64,000 bases of DNA from Flavobacteriaceae bacterium (GCA_009827225.1 WUAI01000004.1:62001-126000), one strand, 5' to 3'; shown: positions 1 through 64,000, counted from the stretch's first letter. Program-made: numbers and translations. The notes: generated by a model from the letters alone, not told the origin.

Positions 1-373
1 CAAGTACTTCATCTCCAGCTTTCAATATACTTGCAAAGCCATTTGAAACAATATTGATACCATGAGTGGTCCCTGAAGTGAAAATGATCTCTTCAGCGAA
101 TTTGATATTAAAATGATTCTGGATCTTTCTCCGTGCCAATTCATAAGCATCAGTAGCCTCCTGGGAAAGTGTGTGTACCCCTCGATGAATATTCGCGTTG
201 TAATTGCTGTAATAGTCCACAATACAATCAATCACAGCCTGTGGTTTTTGAGAAGTAGCGGCATTGTCCAGATACACCAATGGTTTACCATTCACCTCCC
301 TTTTCAGAATAGGAAAATCCTCTCTTATTTTTTCAACATCAAAAATCATCGGCATGGTATTCGGTTCGGACAT
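1..373 (-). CDS. sufS: Cysteine desulfurase SufS, N-terminal part (truncated by window edge)
   Basis: Reverse-strand translation gives MSEPNTMPMIFDVEKIREDFPILKREVNGKPLVYLDNAATSQKPQAVID...NANIHRGVHTLSQEATDAYE...EEIIFTSGTTHGINIVSNGFASILKAGDEVL, typical class V aminotransferase/SufS N-terminus; follows sufD. Confidence 0.93.
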   Translation of the reverse strand, partial: MSEPNTMPMIFDVEKIREDFPILKREVNGKPLVYLDNAATSQKPQAVIDCIVDYYSNYNANIHRGVHTLSQEATDAYELARRKIQNHFNIKFAEEIIFTSGTTHGINIVSNGFASILKAGDEVL

Positions 374-374
374 G

Positions 375-1697
375 CTATAGGTCGAATCCTAAACTTACTC
401 CTATCTTGTTGGCTATAAGCTTATTGATCCTCTTCTTTAATTCGGGAATCTTTACACTTTCTAACACGTTATTGGCGAAGGCATACATCAATAAAGCTCG
501 GGCTTCTTTCTTCCCAATTCCCCTGGAACGCAGATAGAACATAGCGTCTTCGTCCAGTTGACCAATGGTACATCCATGAGAACACTTTACGTCATCGGCA
601 AAAATCTCTAACTGGGGTTTTGCATTGATGGTAGCTTTATCGCTAATTAAGATGTTGTTGTTTTGCTGAAAGGCATCGATCTTTTGAGCTTCCTTTTCAA
701 CCAATACTTTCCCGTTGAATACGCCGGTAGACTTATCGTCAAAGATCCCTTTATAATCCTGATGGCTTTCACAATTTGGAGAGATGTGATGCACCAGGGT
801 ATTGTGATCTACATGCTGGTTGTCTTCCAAAATCGTAATCCCTTTCAATACAGAATCACAGTGTTCTCCGTTCTGATAGAAATTCAGATTATTACGGGTT
901 AATTTTCCACCAAATGAAAAGGTATGAACTTTACAGATGCTGTCTCTTTCCTGGTGGATGTATGTATGATCAAGCAGTGAAGCCGTATGTTGGTCGTTTT
1001 GAATTTTATAATAATCCAAATGCGCTCTTTTTTCCGCAAAGATTTCAGTAACGGCATTGGTTAGGACTGCGTTACCGGATAAGCTTTGATGACGCTCAAT
1101 AATCTGAACATGGGCGTTTTCCCCAACCACAATAAGGTTCCTGGGTTGCAACATAGCGGCCGCTTCATTCCCAGTAGAGAAGTTGATGATCTCAATGGGC
1201 TTGTCCGATTCCACATGATTGGGAACGAAAATATAAGCTCCTTCCTTAGCAAATGCTGTATTTAAAGACGTCAGGCTTTCCGATTTTGCCACCTTGTTGA
1301 AATAGGTCTCAATAACCGATTTGTATTTGTCTTTGCTAAAGGCAGCAGACAAGAGGCATACGTCCAGTTTATCGTGGGTGGTCTGAGAAAGGAAAGAACT
1401 ATACACCCCGTCCACGAATACCACTTTATAAGTATCTACCTCGTGTAAGAAGTATTTTTTTACGTCTTTGAATTCCACCACACTCTCTTTGTATGGTGTA
1501 AGGCTGTAATCTTCCTTTAAAAGTGTTCTAAGGGAAGTATATTTCCAGGCCTCTTCCTTTTTGGTTGGGAATCCTTTTTCCTCAAAATGTTTGATCGCTT
1601 CATTTCTCACATCATGGATGGGAGAATCGTCTTCCAAGTAATCTTCGAAGGCGATAAATGAAGAAAGCAATTTATCTTTTAAGCTCATTTTTTTCAA
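375..1697 (-). CDS. sufD: Fe-S cluster assembly protein SufD
   Basis: 440 aa; SufB/D C-terminal motif (KPQLEIFADDVKCSHGCTIGQLDEDAMFYLRSRGI); in suf operon. Confidence 0.95.
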   Translation of the reverse strand: MKKMSLKDKLLSSFIAFEDYLEDDSPIHDVRNEAIKHFEEKGFPTKKEEAWKYTSLRTLLKEDYSLTPYKESVVEFKDVKKYFLHEVDTYKVVFVDGVYSSFLSQTTHDKLDVCLLSAAFSKDKYKSVIETYFNKVAKSESLTSLNTAFAKEGAYIFVPNHVESDKPIEIINFSTGNEAAAMLQPRNLIVVGENAHVQIIERHQSLSGNAVLTNAVTEIFAEKRAHLDYYKIQNDQHTASLLDHTYIHQERDSICKVHTFSFGGKLTRNNLNFYQNGEHCDSVLKGITILEDNQHVDHNTLVHHISPNCESHQDYKGIFDDKSTGVFNGKVLVEKEAQKIDAFQQNNNILISDKATINAKPQLEIFADDVKCSHGCTIGQLDEDAMFYLRSRGIGKKEARALLMYAFANNVLESVKIPELKKRINKLIANKIGVSLGFDL

Positions 1698-1705
1698 TTA
1701 GAAGA

Positions 1706-2455
1706 TTATACCAACTCTTCTTTGATCCAGTCGTATCCTCTTTTTTCCAGCTCATAGGCCAGTTCTTTGGGTCCCGACTTCACAATCTTACCGTCCATCA
1801 ATACGTGCACATAGTCCGGCACGATATAATCGAGTAATCGTTGATAGTGTGTGATTACGATCACGGCATTATCATCGCTCTTCAATTTATTCACTCCATT
1901 AGCAACCACTTTTAGTGCATCGATATCAAGACCGGAATCCGTTTCGTCAAGAATGGCAAGTTTTGGTTCCATCATTGCCAATTGGAAGATCTCATTTCGC
2001 TTTTTCTCTCCTCCGGAGAATCCTTCATTTAAGGAGCGCGACAAAAACTTACGGTCTATTTCCAGTAAGTCTGCCTTTTCTTTGATCTTTTTCAGCATTT
2101 CACCGGCAGGCATATCTTCCATTCCCTGAGCCTTTCGGGTTTCGTTGATGGCGGTTTTAATAAAATTCGTTACCGTGACTCCGGGAATTTCAACAGGATA
2201 CTGGAAGGAAAGGAATACTCCTTTATGAGCTCTTTCTTCCGGATCCAGTTCTGAAATGTCCTCTCCGTCCAAAAGCACTTCTCCTTCGGTTACTTCGAAT
2301 TCTTCCTTACCGGCCACGACTGCAGCCAGGGTACTCTTCCCGGAACCATTCGGTCCCATGATGGCATGCACTTCCCCGGGACTAACATGAAGGTCGATCC
2401 CATTCAGAATATCTTTGTCTTCTACGCCGGCGCGTAAGTTCTTTATCTTTAACAT
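1706..2455 (-). CDS. sufC: Fe-S cluster assembly ATPase SufC
   Basis: ABC ATPase with Walker A GPNGSGKST and signature SGGEKKRNE; suf operon. Confidence 0.96.
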   Translation of the reverse strand: MLKIKNLRAGVEDKDILNGIDLHVSPGEVHAIMGPNGSGKSTLAAVVAGKEEFEVTEGEVLLDGEDISELDPEERAHKGVFLSFQYPVEIPGVTVTNFIKTAINETRKAQGMEDMPAGEMLKKIKEKADLLEIDRKFLSRSLNEGFSGGEKKRNEIFQLAMMEPKLAILDETDSGLDIDALKVVANGVNKLKSDDNAVIVITHYQRLLDYIVPDYVHVLMDGKIVKSGPKELAYELEKRGYDWIKEELV

Positions 2456-2457
2456 AA

Positions 2458-2877
2458 CTAACTTTTCTTGTCTTCAATTTTTATATCGGCTTCCGCGGGT
2501 TGATCACTCACGGCCACAATTTCTGTAATGGTCAAAACCTCGTCCCATCCTTCTGCACCTTCAGCTTTAGGGCTTACAGTACCTTTCACAACTACCGGAA
2601 CCATGTCGAATTCTTCCACTTTTACCGGGGCTACTCGCTCCGCAAGTTCTGAAGCCATATCATCGAGGGTAACACCATAGATGAAGTTGGTTCCTTTCAA
2701 TACTGCTCCGTCTTCCAGGTAGATGAATTCACCTTTATAGGTGGTATCATCCTGATCTGCAAGGGCCGGTGTGGTCTCTTCGGTTTCAGTATCTGAGGCA
2801 GGTTTTTCCTCTGTATTCTTACATGCGATGAATGTCGCAGAAAAAAGGATTGCTAAAAGCAGTAATTTGGTTTTCAT
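2458..2877 (-). CDS. Putative lipoprotein of unknown function inside the suf operon
   Basis: 139 aa, lipobox-like FSATFIAC after signal peptide; lies between sufB and sufC. Confidence 0.75.
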   Translation of the reverse strand: MKTKLLLLAILFSATFIACKNTEEKPASDTETEETTPALADQDDTTYKGEFIYLEDGAVLKGTNFIYGVTLDDMASELAERVAPVKVEEFDMVPVVVKGTVSPKAEGAEGWDEVLTITEIVAVSDQPAEADIKIEDKKS

Positions 2878-2890
2878 AGGTTATTTTTTG

Positions 2891-4339
2891 TTATCCAACA
2901 GAGCCTTCAAGGCTGATTTCTAATAGCTTTTGCGCTTCTACAGCAAATTCCATTGGGAGTTTGTTCAATACTTCTTTACTAAATCCATTCACGATAAGGG
3001 CAATGGCCTTTTCAGTATCAATTCCTCTTTGATTGCAATAGAATATCTGGTCTTCCCCAATTTTACTTGTAGTTGCCTCGTGCTCGATCTGAGCAGTTTT
3101 ATTGTTTGCTTCTATGTATGGGAAGGTATGTGCTCCACACTTGTTACCCATGAGCAACGAATCACATTGGGAGAAGTTTCGGGCGTTATCAGCTCTCGGA
3201 CTTATTTTCACCAGTCCGCGATAACTGTTTTGAGATTTTCCTGCGGAAATTCCTTTCGAGATTATGGTACTTCTTGTGTTTTTCCCAAGGTGGATCATCT
3301 TAGTCCCGGTATCCGCCTGCTGAAAATTGTTGGTCACGGCGATGGAATAAAACTCTCCAATCGAGTTATCACCTTTCAACACACAACTTGGATATTTCCA
3401 GGTAACGGCACTTCCTGTTTCGACCTGTGTCCAGGAGATCTTTGCATTCCTTTCGCAAATTCCACGTTTGGTCACAAAATTAAATACACCACCTCTTCCT
3501 TCCTTGTCTCCCGGGAACCAGTTTTGAACCGTAGAATATTTTATTTCAGCATCATCCAGGGCAATCAATTCTACCACTGCGGCATGCAATTGGTTTTCAT
3601 CACGGGAAGGAGCCGTGCATCCTTCAAGGTAACTCACATAACTGCCTTCATCTGCGATCACCAGGGTTCTTTCAAATTGCCCTGTTCCGGCCTGATTGAT
3701 TCGGAAATAGGTCGAAAGTTCCATTGGGCAGCGTACTCCCTTCGGGATGTAACAGAAGGACCCATCACTAAAAACAGCACTGTTTAATGCCGCATAGAAG
3801 TTATCTCTTTGGGGAACTACTGTTCCGATGTATTTTTTGACTAACTCGGGATGTTCCTGAATCGCTTCGGAAATAGAACAGAAAATAATTCCTTTCTCAG
3901 CCAATGTATCTTTAAACGTCGTAGCAACAGAAACCGAGTCCATTACGATATCAACCGCAACTCCTGCCAACTTCTTTTGCTCTTCCAAAGAAATCCCCAG
4001 TTTGTTGAAGGTTTCCAATAACTCGGGATCCACTTCGTCGATACTGTTGTATTTCGGTTTTTTATTAGGCGCAGAATAATAAGAGATGTTCTGAAAGTTT
4101 GGCTTTTCGTAGGTAACATTGGCCCACTCAGGTTCTTCCATTTGCTGCCAGGCTCTGAAGGCTTCCAAACGCCATTCGGTCATCCACTCCGGCTCTTCCT
4201 TCTTCTTTGAGATAGCACGAACGATGTCCTCGTCCAAACCTACCGGAAAAGTATCAGATTCGATATCGGTGTAGAATCCGTACTCGTATTCCTTGGTTTC
4301 GAGTTCTTTCTTTAAATCGTCTTCTGTAAATTTTCCCAT
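2891..4339 (-). CDS. sufB: Fe-S cluster assembly scaffold SufB
   Basis: 482 aa; SufB hallmarks ([47 protein letters not shown]). Confidence 0.97.
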
Positions 4340-4355
4340 TTCTTTTCAGCAATAA

Positions 4356-4685
4356 TTAAAGTGAAAAACTTTCTCCACAACCACAGGTTCGATTGGCATT
4401 TGGATTGTTGAATACAAAGCCTTTCCCGTTGAGTCCGCCACTGTATTCCAGTGTAGTTCCCACCAGGTATAGGAAACTTTTCTTGTCCACGAGTATTCTT
4501 ACTGAATTGTCTTCGAACAGTTTATCCTGTTCGCCCAATTGATTGTCAAATTTCAATTCGTAAGATAAGCCGGAACATCCACCACTTTTAACTCCCACAC
4601 GCACGTAGTCACCATCGATGTTGAAACCTTCTTCCGACATCAGTGTTGTTAACTTGTTTTTGGCAGTGTCACTAACTTTAATCAT
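4356..4685 (-). CDS. sufA: HesB/IscA/SufA-type Fe-S carrier
   Basis: 109 aa with GGCSGLSYEL and C-terminal CGCGESF cysteines; heads the suf operon. Confidence 0.9.
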   Translation of the reverse strand: MIKVSDTAKNKLTTLMSEEGFNIDGDYVRVGVKSGGCSGLSYELKFDNQLGEQDKLFEDNSVRILVDKKSFLYLVGTTLEYSGGLNGKGFVFNNPNANRTCGCGESFSL

Positions 4686-4714
4686 TTATATAGATTTGTT
4701 CTAAATTAGGACTG

Positions 4715-4722
4715 CAAATATA
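4715..4722 (-). promoter_or_regulatory. Putative Bacteroidota -7 box (TATATTTG) upstream of the suf operon
   Basis: Reverse strand reads TATATTTG 30 nt upstream of the sufA ATG; matches TAnnTTTG. No clear TTG -33 element seen. Confidence 0.4.
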
Positions 4723-4847
4723 CTGCAAATAGGACGTTAAACCATATAGGCCGTACATTAAAACTCAATAATGCGATAGATTTAAGTAATAATTAACAAG
4801 GGTAGGAATAGATGGATTCGAGTCTAATTATGACCGTTATTATCTAT

Positions 4848-5912
4848 TTATTCTTGAAAATCCGGATTATTTATAAAGCTGGGATCCGAAAGACTTAGTA
4901 GAAACGCCTTTAGATCGGCTTTGTCCTCTTCGGTCAAATGTGCACCTCCTTCTGCAACATTTTTCATCAAAGGATCAATGGTTTCAGAAAACACCAATCC
5001 TTCGCTATAGTGGTCGATTACTTCATCGAGCGTTGCAAAACGGCCATCATGCATATAAGGTGCAGTATAGGCTAAATTTCGCAGTGAACCCGACTTAAAC
5101 AATCCAAATTCTCTGGGATCACCACTAAAACCACCCAATCCTAGATCGGTGATGGTTTCGTCCATTCCGTTGTTGTGGAAAATATTATCCGTCCATAAGG
5201 GGTTGTTCGGATTTCCATGGCAATGGAAACAGTCTCCACGGGCTTCGTCCATAAAGACATCCAGGCCATTTAATTCGGAAGGAGTGAGTTCTTCCTGTCC
5301 CAGAAGGTAACGATCGAATTTCGAATTTGCCGAAACCAGGGTTCGTAAAAATTGTGCGATGGCTTTAGTAACCATAGTGGAATCGATCGTAGATGTCCCA
5401 AAGGCCTCTTCAAACAGTTGCGGATATTCGTTGTTCGCCTGCAGGCTGCTTTCCGCATTGGGCCAGGTGTTCGCCATTTCAATTGGATTGCGAACAGGAT
5501 CAAAAATCTGTTCCTCCAGGGATAGGGCCCGTCCGTCCCAAAAGAACCTTTCGTTGTAATTCCATGCCAGGTTGAATAATGGCATAGAGTTTCGCGTTCC
5601 AATGCTTCCATCGATCCCGAAACTAAATCTTCTTGGATCCGTAAAAGCATTTTCCGGGCGGTGGCAATCTGCACATGCCTGGGTATTATCTGCAGATAAG
5701 ATCGGGTCAAAAAACAATTTCTTCCCAAGGGCGATACCTTCTTCAGTGAGAGGATTATCTTCCGGAATTACCGGAGGAAGAATATTTTGTTCAAATATCT
5801 GCGGAACTTCAAGAGTTACGGGCGTACCGGTGTACCCACCATTATCATCAGTGTCATTGAAACAAGACACCATGGTAAAGAAAAGTACACCGATAAGTAA
5901 CCCGAATCTCAT
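4848..5912 (-). CDS. Diheme cytochrome c peroxidase / MauG-MbnH-like protein
   Basis: 354 aa; two CXXCH motifs (CADCH, CFHCH), NSMPLFNLAWN and SLRNLAYTAPYMHDGRFATLDEVIDHY; signal peptide. Confidence 0.9.
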   Translation of the reverse strand: MRFGLLIGVLFFTMVSCFNDTDDNGGYTGTPVTLEVPQIFEQNILPPVIPEDNPLTEEGIALGKKLFFDPILSADNTQACADCHRPENAFTDPRRFSFGIDGSIGTRNSMPLFNLAWNYNERFFWDGRALSLEEQIFDPVRNPIEMANTWPNAESSLQANNEYPQLFEEAFGTSTIDSTMVTKAIAQFLRTLVSANSKFDRYLLGQEELTPSELNGLDVFMDEARGDCFHCHGNPNNPLWTDNIFHNNGMDETITDLGLGGFSGDPREFGLFKSGSLRNLAYTAPYMHDGRFATLDEVIDHYSEGLVFSETIDPLMKNVAEGGAHLTEEDKADLKAFLLSLSDPSFINNPDFQE

Positions 5913-5923
5913 ATAATTTTATT

Positions 5924-6709
5924 TTAGTCTACTGTGGTTACCACTCCAAGGTCAAATACACCATTGGAACCGTTCTCAAACATAAGGATCTGAGCCGCAA
6001 AGTTTGGCATCAACACAGAGTTTAATACGTTCAAGTCCCAGGTATTAGGGTTCTTGAACCACTCAGCAACGTTCATCTGTACCTCTACATTTGTGGAGGT
6101 GGTTCCTACTGAAATAGTCCCCAGATTTACCTCAAAGGAAGTATCCTGCAAGGTAATCGGGTTGGTAGAGTTATCGTTTGCACGGATCACGTGGTATTGA
6201 TAACCTACTTCAGCAGAAGTATTGTCGATAAACATTCCTTCCAGTCTCATATAGTGGTATCCTCCACCCAGTCCTTCAGGAACATTCCAACCACCATCGG
6301 CAGAATTCAGATCAAGATAGATTCCGGACTCATTGTCCTCATCATCAAATCCAAAAGTAAATGAAACGGTGTAGTCTCCTGGTGGAATTTGAATGTCCGG
6401 AGTGAAATCGAGGTTAGAATTAGATCTAACATCTACCAGATTATAATCACCGGCATCAAAACTATTTCCATCAGAATCGGTAAAGGTGATATCGGAAATC
6501 AGGTATACCAATTTTGAAATACTTTGTTGTTCACCGTTCTCGTTCGTGTACTGAATTTGATCGAAATCGGCATTGGTAATATTATCACCATCCCAGTTAT
6601 GGGTGAAGGTGAATTCTACCGATACATTATCCGGTGGATTGTTGTCATCATCACTTTCACAGCTCATAAAGGCGATCGATAAACAAAGTAGCAATGCAAT
6701 TTTTTTCAT
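5924..6709 (-). CDS. MbnP-like secreted/lipoprotein
   Basis: 261 aa; lipobox AFMSC; VEFTFTHNWDGDNITNADFDQIQYTNENGEQQSISKLVYLISDITFTD resembles MbnP family N-terminus; adjacent to CcP/MbnH-like gene. Confidence 0.75.
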   Translation of the reverse strand: MKKIALLLCLSIAFMSCESDDDNNPPDNVSVEFTFTHNWDGDNITNADFDQIQYTNENGEQQSISKLVYLISDITFTDSDGNSFDAGDYNLVDVRSNSNLDFTPDIQIPPGDYTVSFTFGFDDEDNESGIYLDLNSADGGWNVPEGLGGGYHYMRLEGMFIDNTSAEVGYQYHVIRANDNSTNPITLQDTSFEVNLGTISVGTTSTNVEVQMNVAEWFKNPNTWDLNVLNSVLMPNFAAQILMFENGSNGVFDLGVVTTVD

Positions 6710-6747
6710 TGTATTTTTAAGTGTTTTAGGTTGTTTAAGGTTAAGAT

Positions 6748-8148
6748 TTATTTAATTTTTGCAATCAGGAAGTCAGAACCTCCTTTGTTTTGCGTAATAT
6801 CTCCGTTGCTACTGGCAGTTTCTCCTACCAGAACAATTTTGTTATCACTGGTTTCCATGGCGTGGTTACCAAAGTCCAGCCCTGATCCTCCTATGCTCAT
6901 TTCGAACTGAATGGATCCACTGGCATTTATCATGATCACCCAAGCATCATTTTCTCCTTTATTTTCTGAAGAATCTCCATTTTCGCTTCGTGTAGAACCG
7001 GAGATCACATAGCTGCCATTATCCATGGGATAGACGTTCTTGGCCGAATCGAATTCGGAACCACCAAAAGTTTTCTCCCAAAACATATTACCATCATCTC
7101 CGAATTTTACCGCCCATAAGTCGGCGTTACCTAGAGGATTCGACACATCCTGGTCACTACTTCGAGTATCTCCCACCATGATGTAATTACCATCTTTGGA
7201 ATGAGTGATACCATAGGCAATATCAATTTCGGCACCACCAAAGGATTTCGTCCACAATAGGTTTCCGGCGTCGTCGATACGAACTACCCAAAAGTCATAA
7301 GATCCTTTATCGTCAGTGATATCAAAATCGGAACTTTCCGAAGCACCAATCAACAAGAATCCACCGTCTTCTGTTTGAAGCGCATCATAACTACGGTCGT
7401 TATTGGTACCTCCGAAGTATCGTCTCCAAACTTTATCTCCGTTGGCGTCCATTTTGATTCCCCAATATTCACCAACCCCGTGTAAGGTAGATCGACCGTC
7501 ATCATTTCCGGCGCCCCCACTGGCATCCACATCCAAAAATCCGGTAGCAAAGTAACCACCGTCCTCTGTTTGAATAGCATTGAAGGCTTGCTCGCCTCCT
7601 ATGAAGCCATAGGTTTTTTCCCAGATAAGATTACCGTTGGCGTCAATCTTAAAGATCCAGAAATCCTGGAATCCTTCATTCTGGCTTACATCTCCGTTAC
7701 TACTTCGACTGTAACCGGAAATCACATAACCTCCATCATCGGTATGGTTGATGCTATGGCCCACATCATTGTTGGTGCCGCCATAGGTTTTGCTCCATAC
7801 TTTTTGTCCCTGGGCATTCAGCTTAAGGACCCAAACATCTTTACTGGGTTCTGTTTTGTCGGTAATATCGCCGTCGGTACTGGCTGTAGTTCCTACCACC
7901 ACATAGCCTCCGTCGGTGGCCTCCACCATGTCGGCCGCAGTGTCTTCACCCGATCCACCATAAGTGACAACAAAATCCAATTCCCCCAGGAAACCCTGAG
8001 GGGGATTGGTTGTATCATCGTCGGTCGGATCGCTGGTGTCGTCCGTGACCGGTGGTCCATCGTCTTCTGTGTTACAGCTGGCCAATACTAACATAGCAAA
8101 TAGAAGTAGCAGCGGTAACTTCATCAATTTTTCTTTTTTCAAGCGCAT
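6748..8148 (-). CDS. Lipoprotein with about seven GGYVVxGxTxSxDGD-type repeats (propeller-like)
   Basis: Lipobox VLASC; repeated LWxKTFGGxxxDxxxxxxxTxDGGYxxxGxTxSxDGDxxxxxGxxDxWVxKID units. Start may be internal M at 8124. Confidence 0.75.
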   Translation of the reverse strand: MRLKKEKLMKLPLLLLFAMLVLASCNTEDDGPPVTDDTSDPTDDDTTNPPQGFLGELDFVVTYGGSGEDTAADMVEATDGGYVVVGTTASTDGDITDKTEPSKDVWVLKLNAQGQKVWSKTYGGTNNDVGHSINHTDDGGYVISGYSRSSNGDVSQNEGFQDFWIFKIDANGNLIWEKTYGFIGGEQAFNAIQTEDGGYFATGFLDVDASGGAGNDDGRSTLHGVGEYWGIKMDANGDKVWRRYFGGTNNDRSYDALQTEDGGFLLIGASESSDFDITDDKGSYDFWVVRIDDAGNLLWTKSFGGAEIDIAYGITHSKDGNYIMVGDTRSSDQDVSNPLGNADLWAVKFGDDGNMFWEKTFGGSEFDSAKNVYPMDNGSYVISGSTRSENGDSSENKGENDAWVIMINASGSIQFEMSIGGSGLDFGNHAMETSDNKIVLVGETASSNGDITQNKGGSDFLIAKIK

Positions 8149-8155
8149 TTTCTTT

Positions 8156-9562
8156 TTATTTCACCACCAATCTTTTTGTGGTGGTTTCATTGATAGCAAC
8201 CAGATAAATTCCGGAGTTCAATTCAGAAATATTAATGGTTTCTGAAAGGTTATTTCCGAAAGATCTGCTTAGTATATTTTGCCCCAGGATGTTGAAAATA
8301 TCCACTTTTCGGATCGCTTCCGATTCAGAAGCAATCGAAAGAACATTCTCTGCCGGGTTAGGATACATGGAAAATTTAGCAGCTTCCACATCATCAATAC
8401 TTAAAGATGAAGCTTTAGCAATTGTCATCCCGCTGTCTCCACTAATGATTATAATACCACTTGCGAAGAATGGATACACGTTCCATGAACCTGAATAGTT
8501 TGTGTTATTGTTTTGTGGATAAGAATCGAAATATCCAATCTCTGTCATATTTTGGTTTCCGATATCGCTGATATCGATAACACGTAGTCCGGCAGCATAG
8601 TTAGCCAGGTAATACTTGTCACCAACTACATAACCGTTGTGGTCAATAGCGCTGGTTGGGCCAAAATATTCGAACGAATAAGATGGATTGTCAAGGTCTT
8701 CAAAGTCGAATACCACAGTACGGGTATTGAATCCAAAATCGAGTTCATCCCCTTCATCTCCAAGGATAAAGTATCTTTGGTCTTCCGTAAACCATCCCTG
8801 GTGCGTATAGCTCACATTCGGGTAACCGGTAGTAGAAATCTCTACAGGGTTTGCCTTATCGGTAATATCAACGATCACCACTTCGTTCTCGTTACTTCCA
8901 ATCATGATCTCTCTTCCAGTGTAATCAGAATCAGGACCATTATAAGTTACCACCTGGGCGTCATGACTATAAGCAGACATGGAATATCCTCCTTCGAGAA
9001 TAGGGTTTAAGGGATCTGACACATTAAGAAAGTGTGGCCCTCCATTGAACAAACTTGTTCCAACAGGGTAAACATATCCTGTATCTGGATTTGCCACAAT
9101 GTTGTGAGCACTACCAAAACCAGCATAGTGAGCATCTTCGGTGAATGTTTCCGGCGGAGCCGCTACATTGCGAAGACGAGTAAGATCAAAGATCTGCATT
9201 CCGTGGCTGGAAGCTTCACTAACTATGTATACGTGATCGTTAACCACCTTCATATCTCTCCAGATAGTACTTCCGGTGTGAGTGGGTAGTTTCCCAAGGT
9301 AAATTGGATTTACAGGATCCGAAACATCCACGAAAGCGGTTCCATTGGTCAATCCAATAATGGCATATTCTTTTCCATCTTGTGGATCGGTCCATCCCCA
9401 AGAGTCGTTACCACCATTGGCACCCATGGTACCGAGGGATATGTTCGAAAGTAAATCGTATCCATTACAAGGATACCCGGCTGCAATTCCTCCATCACAC
9501 GGAGTTTGAGCGAAAGCAAACGCAGCGGAAAAAATCATCAAAAGTGAGGTAATTTTTTTCAT
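8156..9562 (-). CDS. Choice-of-anchor B-type secreted protein with T9SS type A sorting tail (paralog 1)
   Basis: Start trimmed to MKKITSLLMIF signal peptide; WGWTDPQDGKEYAIIGLTNGTAFVDVSDP core and C-terminal YPNPAENVLSI...NSGIYLVAINETTTKRLVVK. Confidence 0.85.
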   Translation of the reverse strand: MKKITSLLMIFSAAFAFAQTPCDGGIAAGYPCNGYDLLSNISLGTMGANGGNDSWGWTDPQDGKEYAIIGLTNGTAFVDVSDPVNPIYLGKLPTHTGSTIWRDMKVVNDHVYIVSEASSHGMQIFDLTRLRNVAAPPETFTEDAHYAGFGSAHNIVANPDTGYVYPVGTSLFNGGPHFLNVSDPLNPILEGGYSMSAYSHDAQVVTYNGPDSDYTGREIMIGSNENEVVIVDITDKANPVEISTTGYPNVSYTHQGWFTEDQRYFILGDEGDELDFGFNTRTVVFDFEDLDNPSYSFEYFGPTSAIDHNGYVVGDKYYLANYAAGLRVIDISDIGNQNMTEIGYFDSYPQNNNTNYSGSWNVYPFFASGIIIISGDSGMTIAKASSLSIDDVEAAKFSMYPNPAENVLSIASESEAIRKVDIFNILGQNILSRSFGNNLSETINISELNSGIYLVAINETTTKRLVVK

Positions 9563-9675
9563 AGAATTAGTTTTTTCTATTAATTGATTTAAAGTTAATC
9601 GTACTAAACCATAACGTTGAATCGTCATGGTTTAGTTCGTTTTAATGTTGAATTAACAAAAATACGACCAAAAGC

Positions 9676-11589
9676 TTAATTTTTGATTATTCTTTTAGTT
9701 ATAAGGTTGTTAATATTTATAAAATAGATTCCTTCAGAAAGCCCTGACATATCTAGGTTCAGCAACTCTGAATTAATATTTTCAATATTCATCAATCGCT
9801 TTCCTGTAATATCCACTACGGAAATAGATTCCAGCATCACATTTCCGGAGATAACATTAAGCACATTTTGTGTCGGATTCGGATAGATCGCCAATCCTTG
9901 TTCCAGTTCAGTAGATACTGATAACACTTCAGTAACGGTAAGTTCGAAAGAACAGTCCTCTATGTTACCTTCATCATCTTCAGTTATAAAACCAATGGTG
10001 TACACTCCTTCGGTAAGTTGTGTCCCCGGAGCCGGGTTTTGGTTAATGCTAAGCGAGGTACTGCAATTATCGGTAGCAGAAACTTCTCCCATCGCCACAT
10101 AGTCCGGTAAAGTGTAGAACGACTGACCTTCATCGTAAGATTCATTTTGATTCTCCAAACAATTGAAAACAGGAGCCAAATTATCTTCTATGGTAATCGT
10201 AGCGGTACAAGTATCTGTATTTCCTGAAGGATCGGTAACAGTAACAGTAATATTATTCGTTCCTATATCCGAACAATCAAAATTACTCTGACTCAGTGAA
10301 ATAGTGAACGACCCACTATTATCGCTGGAACCTCCATCAACTTCGTTTCCTGATACCACCACTTCACCATTCTCGTTCAGTTCGGCGGTAATGTTTTGAC
10401 AAACCGCCACAGGATCAGTGGTATCTACAGTAGCCGATTTCACAATAAACAAACCGCGATTGATATCACTTATTACAATATTTCCGCTGGCAAAGTAGGG
10501 ATACACACTCCACGCACCGCTGAAATTTGCATTGTTGTTACTTGGATAGGTGTCGAAGTAACCTTCTTCTACGATAGTTCCACTCGCGATATCAGAAATG
10601 TCTATCACACGCAAACCTGCGCGATAGTTGGACAAGTAGAACTTAGTACCTTTTACATAACCGTTATGGTCGATGGCCGAGGTGGGTCCGCTATATTCAA
10701 AATGAATGGAAGGATTGTCCAGATCCTCAAAATCAAAGACAATGGTTCTTGTGTTAAATCCAAAAGAGGTTTCATCGGTTTCATCTCCTAAAAGGAAATA
10801 CCTTTGATCTTCCGTAAACCAACCCTGGTGAGTATATCCTACATTTCCATAAGAAATGGAAGAAATGTTGACTGGGTTTGATTTATCGGTAATATCCACA
10901 ATGACAACTTCATTTTCGTTACTCCCAATTAGGATTTCGCGACCGTTGTAATCGGCGTCCGGTCCACTGTAAGTAACTACCTGTGCATCGTGACTATAAC
11001 TATCCATCGAATATCCTCCCTCACCTTGCGGATTCAGAGGATTTTGAATATTAATAAAGAACGGCCCTCCGCTAAAGAAATCGGTTCCCACAGCATAGGC
11101 ATATCCGGTATCTTCGTTGATCACAATATTGTGGGCATCTCCAAAACCGTTAAAATGAGCATCCTCAGTAAAAGTTTGAGGCGGGCTGCTCACGTTTCTC
11201 AAGCGAGTTAGATCAAACACCTGCATTCCATGGCCGTTGGCCTCACTTACAATAAACGCGTGGTTGTTAAAGGTTTTTACATCCCTCCAGGTACTGCTGG
11301 AGGTATGTGTAGGTAGTTTTCCTAAGTAAATAGGATTAACAGGGTCACTAATATCCACAAAGGCTGTACCGTTATCCAAAGCCATGATAGCATATTCTTT
11401 ACCATCTTGCGGATCGGTCCAACCCCAGGAATCATTTCCACTACCTGCAGACATAGTGCCTAAGGTAATTCGGGATTGCAAATTATATCCATCACAGGGA
11501 TAAACACCGGCACTTCCTCCTGAACAGGGAGTTTGGGCCAATAAAAAGCTCGTGCTAGCAAAAGCAGCGATCATAAGTAGGTTTCTCAT
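9676..11589 (-). CDS. Choice-of-anchor B-type protein with extra HYR/Ig-like domains and T9SS tail (paralog 2)
   Basis: Start trimmed to MRNLLMIAAF; same core as neighbours plus DPVAVCQNITAELNENGEVVV...NPAPGTQLTEGVYTIGFITEDDEGN insert and IYPNPTQNVLNV tail. Confidence 0.85.
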   Translation of the reverse strand: MRNLLMIAAFASTSFLLAQTPCSGGSAGVYPCDGYNLQSRITLGTMSAGSGNDSWGWTDPQDGKEYAIMALDNGTAFVDISDPVNPIYLGKLPTHTSSSTWRDVKTFNNHAFIVSEANGHGMQVFDLTRLRNVSSPPQTFTEDAHFNGFGDAHNIVINEDTGYAYAVGTDFFSGGPFFINIQNPLNPQGEGGYSMDSYSHDAQVVTYSGPDADYNGREILIGSNENEVVIVDITDKSNPVNISSISYGNVGYTHQGWFTEDQRYFLLGDETDETSFGFNTRTIVFDFEDLDNPSIHFEYSGPTSAIDHNGYVKGTKFYLSNYRAGLRVIDISDIASGTIVEEGYFDTYPSNNNANFSGAWSVYPYFASGNIVISDINRGLFIVKSATVDTTDPVAVCQNITAELNENGEVVVSGNEVDGGSSDNSGSFTISLSQSNFDCSDIGTNNITVTVTDPSGNTDTCTATITIEDNLAPVFNCLENQNESYDEGQSFYTLPDYVAMGEVSATDNCSTSLSINQNPAPGTQLTEGVYTIGFITEDDEGNIEDCSFELTVTEVLSVSTELEQGLAIYPNPTQNVLNVISGNVMLESISVVDITGKRLMNIENINSELLNLDMSGLSEGIYFININNLITKRIIKN

Positions 11590-11623
11590 GGGGGTTCTTT
11601 TTAGTTTTGGGTTAAATAGCAAA

Positions 11624-13045
11624 TTAATTCTTTATAATTCTTTTGGTTGTACTATTGTTTACATTCACAAAGTAAATTCCGTTGGAAAGACTTGAAATAT
11701 CCAACACTTTTTGGGTAGTGTCAAGATTTTCTTCTGAAAGCAACACCTTTCCAACAATATCAACTATAGATACAGAGGAAATACGAATGTCATTGGTTTC
11801 AATATTAAGTTGGTCGCTGGCAGGGTTTGGGTAAACTGCCAGGTTAGAGGCCAATTCTGAATCAGTAGTACTTAATGAAGATTCTTTCACCAAAAAGAAT
11901 CCACCGCTTCGATCGTTGATCTGAATATTCCCACTGGCAAAATATGGGTAAACATTCCATACACCGCTGTAGTTTGCATCGTTGTTGTTGAGATAAGTAT
12001 CGAAATATCCGATCTCAGTCATATTCTGATTTCCGATATCGCTGATATCGATCACTCTAAGTCCTGCAGAATAATTCCCAAGGTAATAGGTGTCTCCCAA
12101 TACATATCCATTATGATCGATAGCCGAAGTAGGTCCGAAGTACTCAAAATGTTGAACCGGGTTATCCAGATCATTCAAATCAAAAATGATCGTTCTGGTG
12201 TTGAATCCAACATTACTTTCATCGAACTCATCGCCCAAAAGGAAATATCTGTGATCTTCGGTGAACCATCCCTGGTGTGTATATCCAACGTTGGTATAAG
12301 AAAGGGTTGAAATACCTACAGGGTTGTTTTTGTCGGTAACATCAACGATAGAAATAAGTTGTTCGCTTCCGTTACTTCCAATATAGATCTCACGTCCTGT
12401 ATAGTCGGAGTCAGGTCCGTTGTATGTGATCACTTGTGCATCATGAGTATAACCATCTGCTGCAAATCCACCGGCTGCAACCGGGTTCAATGGATCAGAA
12501 ATATCTACGAAGTGCGCTCCACCACTGTAAGTGTCGGTTCCAACTGCATAGGCATATCCGGTATCTTCGTTGATCACGATATTGTGAGCATTACTGAAAC
12601 CGTTATAAACCACATCGGCAGTGAAAGTTTCAGGAGGACTGCTTACGTTTCTCAATCGGGTAAGATCAAAAACCTGCATTCCGTGTCCGCCAGCCTCACT
12701 AACGATAAAGGCATGGTCGCTATAAGTTTTAATATCTCTCCAGGTAGTTGCACTGGTTTGGGTAGGAAGCTTTCCGAGGTACACAGGATTTATCGGATCA
12801 GAAATATCAATAAAAGCAGTTCCGTTTTCCAATCCCATCAACACATATTCTTTTCCGTCTTGTGGATCGGTCCATCCCCAGGAATCATTGGCTCCTGAAG
12901 TATTAAAAACTGAAAGTGGAATATGTGATTGAAGGTCGTATCCGTTACAAGGATAACCGCCTGCAGATCCTCCTACACAAGGAGTCTGTCCAAAGCTAAA
13001 TATAGTGCCCGCGAACAGGGCAAAAACAAGTAGAGAATTTTTCAT
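11624..13045 (-). CDS. Choice-of-anchor B-type secreted protein with T9SS type A sorting tail (paralog 3)
   Basis: Signal peptide MKNSLLVFALFAGTIFSFGQ; same core; tail AVYPNPASDQLNIE...NGIYFVNVNNSTTKRIIKN. Confidence 0.86.
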   Translation of the reverse strand: MKNSLLVFALFAGTIFSFGQTPCVGGSAGGYPCNGYDLQSHIPLSVFNTSGANDSWGWTDPQDGKEYVLMGLENGTAFIDISDPINPVYLGKLPTQTSATTWRDIKTYSDHAFIVSEAGGHGMQVFDLTRLRNVSSPPETFTADVVYNGFSNAHNIVINEDTGYAYAVGTDTYSGGAHFVDISDPLNPVAAGGFAADGYTHDAQVITYNGPDSDYTGREIYIGSNGSEQLISIVDVTDKNNPVGISTLSYTNVGYTHQGWFTEDHRYFLLGDEFDESNVGFNTRTIIFDLNDLDNPVQHFEYFGPTSAIDHNGYVLGDTYYLGNYSAGLRVIDISDIGNQNMTEIGYFDTYLNNNDANYSGVWNVYPYFASGNIQINDRSGGFFLVKESSLSTTDSELASNLAVYPNPASDQLNIETNDIRISSVSIVDIVGKVLLSEENLDTTQKVLDISSLSNGIYFVNVNNSTTKRIIKN

Positions 13046-13218
13046 TTTTGAAATTTTTTTAAAATGCTGTCAAATCTAACAAATTTATTGAAAGAAATAT
13101 GTTAAAAAGCCCGTAATCATTGAGGAATTCATAAATTCAACTGTCTTGAGTCTTAAAAAATGACATCCGTCATATTTTAATTCTAGTAAAAACTAGGGTA
13201 TTTTAATTTTTGAAGGAT

Positions 13219-13226
13219 TATTTTTG
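13219..13226 (+). promoter_or_regulatory. Putative -7 box TATTTTTG upstream of thiL
   Basis: TAnnTTTG match 18 nt upstream of the internal ATG at 13245. Confidence 0.4.
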
Positions 13227-13244
13227 CCTTCTGAAATCGTACGA

Positions 13245-14297
13245 ATGTTTGAAAATAAAGATGAGTCAAGGACTCCAATTTCGGATCTGGGTGAGTTTGG
13301 TTTGATCGATCACCTTACCAAGCATGTGGAGATAAAAAGGTCATCCACGATAAAAGGTATTGGAGATGATGCAGCCGTTATTAATTCCGAAGAGGAAAGA
13401 GTCATGGTTGTTTCCACTGATTTACTTGTGGAAGGAGTACATTTTGATCTGAGTTATATGCCATTAAAACATTTGGGTTACAAAGCGGTAATGGTTAACC
13501 TCAGCGACATTTATGCCATGAATGCCGAAGCAACTCAAATTACCGTGTCCCTCGCAGTCTCCAATCGTTTTCCTGTGGAGGCTTTGGAAGAATTGTATTC
13601 AGGGATACTCACTGCAACCAAATTGTATAATGTAGATTTGGTGGGAGGGGATACCACATCTTCCACCTCAGGATTGGTGATTAGTATCACCGCTATTGGG
13701 CAGGTGGCTTCAGATGAGGTGGTTTACCGGTCGGGAGCGGGAGAAAATGATTTGTTGGTGGTTACCGGAGATTTAGGAGCTGCCTATTTAGGCTTGCAGG
13801 TATTGGAAAGAGAAAAACAGGTTTTCCAGGCCAATCCCAATGCCCAACCCGAACTAGATAATTATACATATTTAGTAGAAAGACAATTGAAGCCGGAGGC
13901 CCGAAAGGACATTCCCAAACTATTGAGAGACCTTGATGTGAAGCCAACTTCCATGATCGACATTAGTGACGGACTCTCCTCAGAGATCATCCATCTTTGC
14001 AAAAACTCGGAAGTAGGATGTAATTTGTACGAAGACAAAATTCCTTTGGATCCTCAAGTGATTTCCACCTGCGAAGAATTTGACCTGGATAGTACTACTA
14101 TCGCTTTGAATGGTGGGGAAGATTACGAATTGTTATTCACCATTAAAACCGAAGATTTTCCTAAGATCAAGGCAAACCCGAATCTGACTGTCATCGGGCA
14201 TATTACCGGCAAAAAGGATGGCATGCATTTAATCACCCGGGCCGACACCAAAATACCTTTGATCGCCCGAGGGTGGAATGCAATGGAAAAAGAATAG
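13245..14297 (+). CDS. thiL: Thiamine-monophosphate kinase ThiL
   Basis: FGLIDHLTK...GIGDDAAVI...DLLVEGVHFDLSYMPLKHLGYKAVMVNLSDIYAMNA...LVGGDTTSS...GGEDYELLFT; start at MFENK preferred over upstream MPSEIVR. Confidence 0.93.
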   Translation: MFENKDESRTPISDLGEFGLIDHLTKHVEIKRSSTIKGIGDDAAVINSEEERVMVVSTDLLVEGVHFDLSYMPLKHLGYKAVMVNLSDIYAMNAEATQITVSLAVSNRFPVEALEELYSGILTATKLYNVDLVGGDTTSSTSGLVISITAIGQVASDEVVYRSGAGENDLLVVTGDLGAAYLGLQVLEREKQVFQANPNAQPELDNYTYLVERQLKPEARKDIPKLLRDLDVKPTSMIDISDGLSSEIIHLCKNSEVGCNLYEDKIPLDPQVISTCEEFDLDSTTIALNGGEDYELLFTIKTEDFPKIKANPNLTVIGHITGKKDGMHLITRADTKIPLIARGWNAMEKE

Positions 14298-14298
14298 A

Positions 14299-14502
14299 TT
14301 ATACTACCTGCCTATTCTGAAAGTGCTTTTCGAAAAGTAAATTGTTGGTTTCCCAATATTTGGTGAGTCGAACAATTTGTCCATAGCCATCTTCTGTATA
14401 CCTCCTTTTACAGCAGGTACAAGTGTACTCTTTAATAGCCGACGAACTTTTTCTGATAGGTACAAAGTTGTGTCCTTTGATCTTACAAATAAATTTCTTC
14501 AT
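14299..14502 (-). CDS. Small zinc-ribbon-like protein (DUF1660-like)
   Basis: 67 aa; CKIKGHNFVPIRKSSSAIKEYTCTCCKRRYTEDGYG; paralogous to the adjacent ORF. Confidence 0.6.
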   Translation of the reverse strand: MKKFICKIKGHNFVPIRKSSSAIKEYTCTCCKRRYTEDGYGQIVRLTKYWETNNLLFEKHFQNRQVV

Positions 14503-14504
14503 AA

Positions 14505-14753
14505 TTATGCGGGCAATCTACGCCTCATCTTCTTCTTAAAGAATAATGCCAGTGAGGTGTTTACTTGTCTGTTTTTTAAAGTTAGGTTTTCAAGATTACC
14601 ATTGAAGTTATCCGTAACTTCTTTTCCACAATGCGTACATCGATACTCATTGATGTGATTTGTAATCTTACGCGAGATCACATAATCATGACCTAGCGTA
14701 CTGCAAACGATACCAGAAAGGGAGAACGACTTTTTTGGGGATGTCTTCTTCAT
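14505..14753 (-). CDS. Small zinc-ribbon-like protein (DUF1660-like)
   Basis: 82 aa; CSTLGHDYVISRKITNHINEYRCTHCGKEVTDNFNG; shared pattern CxxxGHxxVxxRK...IxEYxCxxC with next gene. Confidence 0.6.
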   Translation of the reverse strand: MKKTSPKKSFSLSGIVCSTLGHDYVISRKITNHINEYRCTHCGKEVTDNFNGNLENLTLKNRQVNTSLALFFKKKMRRRLPA

Positions 14754-14800
14754 ATCTTTCTTGAATTGGTTGGAACTAATATAGAAAAATTTTCTAATTA

Positions 14801-14840
14801 TATTCGATGAAATGCAAAATTATTCGATGAAATGCAATAT
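14801..14840. repeat. Two-copy 20-bp tandem repeat (TATTCGATGAAATGCAA[A/T]AT)
   Basis: 14801-14820 and 14821-14840 identical at 19/20 positions; second copy encodes the C-terminal residues of the hydrolase. Confidence 0.9.
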
Positions 14841-15590
14841 TTTAACAATTTCAGTTTGATTTTCCAACCAACTCATATGACTGCCCGATAAGGTAAAAAG
14901 CTCTGAATCAGTAACCTGGGTGATGGCTACACTATCTGTTAAAGGAACCACAGGATCCTGGTCCCCTGCAATTATTATTTTTCGACCCTTGAAATTCTTC
15001 AAAACCTGAGTGCGATCTTTTCTTAACATCATGCCTTTAATCGCATTGATGATTCCTTCGGAAGGAAATTCCGAGGCCAACCTTTTCAGATGATCGATCT
15101 CTTCTGAGAATACATTTTGATTATTTTCTGAAAACAAACTATGAATGGTTAACCCTGTAAAGGACGCTTTGTTCATTCCCACTAATTGGATCGCCTTCAT
15201 TCTGTTTTTCTTCCGAATTTCAGAATCTGCATAGGTTGTGGAGTTCAACAAGATGATAGAGTTTGTAATCTCCGGAAAGAGTTCTAGCATTGCCAGGCTG
15301 ATATAACCTCCCATCGAATGCCCCATAATTTGTGCTCTCTCGATAGCCAAAGAATGAAGCAGCCGATGCACCAATTCGGCACCCTGTTCCATCGTTAGTG
15401 GTTCGTTCAAAGCAGGGCTTTTTCCATGACCGGGTAAGTCCAGTGTGATCACCTGAAACTTCTCGGTCAATTCCGGGAGTAATCTTTCCCATATAAATGA
15501 ACTTTCCAGAAAGCCATGAATAAGCAACAATGCAGGGCCACTTCCTTGTACTTTATAAAACACGGGACTATTTCCGAAGTGATAAATCAT
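14820..15590 (-). CDS. Alpha/beta hydrolase
   Basis: GPALLLIHGFLESSFIWERLLPEL, nucleophile elbow GHSMGGY, GDQDPVVP, GSHMSW; start at MIYHFGN avoids overlap with the divergent gene. Confidence 0.88.
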   Translation of the reverse strand: MIYHFGNSPVFYKVQGSGPALLLIHGFLESSFIWERLLPELTEKFQVITLDLPGHGKSPALNEPLTMEQGAELVHRLLHSLAIERAQIMGHSMGGYISLAMLELFPEITNSIILLNSTTYADSEIRKKNRMKAIQLVGMNKASFTGLTIHSLFSENNQNVFSEEIDHLKRLASEFPSEGIINAIKGMMLRKDRTQVLKNFKGRKIIIAGDQDPVVPLTDSVAITQVTDSELFTLSGSHMSWLENQTEIVKILHFIE

Positions 15591-15620
15591 TTTTCTATAT
15601 TCGACCACAAATATCAATGA

Positions 15621-16895
15621 ATGAGTCAAAGCAAACAAACCTTCATTACGGCATTCGCACTTTTCTCCCTTTTCTTTGGAGCCGGAAATTTGATCTTACC
15701 TCCCTTTCTGGGGTATAATGCCGGAAGTGAATGGGTATGGGTGAGTCTGGGATTTGCTGTTTCCGCTGTGGTCTTGCCAATACTTGCCATTTATGGACAT
15801 GCCAGACTCCAGGGGACGATGCTGGATTTTGGAAATAAAGTTTCACCTTGGTTTGCGTTGCTATACTCTATTATTGTGTACGCCATCTCCAGTACTTTGC
15901 CCTCACCCCGAACTGCTTCGGTAACTTATGAAATGGCCATTGATCCCTATTTCGAAATTTCCTCCCTGTGGCTCAGTACTATTTATTTTGTGTTGGTACT
16001 GGTTTTTGTTTTGAACCGAACTCGCATTCTCAGCATTATTGGAAAATTTCTAACTCCACTCATAATACTCATATTAATTGTGATTATCCTTCTGGGTCTT
16101 TTTTCTGAAATAGAACCCATGCGACAATCCATTTTCAATAATTCAATTACTGCCGGAATCCTTGAAGGATATCAAACTTTTGATGCTATTGGTGGCGTGG
16201 TTGTGGGAGGTGTAATTGTGATCTCGTTTGCCTTACAGGGCAAGTATGATTATGAGGCACGCCGCAAGATGATGGGTAGAGCAGGATTGTTCGCCGGGAT
16301 CGGTCTATTTATAATGTATGCCGGACTCATTGCGCTTGGAGCCTATTTCAGCGGGAAGCTGGAAATAGATAACCGCACCGAACTGCTGAACACATTGAGC
16401 ATAACCACCTTGGGTAATATTGGAACCGCTTTCTTAGCAGTGCTGGTTTCATTGGCTTGTTTTACCACCGCTGTAGGGATTGTCACCGGTACCGCAGATT
16501 TTGTAAAAGGACTTTTTGATGATTCGCCTTTGGCGTATAGGATAACGGCGGTTGCAGGTTGTGTGTTGGGAGTAGTGATGGGTCAGTTTGATGTACATTA
16601 TATTATAGATGTCGCACTGCCGGCGTTGATGTTTATTTATCCGATCACCATTGTCCTTATATTATTGAATACACTGCCTGAACGTTATGCTTCAAAAATG
16701 GTATTTCGGGGAGTGGTAATCTCGACCTTTATATTTAGTATGCCCGACTTTTTCGCTTCTCTTAATATGGAAGGGATCATTCCTAACTTAAGAAATTCGA
16801 TTCCACTCGGAGAAGAAAATATGGGATGGGTGCTTCCTGCAATATTTACCTTTATATTCCTAAATTTAATTAAAGGATTAAATGATGATGAATAG
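15621..16895 (+). CDS. brnQ: Branched-chain amino acid transporter II (LIVCS/BrnQ family)
   Basis: FALFSLFFGAGNLILPPFLGYNAG...ISSTLPSPRTASVTYEM; multiple TM segments. Confidence 0.92.
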   Translation: MSQSKQTFITAFALFSLFFGAGNLILPPFLGYNAGSEWVWVSLGFAVSAVVLPILAIYGHARLQGTMLDFGNKVSPWFALLYSIIVYAISSTLPSPRTASVTYEMAIDPYFEISSLWLSTIYFVLVLVFVLNRTRILSIIGKFLTPLIILILIVIILLGLFSEIEPMRQSIFNNSITAGILEGYQTFDAIGGVVVGGVIVISFALQGKYDYEARRKMMGRAGLFAGIGLFIMYAGLIALGAYFSGKLEIDNRTELLNTLSITTLGNIGTAFLAVLVSLACFTTAVGIVTGTADFVKGLFDDSPLAYRITAVAGCVLGVVMGQFDVHYIIDVALPALMFIYPITIVLILLNTLPERYASKMVFRGVVISTFIFSMPDFFASLNMEGIIPNLRNSIPLGEENMGWVLPAIFTFIFLNLIKGLNDDE

Positions 16896-18117
16896 ACTTT
16901 TTCTAATAGGAAATGGATTTGATTTAGCACATGGACTTCCGACGAGTTATGGGGATTTCATCTCTGATTATTGGGGGAGCATTGATACTTATAATTATAG
17001 TGATTCACTAGTGGAATTAAATGCTATGAAGAATTTTGACTTCGCAGATATAAAAAATTTCAAAAATCTTTATGATATTTTATCGGATCAAAAGAAATAT
17101 TTTGGAGCAAAAGCCAATTATGAAAAATTGTCAATAGTTCAATATACTGCTGGTGTAAAAAAGGAACGACTTCTATTTAAAAATGATTTCTTTAGAGTTT
17201 TAAATCAGTTGGATCAAAACGTTGGTTGGGTCGATATTGAAAAAATATACTACACTTTATTAAAATCGTTGATCAACAAGAACGTTTCGTATAATTATAA
17301 TAAGAATGTACGAAACTTAAATAACGAGTTCAACGAAGTGCGTCAATTGCTTCGAAAATATTTAAATCAAAAAATTATTCAAAAATTTGATTTTACATGG
17401 ACAAATAGGAGAGATTGGCTTAGTTTCTATCCTTTACTAAAACCTTTCTCTTTATTTAATAATGAATCGAACGTAATGCATGAATTTTCCGATGAAAAGG
17501 ATCGACAGGAACTTACCAAACTGTTTGATGAACAAAAAAATAATGCATTAAAACATGGTTCAAAAAGTTACTTTCTAAATTTCAATTACACACCCACTTT
17601 AGAGATATATATAGATAAATTACTTCATGACAAGCAGAGTTATTACCTAAACTATATTCATGGGACTGCATTCGAAGATCAACAAGAAATCACATTCGGA
17701 TTTGGAGATGAAATGGATGAAGATTACAAATTAATCGAAAGCAAAGATGATAATGAATTTTTAAGGTTTTTTAAGTCATTCAAATATCTTCAAGATTCAA
17801 ACTATCAAAATTTACTAAACTTTATTTCGTCCTCAAAATTTCAGGTTTGTATTATCGGTCATTCATGTGGACTTTCAGATAGAACTTTATTGAATACAAT
17901 TTTTGAACATGATAATTGCAGATCAATAAAGATATTTTATCATCAATATGCTTCTCAAGACAATTATGGCCAAATGGATAATTTCACTGAAATTGTTCAA
18001 AATATTTCAAGACATTTCAATAATAAGAAAATAATGAGAGAGAAGATAGTCAATAAAAAGCTATCGAAACCATTGCCACAAATCACAATTTCTACTCAAC
18101 AGAAATTTGGAATCTGA
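16882..18117 (+). CDS. abiH: AbiH-like phage abortive-infection protein
   Basis: 411 aa; N-terminus MNRLFLIGNGFDLAHGLPTSYGDFISDYW and FLNFNYTPTLEIY...YIHGT...CIIGHSCGLSDRTLL typical of AbiH family. Confidence 0.85.
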   Translation: MMMNRLFLIGNGFDLAHGLPTSYGDFISDYWGSIDTYNYSDSLVELNAMKNFDFADIKNFKNLYDILSDQKKYFGAKANYEKLSIVQYTAGVKKERLLFKNDFFRVLNQLDQNVGWVDIEKIYYTLLKSLINKNVSYNYNKNVRNLNNEFNEVRQLLRKYLNQKIIQKFDFTWTNRRDWLSFYPLLKPFSLFNNESNVMHEFSDEKDRQELTKLFDEQKNNALKHGSKSYFLNFNYTPTLEIYIDKLLHDKQSYYLNYIHGTAFEDQQEITFGFGDEMDEDYKLIESKDDNEFLRFFKSFKYLQDSNYQNLLNFISSSKFQVCIIGHSCGLSDRTLLNTIFEHDNCRSIKIFYHQYASQDNYGQMDNFTEIVQNISRHFNNKKIMREKIVNKKLSKPLPQITISTQQKFGI

Positions 18118-18315
18118 CGTTTTTTGGACATTTTCCCATTTTTTCGAAAAATGCTCAAACGTTGTAGTAAAAATTTCAGCAAAATTCGAACACATTTTTT
18201 TACTCAAAAGTTTGAATAATTCAGATTTTTGACCCCTCTTTTTTTCCAAATTTTCAATTTCTGACAGGGTTTTTTGTCATATTCTCAAATACATGATTTT
18301 TTAGCATTTTTTGGT

Positions 18316-18345
18316 TTGTTTCAATGGTATTCTTCTATAGATTTG
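18316..18345 (+). promoter_or_regulatory. Bacteroidota-type promoter TTG-N19-TAGATTTG
   Basis: TTG at 18316-18318, TAGATTTG at 18338-18345, 23 nt before the ATG at 18369. Confidence 0.65.
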
Positions 18346-18368
18346 GAACAAACTAAACACTTAATATT

Positions 18369-18665
18369 ATGGCTATTACAAAGCAATATTTGAAAAGCAA
18401 ACCTGTGTGTAAAGTAACTTTTACAGTTCCCGCTGCAGAGGCGAATGAAGTAAAAGTGGTAGGCACATTCAACGAGTGGGATACCGATGTAACTCCACTA
18501 AAGAAATTAAAGAACGGAAACTTCAAAGGAACAGTAAGTTTGGACAAAGATCAATCATACGAATTCCGTTATGTAATCGACGGAAATTATGTAAATGAAG
18601 ATCAAGCGGACGGTTATGCCTGGAACGATTTTGCGTGGGCAGAAAATTCTGTACTTAACGTATAA
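18369..18665 (+). CDS. Small isoamylase early-set/CBM48-like protein
   Basis: 98 aa; KVTFTVPAAEANEVKVVGTFNEWDTDVTPLKKLKNGNFKGTVSLDKDQSYEFRYVIDG. Confidence 0.82.
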   Translation: MAITKQYLKSKPVCKVTFTVPAAEANEVKVVGTFNEWDTDVTPLKKLKNGNFKGTVSLDKDQSYEFRYVIDGNYVNEDQADGYAWNDFAWAENSVLNV

Positions 18666-18690
18666 TCTCCAAGTAAGTTTTGTTGTGAAT

Positions 18691-18719
18691 GGCTTCCCGA
18701 TTCGGGAAGCCTTTTTTTT
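18691..18719 (+). terminator. Intrinsic terminator (GGCTTCCCGATTCGGGAAGCC + T-tract)
   Basis: Hairpin followed by eight T; between convergent genes. Confidence 0.9.
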
Positions 18720-20010
18720 ATGAATTCATCAGATCCTCAATCTCCTTTGGATCTATTGGAATATTTTGCATTAGGTTGAATGGCTCTTCATTATCCCGAA
18801 TGACCACATCGTCCTCCAACCGAATTCCAAATCCTTCTTCCGGGATGTAAATTCCTGGTTCTACGGTAAATACCATATTGGCTCTCATAGGCTCCCAAAG
18901 AATTCCATAATCGTGAGTGTCCAACCCAATATGATGGGAAGTACCGTGCATGAAATATTTTTTATAAGCAGGCCAATCGGGATCTTCATTCTGAACATCG
19001 GCCTTATCAATCAATCCAAGCCCTAATAATTCGCTGGTCATGAGCTTCCCTACTTCCACATGATATTCTTTCCATAGCGTGCCCGGCACCAACATTTTAG
19101 TAGCATCATCTTTTACCCGGTTTACCGCATTGTAGACATCAAGTTGCCTTTTGGTAAATCGTCCGCTCACAGGGATGGTACGTGTCATATCGCTGCTATA
19201 ATTCGCATATTCCGCCCCTACATCCATAAGGATCAGATCCCCTTCTTTACACTGTTGATTGTTTTCGATATAGTGCAATACATTGGCATTGTTTCCACTG
19301 GCAATGATTGGAGTGTAAGCAAATCCCTTAGAACGATTCCGCAGAAATTCGTGACTGTATTCTGCTTCGATTTCAAACTCCCATACGCCGGGTTTTACAA
19401 AATCCAATACTCTTCGAAATCCTTTTTCCGTGATATCGCAAGCCTGTTGCATGATATCCAGTTCGATGGAATCTTTCACCGATCGCAGTCGCTGTAAAAT
19501 AGGATTGCTCTTCGCCCAGGAATGTGCCGGAAACCTGTCTTTTGTTTCCTTGATGAATCGTACTTCCCTGGTTTCCGTTTCCACCGCTTGACGGTAGTGC
19601 TCGTTGGTATTGAAATAGATCATTTCAGCCTGGGTCATTAACTCGAAGAATATTTTATCGAACTCGCTCAACCAATACACGGTTTCAATTCCAGAAACTT
19701 CCAATGCCCGTTCCTTAGTTAGTTTTTCACCTTCCCATACGGCAATATGTTCGTTGGTTTCCCGTAGGAACAAAACCTCCCTGTGTTTTGCTTCGGCAGC
19801 GTCTGGAAAGACCAACAAGATGCTTTCCTCCTGGTCCACACCACTCAGATAGAAGATATCGCGATGCTGGTTAAAAGGAAGGGTGCTGTCTGCACTTACA
19901 GGATAAATATCATTACTATTAAATACCGCTAGGCTTTTGGGCTTCATTTCCGACATGAAGTTTTTCCGGTTTTTAATAAATAGCTCTTTGTTTATAGGTT
20001 GATATTTCAT
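18718..20010 (-). CDS. pepP: Xaa-Pro aminopeptidase (aminopeptidase P family)
   Basis: M24 hallmarks DVGAEYANYSSDMTRTIPVSGRF, HGTSHHIGLDTHD, FTVEPGIYIPEEGFGIRLEDDVV; start at MKYQPINKELF. Confidence 0.93.
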   Translation of the reverse strand: MKYQPINKELFIKNRKNFMSEMKPKSLAVFNSNDIYPVSADSTLPFNQHRDIFYLSGVDQEESILLVFPDAAEAKHREVLFLRETNEHIAVWEGEKLTKERALEVSGIETVYWLSEFDKIFFELMTQAEMIYFNTNEHYRQAVETETREVRFIKETKDRFPAHSWAKSNPILQRLRSVKDSIELDIMQQACDITEKGFRRVLDFVKPGVWEFEIEAEYSHEFLRNRSKGFAYTPIIASGNNANVLHYIENNQQCKEGDLILMDVGAEYANYSSDMTRTIPVSGRFTKRQLDVYNAVNRVKDDATKMLVPGTLWKEYHVEVGKLMTSELLGLGLIDKADVQNEDPDWPAYKKYFMHGTSHHIGLDTHDYGILWEPMRANMVFTVEPGIYIPEEGFGIRLEDDVVIRDNEEPFNLMQNIPIDPKEIEDLMNS

Positions 20011-20076
20011 AGGAATGGAATTTACTTTCTGTTTCAAATGTAACCAAACATCTGCTCAAAAAGGCAGCCAAATGTC

Positions 20077-20661
20077 CTATTTTATGTTTTTCCGGATTCG
20101 ACTCATATGACGAGTCGAGATGCCCAGGAAAGATGCCAGGTAATGCAATGGAACATCCCGAAGTAAAAGTGGTTCGTTGTCTAGTAATTTTTGATATCGT
20201 TCTTCGGGACTAAGGGTGATGAGGTCGATCCGGTAGTCGTCAATCTTGTATATCTGCTGTTCAATTAGGTTATGATAAAATCGGTAAAAGGTCGAATTTT
20301 CGAGCATCAGTCGATTGAACTCATCCAGCTTTAGTACCCAAAGTTCGCAGTCACTCAAGGCCCTGATGCTCTTCCGAGCGGGGATTTTATTTCTGAAACT
20401 TTCCAAAGCGGCAGTACAGCTGTTCTTCAAACCTAGGTATGTGGTTTTTTCGTTCCCATCCACTGAGATGTGATGCTGTAAAATTCCCTTCTGAATGTAA
20501 CAGAAGTATTGGCAAACAGTTCCCTCGACCACAAAGAATTCGTTCTTTTCCAGCACCATAAATTCGAAGGCATTAAGGATCTCGGACACTTCTGGTGATG
20601 AGGTATCTCCACCAATCACTGACTGAACAAATCTTTTTAACTCTGAAGCATCTGTAGACAT
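20077..20661 (-). CDS. Crp/Fnr-family transcriptional regulator
   Basis: cNMP-binding-like core and C-terminal VPLHYLASFLGISTRHMSRIRKNI helix-turn-helix; start trimmed to MSTDASELKRF. Confidence 0.85.
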   Translation of the reverse strand: MSTDASELKRFVQSVIGGDTSSPEVSEILNAFEFMVLEKNEFFVVEGTVCQYFCYIQKGILQHHISVDGNEKTTYLGLKNSCTAALESFRNKIPARKSIRALSDCELWVLKLDEFNRLMLENSTFYRFYHNLIEQQIYKIDDYRIDLITLSPEERYQKLLDNEPLLLRDVPLHYLASFLGISTRHMSRIRKNIK

Positions 20662-20836
20662 ATCGAGATATTCCCTAAAGTAGTTCGAAGGTATAAAACT
20701 TGTCTCAATTAAACAGAGCTTCCTGATAGCTGATGTGATCCAACGTCGGCTACTGACAAGGATGTTAAACTTCCCGAAAATATTTTGCATTCATGCTTCC
20801 TTTGTGTACTTTCAAGCTCCTAAAAACACAACCAAC

Positions 20837-23683
20837 ATGCGACTTTATACGTTTTTATCTTTCTTGTTCATCGGTGGCCTAACCATTACTCTTGCTCAGC
20901 CGGCAGCTACAACAGCTGCGAAAGTAGAGGAGGCCATTCAGCAAAAACAATCACTCAGTCAGAATTCCTTAGTTAAAAATCTGCCTTTCAAAAATGTGGG
21001 TCCGACAGTCATGAGCGGACGGGTGGTAGACTTCGCTGTAAATCCTGATAATCCAACCGAATTTTATGTGGGCTACGCCAGTGGAGGTGTTTGGCATACT
21101 AAAAATAACGGAACCACTTTCACACCTGTACTGGATAACAGTCCAACACAAAATGTTGGAAGCCTGGCCATGGATTGGAAGAATAATGTACTGTGGGTGG
21201 GAACAGGGGAAGTAAATTCTTCTCGATCTTCCTATGCCGGAATCGGTTTATTAAAGTCGGCCGATGGTGGGGAAACCTGGGAAACGGTCGGACTTCAAGA
21301 TTCGCACCATATCAGTAAGATTTTGATCAACCCGAGTAACTCTCAGGAAATGCTGGTGAGTGCGGTAGGACATCTCTATTCGAAGAATGATGAACGAGGA
21401 GTATTCAAAACGGTCGATGGCGGAAAGACCTGGAACCGAACGCTATTTGTGAACGATCAATCAGGAATCATTGAAATGGATGTTCATCCTAATAATTTCA
21501 ATATTGTATACGCTTCTTCCTGGGATAAAGATCGGAAGGCATGGAATTTCCGTGGAAATGGAAACGGGAGCGGTATCTATAAAAGTACGGATGCGGGTAA
21601 TACCTGGACCAAAGTATCGGTAGCCGGAAGCGGATTTCCAACTGGTGAAGGAGTTGGTAGAATCGGTCTGGCGGTGGTCGATGAAAATACGGTGTACGCC
21701 ATTCATGACAGTCAGTTCCGTAGAGATAAAGAAAAAGATGAGGATGATTCGGATGCACTGAAAAAGGACGATTTCAAATCCATGGACAAGAATACGTTCC
21801 TGAATTTGGATAATAAGAAATTGGAAGGCTTCCTTCGATCGAATGGTTTCCAGGATAAATATAAAGCCGAGAACGTGAAACAAATGATCCGAAGCGGGAG
21901 CGCAGAACCTATCGACCTTGCGAAGTACCTTGAAGATGCGAATACATTACTCTTTGATACGCCGGTGATTGGTGCTGAAGTCTACAAAAGTACCAATGGC
22001 GGGAAGAACTGGAAGAAAACTCATGATGGTTACCTCGATGGCATCTATTATTCTTATGGGTATTACTTCGGAAAGGTTCATGTGGATCCAAACGATGCCA
22101 ATGGAATTTACATCTACGGAGTGCCAATCCTTAAATCCAAGGACGGCGGGAAGACGTTTACGTCTATCAATGGCCATAATGTTCATGCGGACCACCACGC
22201 GCTTTGGATCAATCCAAATATGCCTGGTCATCTCATCGATGGAAATGATGGAGGAGTGAATATCTCCTATGACGACGGGGAGAGTTGGATAAAATGTAAC
22301 ACTCCGGCCGTGGGCCAGTTCTATGCGATCAATGTGGATAATGCAGAACCATATAACGTATACGGCGGGCTTCAGGATAATGGGGTTTGGGTAGGCCCGA
22401 ACAACGCGCAGCAAAATGTGAGATGGCACCAGTCTGGGCAATATCCTTTTGAAAGTATCATGGGTGGAGATGGAATGCAGATCGAGATCGATGATCGTGA
22501 CACCAATATCGTGTACACCGGATTCCAGTTTGGAAATTATTTCAGGCTGAATCGAGCCGAAAACGATCAAAAATATATCCAGCCAAAGCACGAGTTGGGA
22601 GAAAGTCCGTATCGTTTCAATTGGCAAACACCTATCCTTTTAAGTCCGCACAACCAGGACATACTTTATTTAGGAGGGAATAAATTGATGAGAAGCATGG
22701 ATCAGGGGGATAATTGGGATGCCATTTCGTTTGATCTTACCCAGGGAGGAAAAAAGGGGAACGTGGCGTATGGAACTATTACGTCGATCAGTGAATCTCC
22801 GTTTCAATTTGGTCTTCTTTACACAGGAAGTGACGACGGATTGGTATTTGTAAGCCGTAACGGTGGAGGAGACTGGAAGCGAATTTCGAATACGTTTCCT
22901 AATGATTTATGGGTAAGTCGCGTAGTTGCTTCCAAACATAAAAAGTCGAGAGTTTATGTGACCCTCAATGGATATCGTTGGGATGATTTTACTCCGTATG
23001 TATATGTAAGTGAAGACTTCGGGGAAACCTGGAAGGATATCAGTAGTAATATTCCGGCATCTCCGGTAAACGTTATCAAGGAAGATCCGGATAATATGAA
23101 TGTATTGTACCTGGGAACCGACAATGGTGCCTACGTATCTTTCAACAAAGGGAACTCCTGGGAGCTATTCTCCGAAGGATTGCCTAATGTAGCATATCAT
23201 GATTTGGTGATTCAAGAAGAGGCTAAAGACCTTGTGTTGGGGACTCACGGGCGATCAATCTATGTGGCTGACATTTCATTGATTCAGCAAATTTCAGAAG
23301 AAACCAAAAACAATCTTATTGTTGGGGATATTAAACCCATAAGGTCTTCCCGAAACTGGGGCAGGAGCTTTAGTCCCTGGTACGATCCTTATGAACCTGA
23401 AATTGACCTGCAGGTTTACAGTCCGGATGGCGGTAAAGTCTCTGTAGTGATAGAATCTGAGGATGGCGAGGAAGTTCAGAAGATGAACCAGGAGATCGAT
23501 AAGGGATACAATGTTATTTCGTATGATCTTTCAGTTTCTGAAAAAGGCAAAAAGGCCATGGAAAAGTCCGGTGCGAAAATTAGCAAGGCAGACAACGATT
23601 TGCACTATTTACCCAAGGGAAAATATATCGTAAATGTGAGTTTCGGCGGTCAAAAAGTTTCTAAGGTCCTGGAGATTAAATAG
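20837..23683 (+). CDS. VPS10/sortilin-type BNR/Asp-box propeller protein (glycosyl hydrolase annotated family)
   Basis: Repeated SxDxGxTW motifs (KSADGGETWE, KTVDGGKTWN, KSTDAGNTWT, SEDFGETWK); signal peptide MRLYTFLSFLFIGGLTITLAQ. Confidence 0.88.
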   Translation: MRLYTFLSFLFIGGLTITLAQPAATTAAKVEEAIQQKQSLSQNSLVKNLPFKNVGPTVMSGRVVDFAVNPDNPTEFYVGYASGGVWHTKNNGTTFTPVLDNSPTQNVGSLAMDWKNNVLWVGTGEVNSSRSSYAGIGLLKSADGGETWETVGLQDSHHISKILINPSNSQEMLVSAVGHLYSKNDERGVFKTVDGGKTWNRTLFVNDQSGIIEMDVHPNNFNIVYASSWDKDRKAWNFRGNGNGSGIYKSTDAGNTWTKVSVAGSGFPTGEGVGRIGLAVVDENTVYAIHDSQFRRDKEKDEDDSDALKKDDFKSMDKNTFLNLDNKKLEGFLRSNGFQDKYKAENVKQMIRSGSAEPIDLAKYLEDANTLLFDTPVIGAEVYKSTNGGKNWKKTHDGYLDGIYYSYGYYFGKVHVDPNDANGIYIYGVPILKSKDGGKTFTSINGHNVHADHHALWINPNMPGHLIDGNDGGVNISYDDGESWIKCNTPAVGQFYAINVDNAEPYNVYGGLQDNGVWVGPNNAQQNVRWHQSGQYPFESIMGGDGMQIEIDDRDTNIVYTGFQFGNYFRLNRAENDQKYIQPKHELGESPYRFNWQTPILLSPHNQDILYLGGNKLMRSMDQGDNWDAISFDLTQGGKKGNVAYGTITSISESPFQFGLLYTGSDDGLVFVSRNGGGDWKRISNTFPNDLWVSRVVASKHKKSRVYVTLNGYRWDDFTPYVYVSEDFGETWKDISSNIPASPVNVIKEDPDNMNVLYLGTDNGAYVSFNKGNSWELFSEGLPNVAYHDLVIQEEAKDLVLGTHGRSIYVADISLIQQISEETKNNLIVGDIKPIRSSRNWGRSFSPWYDPYEPEIDLQVYSPDGGKVSVVIESEDGEEVQKMNQEIDKGYNVISYDLSVSEKGKKAMEKSGAKISKADNDLHYLPKGKYIVNVSFGGQKVSKVLEIK

Positions 23684-23731
23684 GTTGGTATTTAAATCAA
23701 TTCTAAATAAATCCTAAAGACTAACGAATGT

Positions 23732-23762
23732 TTGTTGAAAAAACTTTTGAGGCGTATTTTTG
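23732..23762 (+). promoter_or_regulatory. Promoter of sdhCAB: TTG-N20(or N17)-TATTTTTG
   Basis: TTG at 23732-23734 and 23735-23737; TATTTTTG at 23755-23762; ATG at 23792. Confidence 0.65.
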
Positions 23763-23791
23763 TTGGTAATTAGTTTGAAAAGAAAACCATA

Positions 23792-24457
23792 ATGGGAATG
23801 ATCTCTTCTTCAATAGCCAGAAAAGTGGCAATGGCACTTTCAGGTTTGTTCTTAGTTTTTTTCCTTGCTCAACATTTTACGATTAATATTACCTCGGTTA
23901 TTGCACCTGATATCTTTAACTCCTGGTCTCATTTTATGGGAACCAATGGATTGGTCCAGGGAATACTGCAACCCATTTTGATCTTTGGGGTGATCTATCA
24001 CTTTGTGATGGGTTTCATCCTGGAAATTCAAAATCGAAAAGCACGTACCGTTCGATATGCTCAGTTCAAAGGAGGAACCAACTCCAGCTGGGCTTCCCGA
24101 AATATGATCATTACAGGATTGGTAATCCTGGCGTTTCTGGGATTGCACTTCTATGATTTCTGGATTCCGGAGATTGTACATAAATACATTGAAACGCATC
24201 CGGAAGACCCCACGCGCTATTATGCAGAAACGGTGCATAAATTCGAGAGCCCGGTGCGGGTAACTATATACGTAGTGTCATTTATACTTTTGATCCTCCA
24301 CCTGTGGCATGGGTTTTCTTCCGCTTTCCAAAGTGTAGGCTTCAACAATAAATACTCCAAAGGCTTGAAACTATTTACGCAAATCTTTGCCGTGGCGATA
24401 CCGGTCGGATTTATTTTCATTGCATTATATCACCACTTTAATCAAATACCCCACTAA
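23792..24457 (+). CDS. sdhC: Succinate dehydrogenase cytochrome b subunit
   Basis: 221 aa TM protein immediately upstream of sdhA/sdh[24 protein letters not shown]. Confidence 0.92.
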
Positions 24458-24468
24458 AAGCTATCAAT

Positions 24469-26469
24469 ATGTCATTAGATTCAAAATTACCCAAAGGACC
24501 CCTGGCAGATAAGTGGACAAAGCATAAAAATGATATTGACCTTGTAAACCCCGCCAATAAGCGAAACATTGATGTGATCGTTGTTGGAACAGGATTAGCA
24601 GGAGGAAGTGCAGCAGCCACCTTGGCTGAACTGGGATATAACGTAAAAACATTTTGTTACCAGGATTCACCCAGAAGGGCACACTCGATTGCTGCTCAAG
24701 GAGGAATCAACGCCGCGAAGAATTATCAAGGTGACGGGGATTCTACCTACCGCCTTTTTTATGATACCATCAAAGGTGGAGATTATCGTTCCCGGGAAGA
24801 GAATGTGTATCGCCTTGCTGAGGTATCCGGAAATATCATCGATCAATGTGTGGCCCAGGGAGTTCCCTTTGCGAGAGAATATGGAGGGTTGTTGGACAAC
24901 CGATCTTTCGGTGGAGTGTTGGTTTCTCGTACGTTCTATGCAAAAGGTCAGACCGGTCAACAATTACTGTTGGGAGCCTATTCGGCGATGAACCGGCAAA
25001 TTAATCGTGGGAAGATCAAATCCTATAATCGGCATGAAATGCTGGACCTGGTAATCGTAAATGGAAAAGCAAGAGGAATTATTGCGAGGGATCTGGTTTC
25101 AGGAGAAATTCAAAGACATTCCGCGCATGCGGTAGTGGTTGCTACCGGAGGTTATGGAAATGTATTCTTTCTGTCCACCAATGCGATGGGAAGTAATGTG
25201 ACCGCTGCCTGGAAAATACATAAGCGCGGCGCCTATTTCGCTAACCCTTGTTATACTCAAATTCACCCCACCTGTATTCCGGTTTCAGGGGATCATCAAT
25301 CGAAATTGACACTAATGTCGGAGTCCCTTCGTAACGATGGTAGAATATGGGTGCCTAAAAGCAAGGAAGATGCTGAGGCAATTCGAACCGGGAAGAAACG
25401 ACCTACCGAATTAAAAGAAGACGAAAGAGATTATTACCTGGAACGTCGTTATCCTTCCTTCGGAAATCTCGTGCCCCGAGATGTTGCGTCCAGAGCTGCA
25501 AAGGAAAGATGTGATGCCGGATATGGTGTAAACAAAACCGGTGAGGCAGTGTACCTCGATTTTGAAGCAGCCATCATGAGATACGGATCGGAGCAAGCTG
25601 CTATAGAAGACATACAGAATCCTTCCAAAGAAGTGATTCGTGAAATGGGGGAGAAAGTGATAGAGGCTAAATATGGAAACCTATTCCAGATGTATGAGAA
25701 GATCGTGGATGAAAACCCTTATAAAACTCCAATGATGATTTACCCTGCGGTACACTATACCATGGGTGGAGTATGGGTGGACTACGATCTGCAAACCACC
25801 ATTCCGGGTTGCTATGCTGCCGGGGAAGCGAACTTTAGCGACCACGGGGCCAACCGCTTAGGAGCCAGTGCTTTGATGCAGGGGCTGGCAGACGGTTATT
25901 TCGTTCTGCCGTATACCATTGGAGATTATCTGGCTGATGATATTCGTACCGGACCTATTTCCACCGACTCTCCTGAATTTGAAGAAGCCGAGAACAATGT
26001 TCGTTCTATTTTGGATAAACTCATCAATAACAATGGTACCAAACCGGTTGATCATTTCCACAAACGATTAGGTAAGATCATGTGGAATAAATGCGGAATG
26101 TCTCGAAATGAAAAAGACCTGAAAGATGCTATTGATGAAATCAAAGCCTTGAGGGAAGAATTTTGGAAAGATGTAAAAGTTCCGGGAGGCCTGAATGAGG
26201 TGAACCAGGAATTGGAAAAAGCAGCAAGAGTAGCGGATTTCCTTGAATTGGGAGAACTTTTCGCTAAAGATGCTTTGCATAGAAACGAATCTTGTGGTGG
26301 ACATTTCCGGGAAGAATATCAAACTCCGGAAGGAGAGGCATTACGAGATGATGAAAACTTTATGTATGTAGCTTCATGGGAATACAAAGGAGAACCTGCC
26401 GATGCTGTATTGCATAAAGAAGAACTCAATTATGAGAATATTGAGGTGAAAACCAGAAGTTATAAATAA
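24469..26469 (+). CDS. sdhA: Succinate dehydrogenase/fumarate reductase flavoprotein subunit
   Basis: [66 protein letters not shown]. Confidence 0.96.
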
Positions 26470-26481
26470 AAAAGCTCAGCT

Positions 26482-27228
26482 ATGAAGCTTACATTAAAAA
26501 TATGGCGTCAGAAGGACGCAAATTCGAAAGGAAGTATGCAAACCTATCCTATTGATGGGGTAGACGGGGACATGTCGTTCCTTGAAATGCTGGATGTATT
26601 GAATGACGGATTGATCAATCAAGGGGAAGACCCTGTGGTTTTTGACCACGATTGTCGCGAAGGAATTTGTGGCGCATGTTCATTGATGATCAATGGAGAA
26701 CCACACGGTCCGGACCGTTTGATCACCACCTGCCAGTTGCATATGAGAAGATTTAATGATGGTGATACAATCGTGATCGAACCTTTTAGAGCAAAGGCCT
26801 TTCCTGTGATCAAGGATTTGATGGTAGATCGAAGTTCTTTTGAAAGAATCCAGCACGCTGGAGGATACATTTCTGTGAATACCTCGGGAAATACCATCGA
26901 TGCCAATGCCATTCCTATTGAAAAGGAAGATGCGGACGCCTCGTTTAATGCTGCGGCATGTATTGGTTGCGGTGCCTGTGTGGCAGCTTGTAAGAATGCA
27001 AGTGCCATGTTGTTCACCTCTGCAAAAGTGAGCCAGTTTGCTCTTTTACCTCAGGGTAAAGTAGAAGCTACTCGAAGAGTATTGAATATGGTTGAGCAGA
27101 TGGATAAAGAAGGATTTGGAAACTGTACCAATACAGGAGCATGTGAAGTAGAATGCCCTAAAGGAATTTCATTGGAAAACATCGCAAGGATGAATAGGGA
27201 ATACCTCTCTGCCAGTTTGAAAGGATAA
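26482..27228 (+). CDS. sdhB: Succinate dehydrogenase/fumarate reductase iron-sulfur subunit
   Basis: [53 protein letters not shown]. Confidence 0.96.
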
Positions 27229-27250
27229 ATATTCGCTAACAATAAAAAAA

Positions 27251-27276
27251 CCCGGAACTAATTCCGGGTTTTTTTA
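27251..27276 (+). terminator. Bidirectional intrinsic terminator (CCCGGAACTAATTCCGGG + T-tract)
   Basis: Hairpin flanked by A-tract and T-tract between convergent genes. Confidence 0.9.
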
Positions 27277-29523
27277 TATCACCTTTTTTCCTTGCGTGAT
27301 TCCCAGCGGTCTCCCTTGTTCGTTGATGTTCAGTAGAATGGTTTGGATAAACTTATTAGCGTCATAGGGTTTTACAATAATGTCGCTCATTCCTGAATCA
27401 AATATTTCATTTCGCACTTCCTCGACTTCCACTGCCGTTAATGCCACGATAGGAATCGTATTATTGAAAGTGCGTATTTCTTTAGAGGATTGGAAACCAT
27501 CTTTTACCGGCATATTAAGATCCATGAGAATCAGGTCGAAATGTTCCTTCTGTGCCATATCAGAAGCAATGGCTCCATTTTCGGCTATGCTGCATTCAAT
27601 ACCATTCTTCTCTAATATCTTTTTGGTAACGATCTGGTTGATCCTGTTGTCTTCGGCTACTAAGACTTTCTTGCCTTTCAACTGATTGGTATCCAACGGA
27701 ACTTCCTGTTTGATATGCTCTTCGGATGAGACATCAAATTCCAAATCGAATGAAAAGGTGGATCCTTTTCCTAATGTACTTTCAACTTTGATTTCAGAAT
27801 CTGAATGAGACAAAAGTTTTTTAACAATAGGAAGTCCCAGTCCTGTTCCCTGGTATTCGTAATTAAGCGATTCACCCTGTTCAAATTCGTCAAAGATGGT
27901 CGTAATTCGGTCCGGAGCAATACCAATTCCCGTATCTTTTATGGAAAACCTGATTCGTGCCTTTTCGTCTTCCATCTTAAGGGCTTCAGCTTTGATGTAG
28001 ATGGTTCCGTTCTCGGTGAACTTACAGGCATTCCCAACCAGATTCATTAGAACCTGCGATAATCGAACACTATTTCCTTTTAACACTGTGGGGAGTTCGT
28101 CTGAAATCACAATAACAATCCTGTTATTATTTTGGAGACGCATATACTCGAAGGAGGAGGCAATGCTTTCGATCAATTCTGAAATATTAAAAATTTGAGA
28201 TTCGTTTTCCAATTTGTTCGAATCGATCTTGTTGATCTGAAGTACGTCATTTATAAGCGCCAGAAGGTAATCCGCCGAAAATTTCAAGGACTTTAGATCC
28301 TTTTCATGACTTTTTAAAGACTGATCTTCAAGCAGTATAGTACTTAGTCCGATTACTCCATATAGAGGGGTTCTCAACTCGTGACTTACGGTGGAAAAGA
28401 AATTACTCTTTGATTTCGACATTTGTTCCGATTGCCTTTTGGCTTCCAGGTATTCCCGGTTCCGGTCCCGAAGTTTAAGGATGAGTTGTTTTCTTTTGCG
28501 ATACACCAATAAAATAATTCCTATCAGAAGCAGGGCACAACCAAACAATACGATCAGGATGATGTTTAGCCTGGTTTTACTCTCCACCATCTTCGCCTGT
28601 AATACGTTCTTTAACTCTGCCTGGTTTACCTCGTTTCTGTATTCTGAAACTTGAAATTCTGCAGACATTGCTTCCACTTCTGCAGAGTTCATATTCTGTA
28701 GATTGATGTCGGCGTATTTCTCGTATTCCTGTCTTGCCTGATAGGCTTCCTGGTATTTTTGCTGAAGAAAAAGACTTTCACTGAAAAACTCATAGGCGTT
28801 TTCCAATTCTACGGTAAGGTTCTCTTTCTTTGCTTCCTTAATGGCCCGGGTGAGATAGATATCGGCCATTTCATAATTCTTCTTTTTAAGATAGTATTCA
28901 CCGAACATACTCTCTACACCAATAGCAAAAGATCTGTGTTCTGTAAAATCCAGAAGTTTCTTAGTCTTGATGAGATGCAATAGTACTCTGGAATAATTCT
29001 CCGCCTCCATCGCGGTAATACTGGCATTATAATGTGCCTTCGCAAGACCGACCGAATCTTTGATCTTTTCAAATAACCGAATCGATTTATTATGATATTC
29101 CCTGGCTTTTTCGTGATCCAGGTGCACTTCGGAATACAGGTTGGCCATGTCCATATAAGAAAGTGCCGTCGCCGTGTCGTTTTTGGAAAGTTTGGCGAAT
29201 TTTTCAGATTTGATGAAATTTTCTTCTGCGGAAACTGTATCGCTGATCGCCAGGTAATCATATCCCAGGTTGCGGTATCCCATGTGGATATAGCTGAAAT
29301 TATTTTCGGCCAATGCTTTTTTCAGTAAAAGAATATTAACCTTTAATGAATTGTGATACTTCCCCTCGAAATAATAAGTGTCGGATGAATCCAATAACTG
29401 CTGAAAATTGACCTTTTCAATCTCAGGATCAGGTAAATAGAGTTGCTGTTGCGGAGTGGAATTTTGGGCTACCACAGCAATGGAGAACAACATAAGCACG
29501 AAGAAATAATAGTTTTTTATCAT
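27274..29523 (-). CDS. TPR-containing hybrid histidine kinase (HisKA-HATPase-REC)
   Basis: Signal peptide, TPR-like N-terminus, TM LNIILIVLFGCALLLIGIILLVY, FFSTVSHELRTPLYGVIGLS, GTGLGLPIVKKLL, receiver domain KVLVAEDNRINQ...DLILMDLNMPVKDG. Confidence 0.92.
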   Translation of the reverse strand: MIKNYYFFVLMLFSIAVVAQNSTPQQQLYLPDPEIEKVNFQQLLDSSDTYYFEGKYHNSLKVNILLLKKALAENNFSYIHMGYRNLGYDYLAISDTVSAEENFIKSEKFAKLSKNDTATALSYMDMANLYSEVHLDHEKAREYHNKSIRLFEKIKDSVGLAKAHYNASITAMEAENYSRVLLHLIKTKKLLDFTEHRSFAIGVESMFGEYYLKKKNYEMADIYLTRAIKEAKKENLTVELENAYEFFSESLFLQQKYQEAYQARQEYEKYADINLQNMNSAEVEAMSAEFQVSEYRNEVNQAELKNVLQAKMVESKTRLNIILIVLFGCALLLIGIILLVYRKRKQLILKLRDRNREYLEAKRQSEQMSKSKSNFFSTVSHELRTPLYGVIGLSTILLEDQSLKSHEKDLKSLKFSADYLLALINDVLQINKIDSNKLENESQIFNISELIESIASSFEYMRLQNNNRIVIVISDELPTVLKGNSVRLSQVLMNLVGNACKFTENGTIYIKAEALKMEDEKARIRFSIKDTGIGIAPDRITTIFDEFEQGESLNYEYQGTGLGLPIVKKLLSHSDSEIKVESTLGKGSTFSFDLEFDVSSEEHIKQEVPLDTNQLKGKKVLVAEDNRINQIVTKKILEKNGIECSIAENGAIASDMAQKEHFDLILMDLNMPVKDGFQSSKEIRTFNNTIPIVALTAVEVEEVRNEIFDSGMSDIIVKPYDANKFIQTILLNINEQGRPLGITQGKKVI

Positions 29524-29600
29524 TTCTTAATCATGGTTTATCAGATTCGGGGATGGCAATATACACATTTTCTGATAATTATGTAAAATTTGCCCCTTTC

Positions 29601-29631
29601 TTGCGGCATTCAGGGCCTTATCTTACTTTTA
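29601..29631 (+). promoter_or_regulatory. Promoter TTG-N20-TACTTTTA ending 4 nt before the start codon
   Basis: TTG 29601-29603; TACTTTTA 29624-29631; ATG at 29636. Confidence 0.5.
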
Positions 29632-29635
29632 TACA

Positions 29636-30775
29636 ATGATTGAATCCAAACTTCCCAAGGTTGGAACCACGATTTTTACGGTGATGAGTAAAATGGCCGC
29701 TGATCATGGTGCGCTAAACCTTTCCCAAGGGTTTCCAAATTTTCAAAGTGACCCTGTGCTCGTCGACCTCGTGGCAAAGGCAATGAAAGAAGGATACAAT
29801 CAATATGCTCCGATGCCGGGCGATATTTTGCTGAGAGAGAGAATTTCAGACAAAATACACACCCTGTATGGGACCAGCTACCAACCTGATTCCGAGATTA
29901 CCGTCACCGCAGGCGCTACCCAAGCGATATTTACGGCAATTGCAGCAACTATAAATAAGGGTGATGAGGTAATCGTTTTCGCTCCGGCCTACGATTGTTA
30001 TGAGCCGGCTATCGAACTTTTTGGAGGTAAAAGTATTCCCATTCAACTTCGGCCTCCGGAATTTACCCCGGATTGGGACGAAGTGAAATCGCATCTCAGT
30101 CCAAAGACCAGGATGATCATCATCAATTCACCGCATAATCCCAGTGGCATGGTATTTTCTGAACGGGATATGCTTATGCTGGAAGAAATTGCTGTTGAAA
30201 ATGATCTGCTGGTTATTAGTGATGAAGTGTACGAGCACATTATTTTTGACGGATTACAGCATGAAAGTGCAGCGAGATTTGAAGCATTGTCGAAACGCTG
30301 TTTTATTACTGCTTCGTTTGGAAAGACTTACCACAATACGGGATGGAAATTGGGCTATTGTGTAGCGCCTGCCAATTTGATGTTGGAATTCCGAAAAGTG
30401 CATCAATACAATGTATTTAGTGTGAACCACCCCGTGCAACGGGCATTGGCGCAGTACCTGGCAGACCCTCAAACTTATAAATCGCTGCCTGGGTTTTATC
30501 AGCAAAAGCGTGATTTCTTTCTGAATGCCATCGCCCGATCAAGGTTTAAGGCTATTCCATCTAAAGGAACCTATTTCCAATTATTGGACTACTCAGATAT
30601 TTCGACGGAGGGAGATATTGAGTTTACCAGAAAATTGACCCAGGAATCCGGAATTGCAACTATTCCTACTTCGGTTTTCAATAAAAATCAGGAGGATTTC
30701 AGACAGATAAGAGTATGTTTCGCCAAAACCGAGGAAACATTAGAACAAGCAGCGGCCATATTAAATAATGTGTAA
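29636..30775 (+). CDS. Methionine/kynurenine-type aminotransferase (class I/II)
   Basis: LSQGFPNFQSDP, YAPMPGDILLRERIS, INSPHNPSGMVFSERD, SFGKTYHNTGWKLGYCVAP. Confidence 0.92.
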   Translation: MIESKLPKVGTTIFTVMSKMAADHGALNLSQGFPNFQSDPVLVDLVAKAMKEGYNQYAPMPGDILLRERISDKIHTLYGTSYQPDSEITVTAGATQAIFTAIAATINKGDEVIVFAPAYDCYEPAIELFGGKSIPIQLRPPEFTPDWDEVKSHLSPKTRMIIINSPHNPSGMVFSERDMLMLEEIAVENDLLVISDEVYEHIIFDGLQHESAARFEALSKRCFITASFGKTYHNTGWKLGYCVAPANLMLEFRKVHQYNVFSVNHPVQRALAQYLADPQTYKSLPGFYQQKRDFFLNAIARSRFKAIPSKGTYFQLLDYSDISTEGDIEFTRKLTQESGIATIPTSVFNKNQEDFRQIRVCFAKTEETLEQAAAILNNV

Positions 30776-30786
30776 ATAGTAGTATC

Positions 30787-31563
30787 ATGAAGGATGAATT
30801 AAGGATTAGTTTGATACAAACGGAATTGCATTGGGAGAGTCCCGAGGCTAATTTGGAGATGTTCACCAGGAAGCTAGCCTCTTTAAAAGATACCGATTTT
30901 ATAATTCTTCCTGAAATGTTCTCCACCGGTTTTACAATGAATGCAACACCCAATGCGGAGGAACCTAATGGCCCTGCATTCCGTTGGATGAGGGAAACCG
31001 CAAGCGCTAAGAATGCGGCCGTAACCGGGAGTGTTATTGTGACAGAAGAAGGGCGTTATTACAATCGACTCTATTTCGTTTTTCCTGACGGCAAGTTTCA
31101 TCAATACGATAAAAGACACACTTTCACGCTCGCAGGAGAACACGAAGTTTACGAGGTAGGGACCTCCAAACTTGTTATCGAATATTTAGGGTGGAGAATT
31201 TGCCCACTCATTTGTTATGACCTAAGATTCCCTGTGTGGGCTCGAAACGTGGAAGACTACCATTTGCTTTTGTATGTGGCTAACTGGCCAAAGAAACGCG
31301 TCGCAGGATGGGATGCACTTTTAAGAGCCCGGGCCATCGAGAACATGAGCTATTGTGTGGGTGTAAATAGGGTTGGACTAGACGGTAACGGATTCGAATA
31401 TACTGGTCATTCAGCAGTTTACGACGTGCTGGGAGAAGCGTTGACACCCCTCAATTCAGAAGAAGATCTTGTTTTACATGCGAAGCTGTCTAAAATTGAA
31501 CTCGAAAAACACAGGAATCACTTACAGTTTTTGAACGATCGGGATTCGTTTACTCTGCATTAA
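30787..31563 (+). CDS. Nitrilase-superfamily amidohydrolase (omega-amidase-like)
   Basis: FIILPEMFSTGFTMN, DKRHTFTLAGEHEVY, WRICPLICYDLRFPVWARN, YVANWPKKRVAGWDALLRARAIEN. Confidence 0.92.
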   Translation: MKDELRISLIQTELHWESPEANLEMFTRKLASLKDTDFIILPEMFSTGFTMNATPNAEEPNGPAFRWMRETASAKNAAVTGSVIVTEEGRYYNRLYFVFPDGKFHQYDKRHTFTLAGEHEVYEVGTSKLVIEYLGWRICPLICYDLRFPVWARNVEDYHLLLYVANWPKKRVAGWDALLRARAIENMSYCVGVNRVGLDGNGFEYTGHSAVYDVLGEALTPLNSEEDLVLHAKLSKIELEKHRNHLQFLNDRDSFTLH

Positions 31564-33163
31564 AAGTCTCGTTCAGGCTCCAGTTCGCCCTAACTTCAAT
31601 TTCTCCCGGATAATAGATTACTTCCTCGGGTTGTTCTTTCCTCAGGTAATTTCCAGTGTCCCATTTACCATTTGAATTGGTATCGTAAGTAATACGAATA
31701 AGGTATTTGTCTGGCTCCAAGTAATCAAAGTAAACCAATTTGTTCTCGGTGATGAGTTCAGATGCAACCACTTTGAATTTGAGATCGACCAGTTCCACAA
31801 GCACTGGGTAAGATTTCAGGTTATTGAGAGTTAGTGATAACGTGCCATAATCCGACGGCAATCTTGTTCGAACACCATAAGCAACCGTATCGTTGGTGTT
31901 TCCGTAGAAATCGATAAGCGCTTCCGGTAAGGTATTCACCATATACTGTTGGTCTTCCTGCTTGTCGAATACAATGTTTGCAATATTGTTTTTTCTATCT
32001 AAGTTCATGGTAAAGGGAATATCCAATGAGTCCTTGTCCATGATGCTGATCTTTTCAGGATTCACACTTTCCAGAGGAATATTAGCGAAAAGTTTAAGGG
32101 TGTCTCTTGGGATAAAAATCTGTGACCCCAGTTTCGTAATCTCAAGGGAGTCTGCAAACAAATCCCGCATTCTAACAGCCAATGTGTCAAGAGTACCTTT
32201 ATAGGACGTTGTAAACAGCAGGGTATCGGTTTCTTCTATATTAATCTCCGGTTTGAACCAGTAATGAAGAGTGTCCTTTTCACTATCCTTAAATCGGCGA
32301 ATTTCCCATTCCGAAGGCAATGTGGAGATGGGATCTACAACCAGGGAATCGACCTCACCTTCATAACCAAAAAGGATTTCATATTTACTCACGTGGCTCG
32401 GCCTTCCGATCTTATAATCCGGAATTTCCTTAAAGATCTTGATGAGATAGCTGCTGTCGGTAGGTAAAGACACGGTCTCCGCAATATAGCCCAGTTCGTC
32501 TTTTTTCGGCTCAAAGATGTAGTTATTAATATTTTCATTGAGGGCTATGAGCCTGTAATTTCCTTCCTTGAGGTTACTTAGCTCGAAGGTATTTGTACTG
32601 TCTCTTGTAGTGGCTATGTAGGTTGGTTTTTCTAAAAAGATAATCGAGTCGTTGAAATCTTCAGTGAGTGCATATAGCATTACAGTTGTAGCGTTCTGCG
32701 GGTCGGGGAGCAGGGCATGTTGTATGATACCGCCCAGTTTCAGACTATCGATATAATCTCCTGTGGAAAAAACATATTTGTAGTAATCAAACGAATTCTC
32801 TTCGTTATTATCTACGATACTCTGCCCGAAATTGATCGAGTAGGTAGTATTTTCTAAAAGCGTATCCAGCAATTTAATCTTCAATACCTTGGAGGTGCTG
32901 AGCGGCGTGATGAGCGGCTGATATTTTAGGGGAGGTGAGATGATAAGATTTTGCTGAAGATCTTTCAGTTTAATGAATTCATCGAAATAAATACGGATCT
33001 CATCCTGATCAAATTGTGTGGAAAAATTTTCCGGATTACTTTTCACAATTACGGGTGGGATAGAATCTTTTGGTCCACCATTTGGAATTCCGGTTTTAGC
33101 GCAGTTCGAAAAAAGGATCACTGAGATAAAAACCCAAAGAAAATTGCGAAAAGTTGCATTCAT
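31550..33163 (-). CDS. Lipoprotein with bacterial Ig-like (SbsA/Big_5-type) domain
   Basis: Lipobox FSNC; GPKDSIPPVIVKSNPENFSTQFDQDEIRIYFDEFIKLKDLQQNLIISPPL. Confidence 0.85.
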   Translation of the reverse strand: MNATFRNFLWVFISVILFSNCAKTGIPNGGPKDSIPPVIVKSNPENFSTQFDQDEIRIYFDEFIKLKDLQQNLIISPPLKYQPLITPLSTSKVLKIKLLDTLLENTTYSINFGQSIVDNNEENSFDYYKYVFSTGDYIDSLKLGGIIQHALLPDPQNATTVMLYALTEDFNDSIIFLEKPTYIATTRDSTNTFELSNLKEGNYRLIALNENINNYIFEPKKDELGYIAETVSLPTDSSYLIKIFKEIPDYKIGRPSHVSKYEILFGYEGEVDSLVVDPISTLPSEWEIRRFKDSEKDTLHYWFKPEINIEETDTLLFTTSYKGTLDTLAVRMRDLFADSLEITKLGSQIFIPRDTLKLFANIPLESVNPEKISIMDKDSLDIPFTMNLDRKNNIANIVFDKQEDQQYMVNTLPEALIDFYGNTNDTVAYGVRTRLPSDYGTLSLTLNNLKSYPVLVELVDLKFKVVASELITENKLVYFDYLEPDKYLIRITYDTNSNGKWDTGNYLRKEQPEEVIYYPGEIEVRANWSLNETFNAE

Positions 33164-33187
33164 GCTGGCAAAAATACGGATTCTTCC

Positions 33188-33850
33188 TTAGGCAATCGCA
33201 ATGGTAGCCACGCTAAGTTTTATCCCTGAAGCTTCCCTTAATTTTTCGGCACACGTCTCCAGGGTGGCCCCTGTAGTTACAATATCATCGACCAGTAAGA
33301 TGTGTTTGTTTTCAAGGTTTTGGAGATTTTTAATTTCAAAGACCTGTTCCGAAGCGAAACGTGTCCACCTTTTTTTGAAGACCTGCGATTTTGTCCTGGA
33401 CACTTTAAGTAAGATATTTTCGTGATAAGGGATATTCAAACATTGGGCAATTTGTGAACCAAAACCACTTACCTGGTTGTATCCTCTTTTCCTTTGTTTC
33501 TTTCGATGAAGCGGCACAGGAATCACCATATCTACCGATTGGTATTCAGGAAGTTCTGAAATTTCTTGCCCTAGCCATAGTCCGAAGAAAGAAGAAATTT
33601 CCGTTTGACCTTTATATTTAAGATTATGCATGATTTTTTGGGTAATTCCCTTTTTTTGAAAGCGGATGACAGCGGTAGCATTTTCAAGTGGAAATCGACC
33701 GTAAAAGATACGTTTCATCTCCAGATCGTCGTGTCGGTGAAAACACGCTAATGGCAGATTGTGCCTGCATTCAGAACAGATTATTTTTTCATATCTAAGC
33801 AAAGGATTCCCACAGCCGTTGCACATCCTTGGAAACAGGATATTTAACAT
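33188..33850 (-). CDS. comF: ComF-family phosphoribosyltransferase
   Basis: CNGCG...CSECR zinc finger; VIPVPLHRKKQRKRGYNQ; HILLVDDIVTTGATLETCA. Confidence 0.93.
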   Translation of the reverse strand: MLNILFPRMCNGCGNPLLRYEKIICSECRHNLPLACFHRHDDLEMKRIFYGRFPLENATAVIRFQKKGITQKIMHNLKYKGQTEISSFFGLWLGQEISELPEYQSVDMVIPVPLHRKKQRKRGYNQVSGFGSQIAQCLNIPYHENILLKVSRTKSQVFKKRWTRFASEQVFEIKNLQNLENKHILLVDDIVTTGATLETCAEKLREASGIKLSVATIAIA

Positions 33851-33933
33851 TTTTTAATTTATTTTATCGTTTTATAAAGGTGGGAGATATCTGAGTTTTA
33901 TACATTTGCCCTACAAACCTAAATCGAAAACCT

Positions 33934-34815
33934 ATGAGTAACGAAAATAACAGCACTAAGTTTAAGGTGCTTATCGGGATACTTTCTGCTATGTTGATTG
34001 CCTTGGCAGTGTATACTGTCTCATTGTATAACGATAGTAAAAATACGGTAAGTAATCTTGAGAAGCAAAAGACCGAGATTGAAACTGAATTGGAAGATCT
34101 AATCGCCAATTATGATGAGGTAATTCAGGAGAACGAGTTAAAAGACAAAGATCTCTTGGCCGCCAGGGAACGCATTGAAGTGCTACTTGATTCGGTAAAA
34201 TCTGCTGAAGCCAATATCTCACTCATTAGCCGATATCGGGCTGAAATAGGACGACTTAAAGATGAGCGTAAGATGCTCTTTAGAAGGGCAGACAGCCTTA
34301 TACAGGCCAATCAGATGTTGGCGATGGAAATGGACAGCACCAACACTATACTTAATGAGACGATCCGTGTGGTAGATTCAGTGAGCGAAGAGAATATTGC
34401 TATGGCAGAGACCCTTAAAAAGGGTTCGGTTGTGAACGCAACAGATCTCAAAGGAGATGCCGTAATTGTGCGAAAGAGCGGGAAGATCGTTGATACCAAA
34501 AGAGCTAGTCGGGCAGATAAAGTTCGTACCTGCTTTACTCTGGCTCCTAATATTATTGCTGAAAAGGGAGACCGATTGCTGTTTGTGCAAGTGATCAATC
34601 CCAGAAACAACCTCCTGGGAGACAAAGCAGTTATCGAATTTGAAGAAGGCACCTTAAATTATAGTGCCACTACTAAGGTATTCTACGAGCAAGATGAACT
34701 GGACGTTTGTGTCCTGGTGGATGCTATGGAAGAAGATCTTATCGAAGGAAGATATGTGATCAATGTGTTCGATGGGTCCAATCAGGTTGCTACTGCCACA
34801 ATGGAATTAAAGTAA
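33934..34815 (+). CDS. Membrane-anchored coiled-coil protein of unknown function
   Basis: N-terminal TM (VLIGILSAMLIALAVYTVSLY), coiled coil, then conserved-looking globular C-terminus. Confidence 0.75.
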   Translation: MSNENNSTKFKVLIGILSAMLIALAVYTVSLYNDSKNTVSNLEKQKTEIETELEDLIANYDEVIQENELKDKDLLAARERIEVLLDSVKSAEANISLISRYRAEIGRLKDERKMLFRRADSLIQANQMLAMEMDSTNTILNETIRVVDSVSEENIAMAETLKKGSVVNATDLKGDAVIVRKSGKIVDTKRASRADKVRTCFTLAPNIIAEKGDRLLFVQVINPRNNLLGDKAVIEFEEGTLNYSATTKVFYEQDELDVCVLVDAMEEDLIEGRYVINVFDGSNQVATATMELK

Positions 34816-34838
34816 TTTCCCTTTTAAAAAAGTTTAAG

Positions 34839-34868
34839 CCGCTGCGATGTTATCGTGGCGGTTTTTTT
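34839..34868 (+). terminator. Terminator-like hairpin immediately upstream of glyS
   Basis: CCGCTGCGAT-GTT-ATCGTGGCGG 10-bp stem (two G-U pairs) followed by seven T. Confidence 0.75.
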
Positions 34869-34879
34869 ATTTTTGCGCC

Positions 34880-36415
34880 ATGGCTAAAAATGAAGATCAG
34901 TTTAAGAAGGTGATATCCCATGCCAAGGAGTATGGTTACATCTTTGGGTCCAGTGAAATCTATGACGGACTAAGCGCCGTTTATGACTATGCTCAAAACG
35001 GTGTTGAACTCAAAAATAATATCAGAGAGTACTGGTGGCGAAGTATGGTTTACATGCATCAGAATATCGTTGGAATCGATGCCGCGATCCTCATGCATCC
35101 CACTACCTGGAAAGCATCAGGTCACGTGGATGCTTTCAATGATCCGCTGATTGATAATAAGGATTCAAAGAAGCGTTATCGCGCCGATGTACTTATTGAG
35201 GATTATGCTGAAAAACTGAATATCAAAGCAAAGAAGGAGATCGAAAAAGCAAGGAAACGGTTCGGAGATTCCTTTGATGAAGAACAGTTTGTTTCCACCA
35301 ACCCAAGGGTATTAAAGTACCACAGTCAGCAAAGAGAGGTTCTTGAGCGAATGGCCAGATCTTTGGAAACGGAGAATCTTACTGATGTCAAGGCTCTTAT
35401 CGAAGAATTAGGCATCGCTGATCCGGAAACCGGTTCGAAGAACTGGACCGAAGTACGACAGTTCAATCTCATGTTTGGTACCAAACTGGGAGCTTCTGCG
35501 GAAAGTGCCACCGATTTATATTTACGTCCGGAAACGGCACAGGGGATCTTCGTGAATTTCTTAAACGTTCAGAAAACCGGAAGAATGAAAATTCCGTTCG
35601 GGATTGCCCAAACAGGTAAGGCGTTCAGAAATGAAATTGTCGCTCGCCAGTTTATTTTCCGCATGCGGGAATTCGAGCAAATGGAAATGCAATTCTTTGT
35701 TAGACCGGGAGAAGAAATGAAATGGTACGAATACTGGAAGGAAACACGATTAAAATGGCATTTATCCTTAGGATTGGGTGAAGAAAATTATCGTTTCCAC
35801 GATCATGAGAAACTGGCTCATTATGCCAATGCCGCTACCGATATAGAGTTCAATTTTCCATTTGGCTTTAAGGAATTAGAAGGTATCCACTCCAGAACGG
35901 ATTTCGATCTCAAGGCCCATGAAGAATACAGCGGTAAAAAATTACAGTTCTTTGATCCGGAAATGAACGAAAGTTATGTGCCATACGTGGTGGAAACTTC
36001 TATCGGACTGGACCGTATGTTCCTCGCAGTATTGAGTAATTCATTACAGGAAGAAGAATTGGAAGATGGGAGTACCCGAACCTTATTAAGATTGCCTAAC
36101 ATCCTCGCTCCGGTGAAAGCCGCCGTGCTGCCACTGGTAAAGAAAGACGGATTGCAGGAAATTGCACAGGAAATTGTGGATACTCTTAAATGGGATCACA
36201 ATGTGATCTATGACGAAAAAGATGCGGTGGGAAGAAGATACCGAAGACAAGATGCGGCCGGAACCCCTTTCTGTATTACTGTAGATCATCAAACCAAAGA
36301 GGATAGTACAGTAACTATTAGGTTCCGGGATTCCATGGAACAAGAGCGAATTCCGATTTCTGAAATTTCAGAAAAAATCAAAAAAAGCCTTTCCTATAAA
36401 GAATGGCTGCAATAA
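34880..36415 (+). CDS. glyS: Glycyl-tRNA synthetase
   Basis: Class II motifs: YLRPETAQGIFVNFLNV, IPFGIAQTGKAFRNEI, FRMREFEQMEMQFF, YVVETSIGLDRMFLAVL; start at MAKNEDQ. Confidence 0.96.
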   Translation: MAKNEDQFKKVISHAKEYGYIFGSSEIYDGLSAVYDYAQNGVELKNNIREYWWRSMVYMHQNIVGIDAAILMHPTTWKASGHVDAFNDPLIDNKDSKKRYRADVLIEDYAEKLNIKAKKEIEKARKRFGDSFDEEQFVSTNPRVLKYHSQQREVLERMARSLETENLTDVKALIEELGIADPETGSKNWTEVRQFNLMFGTKLGASAESATDLYLRPETAQGIFVNFLNVQKTGRMKIPFGIAQTGKAFRNEIVARQFIFRMREFEQMEMQFFVRPGEEMKWYEYWKETRLKWHLSLGLGEENYRFHDHEKLAHYANAATDIEFNFPFGFKELEGIHSRTDFDLKAHEEYSGKKLQFFDPEMNESYVPYVVETSIGLDRMFLAVLSNSLQEEELEDGSTRTLLRLPNILAPVKAAVLPLVKKDGLQEIAQEIVDTLKWDHNVIYDEKDAVGRRYRRQDAAGTPFCITVDHQTKEDSTVTIRFRDSMEQERIPISEISEKIKKSLSYKEWLQ

Positions 36416-36420
36416 AAAAA

Positions 36421-36444
36421 GGGGCTCAATCGAACCCCTTTTTT
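36421..36444. terminator. Bidirectional intrinsic terminator (GGGGCTCAATCGAACCCC)
   Basis: Hairpin flanked by A7 and T6 between convergent genes. Confidence 0.85.
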
Positions 36445-36457
36445 CCTATATAAAATT

Positions 36458-36820
36458 CTAATTTCTTTTCTGAATATCAATGATCTCAATTGGGGTGGCT
36501 TTTGCACAACGATTCATCATTCTTAAACCCCTGAAGGTGAACCAAACTTTTTCTCCGGAAGATTTGTAAGTCTCATCCAAATTGATCGGGTCCAGGTAGT
36601 ATTGACTTTCACTATCTCCAACCTGAATAGCAAAAGCACAATCTTTGGCGTCTTTGCCAGCGACTATGGTTCCCATTTGAAAGCCTTTTTCCAACATGGC
36701 TTGCTTTTCTTTTTCCATTTCCTCTGTTTTAGCAGCCGATTCCTCAGCCATTGTTTTTTTGCTGTTACATGAAACTATCACGAGAACAAGCAATAATATT
36801 GAGGTTTTAATTAACTTCAT
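36458..36820 (-). CDS. Small lipoprotein of unknown function
   Basis: 120 aa; lipobox LVIVSC. Confidence 0.7.
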   Translation of the reverse strand: MKLIKTSILLLVLVIVSCNSKKTMAEESAAKTEEMEKEKQAMLEKGFQMGTIVAGKDAKDCAFAIQVGDSESQYYLDPINLDETYKSSGEKVWFTFRGLRMMNRCAKATPIEIIDIQKRN

Positions 36821-37071
36821 AAGTGTCGATTTATGGTTACGGTCGAGAAAGTTACAATAAATGTGCCGTTTAACGATTAATTCCCTTGAGAAGAAATGCG
36901 AATTCAGTAATAATAAGGCTTATACTCTATTTGTCGACTAGATTAAAATATCGTAATGCTCTTGAAATCAGCCATATATTCTTATAAATTTATTAAGGAA
37001 TTTAATGGTAAATCAAAGAATTGGTAGTATTTTTAATACCTCATTGAAATTTAACCAAAAAATTAGTTGAA

Positions 37072-39699
37072 ATGAAATTAACTTACAAACTGCTTGCATT
37101 GGCTTTCCTGTTCACATTTGGAATGACCGCGCAAGAATCAATGGGTCCGGTTGATACAGGATATCTGCAAGGACCAACATCTGTTCCCAGTTTAGCTTCA
37201 CAGCTACAAGATGGAACTTTCCAGATGGCTCAAGACGACTCCAAGAAAATGGGGCAGCCTCGATTAACTCATGGACAAAACATCGTGCCTGGTAAAGGAT
37301 TACCGGCGGCAGGTGAGTATGATCCACTTGTTGAATTCCAGCAAAATGCAATTCTAACAAGAAACCAACCACCTTTATTGACGTTTGAAACGACGACCAG
37401 TACAGCGACTCCTTCGGATCCGACAGGTGCAGTTGGACCAAACCACTACGTAGCGGCTTGGAACACCTCTTTCAGAATTTTTGATAAGAGTGGTAATCCA
37501 TTAACTCCAGCTGCTTCCTTGGCAACTCTTTTCCCTGGAAATGCTATTGGAGACCCTATCGTATTTTATGATGCTCAGGCAGATCGTTTTGTGATTACAG
37601 AGTTTGATAACTCGCCTAACGGATTTAACGTTGCGGTATGTCAGGGATCCGACCCTGTAAACGACGGATGGCATATCTATACAACTGGGTTTGCTACCGG
37701 ACAATTCCCGGATTATACCAAATTCTCAGTATGGGCCGATACTTACATGGTTACTGCCAACATTGGTCAAACCAACCGTGTGTTCGCCATCGAAAGACTT
37801 GAAATGCTGGATGGTAATCCATCGCAATTTGTTGCCTTACCATTGCCAGGATTGGTTTCTCCAATTGGAGGATTCTACAGTCCCCAGGCATTCCATAACA
37901 CAGATGGGAATTTAGCACCTGCCGGAACTCCGGCACCGGTGGTTTACATGCAGGATGATTCCTATTCAGGAGTTTCCGTAGATCACATTAAAGTATGGAG
38001 TGCTACTATCGACTGGGTAAACACTGCCAACTCTTCGATGTCGGCACCGCAACAATTGAATACTACACCTTATCTGTCTGTATTTGATGGAGGTAGTTTC
38101 AGTAACCTGGATCAGCCTTCAGGACCGGATATCGATGCTATTCAGGCGACTATCATGCAGGTGGCTCAGTATCGCCGTTTCGGAACACACAACTCTTGTG
38201 TATTCAACTTCGTAGTAGATACAGATCCAACTGCTGGTGAATTAGCTGGTATCCGTTGGTTTGAATTACGTCAAACTGCAGACGGACAGCCTTGGACTAT
38301 CCACCAGGAAGGTACTTATACTTCTCCAGTTGCCGATAAGCATGCTTGGAATGGTAGTATGGTAATGAATTCAGCCGGTGATATTGCATTAGGTTATACC
38401 GGAATGATTTCCGCATCTCTACCAGTAGGATCTTACTATACAGGTCGTTTTGCCAGTGATCCACTGGGAGTAATGACGGTTGCAGAGGAATTAATCGGAC
38501 AGAGTACTGCGAACAGTAACAACTTGCGTTATGCAGATTATAGTCAGCTAACGCTGGATCCGGTTGATGAAACTTTCTGGTATGTAAATGAGTATTTCAA
38601 CTCCAATAGAAGAAACATTGTGGGTCAGTTCCAGTTAGCTGCACCACAACCGAATGATATTGGTGCATTGAGTATCGATGCTCCCGTAGATGGAATATTA
38701 ACTGCAACAGAAGATATTACCATTACGATAAGAAACTTTGGTAGCAACGACATTACAAATCCAGAGGTACGCTATAGTATAGACATGGGTACTGAGGTGG
38801 TTGAGAACTTTAGTGGAACTATCGCTGCTGGAACTAATGCTCAGTATACATTCGCACAAACTGCGGATCTTTCGGCTCCAGGATCGTATTTGATCGAAGC
38901 AAGAACTAACCTTGGAGGTGATACTAATCCGGGTAATGATGAAGCTTCAAAAACTGTTACCAACGGTGTGGTTTACTGTCAGCCAACCGGTGATTGTGCC
39001 GGATTCAACGACGGTGTGACTATGCTTCAATTAGCAGATCAGGATATTGCTGTTGAGTGTGGTGCTAACGGATATGCTGATAACACGAATATCGTATTTA
39101 ACTTTGACCTAAGTAATAATCCATTCGCTGGAGTTGTTCAAATGGGCTTCGCAGATTCTGCGTTTGCGATCTGGATCGACTTTAACGACGATGGTGTATT
39201 TGCTGCTGACGAGTTAATCGCAGATGAATTCGTTGCGCAAGCGGATACCGACTTCCCATTCACGGTGAACTTCCAAAATGTTTCTACGGTAACTACTGGA
39301 ATGCACAGAATGAGAGTTCGTGGAGAGGATTTAGATCAGGATGGAGATTACCTAAATCCATGTGATGATCTTGAATTTGGACGTACCAATGACTATACAG
39401 CCAATATCACTGGCCTGTTAGGAATTGAAGATGTTGAACTGGCTAACTCCGATCTACAAATCGTGACCAAGCCGAACAACCAATTCGATATTTCTTTGGT
39501 AACTTCATTTGACAAAACAGCTTCTATCTGGGTGATCAATGCACTTGGACAAACTGTAAGCTTTAACAACATCGCAAAAGACGGAGACCGTTATAACTAT
39601 AGTCTCGATATGTCTTATGCAGCAGCTGGTGTTTACATCGTTAAGATGGGTGATGCCCGAGGAAAGGCTTTTAAATCGGCTAAGATTGTTGTACAATAA
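37072..39699 (+). CDS. Secreted protein with GEVED-like domain and T9SS-type C-terminal tail
   Basis: Signal peptide; ADSAFAIWIDFNDDGVFAADELIADE...MHRMRVRGEDLDQDGDYLNPCDDLEFGRTNDYTANI (GEVED-like); C-term AAAGVYIVKMGDARGKAFKSAKIVVQ. Confidence 0.82.
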   Translation: MKLTYKLLALAFLFTFGMTAQESMGPVDTGYLQGPTSVPSLASQLQDGTFQMAQDDSKKMGQPRLTHGQNIVPGKGLPAAGEYDPLVEFQQNAILTRNQPPLLTFETTTSTATPSDPTGAVGPNHYVAAWNTSFRIFDKSGNPLTPAASLATLFPGNAIGDPIVFYDAQADRFVITEFDNSPNGFNVAVCQGSDPVNDGWHIYTTGFATGQFPDYTKFSVWADTYMVTANIGQTNRVFAIERLEMLDGNPSQFVALPLPGLVSPIGGFYSPQAFHNTDGNLAPAGTPAPVVYMQDDSYSGVSVDHIKVWSATIDWVNTANSSMSAPQQLNTTPYLSVFDGGSFSNLDQPSGPDIDAIQATIMQVAQYRRFGTHNSCVFNFVVDTDPTAGELAGIRWFELRQTADGQPWTIHQEGTYTSPVADKHAWNGSMVMNSAGDIALGYTGMISASLPVGSYYTGRFASDPLGVMTVAEELIGQSTANSNNLRYADYSQLTLDPVDETFWYVNEYFNSNRRNIVGQFQLAAPQPNDIGALSIDAPVDGILTATEDITITIRNFGSNDITNPEVRYSIDMGTEVVENFSGTIAAGTNAQYTFAQTADLSAPGSYLIEARTNLGGDTNPGNDEASKTVTNGVVYCQPTGDCAGFNDGVTMLQLADQDIAVECGANGYADNTNIVFNFDLSNNPFAGVVQMGFADSAFAIWIDFNDDGVFAADELIADEFVAQADTDFPFTVNFQNVSTVTTGMHRMRVRGEDLDQDGDYLNPCDDLEFGRTNDYTANITGLLGIEDVELANSDLQIVTKPNNQFDISLVTSFDKTASIWVINALGQTVSFNNIAKDGDRYNYSLDMSYAAAGVYIVKMGDARGKAFKSAKIVVQ

Positions 39700-39723
39700 T
39701 ATAATTCATTCGAATTATGACAA

Positions 39724-39746
39724 AGCGGGCTTCGGCCCGCTTTTTT
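39724..39746. terminator. Intrinsic terminator, AGCGGGC-TTCG-GCCCGCT + T-tract
   Basis: Perfect 7-bp stem with UUCG tetraloop and T6. Confidence 0.92.
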
Positions 39747-39747
39747 A

Positions 39748-42700
39748 TTAGAAATATGCCCGTAGCTGAATATTTCCTGTGTGAATGGTATTGGCATTTT
39801 CGCTCTTCCTTCCGAAGTAAGAAAAATTGGCATCCAGATATTTGGTGATCTTCTTTTGAAACAGCAAACTCCATGTAAAATTAGTGCCGGGTTGGAGTCC
39901 TTCGAGCATGGTATAAGCCACCGGGGAGAAGGAACTTCCTTCAAAGGCATTATCGATGTAATTGAACTCACCCGAAATCGAAATTTTCTGGGTATTGTTA
40001 TAGGCAAAGGAGAACCCTACTCTTTGCTGGTCGAGTTTTTCCAGCGCTCCCAATTGATTCTCTTTGTTTAGAAATTCGTAAAAGACGTCGAAACGCGTTT
40101 GCCTATTTAACAAATACGAAAGTTTAGGATTGAATTGAGCGGTCTCTAAATTGAAATTTCTGTTCTCAAAGTTTTCCGAAAGACTCTCATTGGACCCGAT
40201 GGATGATTTTAAATTGACCAACCAGACTTCTTTAAACTTATGATTGAAATTGAGTTGGTGACTTTCCAGTTTATTTTCCTGCAATCCTAATGTGATTAAA
40301 TTACTTCCTGAACCTGAGATGTAAGTATAACTGGTCGTATATCTTTGCTTTCCCCGGTTGAAGAACAAGGCATTTCTAAAATTGAGGTTAAGGCCAAACT
40401 GGTCCTCACCACCATCTTTGAATGGATTGATATTGTCTATCTCATTCGACTTCGCCACTTTTCGATCGATTACAAACGATGTTTGGTTGTAAAATTTACT
40501 CAGCACTTTTTTGAACCCTTTGGCGTTGATCCACTGCTGTGGATTCAGGGTAAGCACCTGGCTAAATTTGTTGTTGCGAATTTTCACGAATACCTGGTTG
40601 GGCAATAATATTCGTACATATTCCGCTTCATCCTGAAACTGCGCCACTTCGAACTCATTCAACTCCTGAATTCCATTTTCATTGTAATCGATCCAGGTAT
40701 ACACTCCCTGCCCTTGATCTACCTGCACATAGGTAAATTCCTGTTGAGGTAATACTCCACTATTGGATTCGATCGCGGTATTTAATCGTACTCCTCCTTT
40801 CCATAAACTTTGTCCGTAAGTAATCCTCGCGTTCAGGGTTTGTTCATCCTCTTCCTCTCCATCGTCATCCTTTAAGACCCTGTAATTTGCAAATACAGCC
40901 AGTTGAGAGTTTTTGTTATTGAGGAGTCGCGATTTGAGAAAATAGTCGTGGGAAGTGTTCACCTTTTCCAACTGATTGGCCCTAACACTATCGTTGACCC
41001 GAAAGCGATATCCAACTTCACCAAATACTTTGGTACTGTCCCCAATTCCGGTAAATATCTCGTAAGCGGAAAATCGCTGACTAATGGGCGTTAGGCTGTC
41101 ATTGGCAATCACATTTACCCGATTATCTTCGTGATAATACTTAGCGCCCACCCATGCCTTTTTGAGCTGATAAATTCCGGTGGTATGTGATCTGCTGAAA
41201 TCGGATTTCAATACATCGCTTTCGCTATCAAGAATACTAGCCGAAGTATTAATATTTAATTTTCCAAGTTTGACTGCACCGTTAAGAACGTGGCGAACTC
41301 CCGAGAAGTTTTCAGAAAAATCCAGATTTTGAAATTCATATCGACCCCCTCCAATTTTCGGATGCGAAATTTCTGTTCCCGCGGTAACGAATCGTTGATC
41401 CCCTATAGGCATTTCCAAATTCCAGTCTCTGGTAAATTCGATATTATACAGTCGCTCAATGGTTCGAAAATCTTCGTGAAGAAAATCGATAGAACCCAAC
41501 GCATCTATTTTCAAAGTATCCTGTGAAGTAAATACATTTTGCCTTCCCGCAAAGCGCCCCGCAAATCCTTCATTATTATCGTCATCTAGATTGGAAAATG
41601 CGTTCAGGTCGTTGATACTACCAGTGAGTTCAAAATCCAAGCTTGTTTTATCAGAAGGATTATAGGAACCATACACTCCTCCCAGCTGAAGTTTTTCAGG
41701 AGCATTCAAGCGAATTACAGGTTCGTAATTACCTTGTGGCACTCCGTTTACGGGTGGCACGAACTCGAAAATCCTATTGATGGCACTGTCTGCGCTAATG
41801 ATATAATTTCCAATATTATCTCCTACCAGTGAAAACCGAACATTGAATAATTCGTCTTCGGGATCATTGGAGAACACAAAAATTTCAGTGCCTTCGAAAT
41901 CTTCTTTTTTGTACAAAATCTTGTTATCCGAAAAAGTATCTGGTATGGCCGAAGGGGCATTCATCAAATTCATATCGTCCCCTGCAGCTGAGAGTATCTG
42001 CACTTGTTCTTCTGTAAGGGTTTGTTGCAACGGCTGATTTTTAGCATCGTTTTCTGAATACACATAGGCTCCAATCTGAAGTTTGTCATTGCTGTAGTCT
42101 CCACCCCCATAGCCAATGAATCGGGTATAGTTACGGTCGGTGAACTGGTATTCGACGGTGATCCGCATATTGGCGGTTATGGGATAGGTTGGGTTGAACT
42201 TGATTTCCCCTGCGTTATAATCGATTACGTAGTCTTCATTTTCTCCTCTTTTCAGCAGTAATCCATTGACGTAAACCCTTTCACTTCCCGACACAATAAG
42301 GATAAACAATTCGCCATTGGGCCCGATAAGTTTATAAGGCCCCTGGTTGCCCTCCTGTCCCACAAATTGACTGCGTTGGAAAACACCTCGCACGAGGGCT
42401 CCTGAAGCAAAAGCGGTGGTTTTTGAACCGTCTTCATGATTGAAAGTGCCCCCCAGTGCAATTCCCTGTACCTTTTTAGTAAAACGACCAAAATAACTGC
42501 GTGTATTCATAAGGTCCACATCTCCGGCCCGAATTTTCCAGTTGTCACTGAATAGTTCAATAAAGATCTCATCAAATTCCTCAAGGCTCTGTGAGTACCC
42601 CCCTTCCTGAGTTGGGATATTCGCATCCTGGATGGAGGCGCGAATGGAAATCTTATCGCTTAATTTCCCTGTGATTTGTAGATCCAGTTCGCTATTCACC

Positions 42701-43164
42701 ACGGCATTTTGATTGTTTCCAATGGTTATCCCACGGGTAATGCTTCCGTTGGTATTTAGACCTTCAAAGGGAGAGGTTCGGTTTCCAAGATTACTTTTTT
42801 CGAGGGCATAAAGCTTTTCGAGTCCGCCGCTGTTTTGAACAATGATCTTTGGATCCAGTTGAAAGTATTCCCGTGTGAGATAATCAGGGAATCTGAGGTA
42901 CTTAATTACAACAGAGTCCTTTGAGGCCTTTAAACTTTCAGAAAAATAAAGGGTACTACGGGCGAAGTCTATTCGATATAAGGAGGAGTCGATTACATTC
43001 TTCCCCGCATCCATGATTTTGAAACGCGACGGATTGGTACTTACCGAGTCAAATCGGACGCTATCTTTGATCGCAATTTTCCGACTTTGAATTCCTGAAA
43101 TTGTATCCTGCCCATAGCCCGTAAACGCTACAAGAAGCAATAAAACATAGAGGTACAATTTCAT
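39748..43164 (-). CDS. Large putative outer-membrane beta-barrel protein, uncharacterised
   Basis: 1138 aa, signal peptide, many amphipathic beta segments, terminal aromatic residue (NIQLRAYF). Confidence 0.7.
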   Translation of the reverse strand: MKLYLYVLLLLVAFTGYGQDTISGIQSRKIAIKDSVRFDSVSTNPSRFKIMDAGKNVIDSSLYRIDFARSTLYFSESLKASKDSVVIKYLRFPDYLTREYFQLDPKIIVQNSGGLEKLYALEKSNLGNRTSPFEGLNTNGSITRGITIGNNQNAVVNSELDLQITGKLSDKISIRASIQDANIPTQEGGYSQSLEEFDEIFIELFSDNWKIRAGDVDLMNTRSYFGRFTKKVQGIALGGTFNHEDGSKTTAFASGALVRGVFQRSQFVGQEGNQGPYKLIGPNGELFILIVSGSERVYVNGLLLKRGENEDYVIDYNAGEIKFNPTYPITANMRITVEYQFTDRNYTRFIGYGGGDYSNDKLQIGAYVYSENDAKNQPLQQTLTEEQVQILSAAGDDMNLMNAPSAIPDTFSDNKILYKKEDFEGTEIFVFSNDPEDELFNVRFSLVGDNIGNYIISADSAINRIFEFVPPVNGVPQGNYEPVIRLNAPEKLQLGGVYGSYNPSDKTSLDFELTGSINDLNAFSNLDDDNNEGFAGRFAGRQNVFTSQDTLKIDALGSIDFLHEDFRTIERLYNIEFTRDWNLEMPIGDQRFVTAGTEISHPKIGGGRYEFQNLDFSENFSGVRHVLNGAVKLGKLNINTSASILDSESDVLKSDFSRSHTTGIYQLKKAWVGAKYYHEDNRVNVIANDSLTPISQRFSAYEIFTGIGDSTKVFGEVGYRFRVNDSVRANQLEKVNTSHDYFLKSRLLNNKNSQLAVFANYRVLKDDDGEEEDEQTLNARITYGQSLWKGGVRLNTAIESNSGVLPQQEFTYVQVDQGQGVYTWIDYNENGIQELNEFEVAQFQDEAEYVRILLPNQVFVKIRNNKFSQVLTLNPQQWINAKGFKKVLSKFYNQTSFVIDRKVAKSNEIDNINPFKDGGEDQFGLNLNFRNALFFNRGKQRYTTSYTYISGSGSNLITLGLQENKLESHQLNFNHKFKEVWLVNLKSSIGSNESLSENFENRNFNLETAQFNPKLSYLLNRQTRFDVFYEFLNKENQLGALEKLDQQRVGFSFAYNNTQKISISGEFNYIDNAFEGSSFSPVAYTMLEGLQPGTNFTWSLLFQKKITKYLDANFSYFGRKSENANTIHTGNIQLRAYF

Positions 43165-43288
43165 TAATACTACAACTTATCAAGGCGATTTTTATTTTGT
43201 TGACTTTTTTATGAAAACCTTTTGATTCTCGCCTTCTGTAAATATACATTGTTATTTATTTTAGCATTTCATCTCAAAACCGATATCG

Positions 43289-44053
43289 ATGCAAATAATC
43301 TCCTATAATGTGAATGGTATACGAGCCGCCATGCGAAAAGGTTTTACCGATTGGCTCAAGAGCGCGAATCCGGATGTAGTATGCCTTCAGGAAACCAAAG
43401 CCATGGAGGAACAGGTGGAGATCGACGAGATCGTTTCGGCAGGTTATCCCTATCATTATTGGTACAGCGCACAAAAGAAGGGGTACAGTGGTGTGGCTAT
43501 TTTCACCAAAAAAGAACCCAATCATATAGAGTACGGAACCGGAATTGATTATATGGATTCGGAGGGGCGGAACCTGCGTGTAGATTTTGACGAGGTGTCT
43601 GTGATGAGTTTATACTTGCCCAGTGGGACTAATATTGCTCGTTTGGAACACAAACTGCAGTACATGGCCGATTTCCAAAAGTACGTAGATACGCTCAGGA
43701 AGGAGTACCCGAACCTGGTAATTTGCGGTGATTATAACATCTGTCATGAAGCCATCGATATTCATGACCCGGTTCGTAACAAAAATGTATCCGGTTTCTT
43801 ACCGGTGGAGCGTGAATGGATCGGAAAATTTATCGATAGCGGATTTATAGATTCTTTCCGCCATTTGAATAAGGAACCTCATAATTATACCTGGTGGAGT
43901 TATCGCGCGAATGCCAGGGCCAACAATAAAGGTTGGAGGATCGATTATAATATGGTTTCGGAACCCTTACAAGAAAATATTAAGCGAGCCGTTATATTAC
44001 CGGAAGCCCATCATAGCGACCATTGTCCGCATTTGGTGGAACTAGAATTTTAA
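43289..44053 (+). CDS. xth: Exodeoxyribonuclease III
   Basis: ISYNVNGIRAAMRKGF, VCLQETKAM, VICGDYNICH, YTWWSYRANARANNKGWRIDY, HHSDHCPH. Confidence 0.95.
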   Translation: MQIISYNVNGIRAAMRKGFTDWLKSANPDVVCLQETKAMEEQVEIDEIVSAGYPYHYWYSAQKKGYSGVAIFTKKEPNHIEYGTGIDYMDSEGRNLRVDFDEVSVMSLYLPSGTNIARLEHKLQYMADFQKYVDTLRKEYPNLVICGDYNICHEAIDIHDPVRNKNVSGFLPVEREWIGKFIDSGFIDSFRHLNKEPHNYTWWSYRANARANNKGWRIDYNMVSEPLQENIKRAVILPEAHHSDHCPHLVELEF

Positions 44054-44074
44054 ACCCAGCCAAATCTTAGTATC

Positions 44075-45028
44075 ATGATCAAATTGTTTATCTACGGAAT
44101 AGCGACTACATTTTTATTGAGTTCATGCGTCTCTTCAAAACTGTACGAGGATTTGAAGGCAGAACGGGATGCTTTAAAGATGGAGAATGAAAACCTATTA
44201 AACGAGCTGGACGGTTCGGCTACGGGAGGGGAGCAGTATAAAGTGGAGAATTTGCAGAAAGAGATCGACAAACTTACTGCGGAAAAGACCCAACTGGCGA
44301 TGGAACTCGATGCCAGTAAGAGCAAATATGATCGTTTAAAAGATTCTTATGATGCCCTGGAAGCAAACAGTTCAACCTCTCTAACCGAAAATTTGGAACG
44401 CAACCGGAAATTATTGGAAGAACTGGAAGCCAAGGAAAAAGAATTGCTGGCGGAGGAGGCCCGACTTTCCTATATCCAAAAGCAACTATTGGATCGCTCA
44501 AATCGGGTGGAAGAACTAGAGGCAATAATTGCGGCCAAAGACCAGAAAATGAGAGCGCTGAAAGATGCTATCTCTGCTGCTCTTACCAATTTTGAGGGGA
44601 ATGGCCTCACCGTTGAACAAAGGGATGGAAAAGTGTATGTGTCCATGGAAAACAAACTTCTTTTCGATAGTGGAAGCTGGGCAGTAAATTCCCGCGGACA
44701 AGAAGCTGTGGTAGCTCTGGGTCAGGTTTTAGCTGAAAACACAGAAATTGCAGTGTTAATAGAAGGCCATACAGATAATGTTCCTTACGGAGGTAGTGGT
44801 AATATAAAAGACAACTGGGACTTATCCACCAAACGTGCAACGGCTATTGTCAATATCCTGATTCAGAATCCGCGCATCCCTAAAAGCAATCTCACTGCGG
44901 CCGGGAGAGGAGAATATGCCCCCCTGGTGTCCAATTCAACCACCGAGGGAAAAGCAAAGAATCGAAGAATAGAGGTGATTCTCACTCCGAAGTTGGATGA
45001 AATAAGCAAATTGTTGAACGAAATGTAA
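44075..45028 (+). CDS. OmpA-family lipoprotein
   Basis: Lipobox LLSSC, coiled coil, C-term OmpA domain VLIEGHTDNVPYGG...DLSTKRATAIVNIL...AAGRGEYAP...NRRIEVIL. Confidence 0.93.
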   Translation: MIKLFIYGIATTFLLSSCVSSKLYEDLKAERDALKMENENLLNELDGSATGGEQYKVENLQKEIDKLTAEKTQLAMELDASKSKYDRLKDSYDALEANSSTSLTENLERNRKLLEELEAKEKELLAEEARLSYIQKQLLDRSNRVEELEAIIAAKDQKMRALKDAISAALTNFEGNGLTVEQRDGKVYVSMENKLLFDSGSWAVNSRGQEAVVALGQVLAENTEIAVLIEGHTDNVPYGGSGNIKDNWDLSTKRATAIVNILIQNPRIPKSNLTAAGRGEYAPLVSNSTTEGKAKNRRIEVILTPKLDEISKLLNEM

Positions 45029-45051
45029 AAAGACCAAGACTTCAAAAAACT

Positions 45052-46092
45052 ATGAAATACACCAACCTCCCGAATACCTCTTTACAAGTGAGTAAGATCT
45101 GCCTGGGTACTATGACCTATGGCAGGCAAAATTCAGAAGCGGAAGCCCACGAACAATTGAGTTATGCTTTGGATAATGGGGTGAATTTTATCGATACGGC
45201 GGAAATGTACGCTGTGCCATTCACGATGAAAACCCAGGGTCTTACAGAGCAATATATAGGGACCTGGCTAGAGAAAACAGGTAAACGGGATGAGGTGGTT
45301 TTGGCGTCTAAGATCACAGGTCCCGGCAGGGGTATTTTTAAAGATATTAGGAAGCACCTTGATTTTAGTCAGGAATCGTTAGATGACGCTTTGCATAAAA
45401 GTCTGAAACGCCTCAAAACGGACTACCTTGATCTCTACCAACTTCATTGGCCAGAACGAGCCGTTAATGTTTTTGGTGTTCGGGATTACAAACATGCGCC
45501 CAATGCAGAATGGGAAGATAACATTGCCGAAATTCTCGATCGACTGGAAGGATATGTAAAACAAGGAAAGATTCGATATATCGGATTAAGCAATGAAACT
45601 CCTTTTGGTGTGATGCGTTATATGGAAGAACATCGTAAAGGCAAAATGAAAATGGTATCGGTTCAGAATGCTTACAGCATGTTGCAGCGTCGCGATGAAG
45701 TGGGACTTACCGAAGTGTTGCAAATGGAAAATGTGGGCTACCTGGCGTATTCTCCTTTGGCATTTGGGGTGTTATCCGGCAAGTACCTGGATGGCAAAAA
45801 ACCAGAAGGCGCCCGTGTCACATTGTTTCCGAATTATTCACGTTATAGCAGTGAAAGTTCATTACGGGCTACGGCGGCGTATGCCAATATTGCCAAAAAT
45901 TATGGGTTGACTCTAACGCAATTGGCGTTAGCTTTCGTAAATCAGCGACCTTTTGTCACTTCCAACATCATAGGCGCGACCACGATCGAGCAATTGTCGG
46001 AGAATATCAAAAGTGTTGACATTGAACTTTCAGAAGAAATTTTAAGGGATATTGAGAAAGTACATGTGGCGATGCCGAATCCGGCTCCTTAG
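45052..46092 (+). CDS. Aldo/keto reductase (Tas-like)
   Basis: ICLGTMTYG, NFIDTAEMYAVP, LKRLKTDYLDLYQLHWPER, GATTIEQLSENI. Confidence 0.93.
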   Translation: MKYTNLPNTSLQVSKICLGTMTYGRQNSEAEAHEQLSYALDNGVNFIDTAEMYAVPFTMKTQGLTEQYIGTWLEKTGKRDEVVLASKITGPGRGIFKDIRKHLDFSQESLDDALHKSLKRLKTDYLDLYQLHWPERAVNVFGVRDYKHAPNAEWEDNIAEILDRLEGYVKQGKIRYIGLSNETPFGVMRYMEEHRKGKMKMVSVQNAYSMLQRRDEVGLTEVLQMENVGYLAYSPLAFGVLSGKYLDGKKPEGARVTLFPNYSRYSSESSLRATAAYANIAKNYGLTLTQLALAFVNQRPFVTSNIIGATTIEQLSENIKSVDIELSEEILRDIEKVHVAMPNPAP

Positions 46093-47450
46093 CCAAAAAG
46101 GTGTTTTACCACATCCTGAACCTTTCCAACTTTAATGACTTCAATACCGAAGTCCTCTTTGGAAAGTTTGCAGTATTTTGAGATTACGATGCTTTGGAAA
46201 CCCAGTTTTTCCGCTTCTGAAATTCTCTGTTCTATTTTTGTCACAGGGCGAACTTCACCGGCAAGGCCAATTTCCGCAGCCAGGCATAATCCTTTATCCA
46301 CCGGAATATCAACATTGGAAGATAGAACAGCAGCAATCACCGCCAGGTCGATAGCAGGATCGTCCACAGAAATACCTCCCGTGATATTCAAGAATACGTC
46401 TTTTGCGGCCAGTTTAAATCCGGCACGTTTTTCGAGCACTGCCAGGATCATGTTTAGTCTTTTTGCGTTGTAGCCTGTGGCAGAGCGCTGTGGTGTACCA
46501 TATACCGCTGAACTTACCAACGCCTGAATTTCTATCATAAGTGGGCGAATTCCTTCCAGCGTAGCCGCAATAGCAGTGCCGCTAAGACGTTCTTCATTCT
46601 TAGAAAGCAATACTTCGGAGGGATTCATCACTTCTCTTAGACCGTTGCCTTGCATTTCATAGATGCCCAGTTCGTTGGTGCTGCCGAATCTGTTTTTGTG
46701 GGCACGCAAAATCCGGTATACATGGTTCCGATCTCCTTCAAATTGTAATACCGTGTCTACCATATGTTCCAGGATCTTTGGCCCTGCGATATTTCCGTCT
46801 TTGGTAATATGTCCTATAAGGATGACCGGGGTTGCGGTTTCCTTGGCGAATTTGATCAGTTCCGTGGCACATTCCCTGATTTGAGAAATACTTCCGGCAC
46901 TACTCTCAATATAATCTGTGTGAAGTGTTTGAATGGAATCAATTACTACGATATCCGGATCGATCTCCTGGATGTTTCGAAAGATATTTTGGGTCTTTGT
47001 TTCTGTGAGGATAAAACATCGATCCGAGTCTGGACGAATCCTTTCGGCCCTCATTTTGATCTGTTGCGCACTTTCCTCACCAGAAACATACAGTGTTTTG
47101 TAGGGTAAACTCAAGGCGACCTGTAGCATCAGGGTACTTTTTCCAATACCCGGTTCACCCCCCAGTAAAGTGAGAGATCCGGGGACTAATCCGCCTCCCA
47201 GAACCCTATTTAGCTCCAAATTCTTTGTATCAAGTCGTACTTCTTTCTCCTGGGTTATTTCTGAAATTTTTAGAGGTTTAGAAGCACGATGAGAAGAGGT
47301 GGGTCCCGACTTCCACGTCGATTTTTCTGCTTTTTGTATGATTTCTTCAGCAATCGTGTTCCATTCCTTACAAGAGGTACACTGGCCCTGCCATTTGGAA
47401 TACTGAGCGCCGCAATTCTGACAAAAAAAGGTGGTTTTTACTTTGGCCAT
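46089..47450 (-). CDS. radA: DNA repair protein RadA
   Basis: Zinc finger [44 protein letters not shown]. Confidence 0.96.
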   Translation of the reverse strand: MAKVKTTFFCQNCGAQYSKWQGQCTSCKEWNTIAEEIIQKAEKSTWKSGPTSSHRASKPLKISEITQEKEVRLDTKNLELNRVLGGGLVPGSLTLLGGEPGIGKSTLMLQVALSLPYKTLYVSGEESAQQIKMRAERIRPDSDRCFILTETKTQNIFRNIQEIDPDIVVIDSIQTLHTDYIESSAGSISQIRECATELIKFAKETATPVILIGHITKDGNIAGPKILEHMVDTVLQFEGDRNHVYRILRAHKNRFGSTNELGIYEMQGNGLREVMNPSEVLLSKNEERLSGTAIAATLEGIRPLMIEIQALVSSAVYGTPQRSATGYNAKRLNMILAVLEKRAGFKLAAKDVFLNITGGISVDDPAIDLAVIAAVLSSNVDIPVDKGLCLAAEIGLAGEVRPVTKIEQRISEAEKLGFQSIVISKYCKLSKEDFGIEVIKVGKVQDVVKHLFG

Positions 47451-47483
47451 TGTCTTTCAGCTAAAATAGATATATTTACTATC

Positions 47484-50400
47484 GTGGTAAAAAAAATTGT
47501 CCCGATCTTTTTTTATTTCTGCGCCGCCATTGTCTCGGCACAATCCCAATTCGCATATCACGAAGTATTTAGTAAAAGGGAAGGTCTGGAGTTGGATAAT
47601 ATTCAAGCCATGGCCTTCGACAGTGATGGCTTCCTCTGGCTGGGAGGTACTAATCTCGACAATCGCAAGATCATATTCAGTGAGAAAAAGATAGCGCTAC
47701 AGCGATTCAACGGTAAAAGCTTTCATTCCATCACCTTGCCGGAAGAGGCCGGGGATGCGATAAGTGTGGATGATATCTACAAGCGAAGTGATGGTAAGTT
47801 TTATGTTTCAGGAAAGAACGATTCACGGTTTATGTTCGAATTCGATCCATTTACGGCAGAATTCAGAAAAATAGATCTTCCCAATTCAGACGCTACCCAT
47901 TTCTCCGCATCTCGGATTTTTAGGTACGAGGATACCGATTTTATCCTCTTGCAGAACGATCGAACGATTAGTTTATATCAAATAGAGAAAAACTCTTCGT
48001 TCAAACGGATCTTTAGTTTCACATCGAGTGAGAATAAGTTCCTCCTGGATCAATCCACGGTATTTATTCCCTTTGAAGATTACTGTATAATTGGGGATGA
48101 TAATTTCCCCATAACCATATTGGATTGGTATGGGAACGTCCTAAAAAAGTTCCATGAAGAAACGTTCAAACGGAATCGTGATATAGAATTGAGAAAAGTT
48201 TGGATTGATAAGTATTTCGTTCATAATAATTCGTTGTATTGCTATATGGACGATAATCCTGAACTCTACTATTTCAATACTACGGTTATGGATTTTGAAT
48301 CAAGTCCTGTTGAGGATATGGCGGTAAATACTGATATATTTCAAACTGCGAACGACTCTATGGGGAATCATATAATTTGCACCATTGATGACGGATTTAT
48401 CAAGTTGGGTAATCATTCGGAAAGTGGAATCGACTTTCGTTCGCGTCTGTCCGGTTTTGATGAAGTGGAAGCCTTTCAGGTTCAATCCAGAGATTTTAGG
48501 AAGGACATTTGGATTGGAACCAGTGGAGGAGAATTGCACTATGTTAGATTTCCTTCCAACTTGATCAAGACCTATTTTCCCAATGAGGCCATGAGATTTC
48601 TCACCCAGCTGGATAGTGTTAATTATTTGGCAGCCACAGATCATAACGGTTGGTTTACGTTCAACCGTCACACCAATGAATCTCAACTTGTCTCACTAAA
48701 GGAAGGTAGTAAAGAGTTCTCTCCGCTGTACAGTTTTAATCTTGTGCAAAGGGGAGATACTATTTACAGTCATACAGGAGGGGATATCATCGAAGTTAAT
48801 TTGACGGAACGTAAAGTCAAGTCCTATAAGCATTATCCGGCATTGTGTTTAAAGGAAGCATCGGATTCGACTTTGATTTACGGAACGAATGGGTACTACT
48901 TGATGGAATTCAATACCCGCACCAAAGTAAATCGTCCATTGATAAATACAGATACCCTGGCGGTTTATGATGTGGAGATCGATCAAAATGCGGGATTGGT
49001 GATTGGTGCAACAGATAAAGGCATGCTTCGTTATGATTTGAAATCCGAAGAAGCTCGAATGTACACTGTGTCGGATGGTTTGGAAGATCAATTTATGCTT
49101 ATGGCGGATTATCAGGAGGATCATGGATACCTTTTGGGCACCCGCTCCGGATTGATATATACCTATGATCCAAAGAGCGATACCCTTACCAAAGTTTATG
49201 AGGATGATTTAAAGGCTGGAATTGCCACTATATTATTCGAGGACTCCACATGGTGGATCAATACGTTCAATGGTGTGGTTGCGTTTAATCCCGATGACCA
49301 AACAAAATATCGATTTTCCGATAACGACGGTCTAAGCAACAATGAAGCAAACCGACATAGTGCCTTGAAAACAGAGGACGGGCTATGGGTTGGGACCATA
49401 AATGGTCTTAATTTTTTCAGGCCGGAAGAGTTGAAACCTACTTCTTTGCAATCAGATTTAGTGTTGCTGAGAGTTAAAAGGTTTAATTCCAATGAAGGGA
49501 GGGTGGTTGAAAATATGAACCGACAAGTCATAGAGCAATCCAAAGAGATTATCCTTCCCGCCGAATATAAAGAACTGGAAATAGATTTTGCCCTTACTGC
49601 AAATATGGAAGGTCGTGAAAACTCCTTTAGCTATCGGATGGATGATTCAGAATGGATTGATCTAAAGGATGAACAATCCATACGATTTCCAATTTTATCT
49701 GCCGGGAAATATGAGCTCGAAATAGAAGCGCGGGACTTTTCCGGGAACAGGATTGGACAACCTTTGCTATTCAATATCAACTCAAAAGAATTCTTTTACA
49801 ACACCTGGTGGTTTTACACCTTGACTTTCCTTTTACTGAGTTCCATGCTTTTTTATTTCTATATGCAAGCCCTCGAGAAAAGGAAAATGCAGGAGCAGTT
49901 TACCGAAGATTTACTGAATTCTCGTGAAAAGGAACGTACGCGAATCGCAAAAGATCTTCATGATAGTGTGGGTCAGCAGCTTACTCTTATCAAAAAGAAA
50001 GCCCAACAGCAGGACGTCAATGATATTTCAGAATTAACCCATAAAACATTGGAAGAGGTCCGAGGAATTTCCAGGGGGCTATATCCTTCGGTGTTAAATC
50101 AATTAGGACTTTCAGAAAGTATAGAACAGCTATTGCTGGAGCTTGATGAACAAACGGATATATTCTTTACTTCGGAAATTGATAATATCGACGGCTATTT
50201 AAAAGATAATGCCGCTCTTAACTTCTATAGATTTGTGCAGGAGTGTATGTCGAATGTCCTGAAGCATTCAGAAGCTACTTCGGTTTCGGTGAATATAAAG
50301 AAGATAAAAAATAACCTCATCACCGAAATCAAAGATAACGGTAAAGGTTTCCATGTGGATGAAGCAGCCAGGAATCGAAGCCTGGGTCTTACCACTTTAT

Positions 50401-50492
50401 CGGAACGTATTCGTATTTTAGGAGGACAAATGGATATTCAAAGTAAATTGGGTAAAGGGACTACTATAAACGCACAAATTCCGGTATCATGA
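47484..50492 (+). CDS. Sensor histidine kinase with Reg_prop-type propeller and HisKA_3/HATPase output
   Basis: Supplied ORF (47289) trimmed to in-frame GTG giving VVKKIVPIFFYFCAAIVSAQ signal peptide; EDGLWVGTINGLNFFRPEEL; TM; EKERTRIAKDLHDSVGQQLTLIKKK; DNGKGFHVDEAARNRSLGLTTLSERI. Confidence 0.85.
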   Translation: MVKKIVPIFFYFCAAIVSAQSQFAYHEVFSKREGLELDNIQAMAFDSDGFLWLGGTNLDNRKIIFSEKKIALQRFNGKSFHSITLPEEAGDAISVDDIYKRSDGKFYVSGKNDSRFMFEFDPFTAEFRKIDLPNSDATHFSASRIFRYEDTDFILLQNDRTISLYQIEKNSSFKRIFSFTSSENKFLLDQSTVFIPFEDYCIIGDDNFPITILDWYGNVLKKFHEETFKRNRDIELRKVWIDKYFVHNNSLYCYMDDNPELYYFNTTVMDFESSPVEDMAVNTDIFQTANDSMGNHIICTIDDGFIKLGNHSESGIDFRSRLSGFDEVEAFQVQSRDFRKDIWIGTSGGELHYVRFPSNLIKTYFPNEAMRFLTQLDSVNYLAATDHNGWFTFNRHTNESQLVSLKEGSKEFSPLYSFNLVQRGDTIYSHTGGDIIEVNLTERKVKSYKHYPALCLKEASDSTLIYGTNGYYLMEFNTRTKVNRPLINTDTLAVYDVEIDQNAGLVIGATDKGMLRYDLKSEEARMYTVSDGLEDQFMLMADYQEDHGYLLGTRSGLIYTYDPKSDTLTKVYEDDLKAGIATILFEDSTWWINTFNGVVAFNPDDQTKYRFSDNDGLSNNEANRHSALKTEDGLWVGTINGLNFFRPEELKPTSLQSDLVLLRVKRFNSNEGRVVENMNRQVIEQSKEIILPAEYKELEIDFALTANMEGRENSFSYRMDDSEWIDLKDEQSIRFPILSAGKYELEIEARDFSGNRIGQPLLFNINSKEFFYNTWWFYTLTFLLLSSMLFYFYMQALEKRKMQEQFTEDLLNSREKERTRIAKDLHDSVGQQLTLIKKKAQQQDVNDISELTHKTLEEVRGISRGLYPSVLNQLGLSESIEQLLLELDEQTDIFFTSEIDNIDGYLKDNAALNFYRFVQECMSNVLKHSEATSVSVNIKKIKNNLITEIKDNGKGFHVDEAARNRSLGLTTLSERIRILGGQMDIQSKLGKGTTINAQIPVS

Positions 50493-51136
50493 ACTCCGAT
50501 AATATAACCATAGTTGTTGCGGACGATCATCCCATGTTATTGAAAGGATTGGTTGGGGAGTTAACCACCCATAATTATAATGTCCTGGCGACGGCAGAGA
50601 ATGGTGCACAGGCACTTGAAATGGTAATTAAGCATCAACCTTTAGTCGCCCTTCTTGATATTGAAATGCCACTTTTGTCAGGTTTTGAGGTGATTAACAA
50701 ATGCCTTGAAAAGTCCATACCTACAAAGTTTGTGATTCTTACCTCCCACAAGGAAAAGGCCTACGTTCTTAAGGCTAAGAAATTGAATATTTCGGGGTAC
50801 CTGCTTAAGGATGAGCCTTTTTCAGAAATAGAAAACTGTATACGCAAAGTCTTGTCCGGAGAAAATTATTTTAGTTCGGCTTTCGACGAAGTGTTTGAAA
50901 CCAAAGTTTCACCTCAACTGCAAAAAATTAAGTTTCTATCTCCTTCGGAAAGGACTATTGTTCGTCTTATCGCCCAGGGGAAAACTTCGAAGGAAATTGG
51001 GGAATCACTCAGCATATCACATCGTACCGTAGAAAAGCACAGGGCGAACATTATCGATAAGCTGGATCTCCCACCCAGCATGGATGCACTTACCGCCTGG
51101 ACACTCGAGAACAAAGAAATTATCCTTTCACTTTAA
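50489..51136 (+). CDS. LuxR/NarL-type response regulator
   Basis: Receiver VVADDHPMLLKGL...ALLDIEMPLLSG; HTH LSPSERTIVRLIAQGKTSKEIGESLSISHRTVEKHRANI; overlaps kinase stop by 4 nt. Confidence 0.94.
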   Translation: MNSDNITIVVADDHPMLLKGLVGELTTHNYNVLATAENGAQALEMVIKHQPLVALLDIEMPLLSGFEVINKCLEKSIPTKFVILTSHKEKAYVLKAKKLNISGYLLKDEPFSEIENCIRKVLSGENYFSSAFDEVFETKVSPQLQKIKFLSPSERTIVRLIAQGKTSKEIGESLSISHRTVEKHRANIIDKLDLPPSMDALTAWTLENKEIILSL

Positions 51137-51140
51137 GCAC

Positions 51141-51156
51141 TACGTAGGCCTACGTA
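51141..51156. promoter_or_regulatory. Perfect 16-bp palindrome TACGTAGGCCTACGTA, candidate regulator binding site
   Basis: Read directly; third TACGTA at 51172-51177; lies between LuxR-type regulator stop and next start codon. Confidence 0.6.
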
Positions 51157-51230
51157 ATATTCGACGTTGCGTACGTATTTTCTCGCATTGCAATTAAAAG
51201 TAGATTTACTTCAACCAATTATGTATAGGT

Positions 51231-54200
51231 ATGAAAAAAACTACTTGGCTTCTATTTTACCTATTAATCCCCTACTTATCGAGTGCTAATGCAATCAATC
51301 CCGAATGCACGAATGCCAGGAACGATCTTGTCTGCCCGGTTGCGGCTACCATTGTCGATAGTCCCATAAATGCTGCTAATGTTTCTTCAGTCATGACGCA
51401 GATCACGGGCGGAACCGTAGGTTCTACTTATGTTTATACCTATACCGATAGTTCAAGTGGAACGGTCACCGGTTCGGGAGCAGTGTCTGGTTCTGGAGTT
51501 ACATCGTTTAGTGCAGATCTTTCTTCTTTAGCCGAGGGTACGATCACACTGGATGTTACAGTCACAGAGCCTTCTTCAAGTACTTGCATGGATAGTACGA
51601 CGGCGACAAAGGATACCCTTCCGCCAACTGCGATTTGCCAGGACATCACCGTTATGCTAGACTTAGCCGGTAGTGCTTCCATCATTGCAGACGACGTGGA
51701 CAACGGCTCCATCGATGCTGCTTCGAGTAGTATAGATATCGGTACTTTCGATTGCTCAGATTTAGGTCCGAATACCGTGACGCTCACTGTATTTGATGCT
51801 GCCGGAAACTCGGATAGCTGCACTGCTACCGTAACCATCGAAGAAAGCGAAGAGCCTATTCAGGCCAATTGCGAAGACATAGATGTATTTTTGGACGCCA
51901 CGGGCTCAGCAACCATTATTGCAGAAGATCTCAATAGTTCTGCCTCTCCTTCAACAGGGAACACCTCATGTAGTGCACTAACCTATATGGCGAATAATTT
52001 AACGTTCGACTGTGACGATGTATTCAACCCACCACAAGTTTACGATCTTATTCTTTCCGGGGTAATTGGGGACACTGCGACAACCGGACGACCACGAGCC
52101 ATAGAATTATACGTATTAAACGATGTTTCACCCACCGAACTTGCGCGGTATTCATTAGGATCGGCCAATCCTGCGGAAGGTGTCGTGACTCCTGAATTTA
52201 CATTTCCAAGTCAGGGATTTGTAAAAGGCGATTTCATCTCTTTAACAAACAATGCCGCCACTTTTACCACCTTCTTTGGCACTGCACCGAACTTTGTGGA
52301 TGGTGTTGCTCCCAATATCGATGGTAACGATGTGGTCACTTTGTTTTATGACGGAATAGCCATAGATACATTTGGGGACATCAACGCAGTTGAAATTGAA
52401 CCTGGTGTTGAACTGGGTCGGTTAGACAGTTGGGCCTATACCAACGGTTGGGCGTACCGAATTAATAATACAGTAGCCGATCCCGTCTTCAATTTTGATG
52501 ACGGAAATTGGGTATATAGTAGTCCGGGAGCCTTGCAAAATGCTACGACGAACCCACCATTACCACCACCGCCCAATCCTCCGATTACCGGAACGGGTTT
52601 CCCTTTCAACACTTTCGATTTTATTGAGTTTGGCCAACCCACCACCTTATCGCGAACACTTACTGTTGAAAATTCCCTGGGATCCACCGACACATGTATT
52701 TCTAATATCACCGTGAGAGATACCATTTCGCCCGCCTTTAATGTAGTTCCAACACTTACCAAATCATTGGATGCTAACGGATTGGTCCAGATTACAGAAA
52801 CGGAATTATACACCGCCCCTGCAGTAGATGCTTGTGGAATACTGAGGTATAGAGTGACTCCAAGTGCTTTCCCTTGTGACAGTGTGGGGGTACGAACGGT
52901 TTCACTTACCGCTATAGATATTTATGGGAACTCCCGCACCAGATCCAGTACCGTTACCATAGTTGATGATACAAATCCCGTAGCAAGCTGTGGGAACATA
53001 ACTGTAACCCTGGATGCGACCGGATCGGCTACCATCGATGCCATAGAGGTCATCGGAAATAGTAGTGACAATTGCGGAATTGTCGACCAAAGTATTGACA
53101 TTTCTACCTTCGATTGCAGTAATCTGGGACCGAATAATGTTCAACTTACGGTAGAAGATGCTGGAGGGCTCACCGATACTTGTACGGCCATTGTAACCGT
53201 GGTTGATCAAACGCCACCCACTGTAATTTGCCAGGATGTCTCTATTCCATTGGATGCCTCAGGGAATGCTACATTGGCAACGATCGATGTGGACAATGGA
53301 AGTACAGATAATTGTACGATCGCTTCCTATAATGTAAACCAAACGGCTTTTACGTGTGCCAATCTCGGTGAAAATACAGTGACATTGACCGTTACAGACA
53401 GCAGTGGAAATACTGCCACCTGCGATGCTATTGTTACGGTTGTGGATACCGTTCCACCTGTAGCAGTTGCTATGGACATTACCGTCGAATTGGACGCAAC
53501 AGGAAATGCCGTAATTAATGGCGGTGATTTGGACAACGGTTCTTCGGACAATTGTGCACTCGGAACTTTTTCAGTTAGCCCGGACTCCTTTACATGCGCA
53601 GATACTTCAGCGCCGGTTTCGGTTACTTTTACTGCTACTGATGCCTCCGGAAATTCAGCATCCACAAGTGCCCTGGTAACAGTGATTGATACTGTAGATC
53701 CAACAGCGATTTGCCAAAATATTACGATACCACTTGACAGTTCAGGAAATGCTACGATTACTCCTTCAGATGTGGACGGCGGAAGTTCAGTCTCTTGTGG
53801 TAATGCCACGGTAAGCATTGATGTAAATTCATTCGATTGTTCTGATCTTGGTCCTAATAATGTAGAGCTTAGTGTGACCAATTCAAACAACGTAACAACA
53901 ACCTGCACGGCGGTGGTTACTATTGTCGATGAAACTCCTCCAACGGCGGTTTGCCAGGACATTACGGTGGTGTTGGATAATGCGGGGAATAACACCATTA
54001 CAGCAGCTGATATAGATGCAGGAAGTATGGACGCTTGTGGCATAGCAAATACCAGTATCGATATTAGTTCATTTGATTGTTCGAACATAGGGCTTAACAA
54101 TGTGGTCTTAACGGTCACCGATACTCAAGGAAATTCGGCGAGCTGCACTGCGGTGGTTACCGTGATTGACGATGTTCCTCCACTGGCCGCATGTCAGAAT

Positions 54201-55412
54201 ATCACGATTAGCCTCGATGCAAACGGAAATGCAAGTATTACAGCAGATGATGTAGAAAACGGAAGTTTTGACCTCTGCGGAATTGCCAATCAATCGATTG
54301 ACATCACCAGCTTTGACTGTTCCAATTTGGGAGCCAATAATGTAGTACTTACGGTAACAGATACCAGTGGAAATACGGATAGTTGTACTGCAATTGTTAC
54401 TGTTGAAGATAATACTGCTCCAACGGCGATTTGCCAAAACATAACTGTTCCGTTGGATGCCTCAGGAAATGTTTTCATCACTGCAGCCGATATCGATGGC
54501 GGAAGTACTGATGCCTGCGGAATAGGATCTATCTCAATTGGGAACGGACTTTTCAACTGTAGTAATGTTGGATCCAACAGTGTCCAGTTAACTGTTACTG
54601 ATACTTCTGGAAATAGCTCCTTTTGCACAGCAAATGTTACCGTAGAAGATGTGACACCACCAGATGTGCTTTGTCAAAATCTTACCCTGGAATTGGATCT
54701 CTCAGGTACTGTATTTATTACCGTCAGCGATATAGATGCAGGAACCACTGATGCCTGCGGAATATCGTCCATATTCATTGATACAAATTCTTTTGATTGT
54801 TCTAACCTGGGGTTGAACAATGTAACCCTCACAGCCATCGATCTCTACGGAAACCAGGCGAGTTGTGTGGCTGAGGTAAATATTATTGATACCGAAGATC
54901 CTATTATTAATTGTCCTTCTAGTCAAACCGAGGAGATACAGGAAGGAACCCAATTTACGGTGCCCGACTATTTCGCCTTTGGTCTCGCAAATGCCGTGGA
55001 CAATTGTACTGATCCCATTACCATTGTGTCTCAAAACCCTGCTCCCGGCACTTTATTGGATCAAGGGGTATATAGCGTATCTCTTACTGCAGAAGACGAC
55101 AGTGGAAATAGTGAAAGCTGCAACTTTGATCTCGAAGTAGTAACCCTGTTGGGGATTTCTAATATTTCGGAAATCAATTTGGAAGTAGTTCCGAACCCGG
55201 TAGCCGATGAGGTTCGGATTTTGACCAGTAATACGACCTCCATTAAATCGATTTCGATCTTCGAACTGAATGGAAAATTGGTCTTACAGAAACTGGGGCA
55301 GTCGTTCGAAGAAGAAATAAAACTTAAGGTTTCTCAATTACCATCGGCTCCTTATTTAATGGTAGTAGACACACCTTTTGGAAAACGAACATTTCAGCTT
55401 ATAAAAAAATAG
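51231..55412 (+). CDS. Giant HYR/Ig-like repeat surface protein with nested LTD-like domain and T9SS tail
   Basis: About eleven about 80-aa units CQxITVxLDxxGNAxITxxDxDxGSxDxCGI...FDCSNLGxNNVxLTVTDxxGNxxxCTAxVTVxDxxPPTA; C-term VPNPVADEVRI...LMVVDTPFGKRTFQLIKK; signal peptide. Confidence 0.87.
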   Translation: MKKTTWLLFYLLIPYLSSANAINPECTNARNDLVCPVAATIVDSPINAANVSSVMTQITGGTVGSTYVYTYTDSSSGTVTGSGAVSGSGVTSFSADLSSLAEGTITLDVTVTEPSSSTCMDSTTATKDTLPPTAICQDITVMLDLAGSASIIADDVDNGSIDAASSSIDIGTFDCSDLGPNTVTLTVFDAAGNSDSCTATVTIEESEEPIQANCEDIDVFLDATGSATIIAEDLNSSASPSTGNTSCSALTYMANNLTFDCDDVFNPPQVYDLILSGVIGDTATTGRPRAIELYVLNDVSPTELARYSLGSANPAEGVVTPEFTFPSQGFVKGDFISLTNNAATFTTFFGTAPNFVDGVAPNIDGNDVVTLFYDGIAIDTFGDINAVEIEPGVELGRLDSWAYTNGWAYRINNTVADPVFNFDDGNWVYSSPGALQNATTNPPLPPPPNPPITGTGFPFNTFDFIEFGQPTTLSRTLTVENSLGSTDTCISNITVRDTISPAFNVVPTLTKSLDANGLVQITETELYTAPAVDACGILRYRVTPSAFPCDSVGVRTVSLTAIDIYGNSRTRSSTVTIVDDTNPVASCGNITVTLDATGSATIDAIEVIGNSSDNCGIVDQSIDISTFDCSNLGPNNVQLTVEDAGGLTDTCTAIVTVVDQTPPTVICQDVSIPLDASGNATLATIDVDNGSTDNCTIASYNVNQTAFTCANLGENTVTLTVTDSSGNTATCDAIVTVVDTVPPVAVAMDITVELDATGNAVINGGDLDNGSSDNCALGTFSVSPDSFTCADTSAPVSVTFTATDASGNSASTSALVTVIDTVDPTAICQNITIPLDSSGNATITPSDVDGGSSVSCGNATVSIDVNSFDCSDLGPNNVELSVTNSNNVTTTCTAVVTIVDETPPTAVCQDITVVLDNAGNNTITAADIDAGSMDACGIANTSIDISSFDCSNIGLNNVVLTVTDTQGNSASCTAVVTVIDDVPPLAACQNITISLDANGNASITADDVENGSFDLCGIANQSIDITSFDCSNLGANNVVLTVTDTSGNTDSCTAIVTVEDNTAPTAICQNITVPLDASGNVFITAADIDGGSTDACGIGSISIGNGLFNCSNVGSNSVQLTVTDTSGNSSFCTANVTVEDVTPPDVLCQNLTLELDLSGTVFITVSDIDAGTTDACGISSIFIDTNSFDCSNLGLNNVTLTAIDLYGNQASCVAEVNIIDTEDPIINCPSSQTEEIQEGTQFTVPDYFAFGLANAVDNCTDPITIVSQNPAPGTLLDQGVYSVSLTAEDDSGNSESCNFDLEVVTLLGISNISEINLEVVPNPVADEVRILTSNTTSIKSISIFELNGKLVLQKLGQSFEEEIKLKVSQLPSAPYLMVVDTPFGKRTFQLIKK

Positions 55413-55414
55413 AA

Positions 55415-55909
55415 ATGATGAAAGCATTAATACCAGCATTATTCCTTCTAATATCATGGAGTTCCGTGAGCCAGGAAGTACAAAGATCTACTCTAAGTGC
55501 TGCCGGAAGTTCTGTAGAAGTAGAAAGCAACGGAGAAACTTTATTGGTTCAACAATCTGTGGGACAACAAAGTGTGATCGGAACTTATATAGCCCCCGGA
55601 GTTGAAGCCAGGCAAGGGTTTATACAACCACCTATTTCAGTAAAAGGAATTAGCGTTGAAGAAACAGACATCCAAGCAGTAGTGTATCCCAATCCTTTTG
55701 AGAGTTCGATCCAGGTAAAATTTGGGGAAGTACTCAAGGGAGAACTGTCAATACAGGTTTATGACCTATTGGGAAGAACAGTCTATGAAGCAGCGGAAAA
55801 AGCAGCACCAGAAATAACTATAGGATTGGAACATCTCTCCCAGGCAGAGTATGTGCTTCTTATTACTTCCGAAAACAAACAATTTAAAGCAACTCTTTTG
55901 AAAAACTAA
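55415..55909 (+). CDS. Small secreted protein with T9SS type A sorting tail
   Basis: 164 aa; LLVQQSVGQQSVIGTYIAPGVEARQGFIQP; VVYPNPFESSIQVKF...EYVLLITSENKQFKATLLKN. Confidence 0.8.
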   Translation: MMKALIPALFLLISWSSVSQEVQRSTLSAAGSSVEVESNGETLLVQQSVGQQSVIGTYIAPGVEARQGFIQPPISVKGISVEETDIQAVVYPNPFESSIQVKFGEVLKGELSIQVYDLLGRTVYEAAEKAAPEITIGLEHLSQAEYVLLITSENKQFKATLLKN

Positions 55910-55911
55910 TC

Positions 55912-56595
55912 ATGAAACTAAAACTACTTACACTCTTATTGTTCATTTCGGGATGTACCCTTGCACAGCAAATCTTTGTGGAAGTGGGCCGAAACACTTC
56001 TTCTTTTGAATTTAAAAATAACCAAGGGGAAGAACTGGATAATTTACAATCCAAGTCGCAGGCATATATAGGCGGAGGATTTAAACATCAACTTTTCACC
56101 GAAAAACTCAATCTTACCACGGGTCTTTTCTACAATAGTTATGGCGCCATAGGAAGTGATGAGAGCGTCAATAATTTCTTTGAATGGGATATTGATTATC
56201 TCGGGCTACAGGCGGGATTGGAATATTCCTTGTTTGGTAACGAGTTCTACGAGTTTTATATCATGGGTACGGTGGCAGCTGAATGGATGGTTGAAGGCGT
56301 TCAAACAATCAATAATACAGTTTTGAATGTGAAAGACGTAGAAGAATTCGACGACATCGCCATGTTCTTCAGGAGTGGGGGCGGACTGCGATTTACCATT
56401 TCTGAAAAAGCAAAGGCTTATGCGCAATACCTATACGGGTCAGGGTTGGCGCTGGACGATAACAACAATTCCAGCACTACCGAATTACGTATCAATGTAC
56501 ACTCGATCGGTATAGGAATATTAATAGAAATTCCTTCGAAAAAAGAAGAGGAAGTGCTCCCAGAAAATGATACTAACGAAACTGAAAATAAGTAA
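55912..56595 (+). CDS. Outer-membrane beta-barrel protein
   Basis: 227 aa, signal peptide ending LAQQ, alternating amphipathic segments (LNLTTGLFYNSYGAIG; YLGLQAGLEYSLFGNEFYEFYIMG). Confidence 0.7.
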   Translation: MKLKLLTLLLFISGCTLAQQIFVEVGRNTSSFEFKNNQGEELDNLQSKSQAYIGGGFKHQLFTEKLNLTTGLFYNSYGAIGSDESVNNFFEWDIDYLGLQAGLEYSLFGNEFYEFYIMGTVAAEWMVEGVQTINNTVLNVKDVEEFDDIAMFFRSGGGLRFTISEKAKAYAQYLYGSGLALDDNNNSSTTELRINVHSIGIGILIEIPSKKEEEVLPENDTNETENK

Positions 56596-56598
56596 GTC

Positions 56599-59500
56599 AT
56601 GAAGAGAATCATACTTTTATTCATAGTGTTAATGGTCTCAACCATTGGCTGGGCCCAAACCGATGGCCTTTCATATCAGGCCGTGATCATAGATCCGAAT
56701 GCCCAGGAATTACCTGGGGCCAATGCGGCAGGAACCATCCTGCCAAATGCTGAAGTGAGTCTGCGATTTACAATCCTTCGGGACAATGGTACCGTTGAGT
56801 ATAGGGAAATACAAGATACCACAACCGATGCTTACGGGATGGTAAATGTTATCATAGGCCAGGGAGAATCGACATCAGGGAATAGTTTTACAGATATTTT
56901 TTGGGACGGAAACCGAAAGGACCTGCAAGTGGATATCAGAGTCAGAGGGAATTTCGTTTCGCTCAGTGAGCAAGCCTTGACCTTTATTCCGTATGCTCTT
57001 CACCGGGATATCATAGCAACAGGTACCATGAATGTGGATGGAATAGTTTCCTTCGGAAATAATCTTATCGTGGATGGTACCACCGATTTGAATAGTCGTC
57101 TTTCTATAAATAACGAAAGTCCTACAATACTGAGTGGAACGCTCTCCGTTGATGGTGTGACCGACCTCAATAGCAGATTGGATGTGCTGAATGAGAGCCC
57201 TACTAATCTTTCAGGTACTCTCAATGTTGAGAGCATAACAAACCTGAATAGCACCTTAGAAGTAGATGGACAGACCAATTTGAACGATAAATTGGATGTG
57301 GATGGAGATACTCAATTGAACAGTAACCTGGCGGTAGATGGTATCACCACACTTAAGGATGATCTAACTGTAGAAAATGAAGCTGCCACACTTTTAACAG
57401 GAACATTGACCGTTAACGGAGAGACGAATCTGGAAAGTGATGTGTTTATCAATAATAACAGCAACTTGAATCTTAATGGAAATCTAAATGTTGGAGGAGA
57501 AACAATATTCGAAGATGATCTAACCGTGAATGGGGACACCAACTTAAACAGTTCCTTAAGCGTGAATAATAATAGTCCGTCTTTACTAAGTGGTCGATTG
57601 GACGTAATGGGCGAAACGTTGTTAGGGAATAGTCTCCAGGTAAATGGTATTACCAATCTTGAAAACAGATTCTTCGTCAATAATGCGAGTCCGTCGCAAC
57701 TTTCAGGAAGTTTGACAGTGGCTTTGCAAACCAATTTGAACAGCAGTTTGTCCGTAAATAATGGAAGCCCCACCTTTTTATCCGGTCCGCTGGAAGTGGA
57801 TGGCCCAATCGGGCTTAATAATAACCTTACGGTAAATGGCGTGACCAACTTAAATGGTGCACTCTTCGTTAATAACAACAGTCCAACTAACTTGAGTGGT
57901 ATTCTGGATGTAGTGGGCAACACAGGTATAAACGGAATTCTTATTGTGGACGGTGCTACTACTCTGAACGAATCACTAACGGTTGCCAATGCGGGAAGTA
58001 CTTTACTTACCGGAACGCTTTCTGTAGATGGCACTACGGTTTTGAACAATTCTTTGGATGTTACCAATGCCAGTCCGACTAGCTTAACAGGTACCCTAGT
58101 AGTTGACGACATCACCACCTTGAATAATGATCTCACAGTGACCAATGGAGCTTCGACTCAATTAAGTGGAACATTGAATGTTGATGGTGAAACCACCCTG
58201 AACAATAATCTGGAAGTGACGAACGGAAGTCCGACGCTATTAACCGGTATACTGAATGTGGACGGAGAAACCAACTTGAACGATCAGTTACAGGTGTTAA
58301 ATGCGAGTCCTACTAGCCTAACTGGAAATTTGGACGTGGACGGTGAGACCACGTTGCAAAATACCACTACGGTTAATGGCGCTACTACCATCAACAATGA
58401 TTTAAGTGTTACTGGAAACACATTCCTCGGTAGCCTTCAGACCGAAACTATCAATGTAGAAAGCGATAACAGTACTTTTGTCGCTAGTTTTGTGAATACC
58501 AACAGCGGTGATGGAGATGGAATTTCTATCAAACTAGGCAAGCTGCATGGTGGTTGGGACGGTAGCGATTATCTGTCCTTGCCAAACCCTTATTTAGATT
58601 CCGGGTCTTCTTATACAGCTACGATAAATCTTGTTAAGACATTGTTTCAAACCGGTGGACAGGTAACACCAAATGAACTTATCAATATTGCACCTACGGC
58701 TCTTAGGGCAGGTGGGGTGAATGCTGTGAACAGTTTTGTTTTCAGCCAAATGAATACAAGTCTGGGACTACCTAAGACCTTACCGGGAGTTACTTTTCCA
58801 GGTGTCCCGTCGCTAACTCAAACACCACCACCTCTACCTCCATTTCCGGGAGTGACTATTCCTTTTGTGGATGTAACTATACCTGGTTGGCAGGTACCGA
58901 ACGTATCTATTCCGAGCAGGGTCTTAAATAACCCAATAACCAATTGGTTGCCATCATTACCCAACCTTTCACCCGGCGGAGGATTGCCACCTATAGAATT
59001 CCCGAACTTGCCTACGCAAATTGTGGATTCTTCACTATATGCTACCTCGTTGACCAAACGAAACATCTATTTGTCATTTAAAGATAAAGACGATCGGGTT
59101 ACAGGTACCGTGCGTGCCCAGTCACTTCAGGACTTTGCGAACACCACTTACTGTGATCCTGTCTATTTGTTGAATGTCATTGCGGAGTTTATAGGTGTGG
59201 ATTTATTGGACAAAGTGGTTGCCGGTTCGGTGGCGATTACCAATTTTATAGATGCTTTTAATGAAATTGGTGTGGAATATACCTCGGGTAACGGTGACTA
59301 TGCTGAATGGCTTATAAGGAAGGATCCGAATGAATTTCTAACGGCAGGCGATATTGTAGCTGTTGTTGGCGGGCAGATCACCAAAGATATTTCCGAAGTG
59401 GAACAAATAATGGTGGTGTCTCATCGCCCGATCATTTTAGGAAATATGCCTGAAGAAGGGAAAACCCATTTGGGCAACAACGTAGCCTTCATGGGGCAGG

Positions 59501-59835
59501 TACCGGTTAAGGTTATGGGACCCGTTCGTTCCGGGGATTATATTGTGGCTCATCCCGATCTGAAAGGATACGGTCGGGCCATATCACCTAAACAAATGAC
59601 CGCTGCCGATTTCCAATTATCTGTGGGCAGATCCTGGGAAGAAAATCTAAACCAGGGGCCAAAAATGATAAACACGGTTGTGGGAGTTCATAACGGAGAT
59701 TGGGCTCACATTATTCAGAAGCTGAAACAAAAACAGGCTTCCTATGAAGAACAATTCAAATTGATAGAAGCAAAGGTAGAATCTCTGGAAAATGATGCAG
59801 AGGATCTGATCCTTGGAAAATCCAAACGAAAATAA
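56599..59835 (+). CDS. Giant fibre-like protein A: Bacteroidota SYQAV...PYA N-domain, beta-solenoid repeats, Pro-rich segment, NGDYAEW chaperone-like C-domain
   Basis: 1078 aa; GLSYQAVIIDPNAQELPGANAAG..., repeats LxVNGxTNLNxxLxVNNxSPTxLSGTLxVDGxT, C-term SGNGDYAEWLIRKDPNEFLTAGDIVAVVGGQITKD and coiled coil. Confidence 0.8.
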   Translation: MKRIILLFIVLMVSTIGWAQTDGLSYQAVIIDPNAQELPGANAAGTILPNAEVSLRFTILRDNGTVEYREIQDTTTDAYGMVNVIIGQGESTSGNSFTDIFWDGNRKDLQVDIRVRGNFVSLSEQALTFIPYALHRDIIATGTMNVDGIVSFGNNLIVDGTTDLNSRLSINNESPTILSGTLSVDGVTDLNSRLDVLNESPTNLSGTLNVESITNLNSTLEVDGQTNLNDKLDVDGDTQLNSNLAVDGITTLKDDLTVENEAATLLTGTLTVNGETNLESDVFINNNSNLNLNGNLNVGGETIFEDDLTVNGDTNLNSSLSVNNNSPSLLSGRLDVMGETLLGNSLQVNGITNLENRFFVNNASPSQLSGSLTVALQTNLNSSLSVNNGSPTFLSGPLEVDGPIGLNNNLTVNGVTNLNGALFVNNNSPTNLSGILDVVGNTGINGILIVDGATTLNESLTVANAGSTLLTGTLSVDGTTVLNNSLDVTNASPTSLTGTLVVDDITTLNNDLTVTNGASTQLSGTLNVDGETTLNNNLEVTNGSPTLLTGILNVDGETNLNDQLQVLNASPTSLTGNLDVDGETTLQNTTTVNGATTINNDLSVTGNTFLGSLQTETINVESDNSTFVASFVNTNSGDGDGISIKLGKLHGGWDGSDYLSLPNPYLDSGSSYTATINLVKTLFQTGGQVTPNELINIAPTALRAGGVNAVNSFVFSQMNTSLGLPKTLPGVTFPGVPSLTQTPPPLPPFPGVTIPFVDVTIPGWQVPNVSIPSRVLNNPITNWLPSLPNLSPGGGLPPIEFPNLPTQIVDSSLYATSLTKRNIYLSFKDKDDRVTGTVRAQSLQDFANTTYCDPVYLLNVIAEFIGVDLLDKVVAGSVAITNFIDAFNEIGVEYTSGNGDYAEWLIRKDPNEFLTAGDIVAVVGGQITKDISEVEQIMVVSHRPIILGNMPEEGKTHLGNNVAFMGQVPVKVMGPVRSGDYIVAHPDLKGYGRAISPKQMTAADFQLSVGRSWEENLNQGPKMINTVVGVHNGDWAHIIQKLKQKQASYEEQFKLIEAKVESLENDAEDLILGKSKRK
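57026..58440 (+). repeat. Protein-level tandem beta repeats of fibre protein A
   Basis: Repeated 12- and 14-residue units LxVxGxTxLNxx / LxVxNxSPTxLSGT. Confidence 0.85.
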
Positions 59836-59841
59836 TAAGCC

Positions 59842-62800
59842 ATGAAAAAATCAATCATATTATTTTTCTGCTTGTTTTCGATGGGAGTTTTCGCCCAGAC
59901 GGACGGATTCTATTATCAAGCAGTGATCATTGATCAGAATGCACAGGAACTTCCGGGCGCCAATGCCGAAGGGACCATTTTGGCCAACGAAGAAGTGAGC
60001 TTGAGGTTTAGCATTGTGGATTTTTCCGGCACGATTGAATATCGTGAATTGCAGGATGTTCGAACGGATGCCTTTGGCATGATAAACGTTTTGATCGGGA
60101 GCGGAAGAACTACCGTAGGTCTATTTACGGATATCGACTGGACTGCAAATATCAAGCGTCTCGAGGTCGATATTAAATCTAAAGGGAACTTCGAAGCACT
60201 TGAAACCAAAGAACTAACATACTTGCCGTATGCATTTCACAGGGAAGTGATTGCTACTGGTACTATGAATGTGGAAGGAGAGGTGCGATTCACCAGCGAT
60301 TTAATTGTTGAAGGGGTGACAAACCTCAACAGTGATCTCTCAGTAAATAATGCGAGTGCAACCGAGCTAAGTGGCAAGTTGAAAGTGGACTTGGAAACCT
60401 CCCTTAACAACCTAAATGTAAATAACGGTAGCCGAACGGGCTTATCAGGTTCTCTCAACGTCGATGGCGCCACAACATTAAGGGATCGCTTAAATGTTGA
60501 GGATAGCACCTACTTAAAAGATCGATTGATCGTGGGAGGAGATACCCGCTTACGTTCTAATCTGGATGTGGAAGAGACCACCACCTTAAATGATGATGTA
60601 TCCGTGAGAGGTCAAAACCCAACCTTGTTGACCGGGACAATGACCGTTGGTGGTGAAACCAATTTCAACAGCGATGTAAATATTAACAATAATAGTAATC
60701 TGGATATTTCCGGGGGAATGAATGTGGGCGGAGCAACTATTTTAGAACAAGATCTTACTGTGAATGGAAACACCAATCTTAACAATGATCTATCCGTAAA
60801 TAACCAAGCTCCCACCAACCTTTCAGGTAGTTTGGAAGTGGGAGGTCAAACCACTTTGAATTTTGGGTTGCAAGTTATTGGGGACACTGATCTGGAAAAT
60901 TTATTTCGGGTGAATAATGTGTCCTCAACTGAATTGTCAGGAACCCTCGAAGTGGGCCTGGCGACCAATTTGAATAGTGGTCTTTCGGTAAATGGAGATA
61001 ACAGCCTTACTTACCTTTCCGGACCCCTTAATGTAAATGGCTTGATCGATTTTGGCAATGAGCTCACTGTTGGAGGTATCACTAACTTAAATGATGCACT
61101 ATTCGTGAACAATGGCGTAGCTACGAACTTTTCAGGAGATTTGAATATAGGTGGAAATACGAACTTCGGAAATTTGCTCAGCGTAGGTAGTGCAGCAACT
61201 TTCAACAATGATCTCTCCGTGATCAATAATTCGCCCAGTAATCTCTCCGGAACTCTCGAAGTGGATAACAGCACTACACTTAACAGTAGTTTGACGGTAG
61301 CCAATCAGAGTGCCACCTCGTTAAATGGAACTTTAACGGTGGATGGAGAAACCAATATTGGAAATACACTGGAAGTCACGAATGCATCAAGTTCAAATTT
61401 TTCAGGGGTTCTTGGTGTGGATGGAATCACCCAGCTGGAAGATGGGTTAAGTGTAACTGGAGGGAGTACTACAATGTTATCGGGCAATCTTACCGTAGAT
61501 CAGGAAACCAGTCTTAATGATTTGTCCGTATTAAACGGTGTAAAATCTTCTTTTACAGGTACGTTGAATGTGCAGGGCACAACCAATCTCAATAGCCTGC
61601 TGACCATTAATAATTCAACGCTCATAGATAATGATTTGACCGTTACGGGTGCAGCGTCTCTTACTTCCATATCAACAGGAGGAATTACTGTGTCGAGTGA
61701 TCGCCCGGATTTCATAGCGAGTTTTTCAAATTTAAACGATGAAGATGGTGACGGTCTGGAAATTAAACTGGGCAGGAATCATGGAAGATGGACGGGTTCA
61801 GGAATTTTTACTATCAATCAGTTCCTGGTGAGCAATGATCCGTACGATTCTCAAAATCCAACCGATCCCGATTATGTCAATGCCTTTGTCACAATCAAAG
61901 ATCAATTTGTAGCCGGAGGAAATTTTTCAGTGAATGAAATCATTAGTTTGACTCCTGTTGCTGTTCGTTTGGCTTCCATCGGAAATATCAACAACCTGAT
62001 ATTTGGGGAGGTACAAGCACAGGTGAACTTACCAAAGAATCTGCCTTCGGTGACCCAGCCAGCCTATACGGTTCCTGGTTTTGAAACAGAGATCGTTTTT
62101 TTCGGGGGTCTTAATCCAATTTGTTCAGGACAATATTGCTACAGTGTTTGTTTCCCATTTGCAGGATGTATCACAGTTTGTGTTCCCCCGGTTAATGTTT
62201 GTGTGCCCAGGATACCAAAAATCGCTTTTCCGGCCTTATCGGTACCACAGGTTAATATTGCAGCGCAGTTCTCAAATTATCTACCACAACTACCCAGTTT
62301 ATCGGACGCAGGATTGCTAGATGTGTCCTTACCCGATATTCCAACAACACCATTTGCGAACTCTCTTACCAAGGAAAATGAATATGTCACTTTTTTGGAT
62401 ACAGACGATCGCAAAACAGGGACCATCCGGGCGCAATCGATCGTAGATTTCCTTGACAACACCCTGCTGGATGACGTGTATATGTTTAATGTAATGTCTG
62501 CCTTCATCGCCATTGATCCTTCCGATATTGCCGCTGAAAGTGGCAAGGCGGTCTTAAACCTGATCAACGAGTTTAACAAGCTGGGAGTGGAATATTCTTC
62601 CGGGAATGGGGATTATGCTGAATGGTTAGAGCGTGAGCACCTTTCCGAATATATTACTGCCGGGGACATTGTCGCGGTCAATGGAGGAAAGATCACCAAA
62701 GACATTAGCAGTTTCGAACAACTATTGGTCGTTTCTCATAAACCGATTGTCTTAGGTAATAATCCGGAAAAGGGAAAGGAACTGCTTGGGAATACCGTAG

Positions 62801-63156
62801 CATTTATTGGTCAGGTGCCTGTGAAGATATTAGGGCCGGTTACTTCAGGAGATTATATAATAGCTTCCGAAATAATACCGGGTTATGGTAAAGCTGTATC
62901 TCCCGATAAAATGACCTCCAAAAAACACTTATTGGCGGTGGGACGATCGTGGGAAACCAATACCAATGAAGGCCCGAAAGCGGTTCTTATGGTCATCGGA
63001 TTGCAAAACGGAGACTTCAAAAACGAAATTGACAGTTTAGAGGATCGTCAGGAAGTGATGGACACCAATCTGGAGGACATCCAAAGTCGTTTGCAGCGAA
63101 TCGAAAAATTATTAGAAACAAGTTCAGAAAAAACTACGTATGCAACTAAAGAGTAA
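59842..63156 (+). CDS. Giant fibre-like protein B, paralog of A with Cys-rich insertion
   Basis: 1104 aa; same N-domain, repeat block, and SGNGDYAEWLEREHLSEYITAGDIVAVNGGKITKD C-domain; insertion ICSGQYCYSVCFPFAGCITVCVPPVNVCVPR. Confidence 0.8.
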   Translation: MKKSIILFFCLFSMGVFAQTDGFYYQAVIIDQNAQELPGANAEGTILANEEVSLRFSIVDFSGTIEYRELQDVRTDAFGMINVLIGSGRTTVGLFTDIDWTANIKRLEVDIKSKGNFEALETKELTYLPYAFHREVIATGTMNVEGEVRFTSDLIVEGVTNLNSDLSVNNASATELSGKLKVDLETSLNNLNVNNGSRTGLSGSLNVDGATTLRDRLNVEDSTYLKDRLIVGGDTRLRSNLDVEETTTLNDDVSVRGQNPTLLTGTMTVGGETNFNSDVNINNNSNLDISGGMNVGGATILEQDLTVNGNTNLNNDLSVNNQAPTNLSGSLEVGGQTTLNFGLQVIGDTDLENLFRVNNVSSTELSGTLEVGLATNLNSGLSVNGDNSLTYLSGPLNVNGLIDFGNELTVGGITNLNDALFVNNGVATNFSGDLNIGGNTNFGNLLSVGSAATFNNDLSVINNSPSNLSGTLEVDNSTTLNSSLTVANQSATSLNGTLTVDGETNIGNTLEVTNASSSNFSGVLGVDGITQLEDGLSVTGGSTTMLSGNLTVDQETSLNDLSVLNGVKSSFTGTLNVQGTTNLNSLLTINNSTLIDNDLTVTGAASLTSISTGGITVSSDRPDFIASFSNLNDEDGDGLEIKLGRNHGRWTGSGIFTINQFLVSNDPYDSQNPTDPDYVNAFVTIKDQFVAGGNFSVNEIISLTPVAVRLASIGNINNLIFGEVQAQVNLPKNLPSVTQPAYTVPGFETEIVFFGGLNPICSGQYCYSVCFPFAGCITVCVPPVNVCVPRIPKIAFPALSVPQVNIAAQFSNYLPQLPSLSDAGLLDVSLPDIPTTPFANSLTKENEYVTFLDTDDRKTGTIRAQSIVDFLDNTLLDDVYMFNVMSAFIAIDPSDIAAESGKAVLNLINEFNKLGVEYSSGNGDYAEWLEREHLSEYITAGDIVAVNGGKITKDISSFEQLLVVSHKPIVLGNNPEKGKELLGNTVAFIGQVPVKILGPVTSGDYIIASEIIPGYGKAVSPDKMTSKKHLLAVGRSWETNTNEGPKAVLMVIGLQNGDFKNEIDSLEDRQEVMDTNLEDIQSRLQRIEKLLETSSEKTTYATKE
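60262..61680 (+). repeat. Protein-level tandem beta repeats of fibre protein B
   Basis: LTVNGNTNLNNDLSVNNQAPTNLSGSLEVGGQTTLN-type units. Confidence 0.85.
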
Positions 63157-63724
63157 ACTTATAATAGTCTTGTTGTTTTTCTTCGGAAATGCGATGGTAC
63201 TTACGGCGCAGGAGGAAAAGATACATCTAACTAAAGAACAGTTGGAAGCATTGCAAAAGAATGAAGCTGCGGCAGTGTCCTGGCTTGAAGACTTAAAAAC
63301 ACCGGGAGTTAAGGTGGAGGGTGATCAGATGATCTTCAGTGAAGAGGCTTTACGATTATTGAATGATAAAGAGTATCGTGAAAGTGTTTTTACCGGAAAG
63401 GAATTTACTTTTGAAGATGTGGCGTTAAGTTTGAACGCCAAGGAGATTCAAAAAGGATATTACCAGATGCTTACCATCTACCCGGAAAACAAAGAAGAAA
63501 TAGTAAGGTATATATATGCTTATGATAATATATTTCCAACCGACGAAGTGTTGATTGCTGCCTTTTATACCTATGGCTTTTTTGATCCGAATATTACGAA
63601 ACTCGGAGGTAAAAAACCGGAAGTATACCGACCCGACCTGTTTGAGGAATACTTACGTCGTGCCAGGGAAATTATCGCCTATATTCAATATTTCAGAAAA
63701 GAAGAAGACAAAGGAAAGTCTTAA
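63140..63724 (+). CDS. Small secreted protein of unknown function, last gene of the operon
   Basis: 194 aa, signal peptide MQLKSKLIIVLLFFFGNAMVLTAQ; start overlaps fibre B stop by 17 nt. Confidence 0.72.
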   Translation: MQLKSKLIIVLLFFFGNAMVLTAQEEKIHLTKEQLEALQKNEAAAVSWLEDLKTPGVKVEGDQMIFSEEALRLLNDKEYRESVFTGKEFTFEDVALSLNAKEIQKGYYQMLTIYPENKEEIVRYIYAYDNIFPTDEVLIAAFYTYGFFDPNITKLGGKKPEVYRPDLFEEYLRRAREIIAYIQYFRKEEDKGKS

Positions 63725-63752
63725 AAATTCCTACTAACTAACCAATGGAACT

Positions 63753-63783
63753 CTCCATGGCATTGAGCTATGGAGGGTTTTTT
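63753..63783. terminator. Intrinsic terminator closing the operon (CTCCATGGC-ATTGA-GCTATGGAG + T-tract)
   Basis: 9-bp stem with one G-U pair, then GGTTTTTT. Confidence 0.8.
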
Positions 63784-64000
63784 AGTAGCCGAAATCTTCT
63801 TTGATCTTGTCGGCACGATCCAGCATAATGTCGACAGTTATGAAGTCCACTTCTTCTTTGTCGAAGGCACCCTGGAATGTCCGCATGGCTTTTTTGGGCT
63901 CACCTACTTCTTCGTAGTATCGCCCCAGGTAGTAATCTCCTAATACCGTTTCAGGGTATTGCTTTTTGGCTATGGTGGCAACCTCGCGTAATGCCTCCCA
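63782..64000 (-). CDS. C-terminal part of a TPR-like protein (truncated by window edge)
   Basis: Reverse translation WEALREVATIAKKQYPETVLGDYYLGRYYEEVGEPKKAMRTFQGAFDKEEVDFITVDIMLDRADKIKEDFGY*. Confidence 0.7.
   Translation of the reverse strand, partial: WEALREVATIAKKQYPETVLGDYYLGRYYEEVGEPKKAMRTFQGAFDKEEVDFITVDIMLDRADKIKEDFGY

Follow-up and report, generated by a model that had tools for sequence, protein, structure and literature searches.

MAT-like giant fibre proteins and a candidate outer-membrane anchor encoded in a Flavobacteriaceae genome

Two giant paralogous proteins resembling phage tail fibres are encoded in tandem on the chromosome of a marine-type member of the Bacteroidota, a Flavobacteriaceae bacterium (GCA_009827225.1, WUAI01000004.1:62001-126000), raising the question of whether they derive from a phage or belong to the cell itself and, if the latter, what holds them on its surface. 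The window analysed here is a stretch of 64,000 nucleotides of the 3.25-Mb source genome, whose relatives are Flavobacteriaceae. An earlier note on this DNA had read the pair as a domesticated phage fibre serving as a surface appendage. A surface appendage like a trimeric fibre is well supported by the N-domain of the mosaic adhesive trimer (MAT) type, the fibre-matching repeats, the G2-type chaperone domain, the outer-membrane cassette and the lack of a prophage, while domestication from a phage is not demonstrated. The fibres probably represent a bacterial MAT-like trimeric adhesive system, whose base would be held by an outer-membrane barrel together with a small protein sorted by the type IX secretion system (T9SS), here termed T9s, and whose tip would be folded by a chaperone domain.

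Fibre architecture and chromosomal setting

Fibres A and B (Table 1) are 53% identical and share the same layout: a signal peptide, an N-terminal beta domain, a repeat block, a linker, a Pro-rich stretch and a C-domain ending in a coiled coil. The modules already named in the earlier note (SYQAVI...FxPYAxHR, the linker, the Pro-rich segment and the C-domain with its coiled coil) are all present and, like the repeats, are conserved in orthologs. Compared with itself, the repeat block of fibre A (488 aa) gives identities of 39% (lag 26), 33% (lag 38) and 25% (lag 12); for fibre B the values are 25% (lag 38), 23% (lag 26) and 21% (lag 12). Since the best lag among 300 shuffles reaches 16%, the proposed 12- and 14-residue beta units stand far above chance. 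The AlphaFold monomer places strands all through the repeat block, although the block itself is modelled with low confidence, and a single long helix (residues 1032-1077) at the C-terminus of fibre A. Over its full length the monomer is modelled poorly (pLDDT 47.6), and no significant fold match was obtained with it.

Table 1. Features of the fibre cluster, in positions of the window
Feature	Position	Strand	Basis
Sensor histidine kinase	47289..50492	+	Pfam HisKA_3, HATPase_c, Reg_prop, Y_Y_Y
LuxR-type response regulator	50489..51136	+	Pfam Response_reg and GerE
Giant HYR-repeat protein with C-terminal T9SS sorting signal	51231..55412	+	HYR E 6.5e-13; T9SS sorting profile match
T9s, small secreted protein, ~70 aa plus type A T9SS sorting domain	55415..55909	+	Por_Secre_tail E 3e-11, TIGR04183 E 1e-8
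Barrel, 8-stranded OmpA/OmpX-like outer-membrane protein, candidate anchor	55912..56595	+	AF2 pLDDT 90; Foldseek OmpA E 7e-9
Fibre A, 1078 aa	56599..59835	+	Intact ORF
N-domain of fibre A, residues 20-140, MAT_N-like	56656..57018	+	NF053851; pLDDT mostly 70-88 over residues 50-130
23-residue ELPG loop of fibre A N-domain	56686..56754	+	Loop comparison; 13 residues in barrel-less relatives
Repeat block of fibre A, residues 138-625, 12/14-residue beta units	57010..58473	+	Self-identity, AlphaFold strands, PHROG 697 and 4549
FVASFxNxNxxDGDGxxIKLG linker of fibre A	58477..58539	+	Conserved in orthologs
Pro-rich segment of fibre A	58765..59034	+	Sequence, AlphaFold
G2-type intramolecular chaperone region of fibre A (predicted), D900 to C-terminal coiled coil	59296..59832	+	Peptidase_G2, phi29 gp12 alignment
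Fibre B, 1104 aa, architecture as fibre A	59842..63156	+	Intact ORF; Peptidase_G2 E 0.0012
p194, 194-aa secreted protein, partner of the C-domain type of fibres A and B	63140..63724	+	1 change on C-domain tree

The fibre cluster lies between core chromosomal genes that are conserved on both sides in relatives; the neighbours include an aminotransferase, a class II tRNA synthetase, a RadA-like ATPase, an aldo/keto reductase, PanC and a GlmS-like protein. Among the neighbouring genes examined, here or in relatives, none for phage structure, tails or injection was seen, which agrees with what had been noticed from the sequence. The same tandem pair is found in four genomes of the same genus, lying across two contigs in one of them, and its chromosomal location is the same as far as the contig allows. 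The pair is followed there by a protein of ~387 aa, a membrane protein of 320-345 aa, PanC and starch-synthase-like proteins. The feature itself, first delimited as the fibre pair alone, is correct to that extent but proves to be larger: in relatives the conserved cluster corresponds to positions 47289-63724 and also contains the genes for a T9SS-sorted protein and an outer-membrane barrel and, downstream of the fibres, a 194-aa gene.

At its upstream end, the cluster starts with a histidine kinase carrying a beta-propeller/Y_Y_Y sensor, whose start codon may be located further downstream; a histidine kinase occupies the same position upstream of the cassette at four other loci (L036, L037, L039 and L074). 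The genome encodes PorU and hence possesses a T9SS. The sensor kinase, the response regulator and the HYR-repeat T9SS protein within one cluster suggest regulated display.

A MAT-like base and a phage-type chaperone at the tip

The NCBIfam profile NF053851, which describes the N-domain of the MAT fibres by which the predator Bdellovibrio binds its prey, matches the N-domains of all 11 members tested, with a best E of 1.2e-11; every other family matched at most one of the 11. The N-domains of fibres A and B score 26-30 bits against a cut-off of 60 bits and are therefore called MAT-like rather than members of the MAT family. A comparison with the PDB gave nothing significant by fold and nothing by sequence for this domain.

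MAT fibres of Bdellovibrio bacteriovorus (Caulton 2024, PMC10769870, NF053851) are similar in having a signal peptide, a beta-rich base domain of ~130 aa, a long beta stalk, a length of ~1000 aa and a C-terminal chaperone or swapped tip. The fibres described here differ in carrying a G2-type chaperone, in being accompanied by a T9SS/barrel cassette and in forming a tandem pair within one operon; their host belongs to a different phylum, and their NF053851 score is under the cut-off. Besides the G2 type, other tips are found on the same N-domains: S74 with YadA heads (L050), collagen (L089) and unclassified ones (L075, L082 and L088), the S74-tipped relative having the short-loop type of base (see below). 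A conserved base with swapped C-terminal tips, one of the marks by which MAT fibres are recognised, is thus found in these fibres as well, and such swapping of base and tip follows the mosaic principle known from MAT fibres.

The C-domain points to phage proteins. Peptidase_G2, an intramolecular-chaperone domain of phages, matches the C-domains of 11/11 members (best E 6.5e-8), the scores of fibres A and B (15.7 and 18.7 bits) being below the PF11962 gathering score of 25 bits, and a profile of the C-domains finds the solved chaperone domain of the tailspike Dpo31 with an E of 0.003. The phage phi29 has a self-cleaving chaperone of this kind (PMC4690869). In the alignment with gp12, the phi29 neck appendage protein (PF11962), the S|DFAE of gp12 is matched by the G|DYAE of fibre A, giving a predicted scissile bond between G899 and D900. 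The cut in gp12 itself we take to lie between residues 691 and 692. D900 and E903 are invariant in the ortholog alignment; D[YF]AE is found in 113/117 C-domains and DYSE in 3 more, the last one being truncated, so D and E are present in every complete C-domain examined. The likeness to gp12 includes both the C-terminal location behind a beta stalk and the D..E pair at the equivalent of the cleavage site. As distinct from gp12, the P1 residue is Gly or Ala instead of Ser, the proteins end in a coiled coil, the fibre is cellular, and cleavage is only predicted.

A rival reading is that the proteins are the tail fibres of a prophage in decay, or those of an extracellular contractile injection system (eCIS). 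In its favour, the repeats match cyanophage fibres and the tail-fibre PHROGs 697 and 4549, and the C-domain is of phage type. Against it stand the signal peptides of the fibres, the conserved core genes on either side, the lack of phage structural, tail and injection genes among the neighbours examined, the outer-membrane and T9SS proteins of the cassette, and the N-domain, for which 50,697 phage records gave no match even at E 1; a prophage or eCIS origin is very improbable. In the same phage records, the C-domain gave only one weak match. With the N-domain unmatched, a single weak match for the C-domain and only the repeats resembling phage fibres, the proteins look like a family of cellular origin that has parts in common with phage fibres rather than an obvious domesticated prophage.

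T9s, the barrel and the ELPG loop

T9s, about half of which is the sorting domain, is the upstream partner of all fibre types and adjoins the fibre in 41 of the 43 evaluable loci that had not been chosen for T9s. Fibres A and B themselves gave no match to Por_Secre_tail or any T9SS model in profile searches; lacking a C-terminal sorting domain of type A or B, they were rejected as T9SS cargo. A trimeric autotransporter was likewise rejected because the fibre has no C-terminal translocator. YadA adhesins of that class are trimeric surface stalks, as is proposed for the fibres, and YadA head repeats do occur in some N-domain relatives (L050), but in YadA the translocator barrel is part of the protein, whereas here the candidate anchor is a separate gene.

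This candidate is a protein of ~220 aa, for which AlphaFold with 50 homologs gives eight strands. Its closest structures in Foldseek are OmpA, Ail and NspA, and the OMP_b-brl profile matches 21/50 homologs. Extracellular loops 1 and 3 carry 2.28 and 2.36 bits against 1.8-2.3 bits for the strands, i.e., they are conserved like the strands, and loops 2 and 4 are variable. An eight-stranded barrel has no usable pore and is too narrow for export of a fibre, which argues for an anchor rather than a channel. A functional precedent is provided by SprF and SprB, where a dedicated barrel is thought to hold a giant adhesin on the surface (PMC9143113). Common to both systems is a dedicated barrel gene beside a giant adhesin (SprB being type B T9SS cargo and SprF a PorP/SprF barrel; PMC9143113, PMC12618676). 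The barrel here is OmpA-like with eight strands, whereas PorP is a 14-stranded FadL-type protein, so an anchor of the PorP/SprF type was rejected; moreover, the fibre here has no sorting domain, the type A signal residing on the separate T9s protein.

The barrel is tied to one feature of the base. In 110 fibres with the N-domain, the loop after YQAxx is either ~13 or ~20-26 residues long (nearly always 23), and the long form, with a 10-residue insert, carries the motif [EQ][LIV]PGxD. Counting only fibres with enough upstream sequence, and with some loci having been chosen for the barrel, a barrel accompanies 69/69 long-loop fibres (54 loci) and 0/25 short-loop fibres (21 loci); two loci, L087 and L146, were scored positive by hand since the barrel there forms part of an over-long ORF or is encoded on the opposite strand. 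Loci found through the C-domain only give the same picture (25/25 long-loop, 0/18 short-loop). Short-loop fibres without a barrel, e.g., L042 in genome G013 and L035 in the very genome that encodes fibres A and B, show that the barrel is not needed by every such fibre. Loop and barrel each show a single change on the N-domain tree; the link is thus one co-acquisition followed by strict retention, not repeated co-evolution, and an independent-pairs test of loop against barrel finds only one pair and has no power.

Searched from the other side, across the family, the barrel gave matches in 21 of 151 genomes. Beside every fetched barrel with E < 1e-10 there are a T9SS protein and a fibre N-domain, except at L078, where the contig ends just past the T9SS protein, before a fibre would start; the three fetched barrels that have no fibre, L091-L093, match with E 2e-7 to 8e-4 and are not related to this family. 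Sampling across the phylum added three more barrels, all of them in long-loop cassettes. The gene order is T9s-barrel-fibre in 40 cases and barrel-T9s-fibre in 10, and the barrel-fibre link is kept in both.

The same fibres might nevertheless be anchored otherwise, with T9s alone, a lipid or a polysaccharide holding the base and the barrel being a general surface protein linked by chance or co-regulation. This is compatible with the single origin of the loop-barrel link, with the presence of T9s but no barrel at short-loop fibres, and with the 41/43 independent loci at which T9s adjoins the fibre. It accounts less readily for the strict retention of the barrel across many genera and in two gene orders, for the conservation of its extracellular loops, and for the lack of fibre-less barrels of the family down to E 1e-10 (one contig-end locus aside), and we consider it rather unlikely. 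Release of the fibres to the medium or a matrix, for instance as a biofilm scaffold, is less probable still: type A T9SS signals allow release as well as anchoring (PMC12618676), but a dedicated outer-membrane barrel is present at every long-loop fibre, and the conserved base resembles the MAT domain proposed to be cell-proximal in the Bdellovibrio work (PMC10769870). T9s and the eight-stranded barrel may together constitute a dedicated base complex, not described before, for the display of MAT-like trimeric fibres on Bacteroidota, with docking through the ELPG loop; at somewhat less than even odds, this specific proposal is less secure than the assignment of the fibres to a MAT-like system.

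Two modules and a proposed assembly

The cassette appears to be inherited in two parts. The base type changes 10 times on the C-domain tree, at least 6 of these on supported branches. The barrel follows the base domain (1 change); T9s likewise follows the base type (1 change) and not p194 (7 changes). In turn, p194 follows the C-domain, with 1 change on its tree, and occurs at one tip type only. These counts indicate that T9s, barrel and N-domain on the one hand and C-domain and p194 on the other act as two recombined modules.

Combining these data, we infer docking of the base on the barrel, trimerisation and cleavage as follows. Three chains would wind into a stalk, their trimerisation being driven by the C-terminal domain (from D900 in A and about D924 in B), which may then cut itself off at G899|D900 in the manner of phi29 gp12. 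To cross the outer membrane, the fibre might piggy-back on T9s through the T9SS, which is our favoured guess. The base domain would dock via its ELPG loop on the conserved extracellular loops of the barrel, the docked base and T9s together keeping the fibre on the cell surface, and p194 might assist the tip or its chaperone. The likely role is adhesion to a surface or to another cell, and the neighbouring two-component system may regulate it.

How MAT fibres attach to the cell is stated to be an open question in the Bdellovibrio work (PMC10769870), the main text of which names neither Bacteroidota nor an anchor, its supplementary tables listing a selection of other strains. The present findings extend MAT-like fibres to Bacteroidota and Ignavibacteria, and a MAT relative in another phylum with a specific candidate anchor gene and loop makes the anchoring question directly testable. 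If the proposed base complex is real, MAT-type base domains would have their first identified anchor, and the complex would serve as a modular platform for display in which tips are swapped along with their partner genes. The exchange of base and tip modules, each with its own partner genes, is a clear example of how bacterial surface fibres are built from modules.

Further fibre loci

The source genome (G000) carries an additional cassette copy, comprising a T9SS protein, a barrel and a fibre, which extends past a contig end; its counterpart in relatives has a single fibre of ~700-740 aa adjoined by an Mrp/NifU-like gene. A third fibre type within G000 has a MAT_N-like base with the short loop and a T9SS protein 5′ of it, the barrel is absent at this locus, and the fibre tip matches no recognised type. 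At L090, a long-loop fibre gene is split into short ORFs next to an intact T9SS protein and barrel, and is likely a decayed or frameshifted copy. The C-domain is also present in a Gemmatimonadota genome (L144), there without a recognised N-domain.

Coordinates of the features
Feature	Location	Size
Additional cassette copy (L034)	G000:C50:15371-17285	
Third fibre type (G000:C25)	L035:4489-6936	
Split fibre gene	L090:8878-10047	
HYR-repeat T9SS protein	window 51231-55412	1393 aa

Large T9SS proteins in the fibre loci

The HYR-repeat protein lies within the gene cluster of the window and is kept together with tandem-fibre loci. Where the order is barrel-T9s-fibre, a T9SS protein of ~1800-1890 aa directly follows the fibre on its 3′ side (L079, L080, L083, L161, L163, L168-L170) and is possibly an additional partner in these loci.
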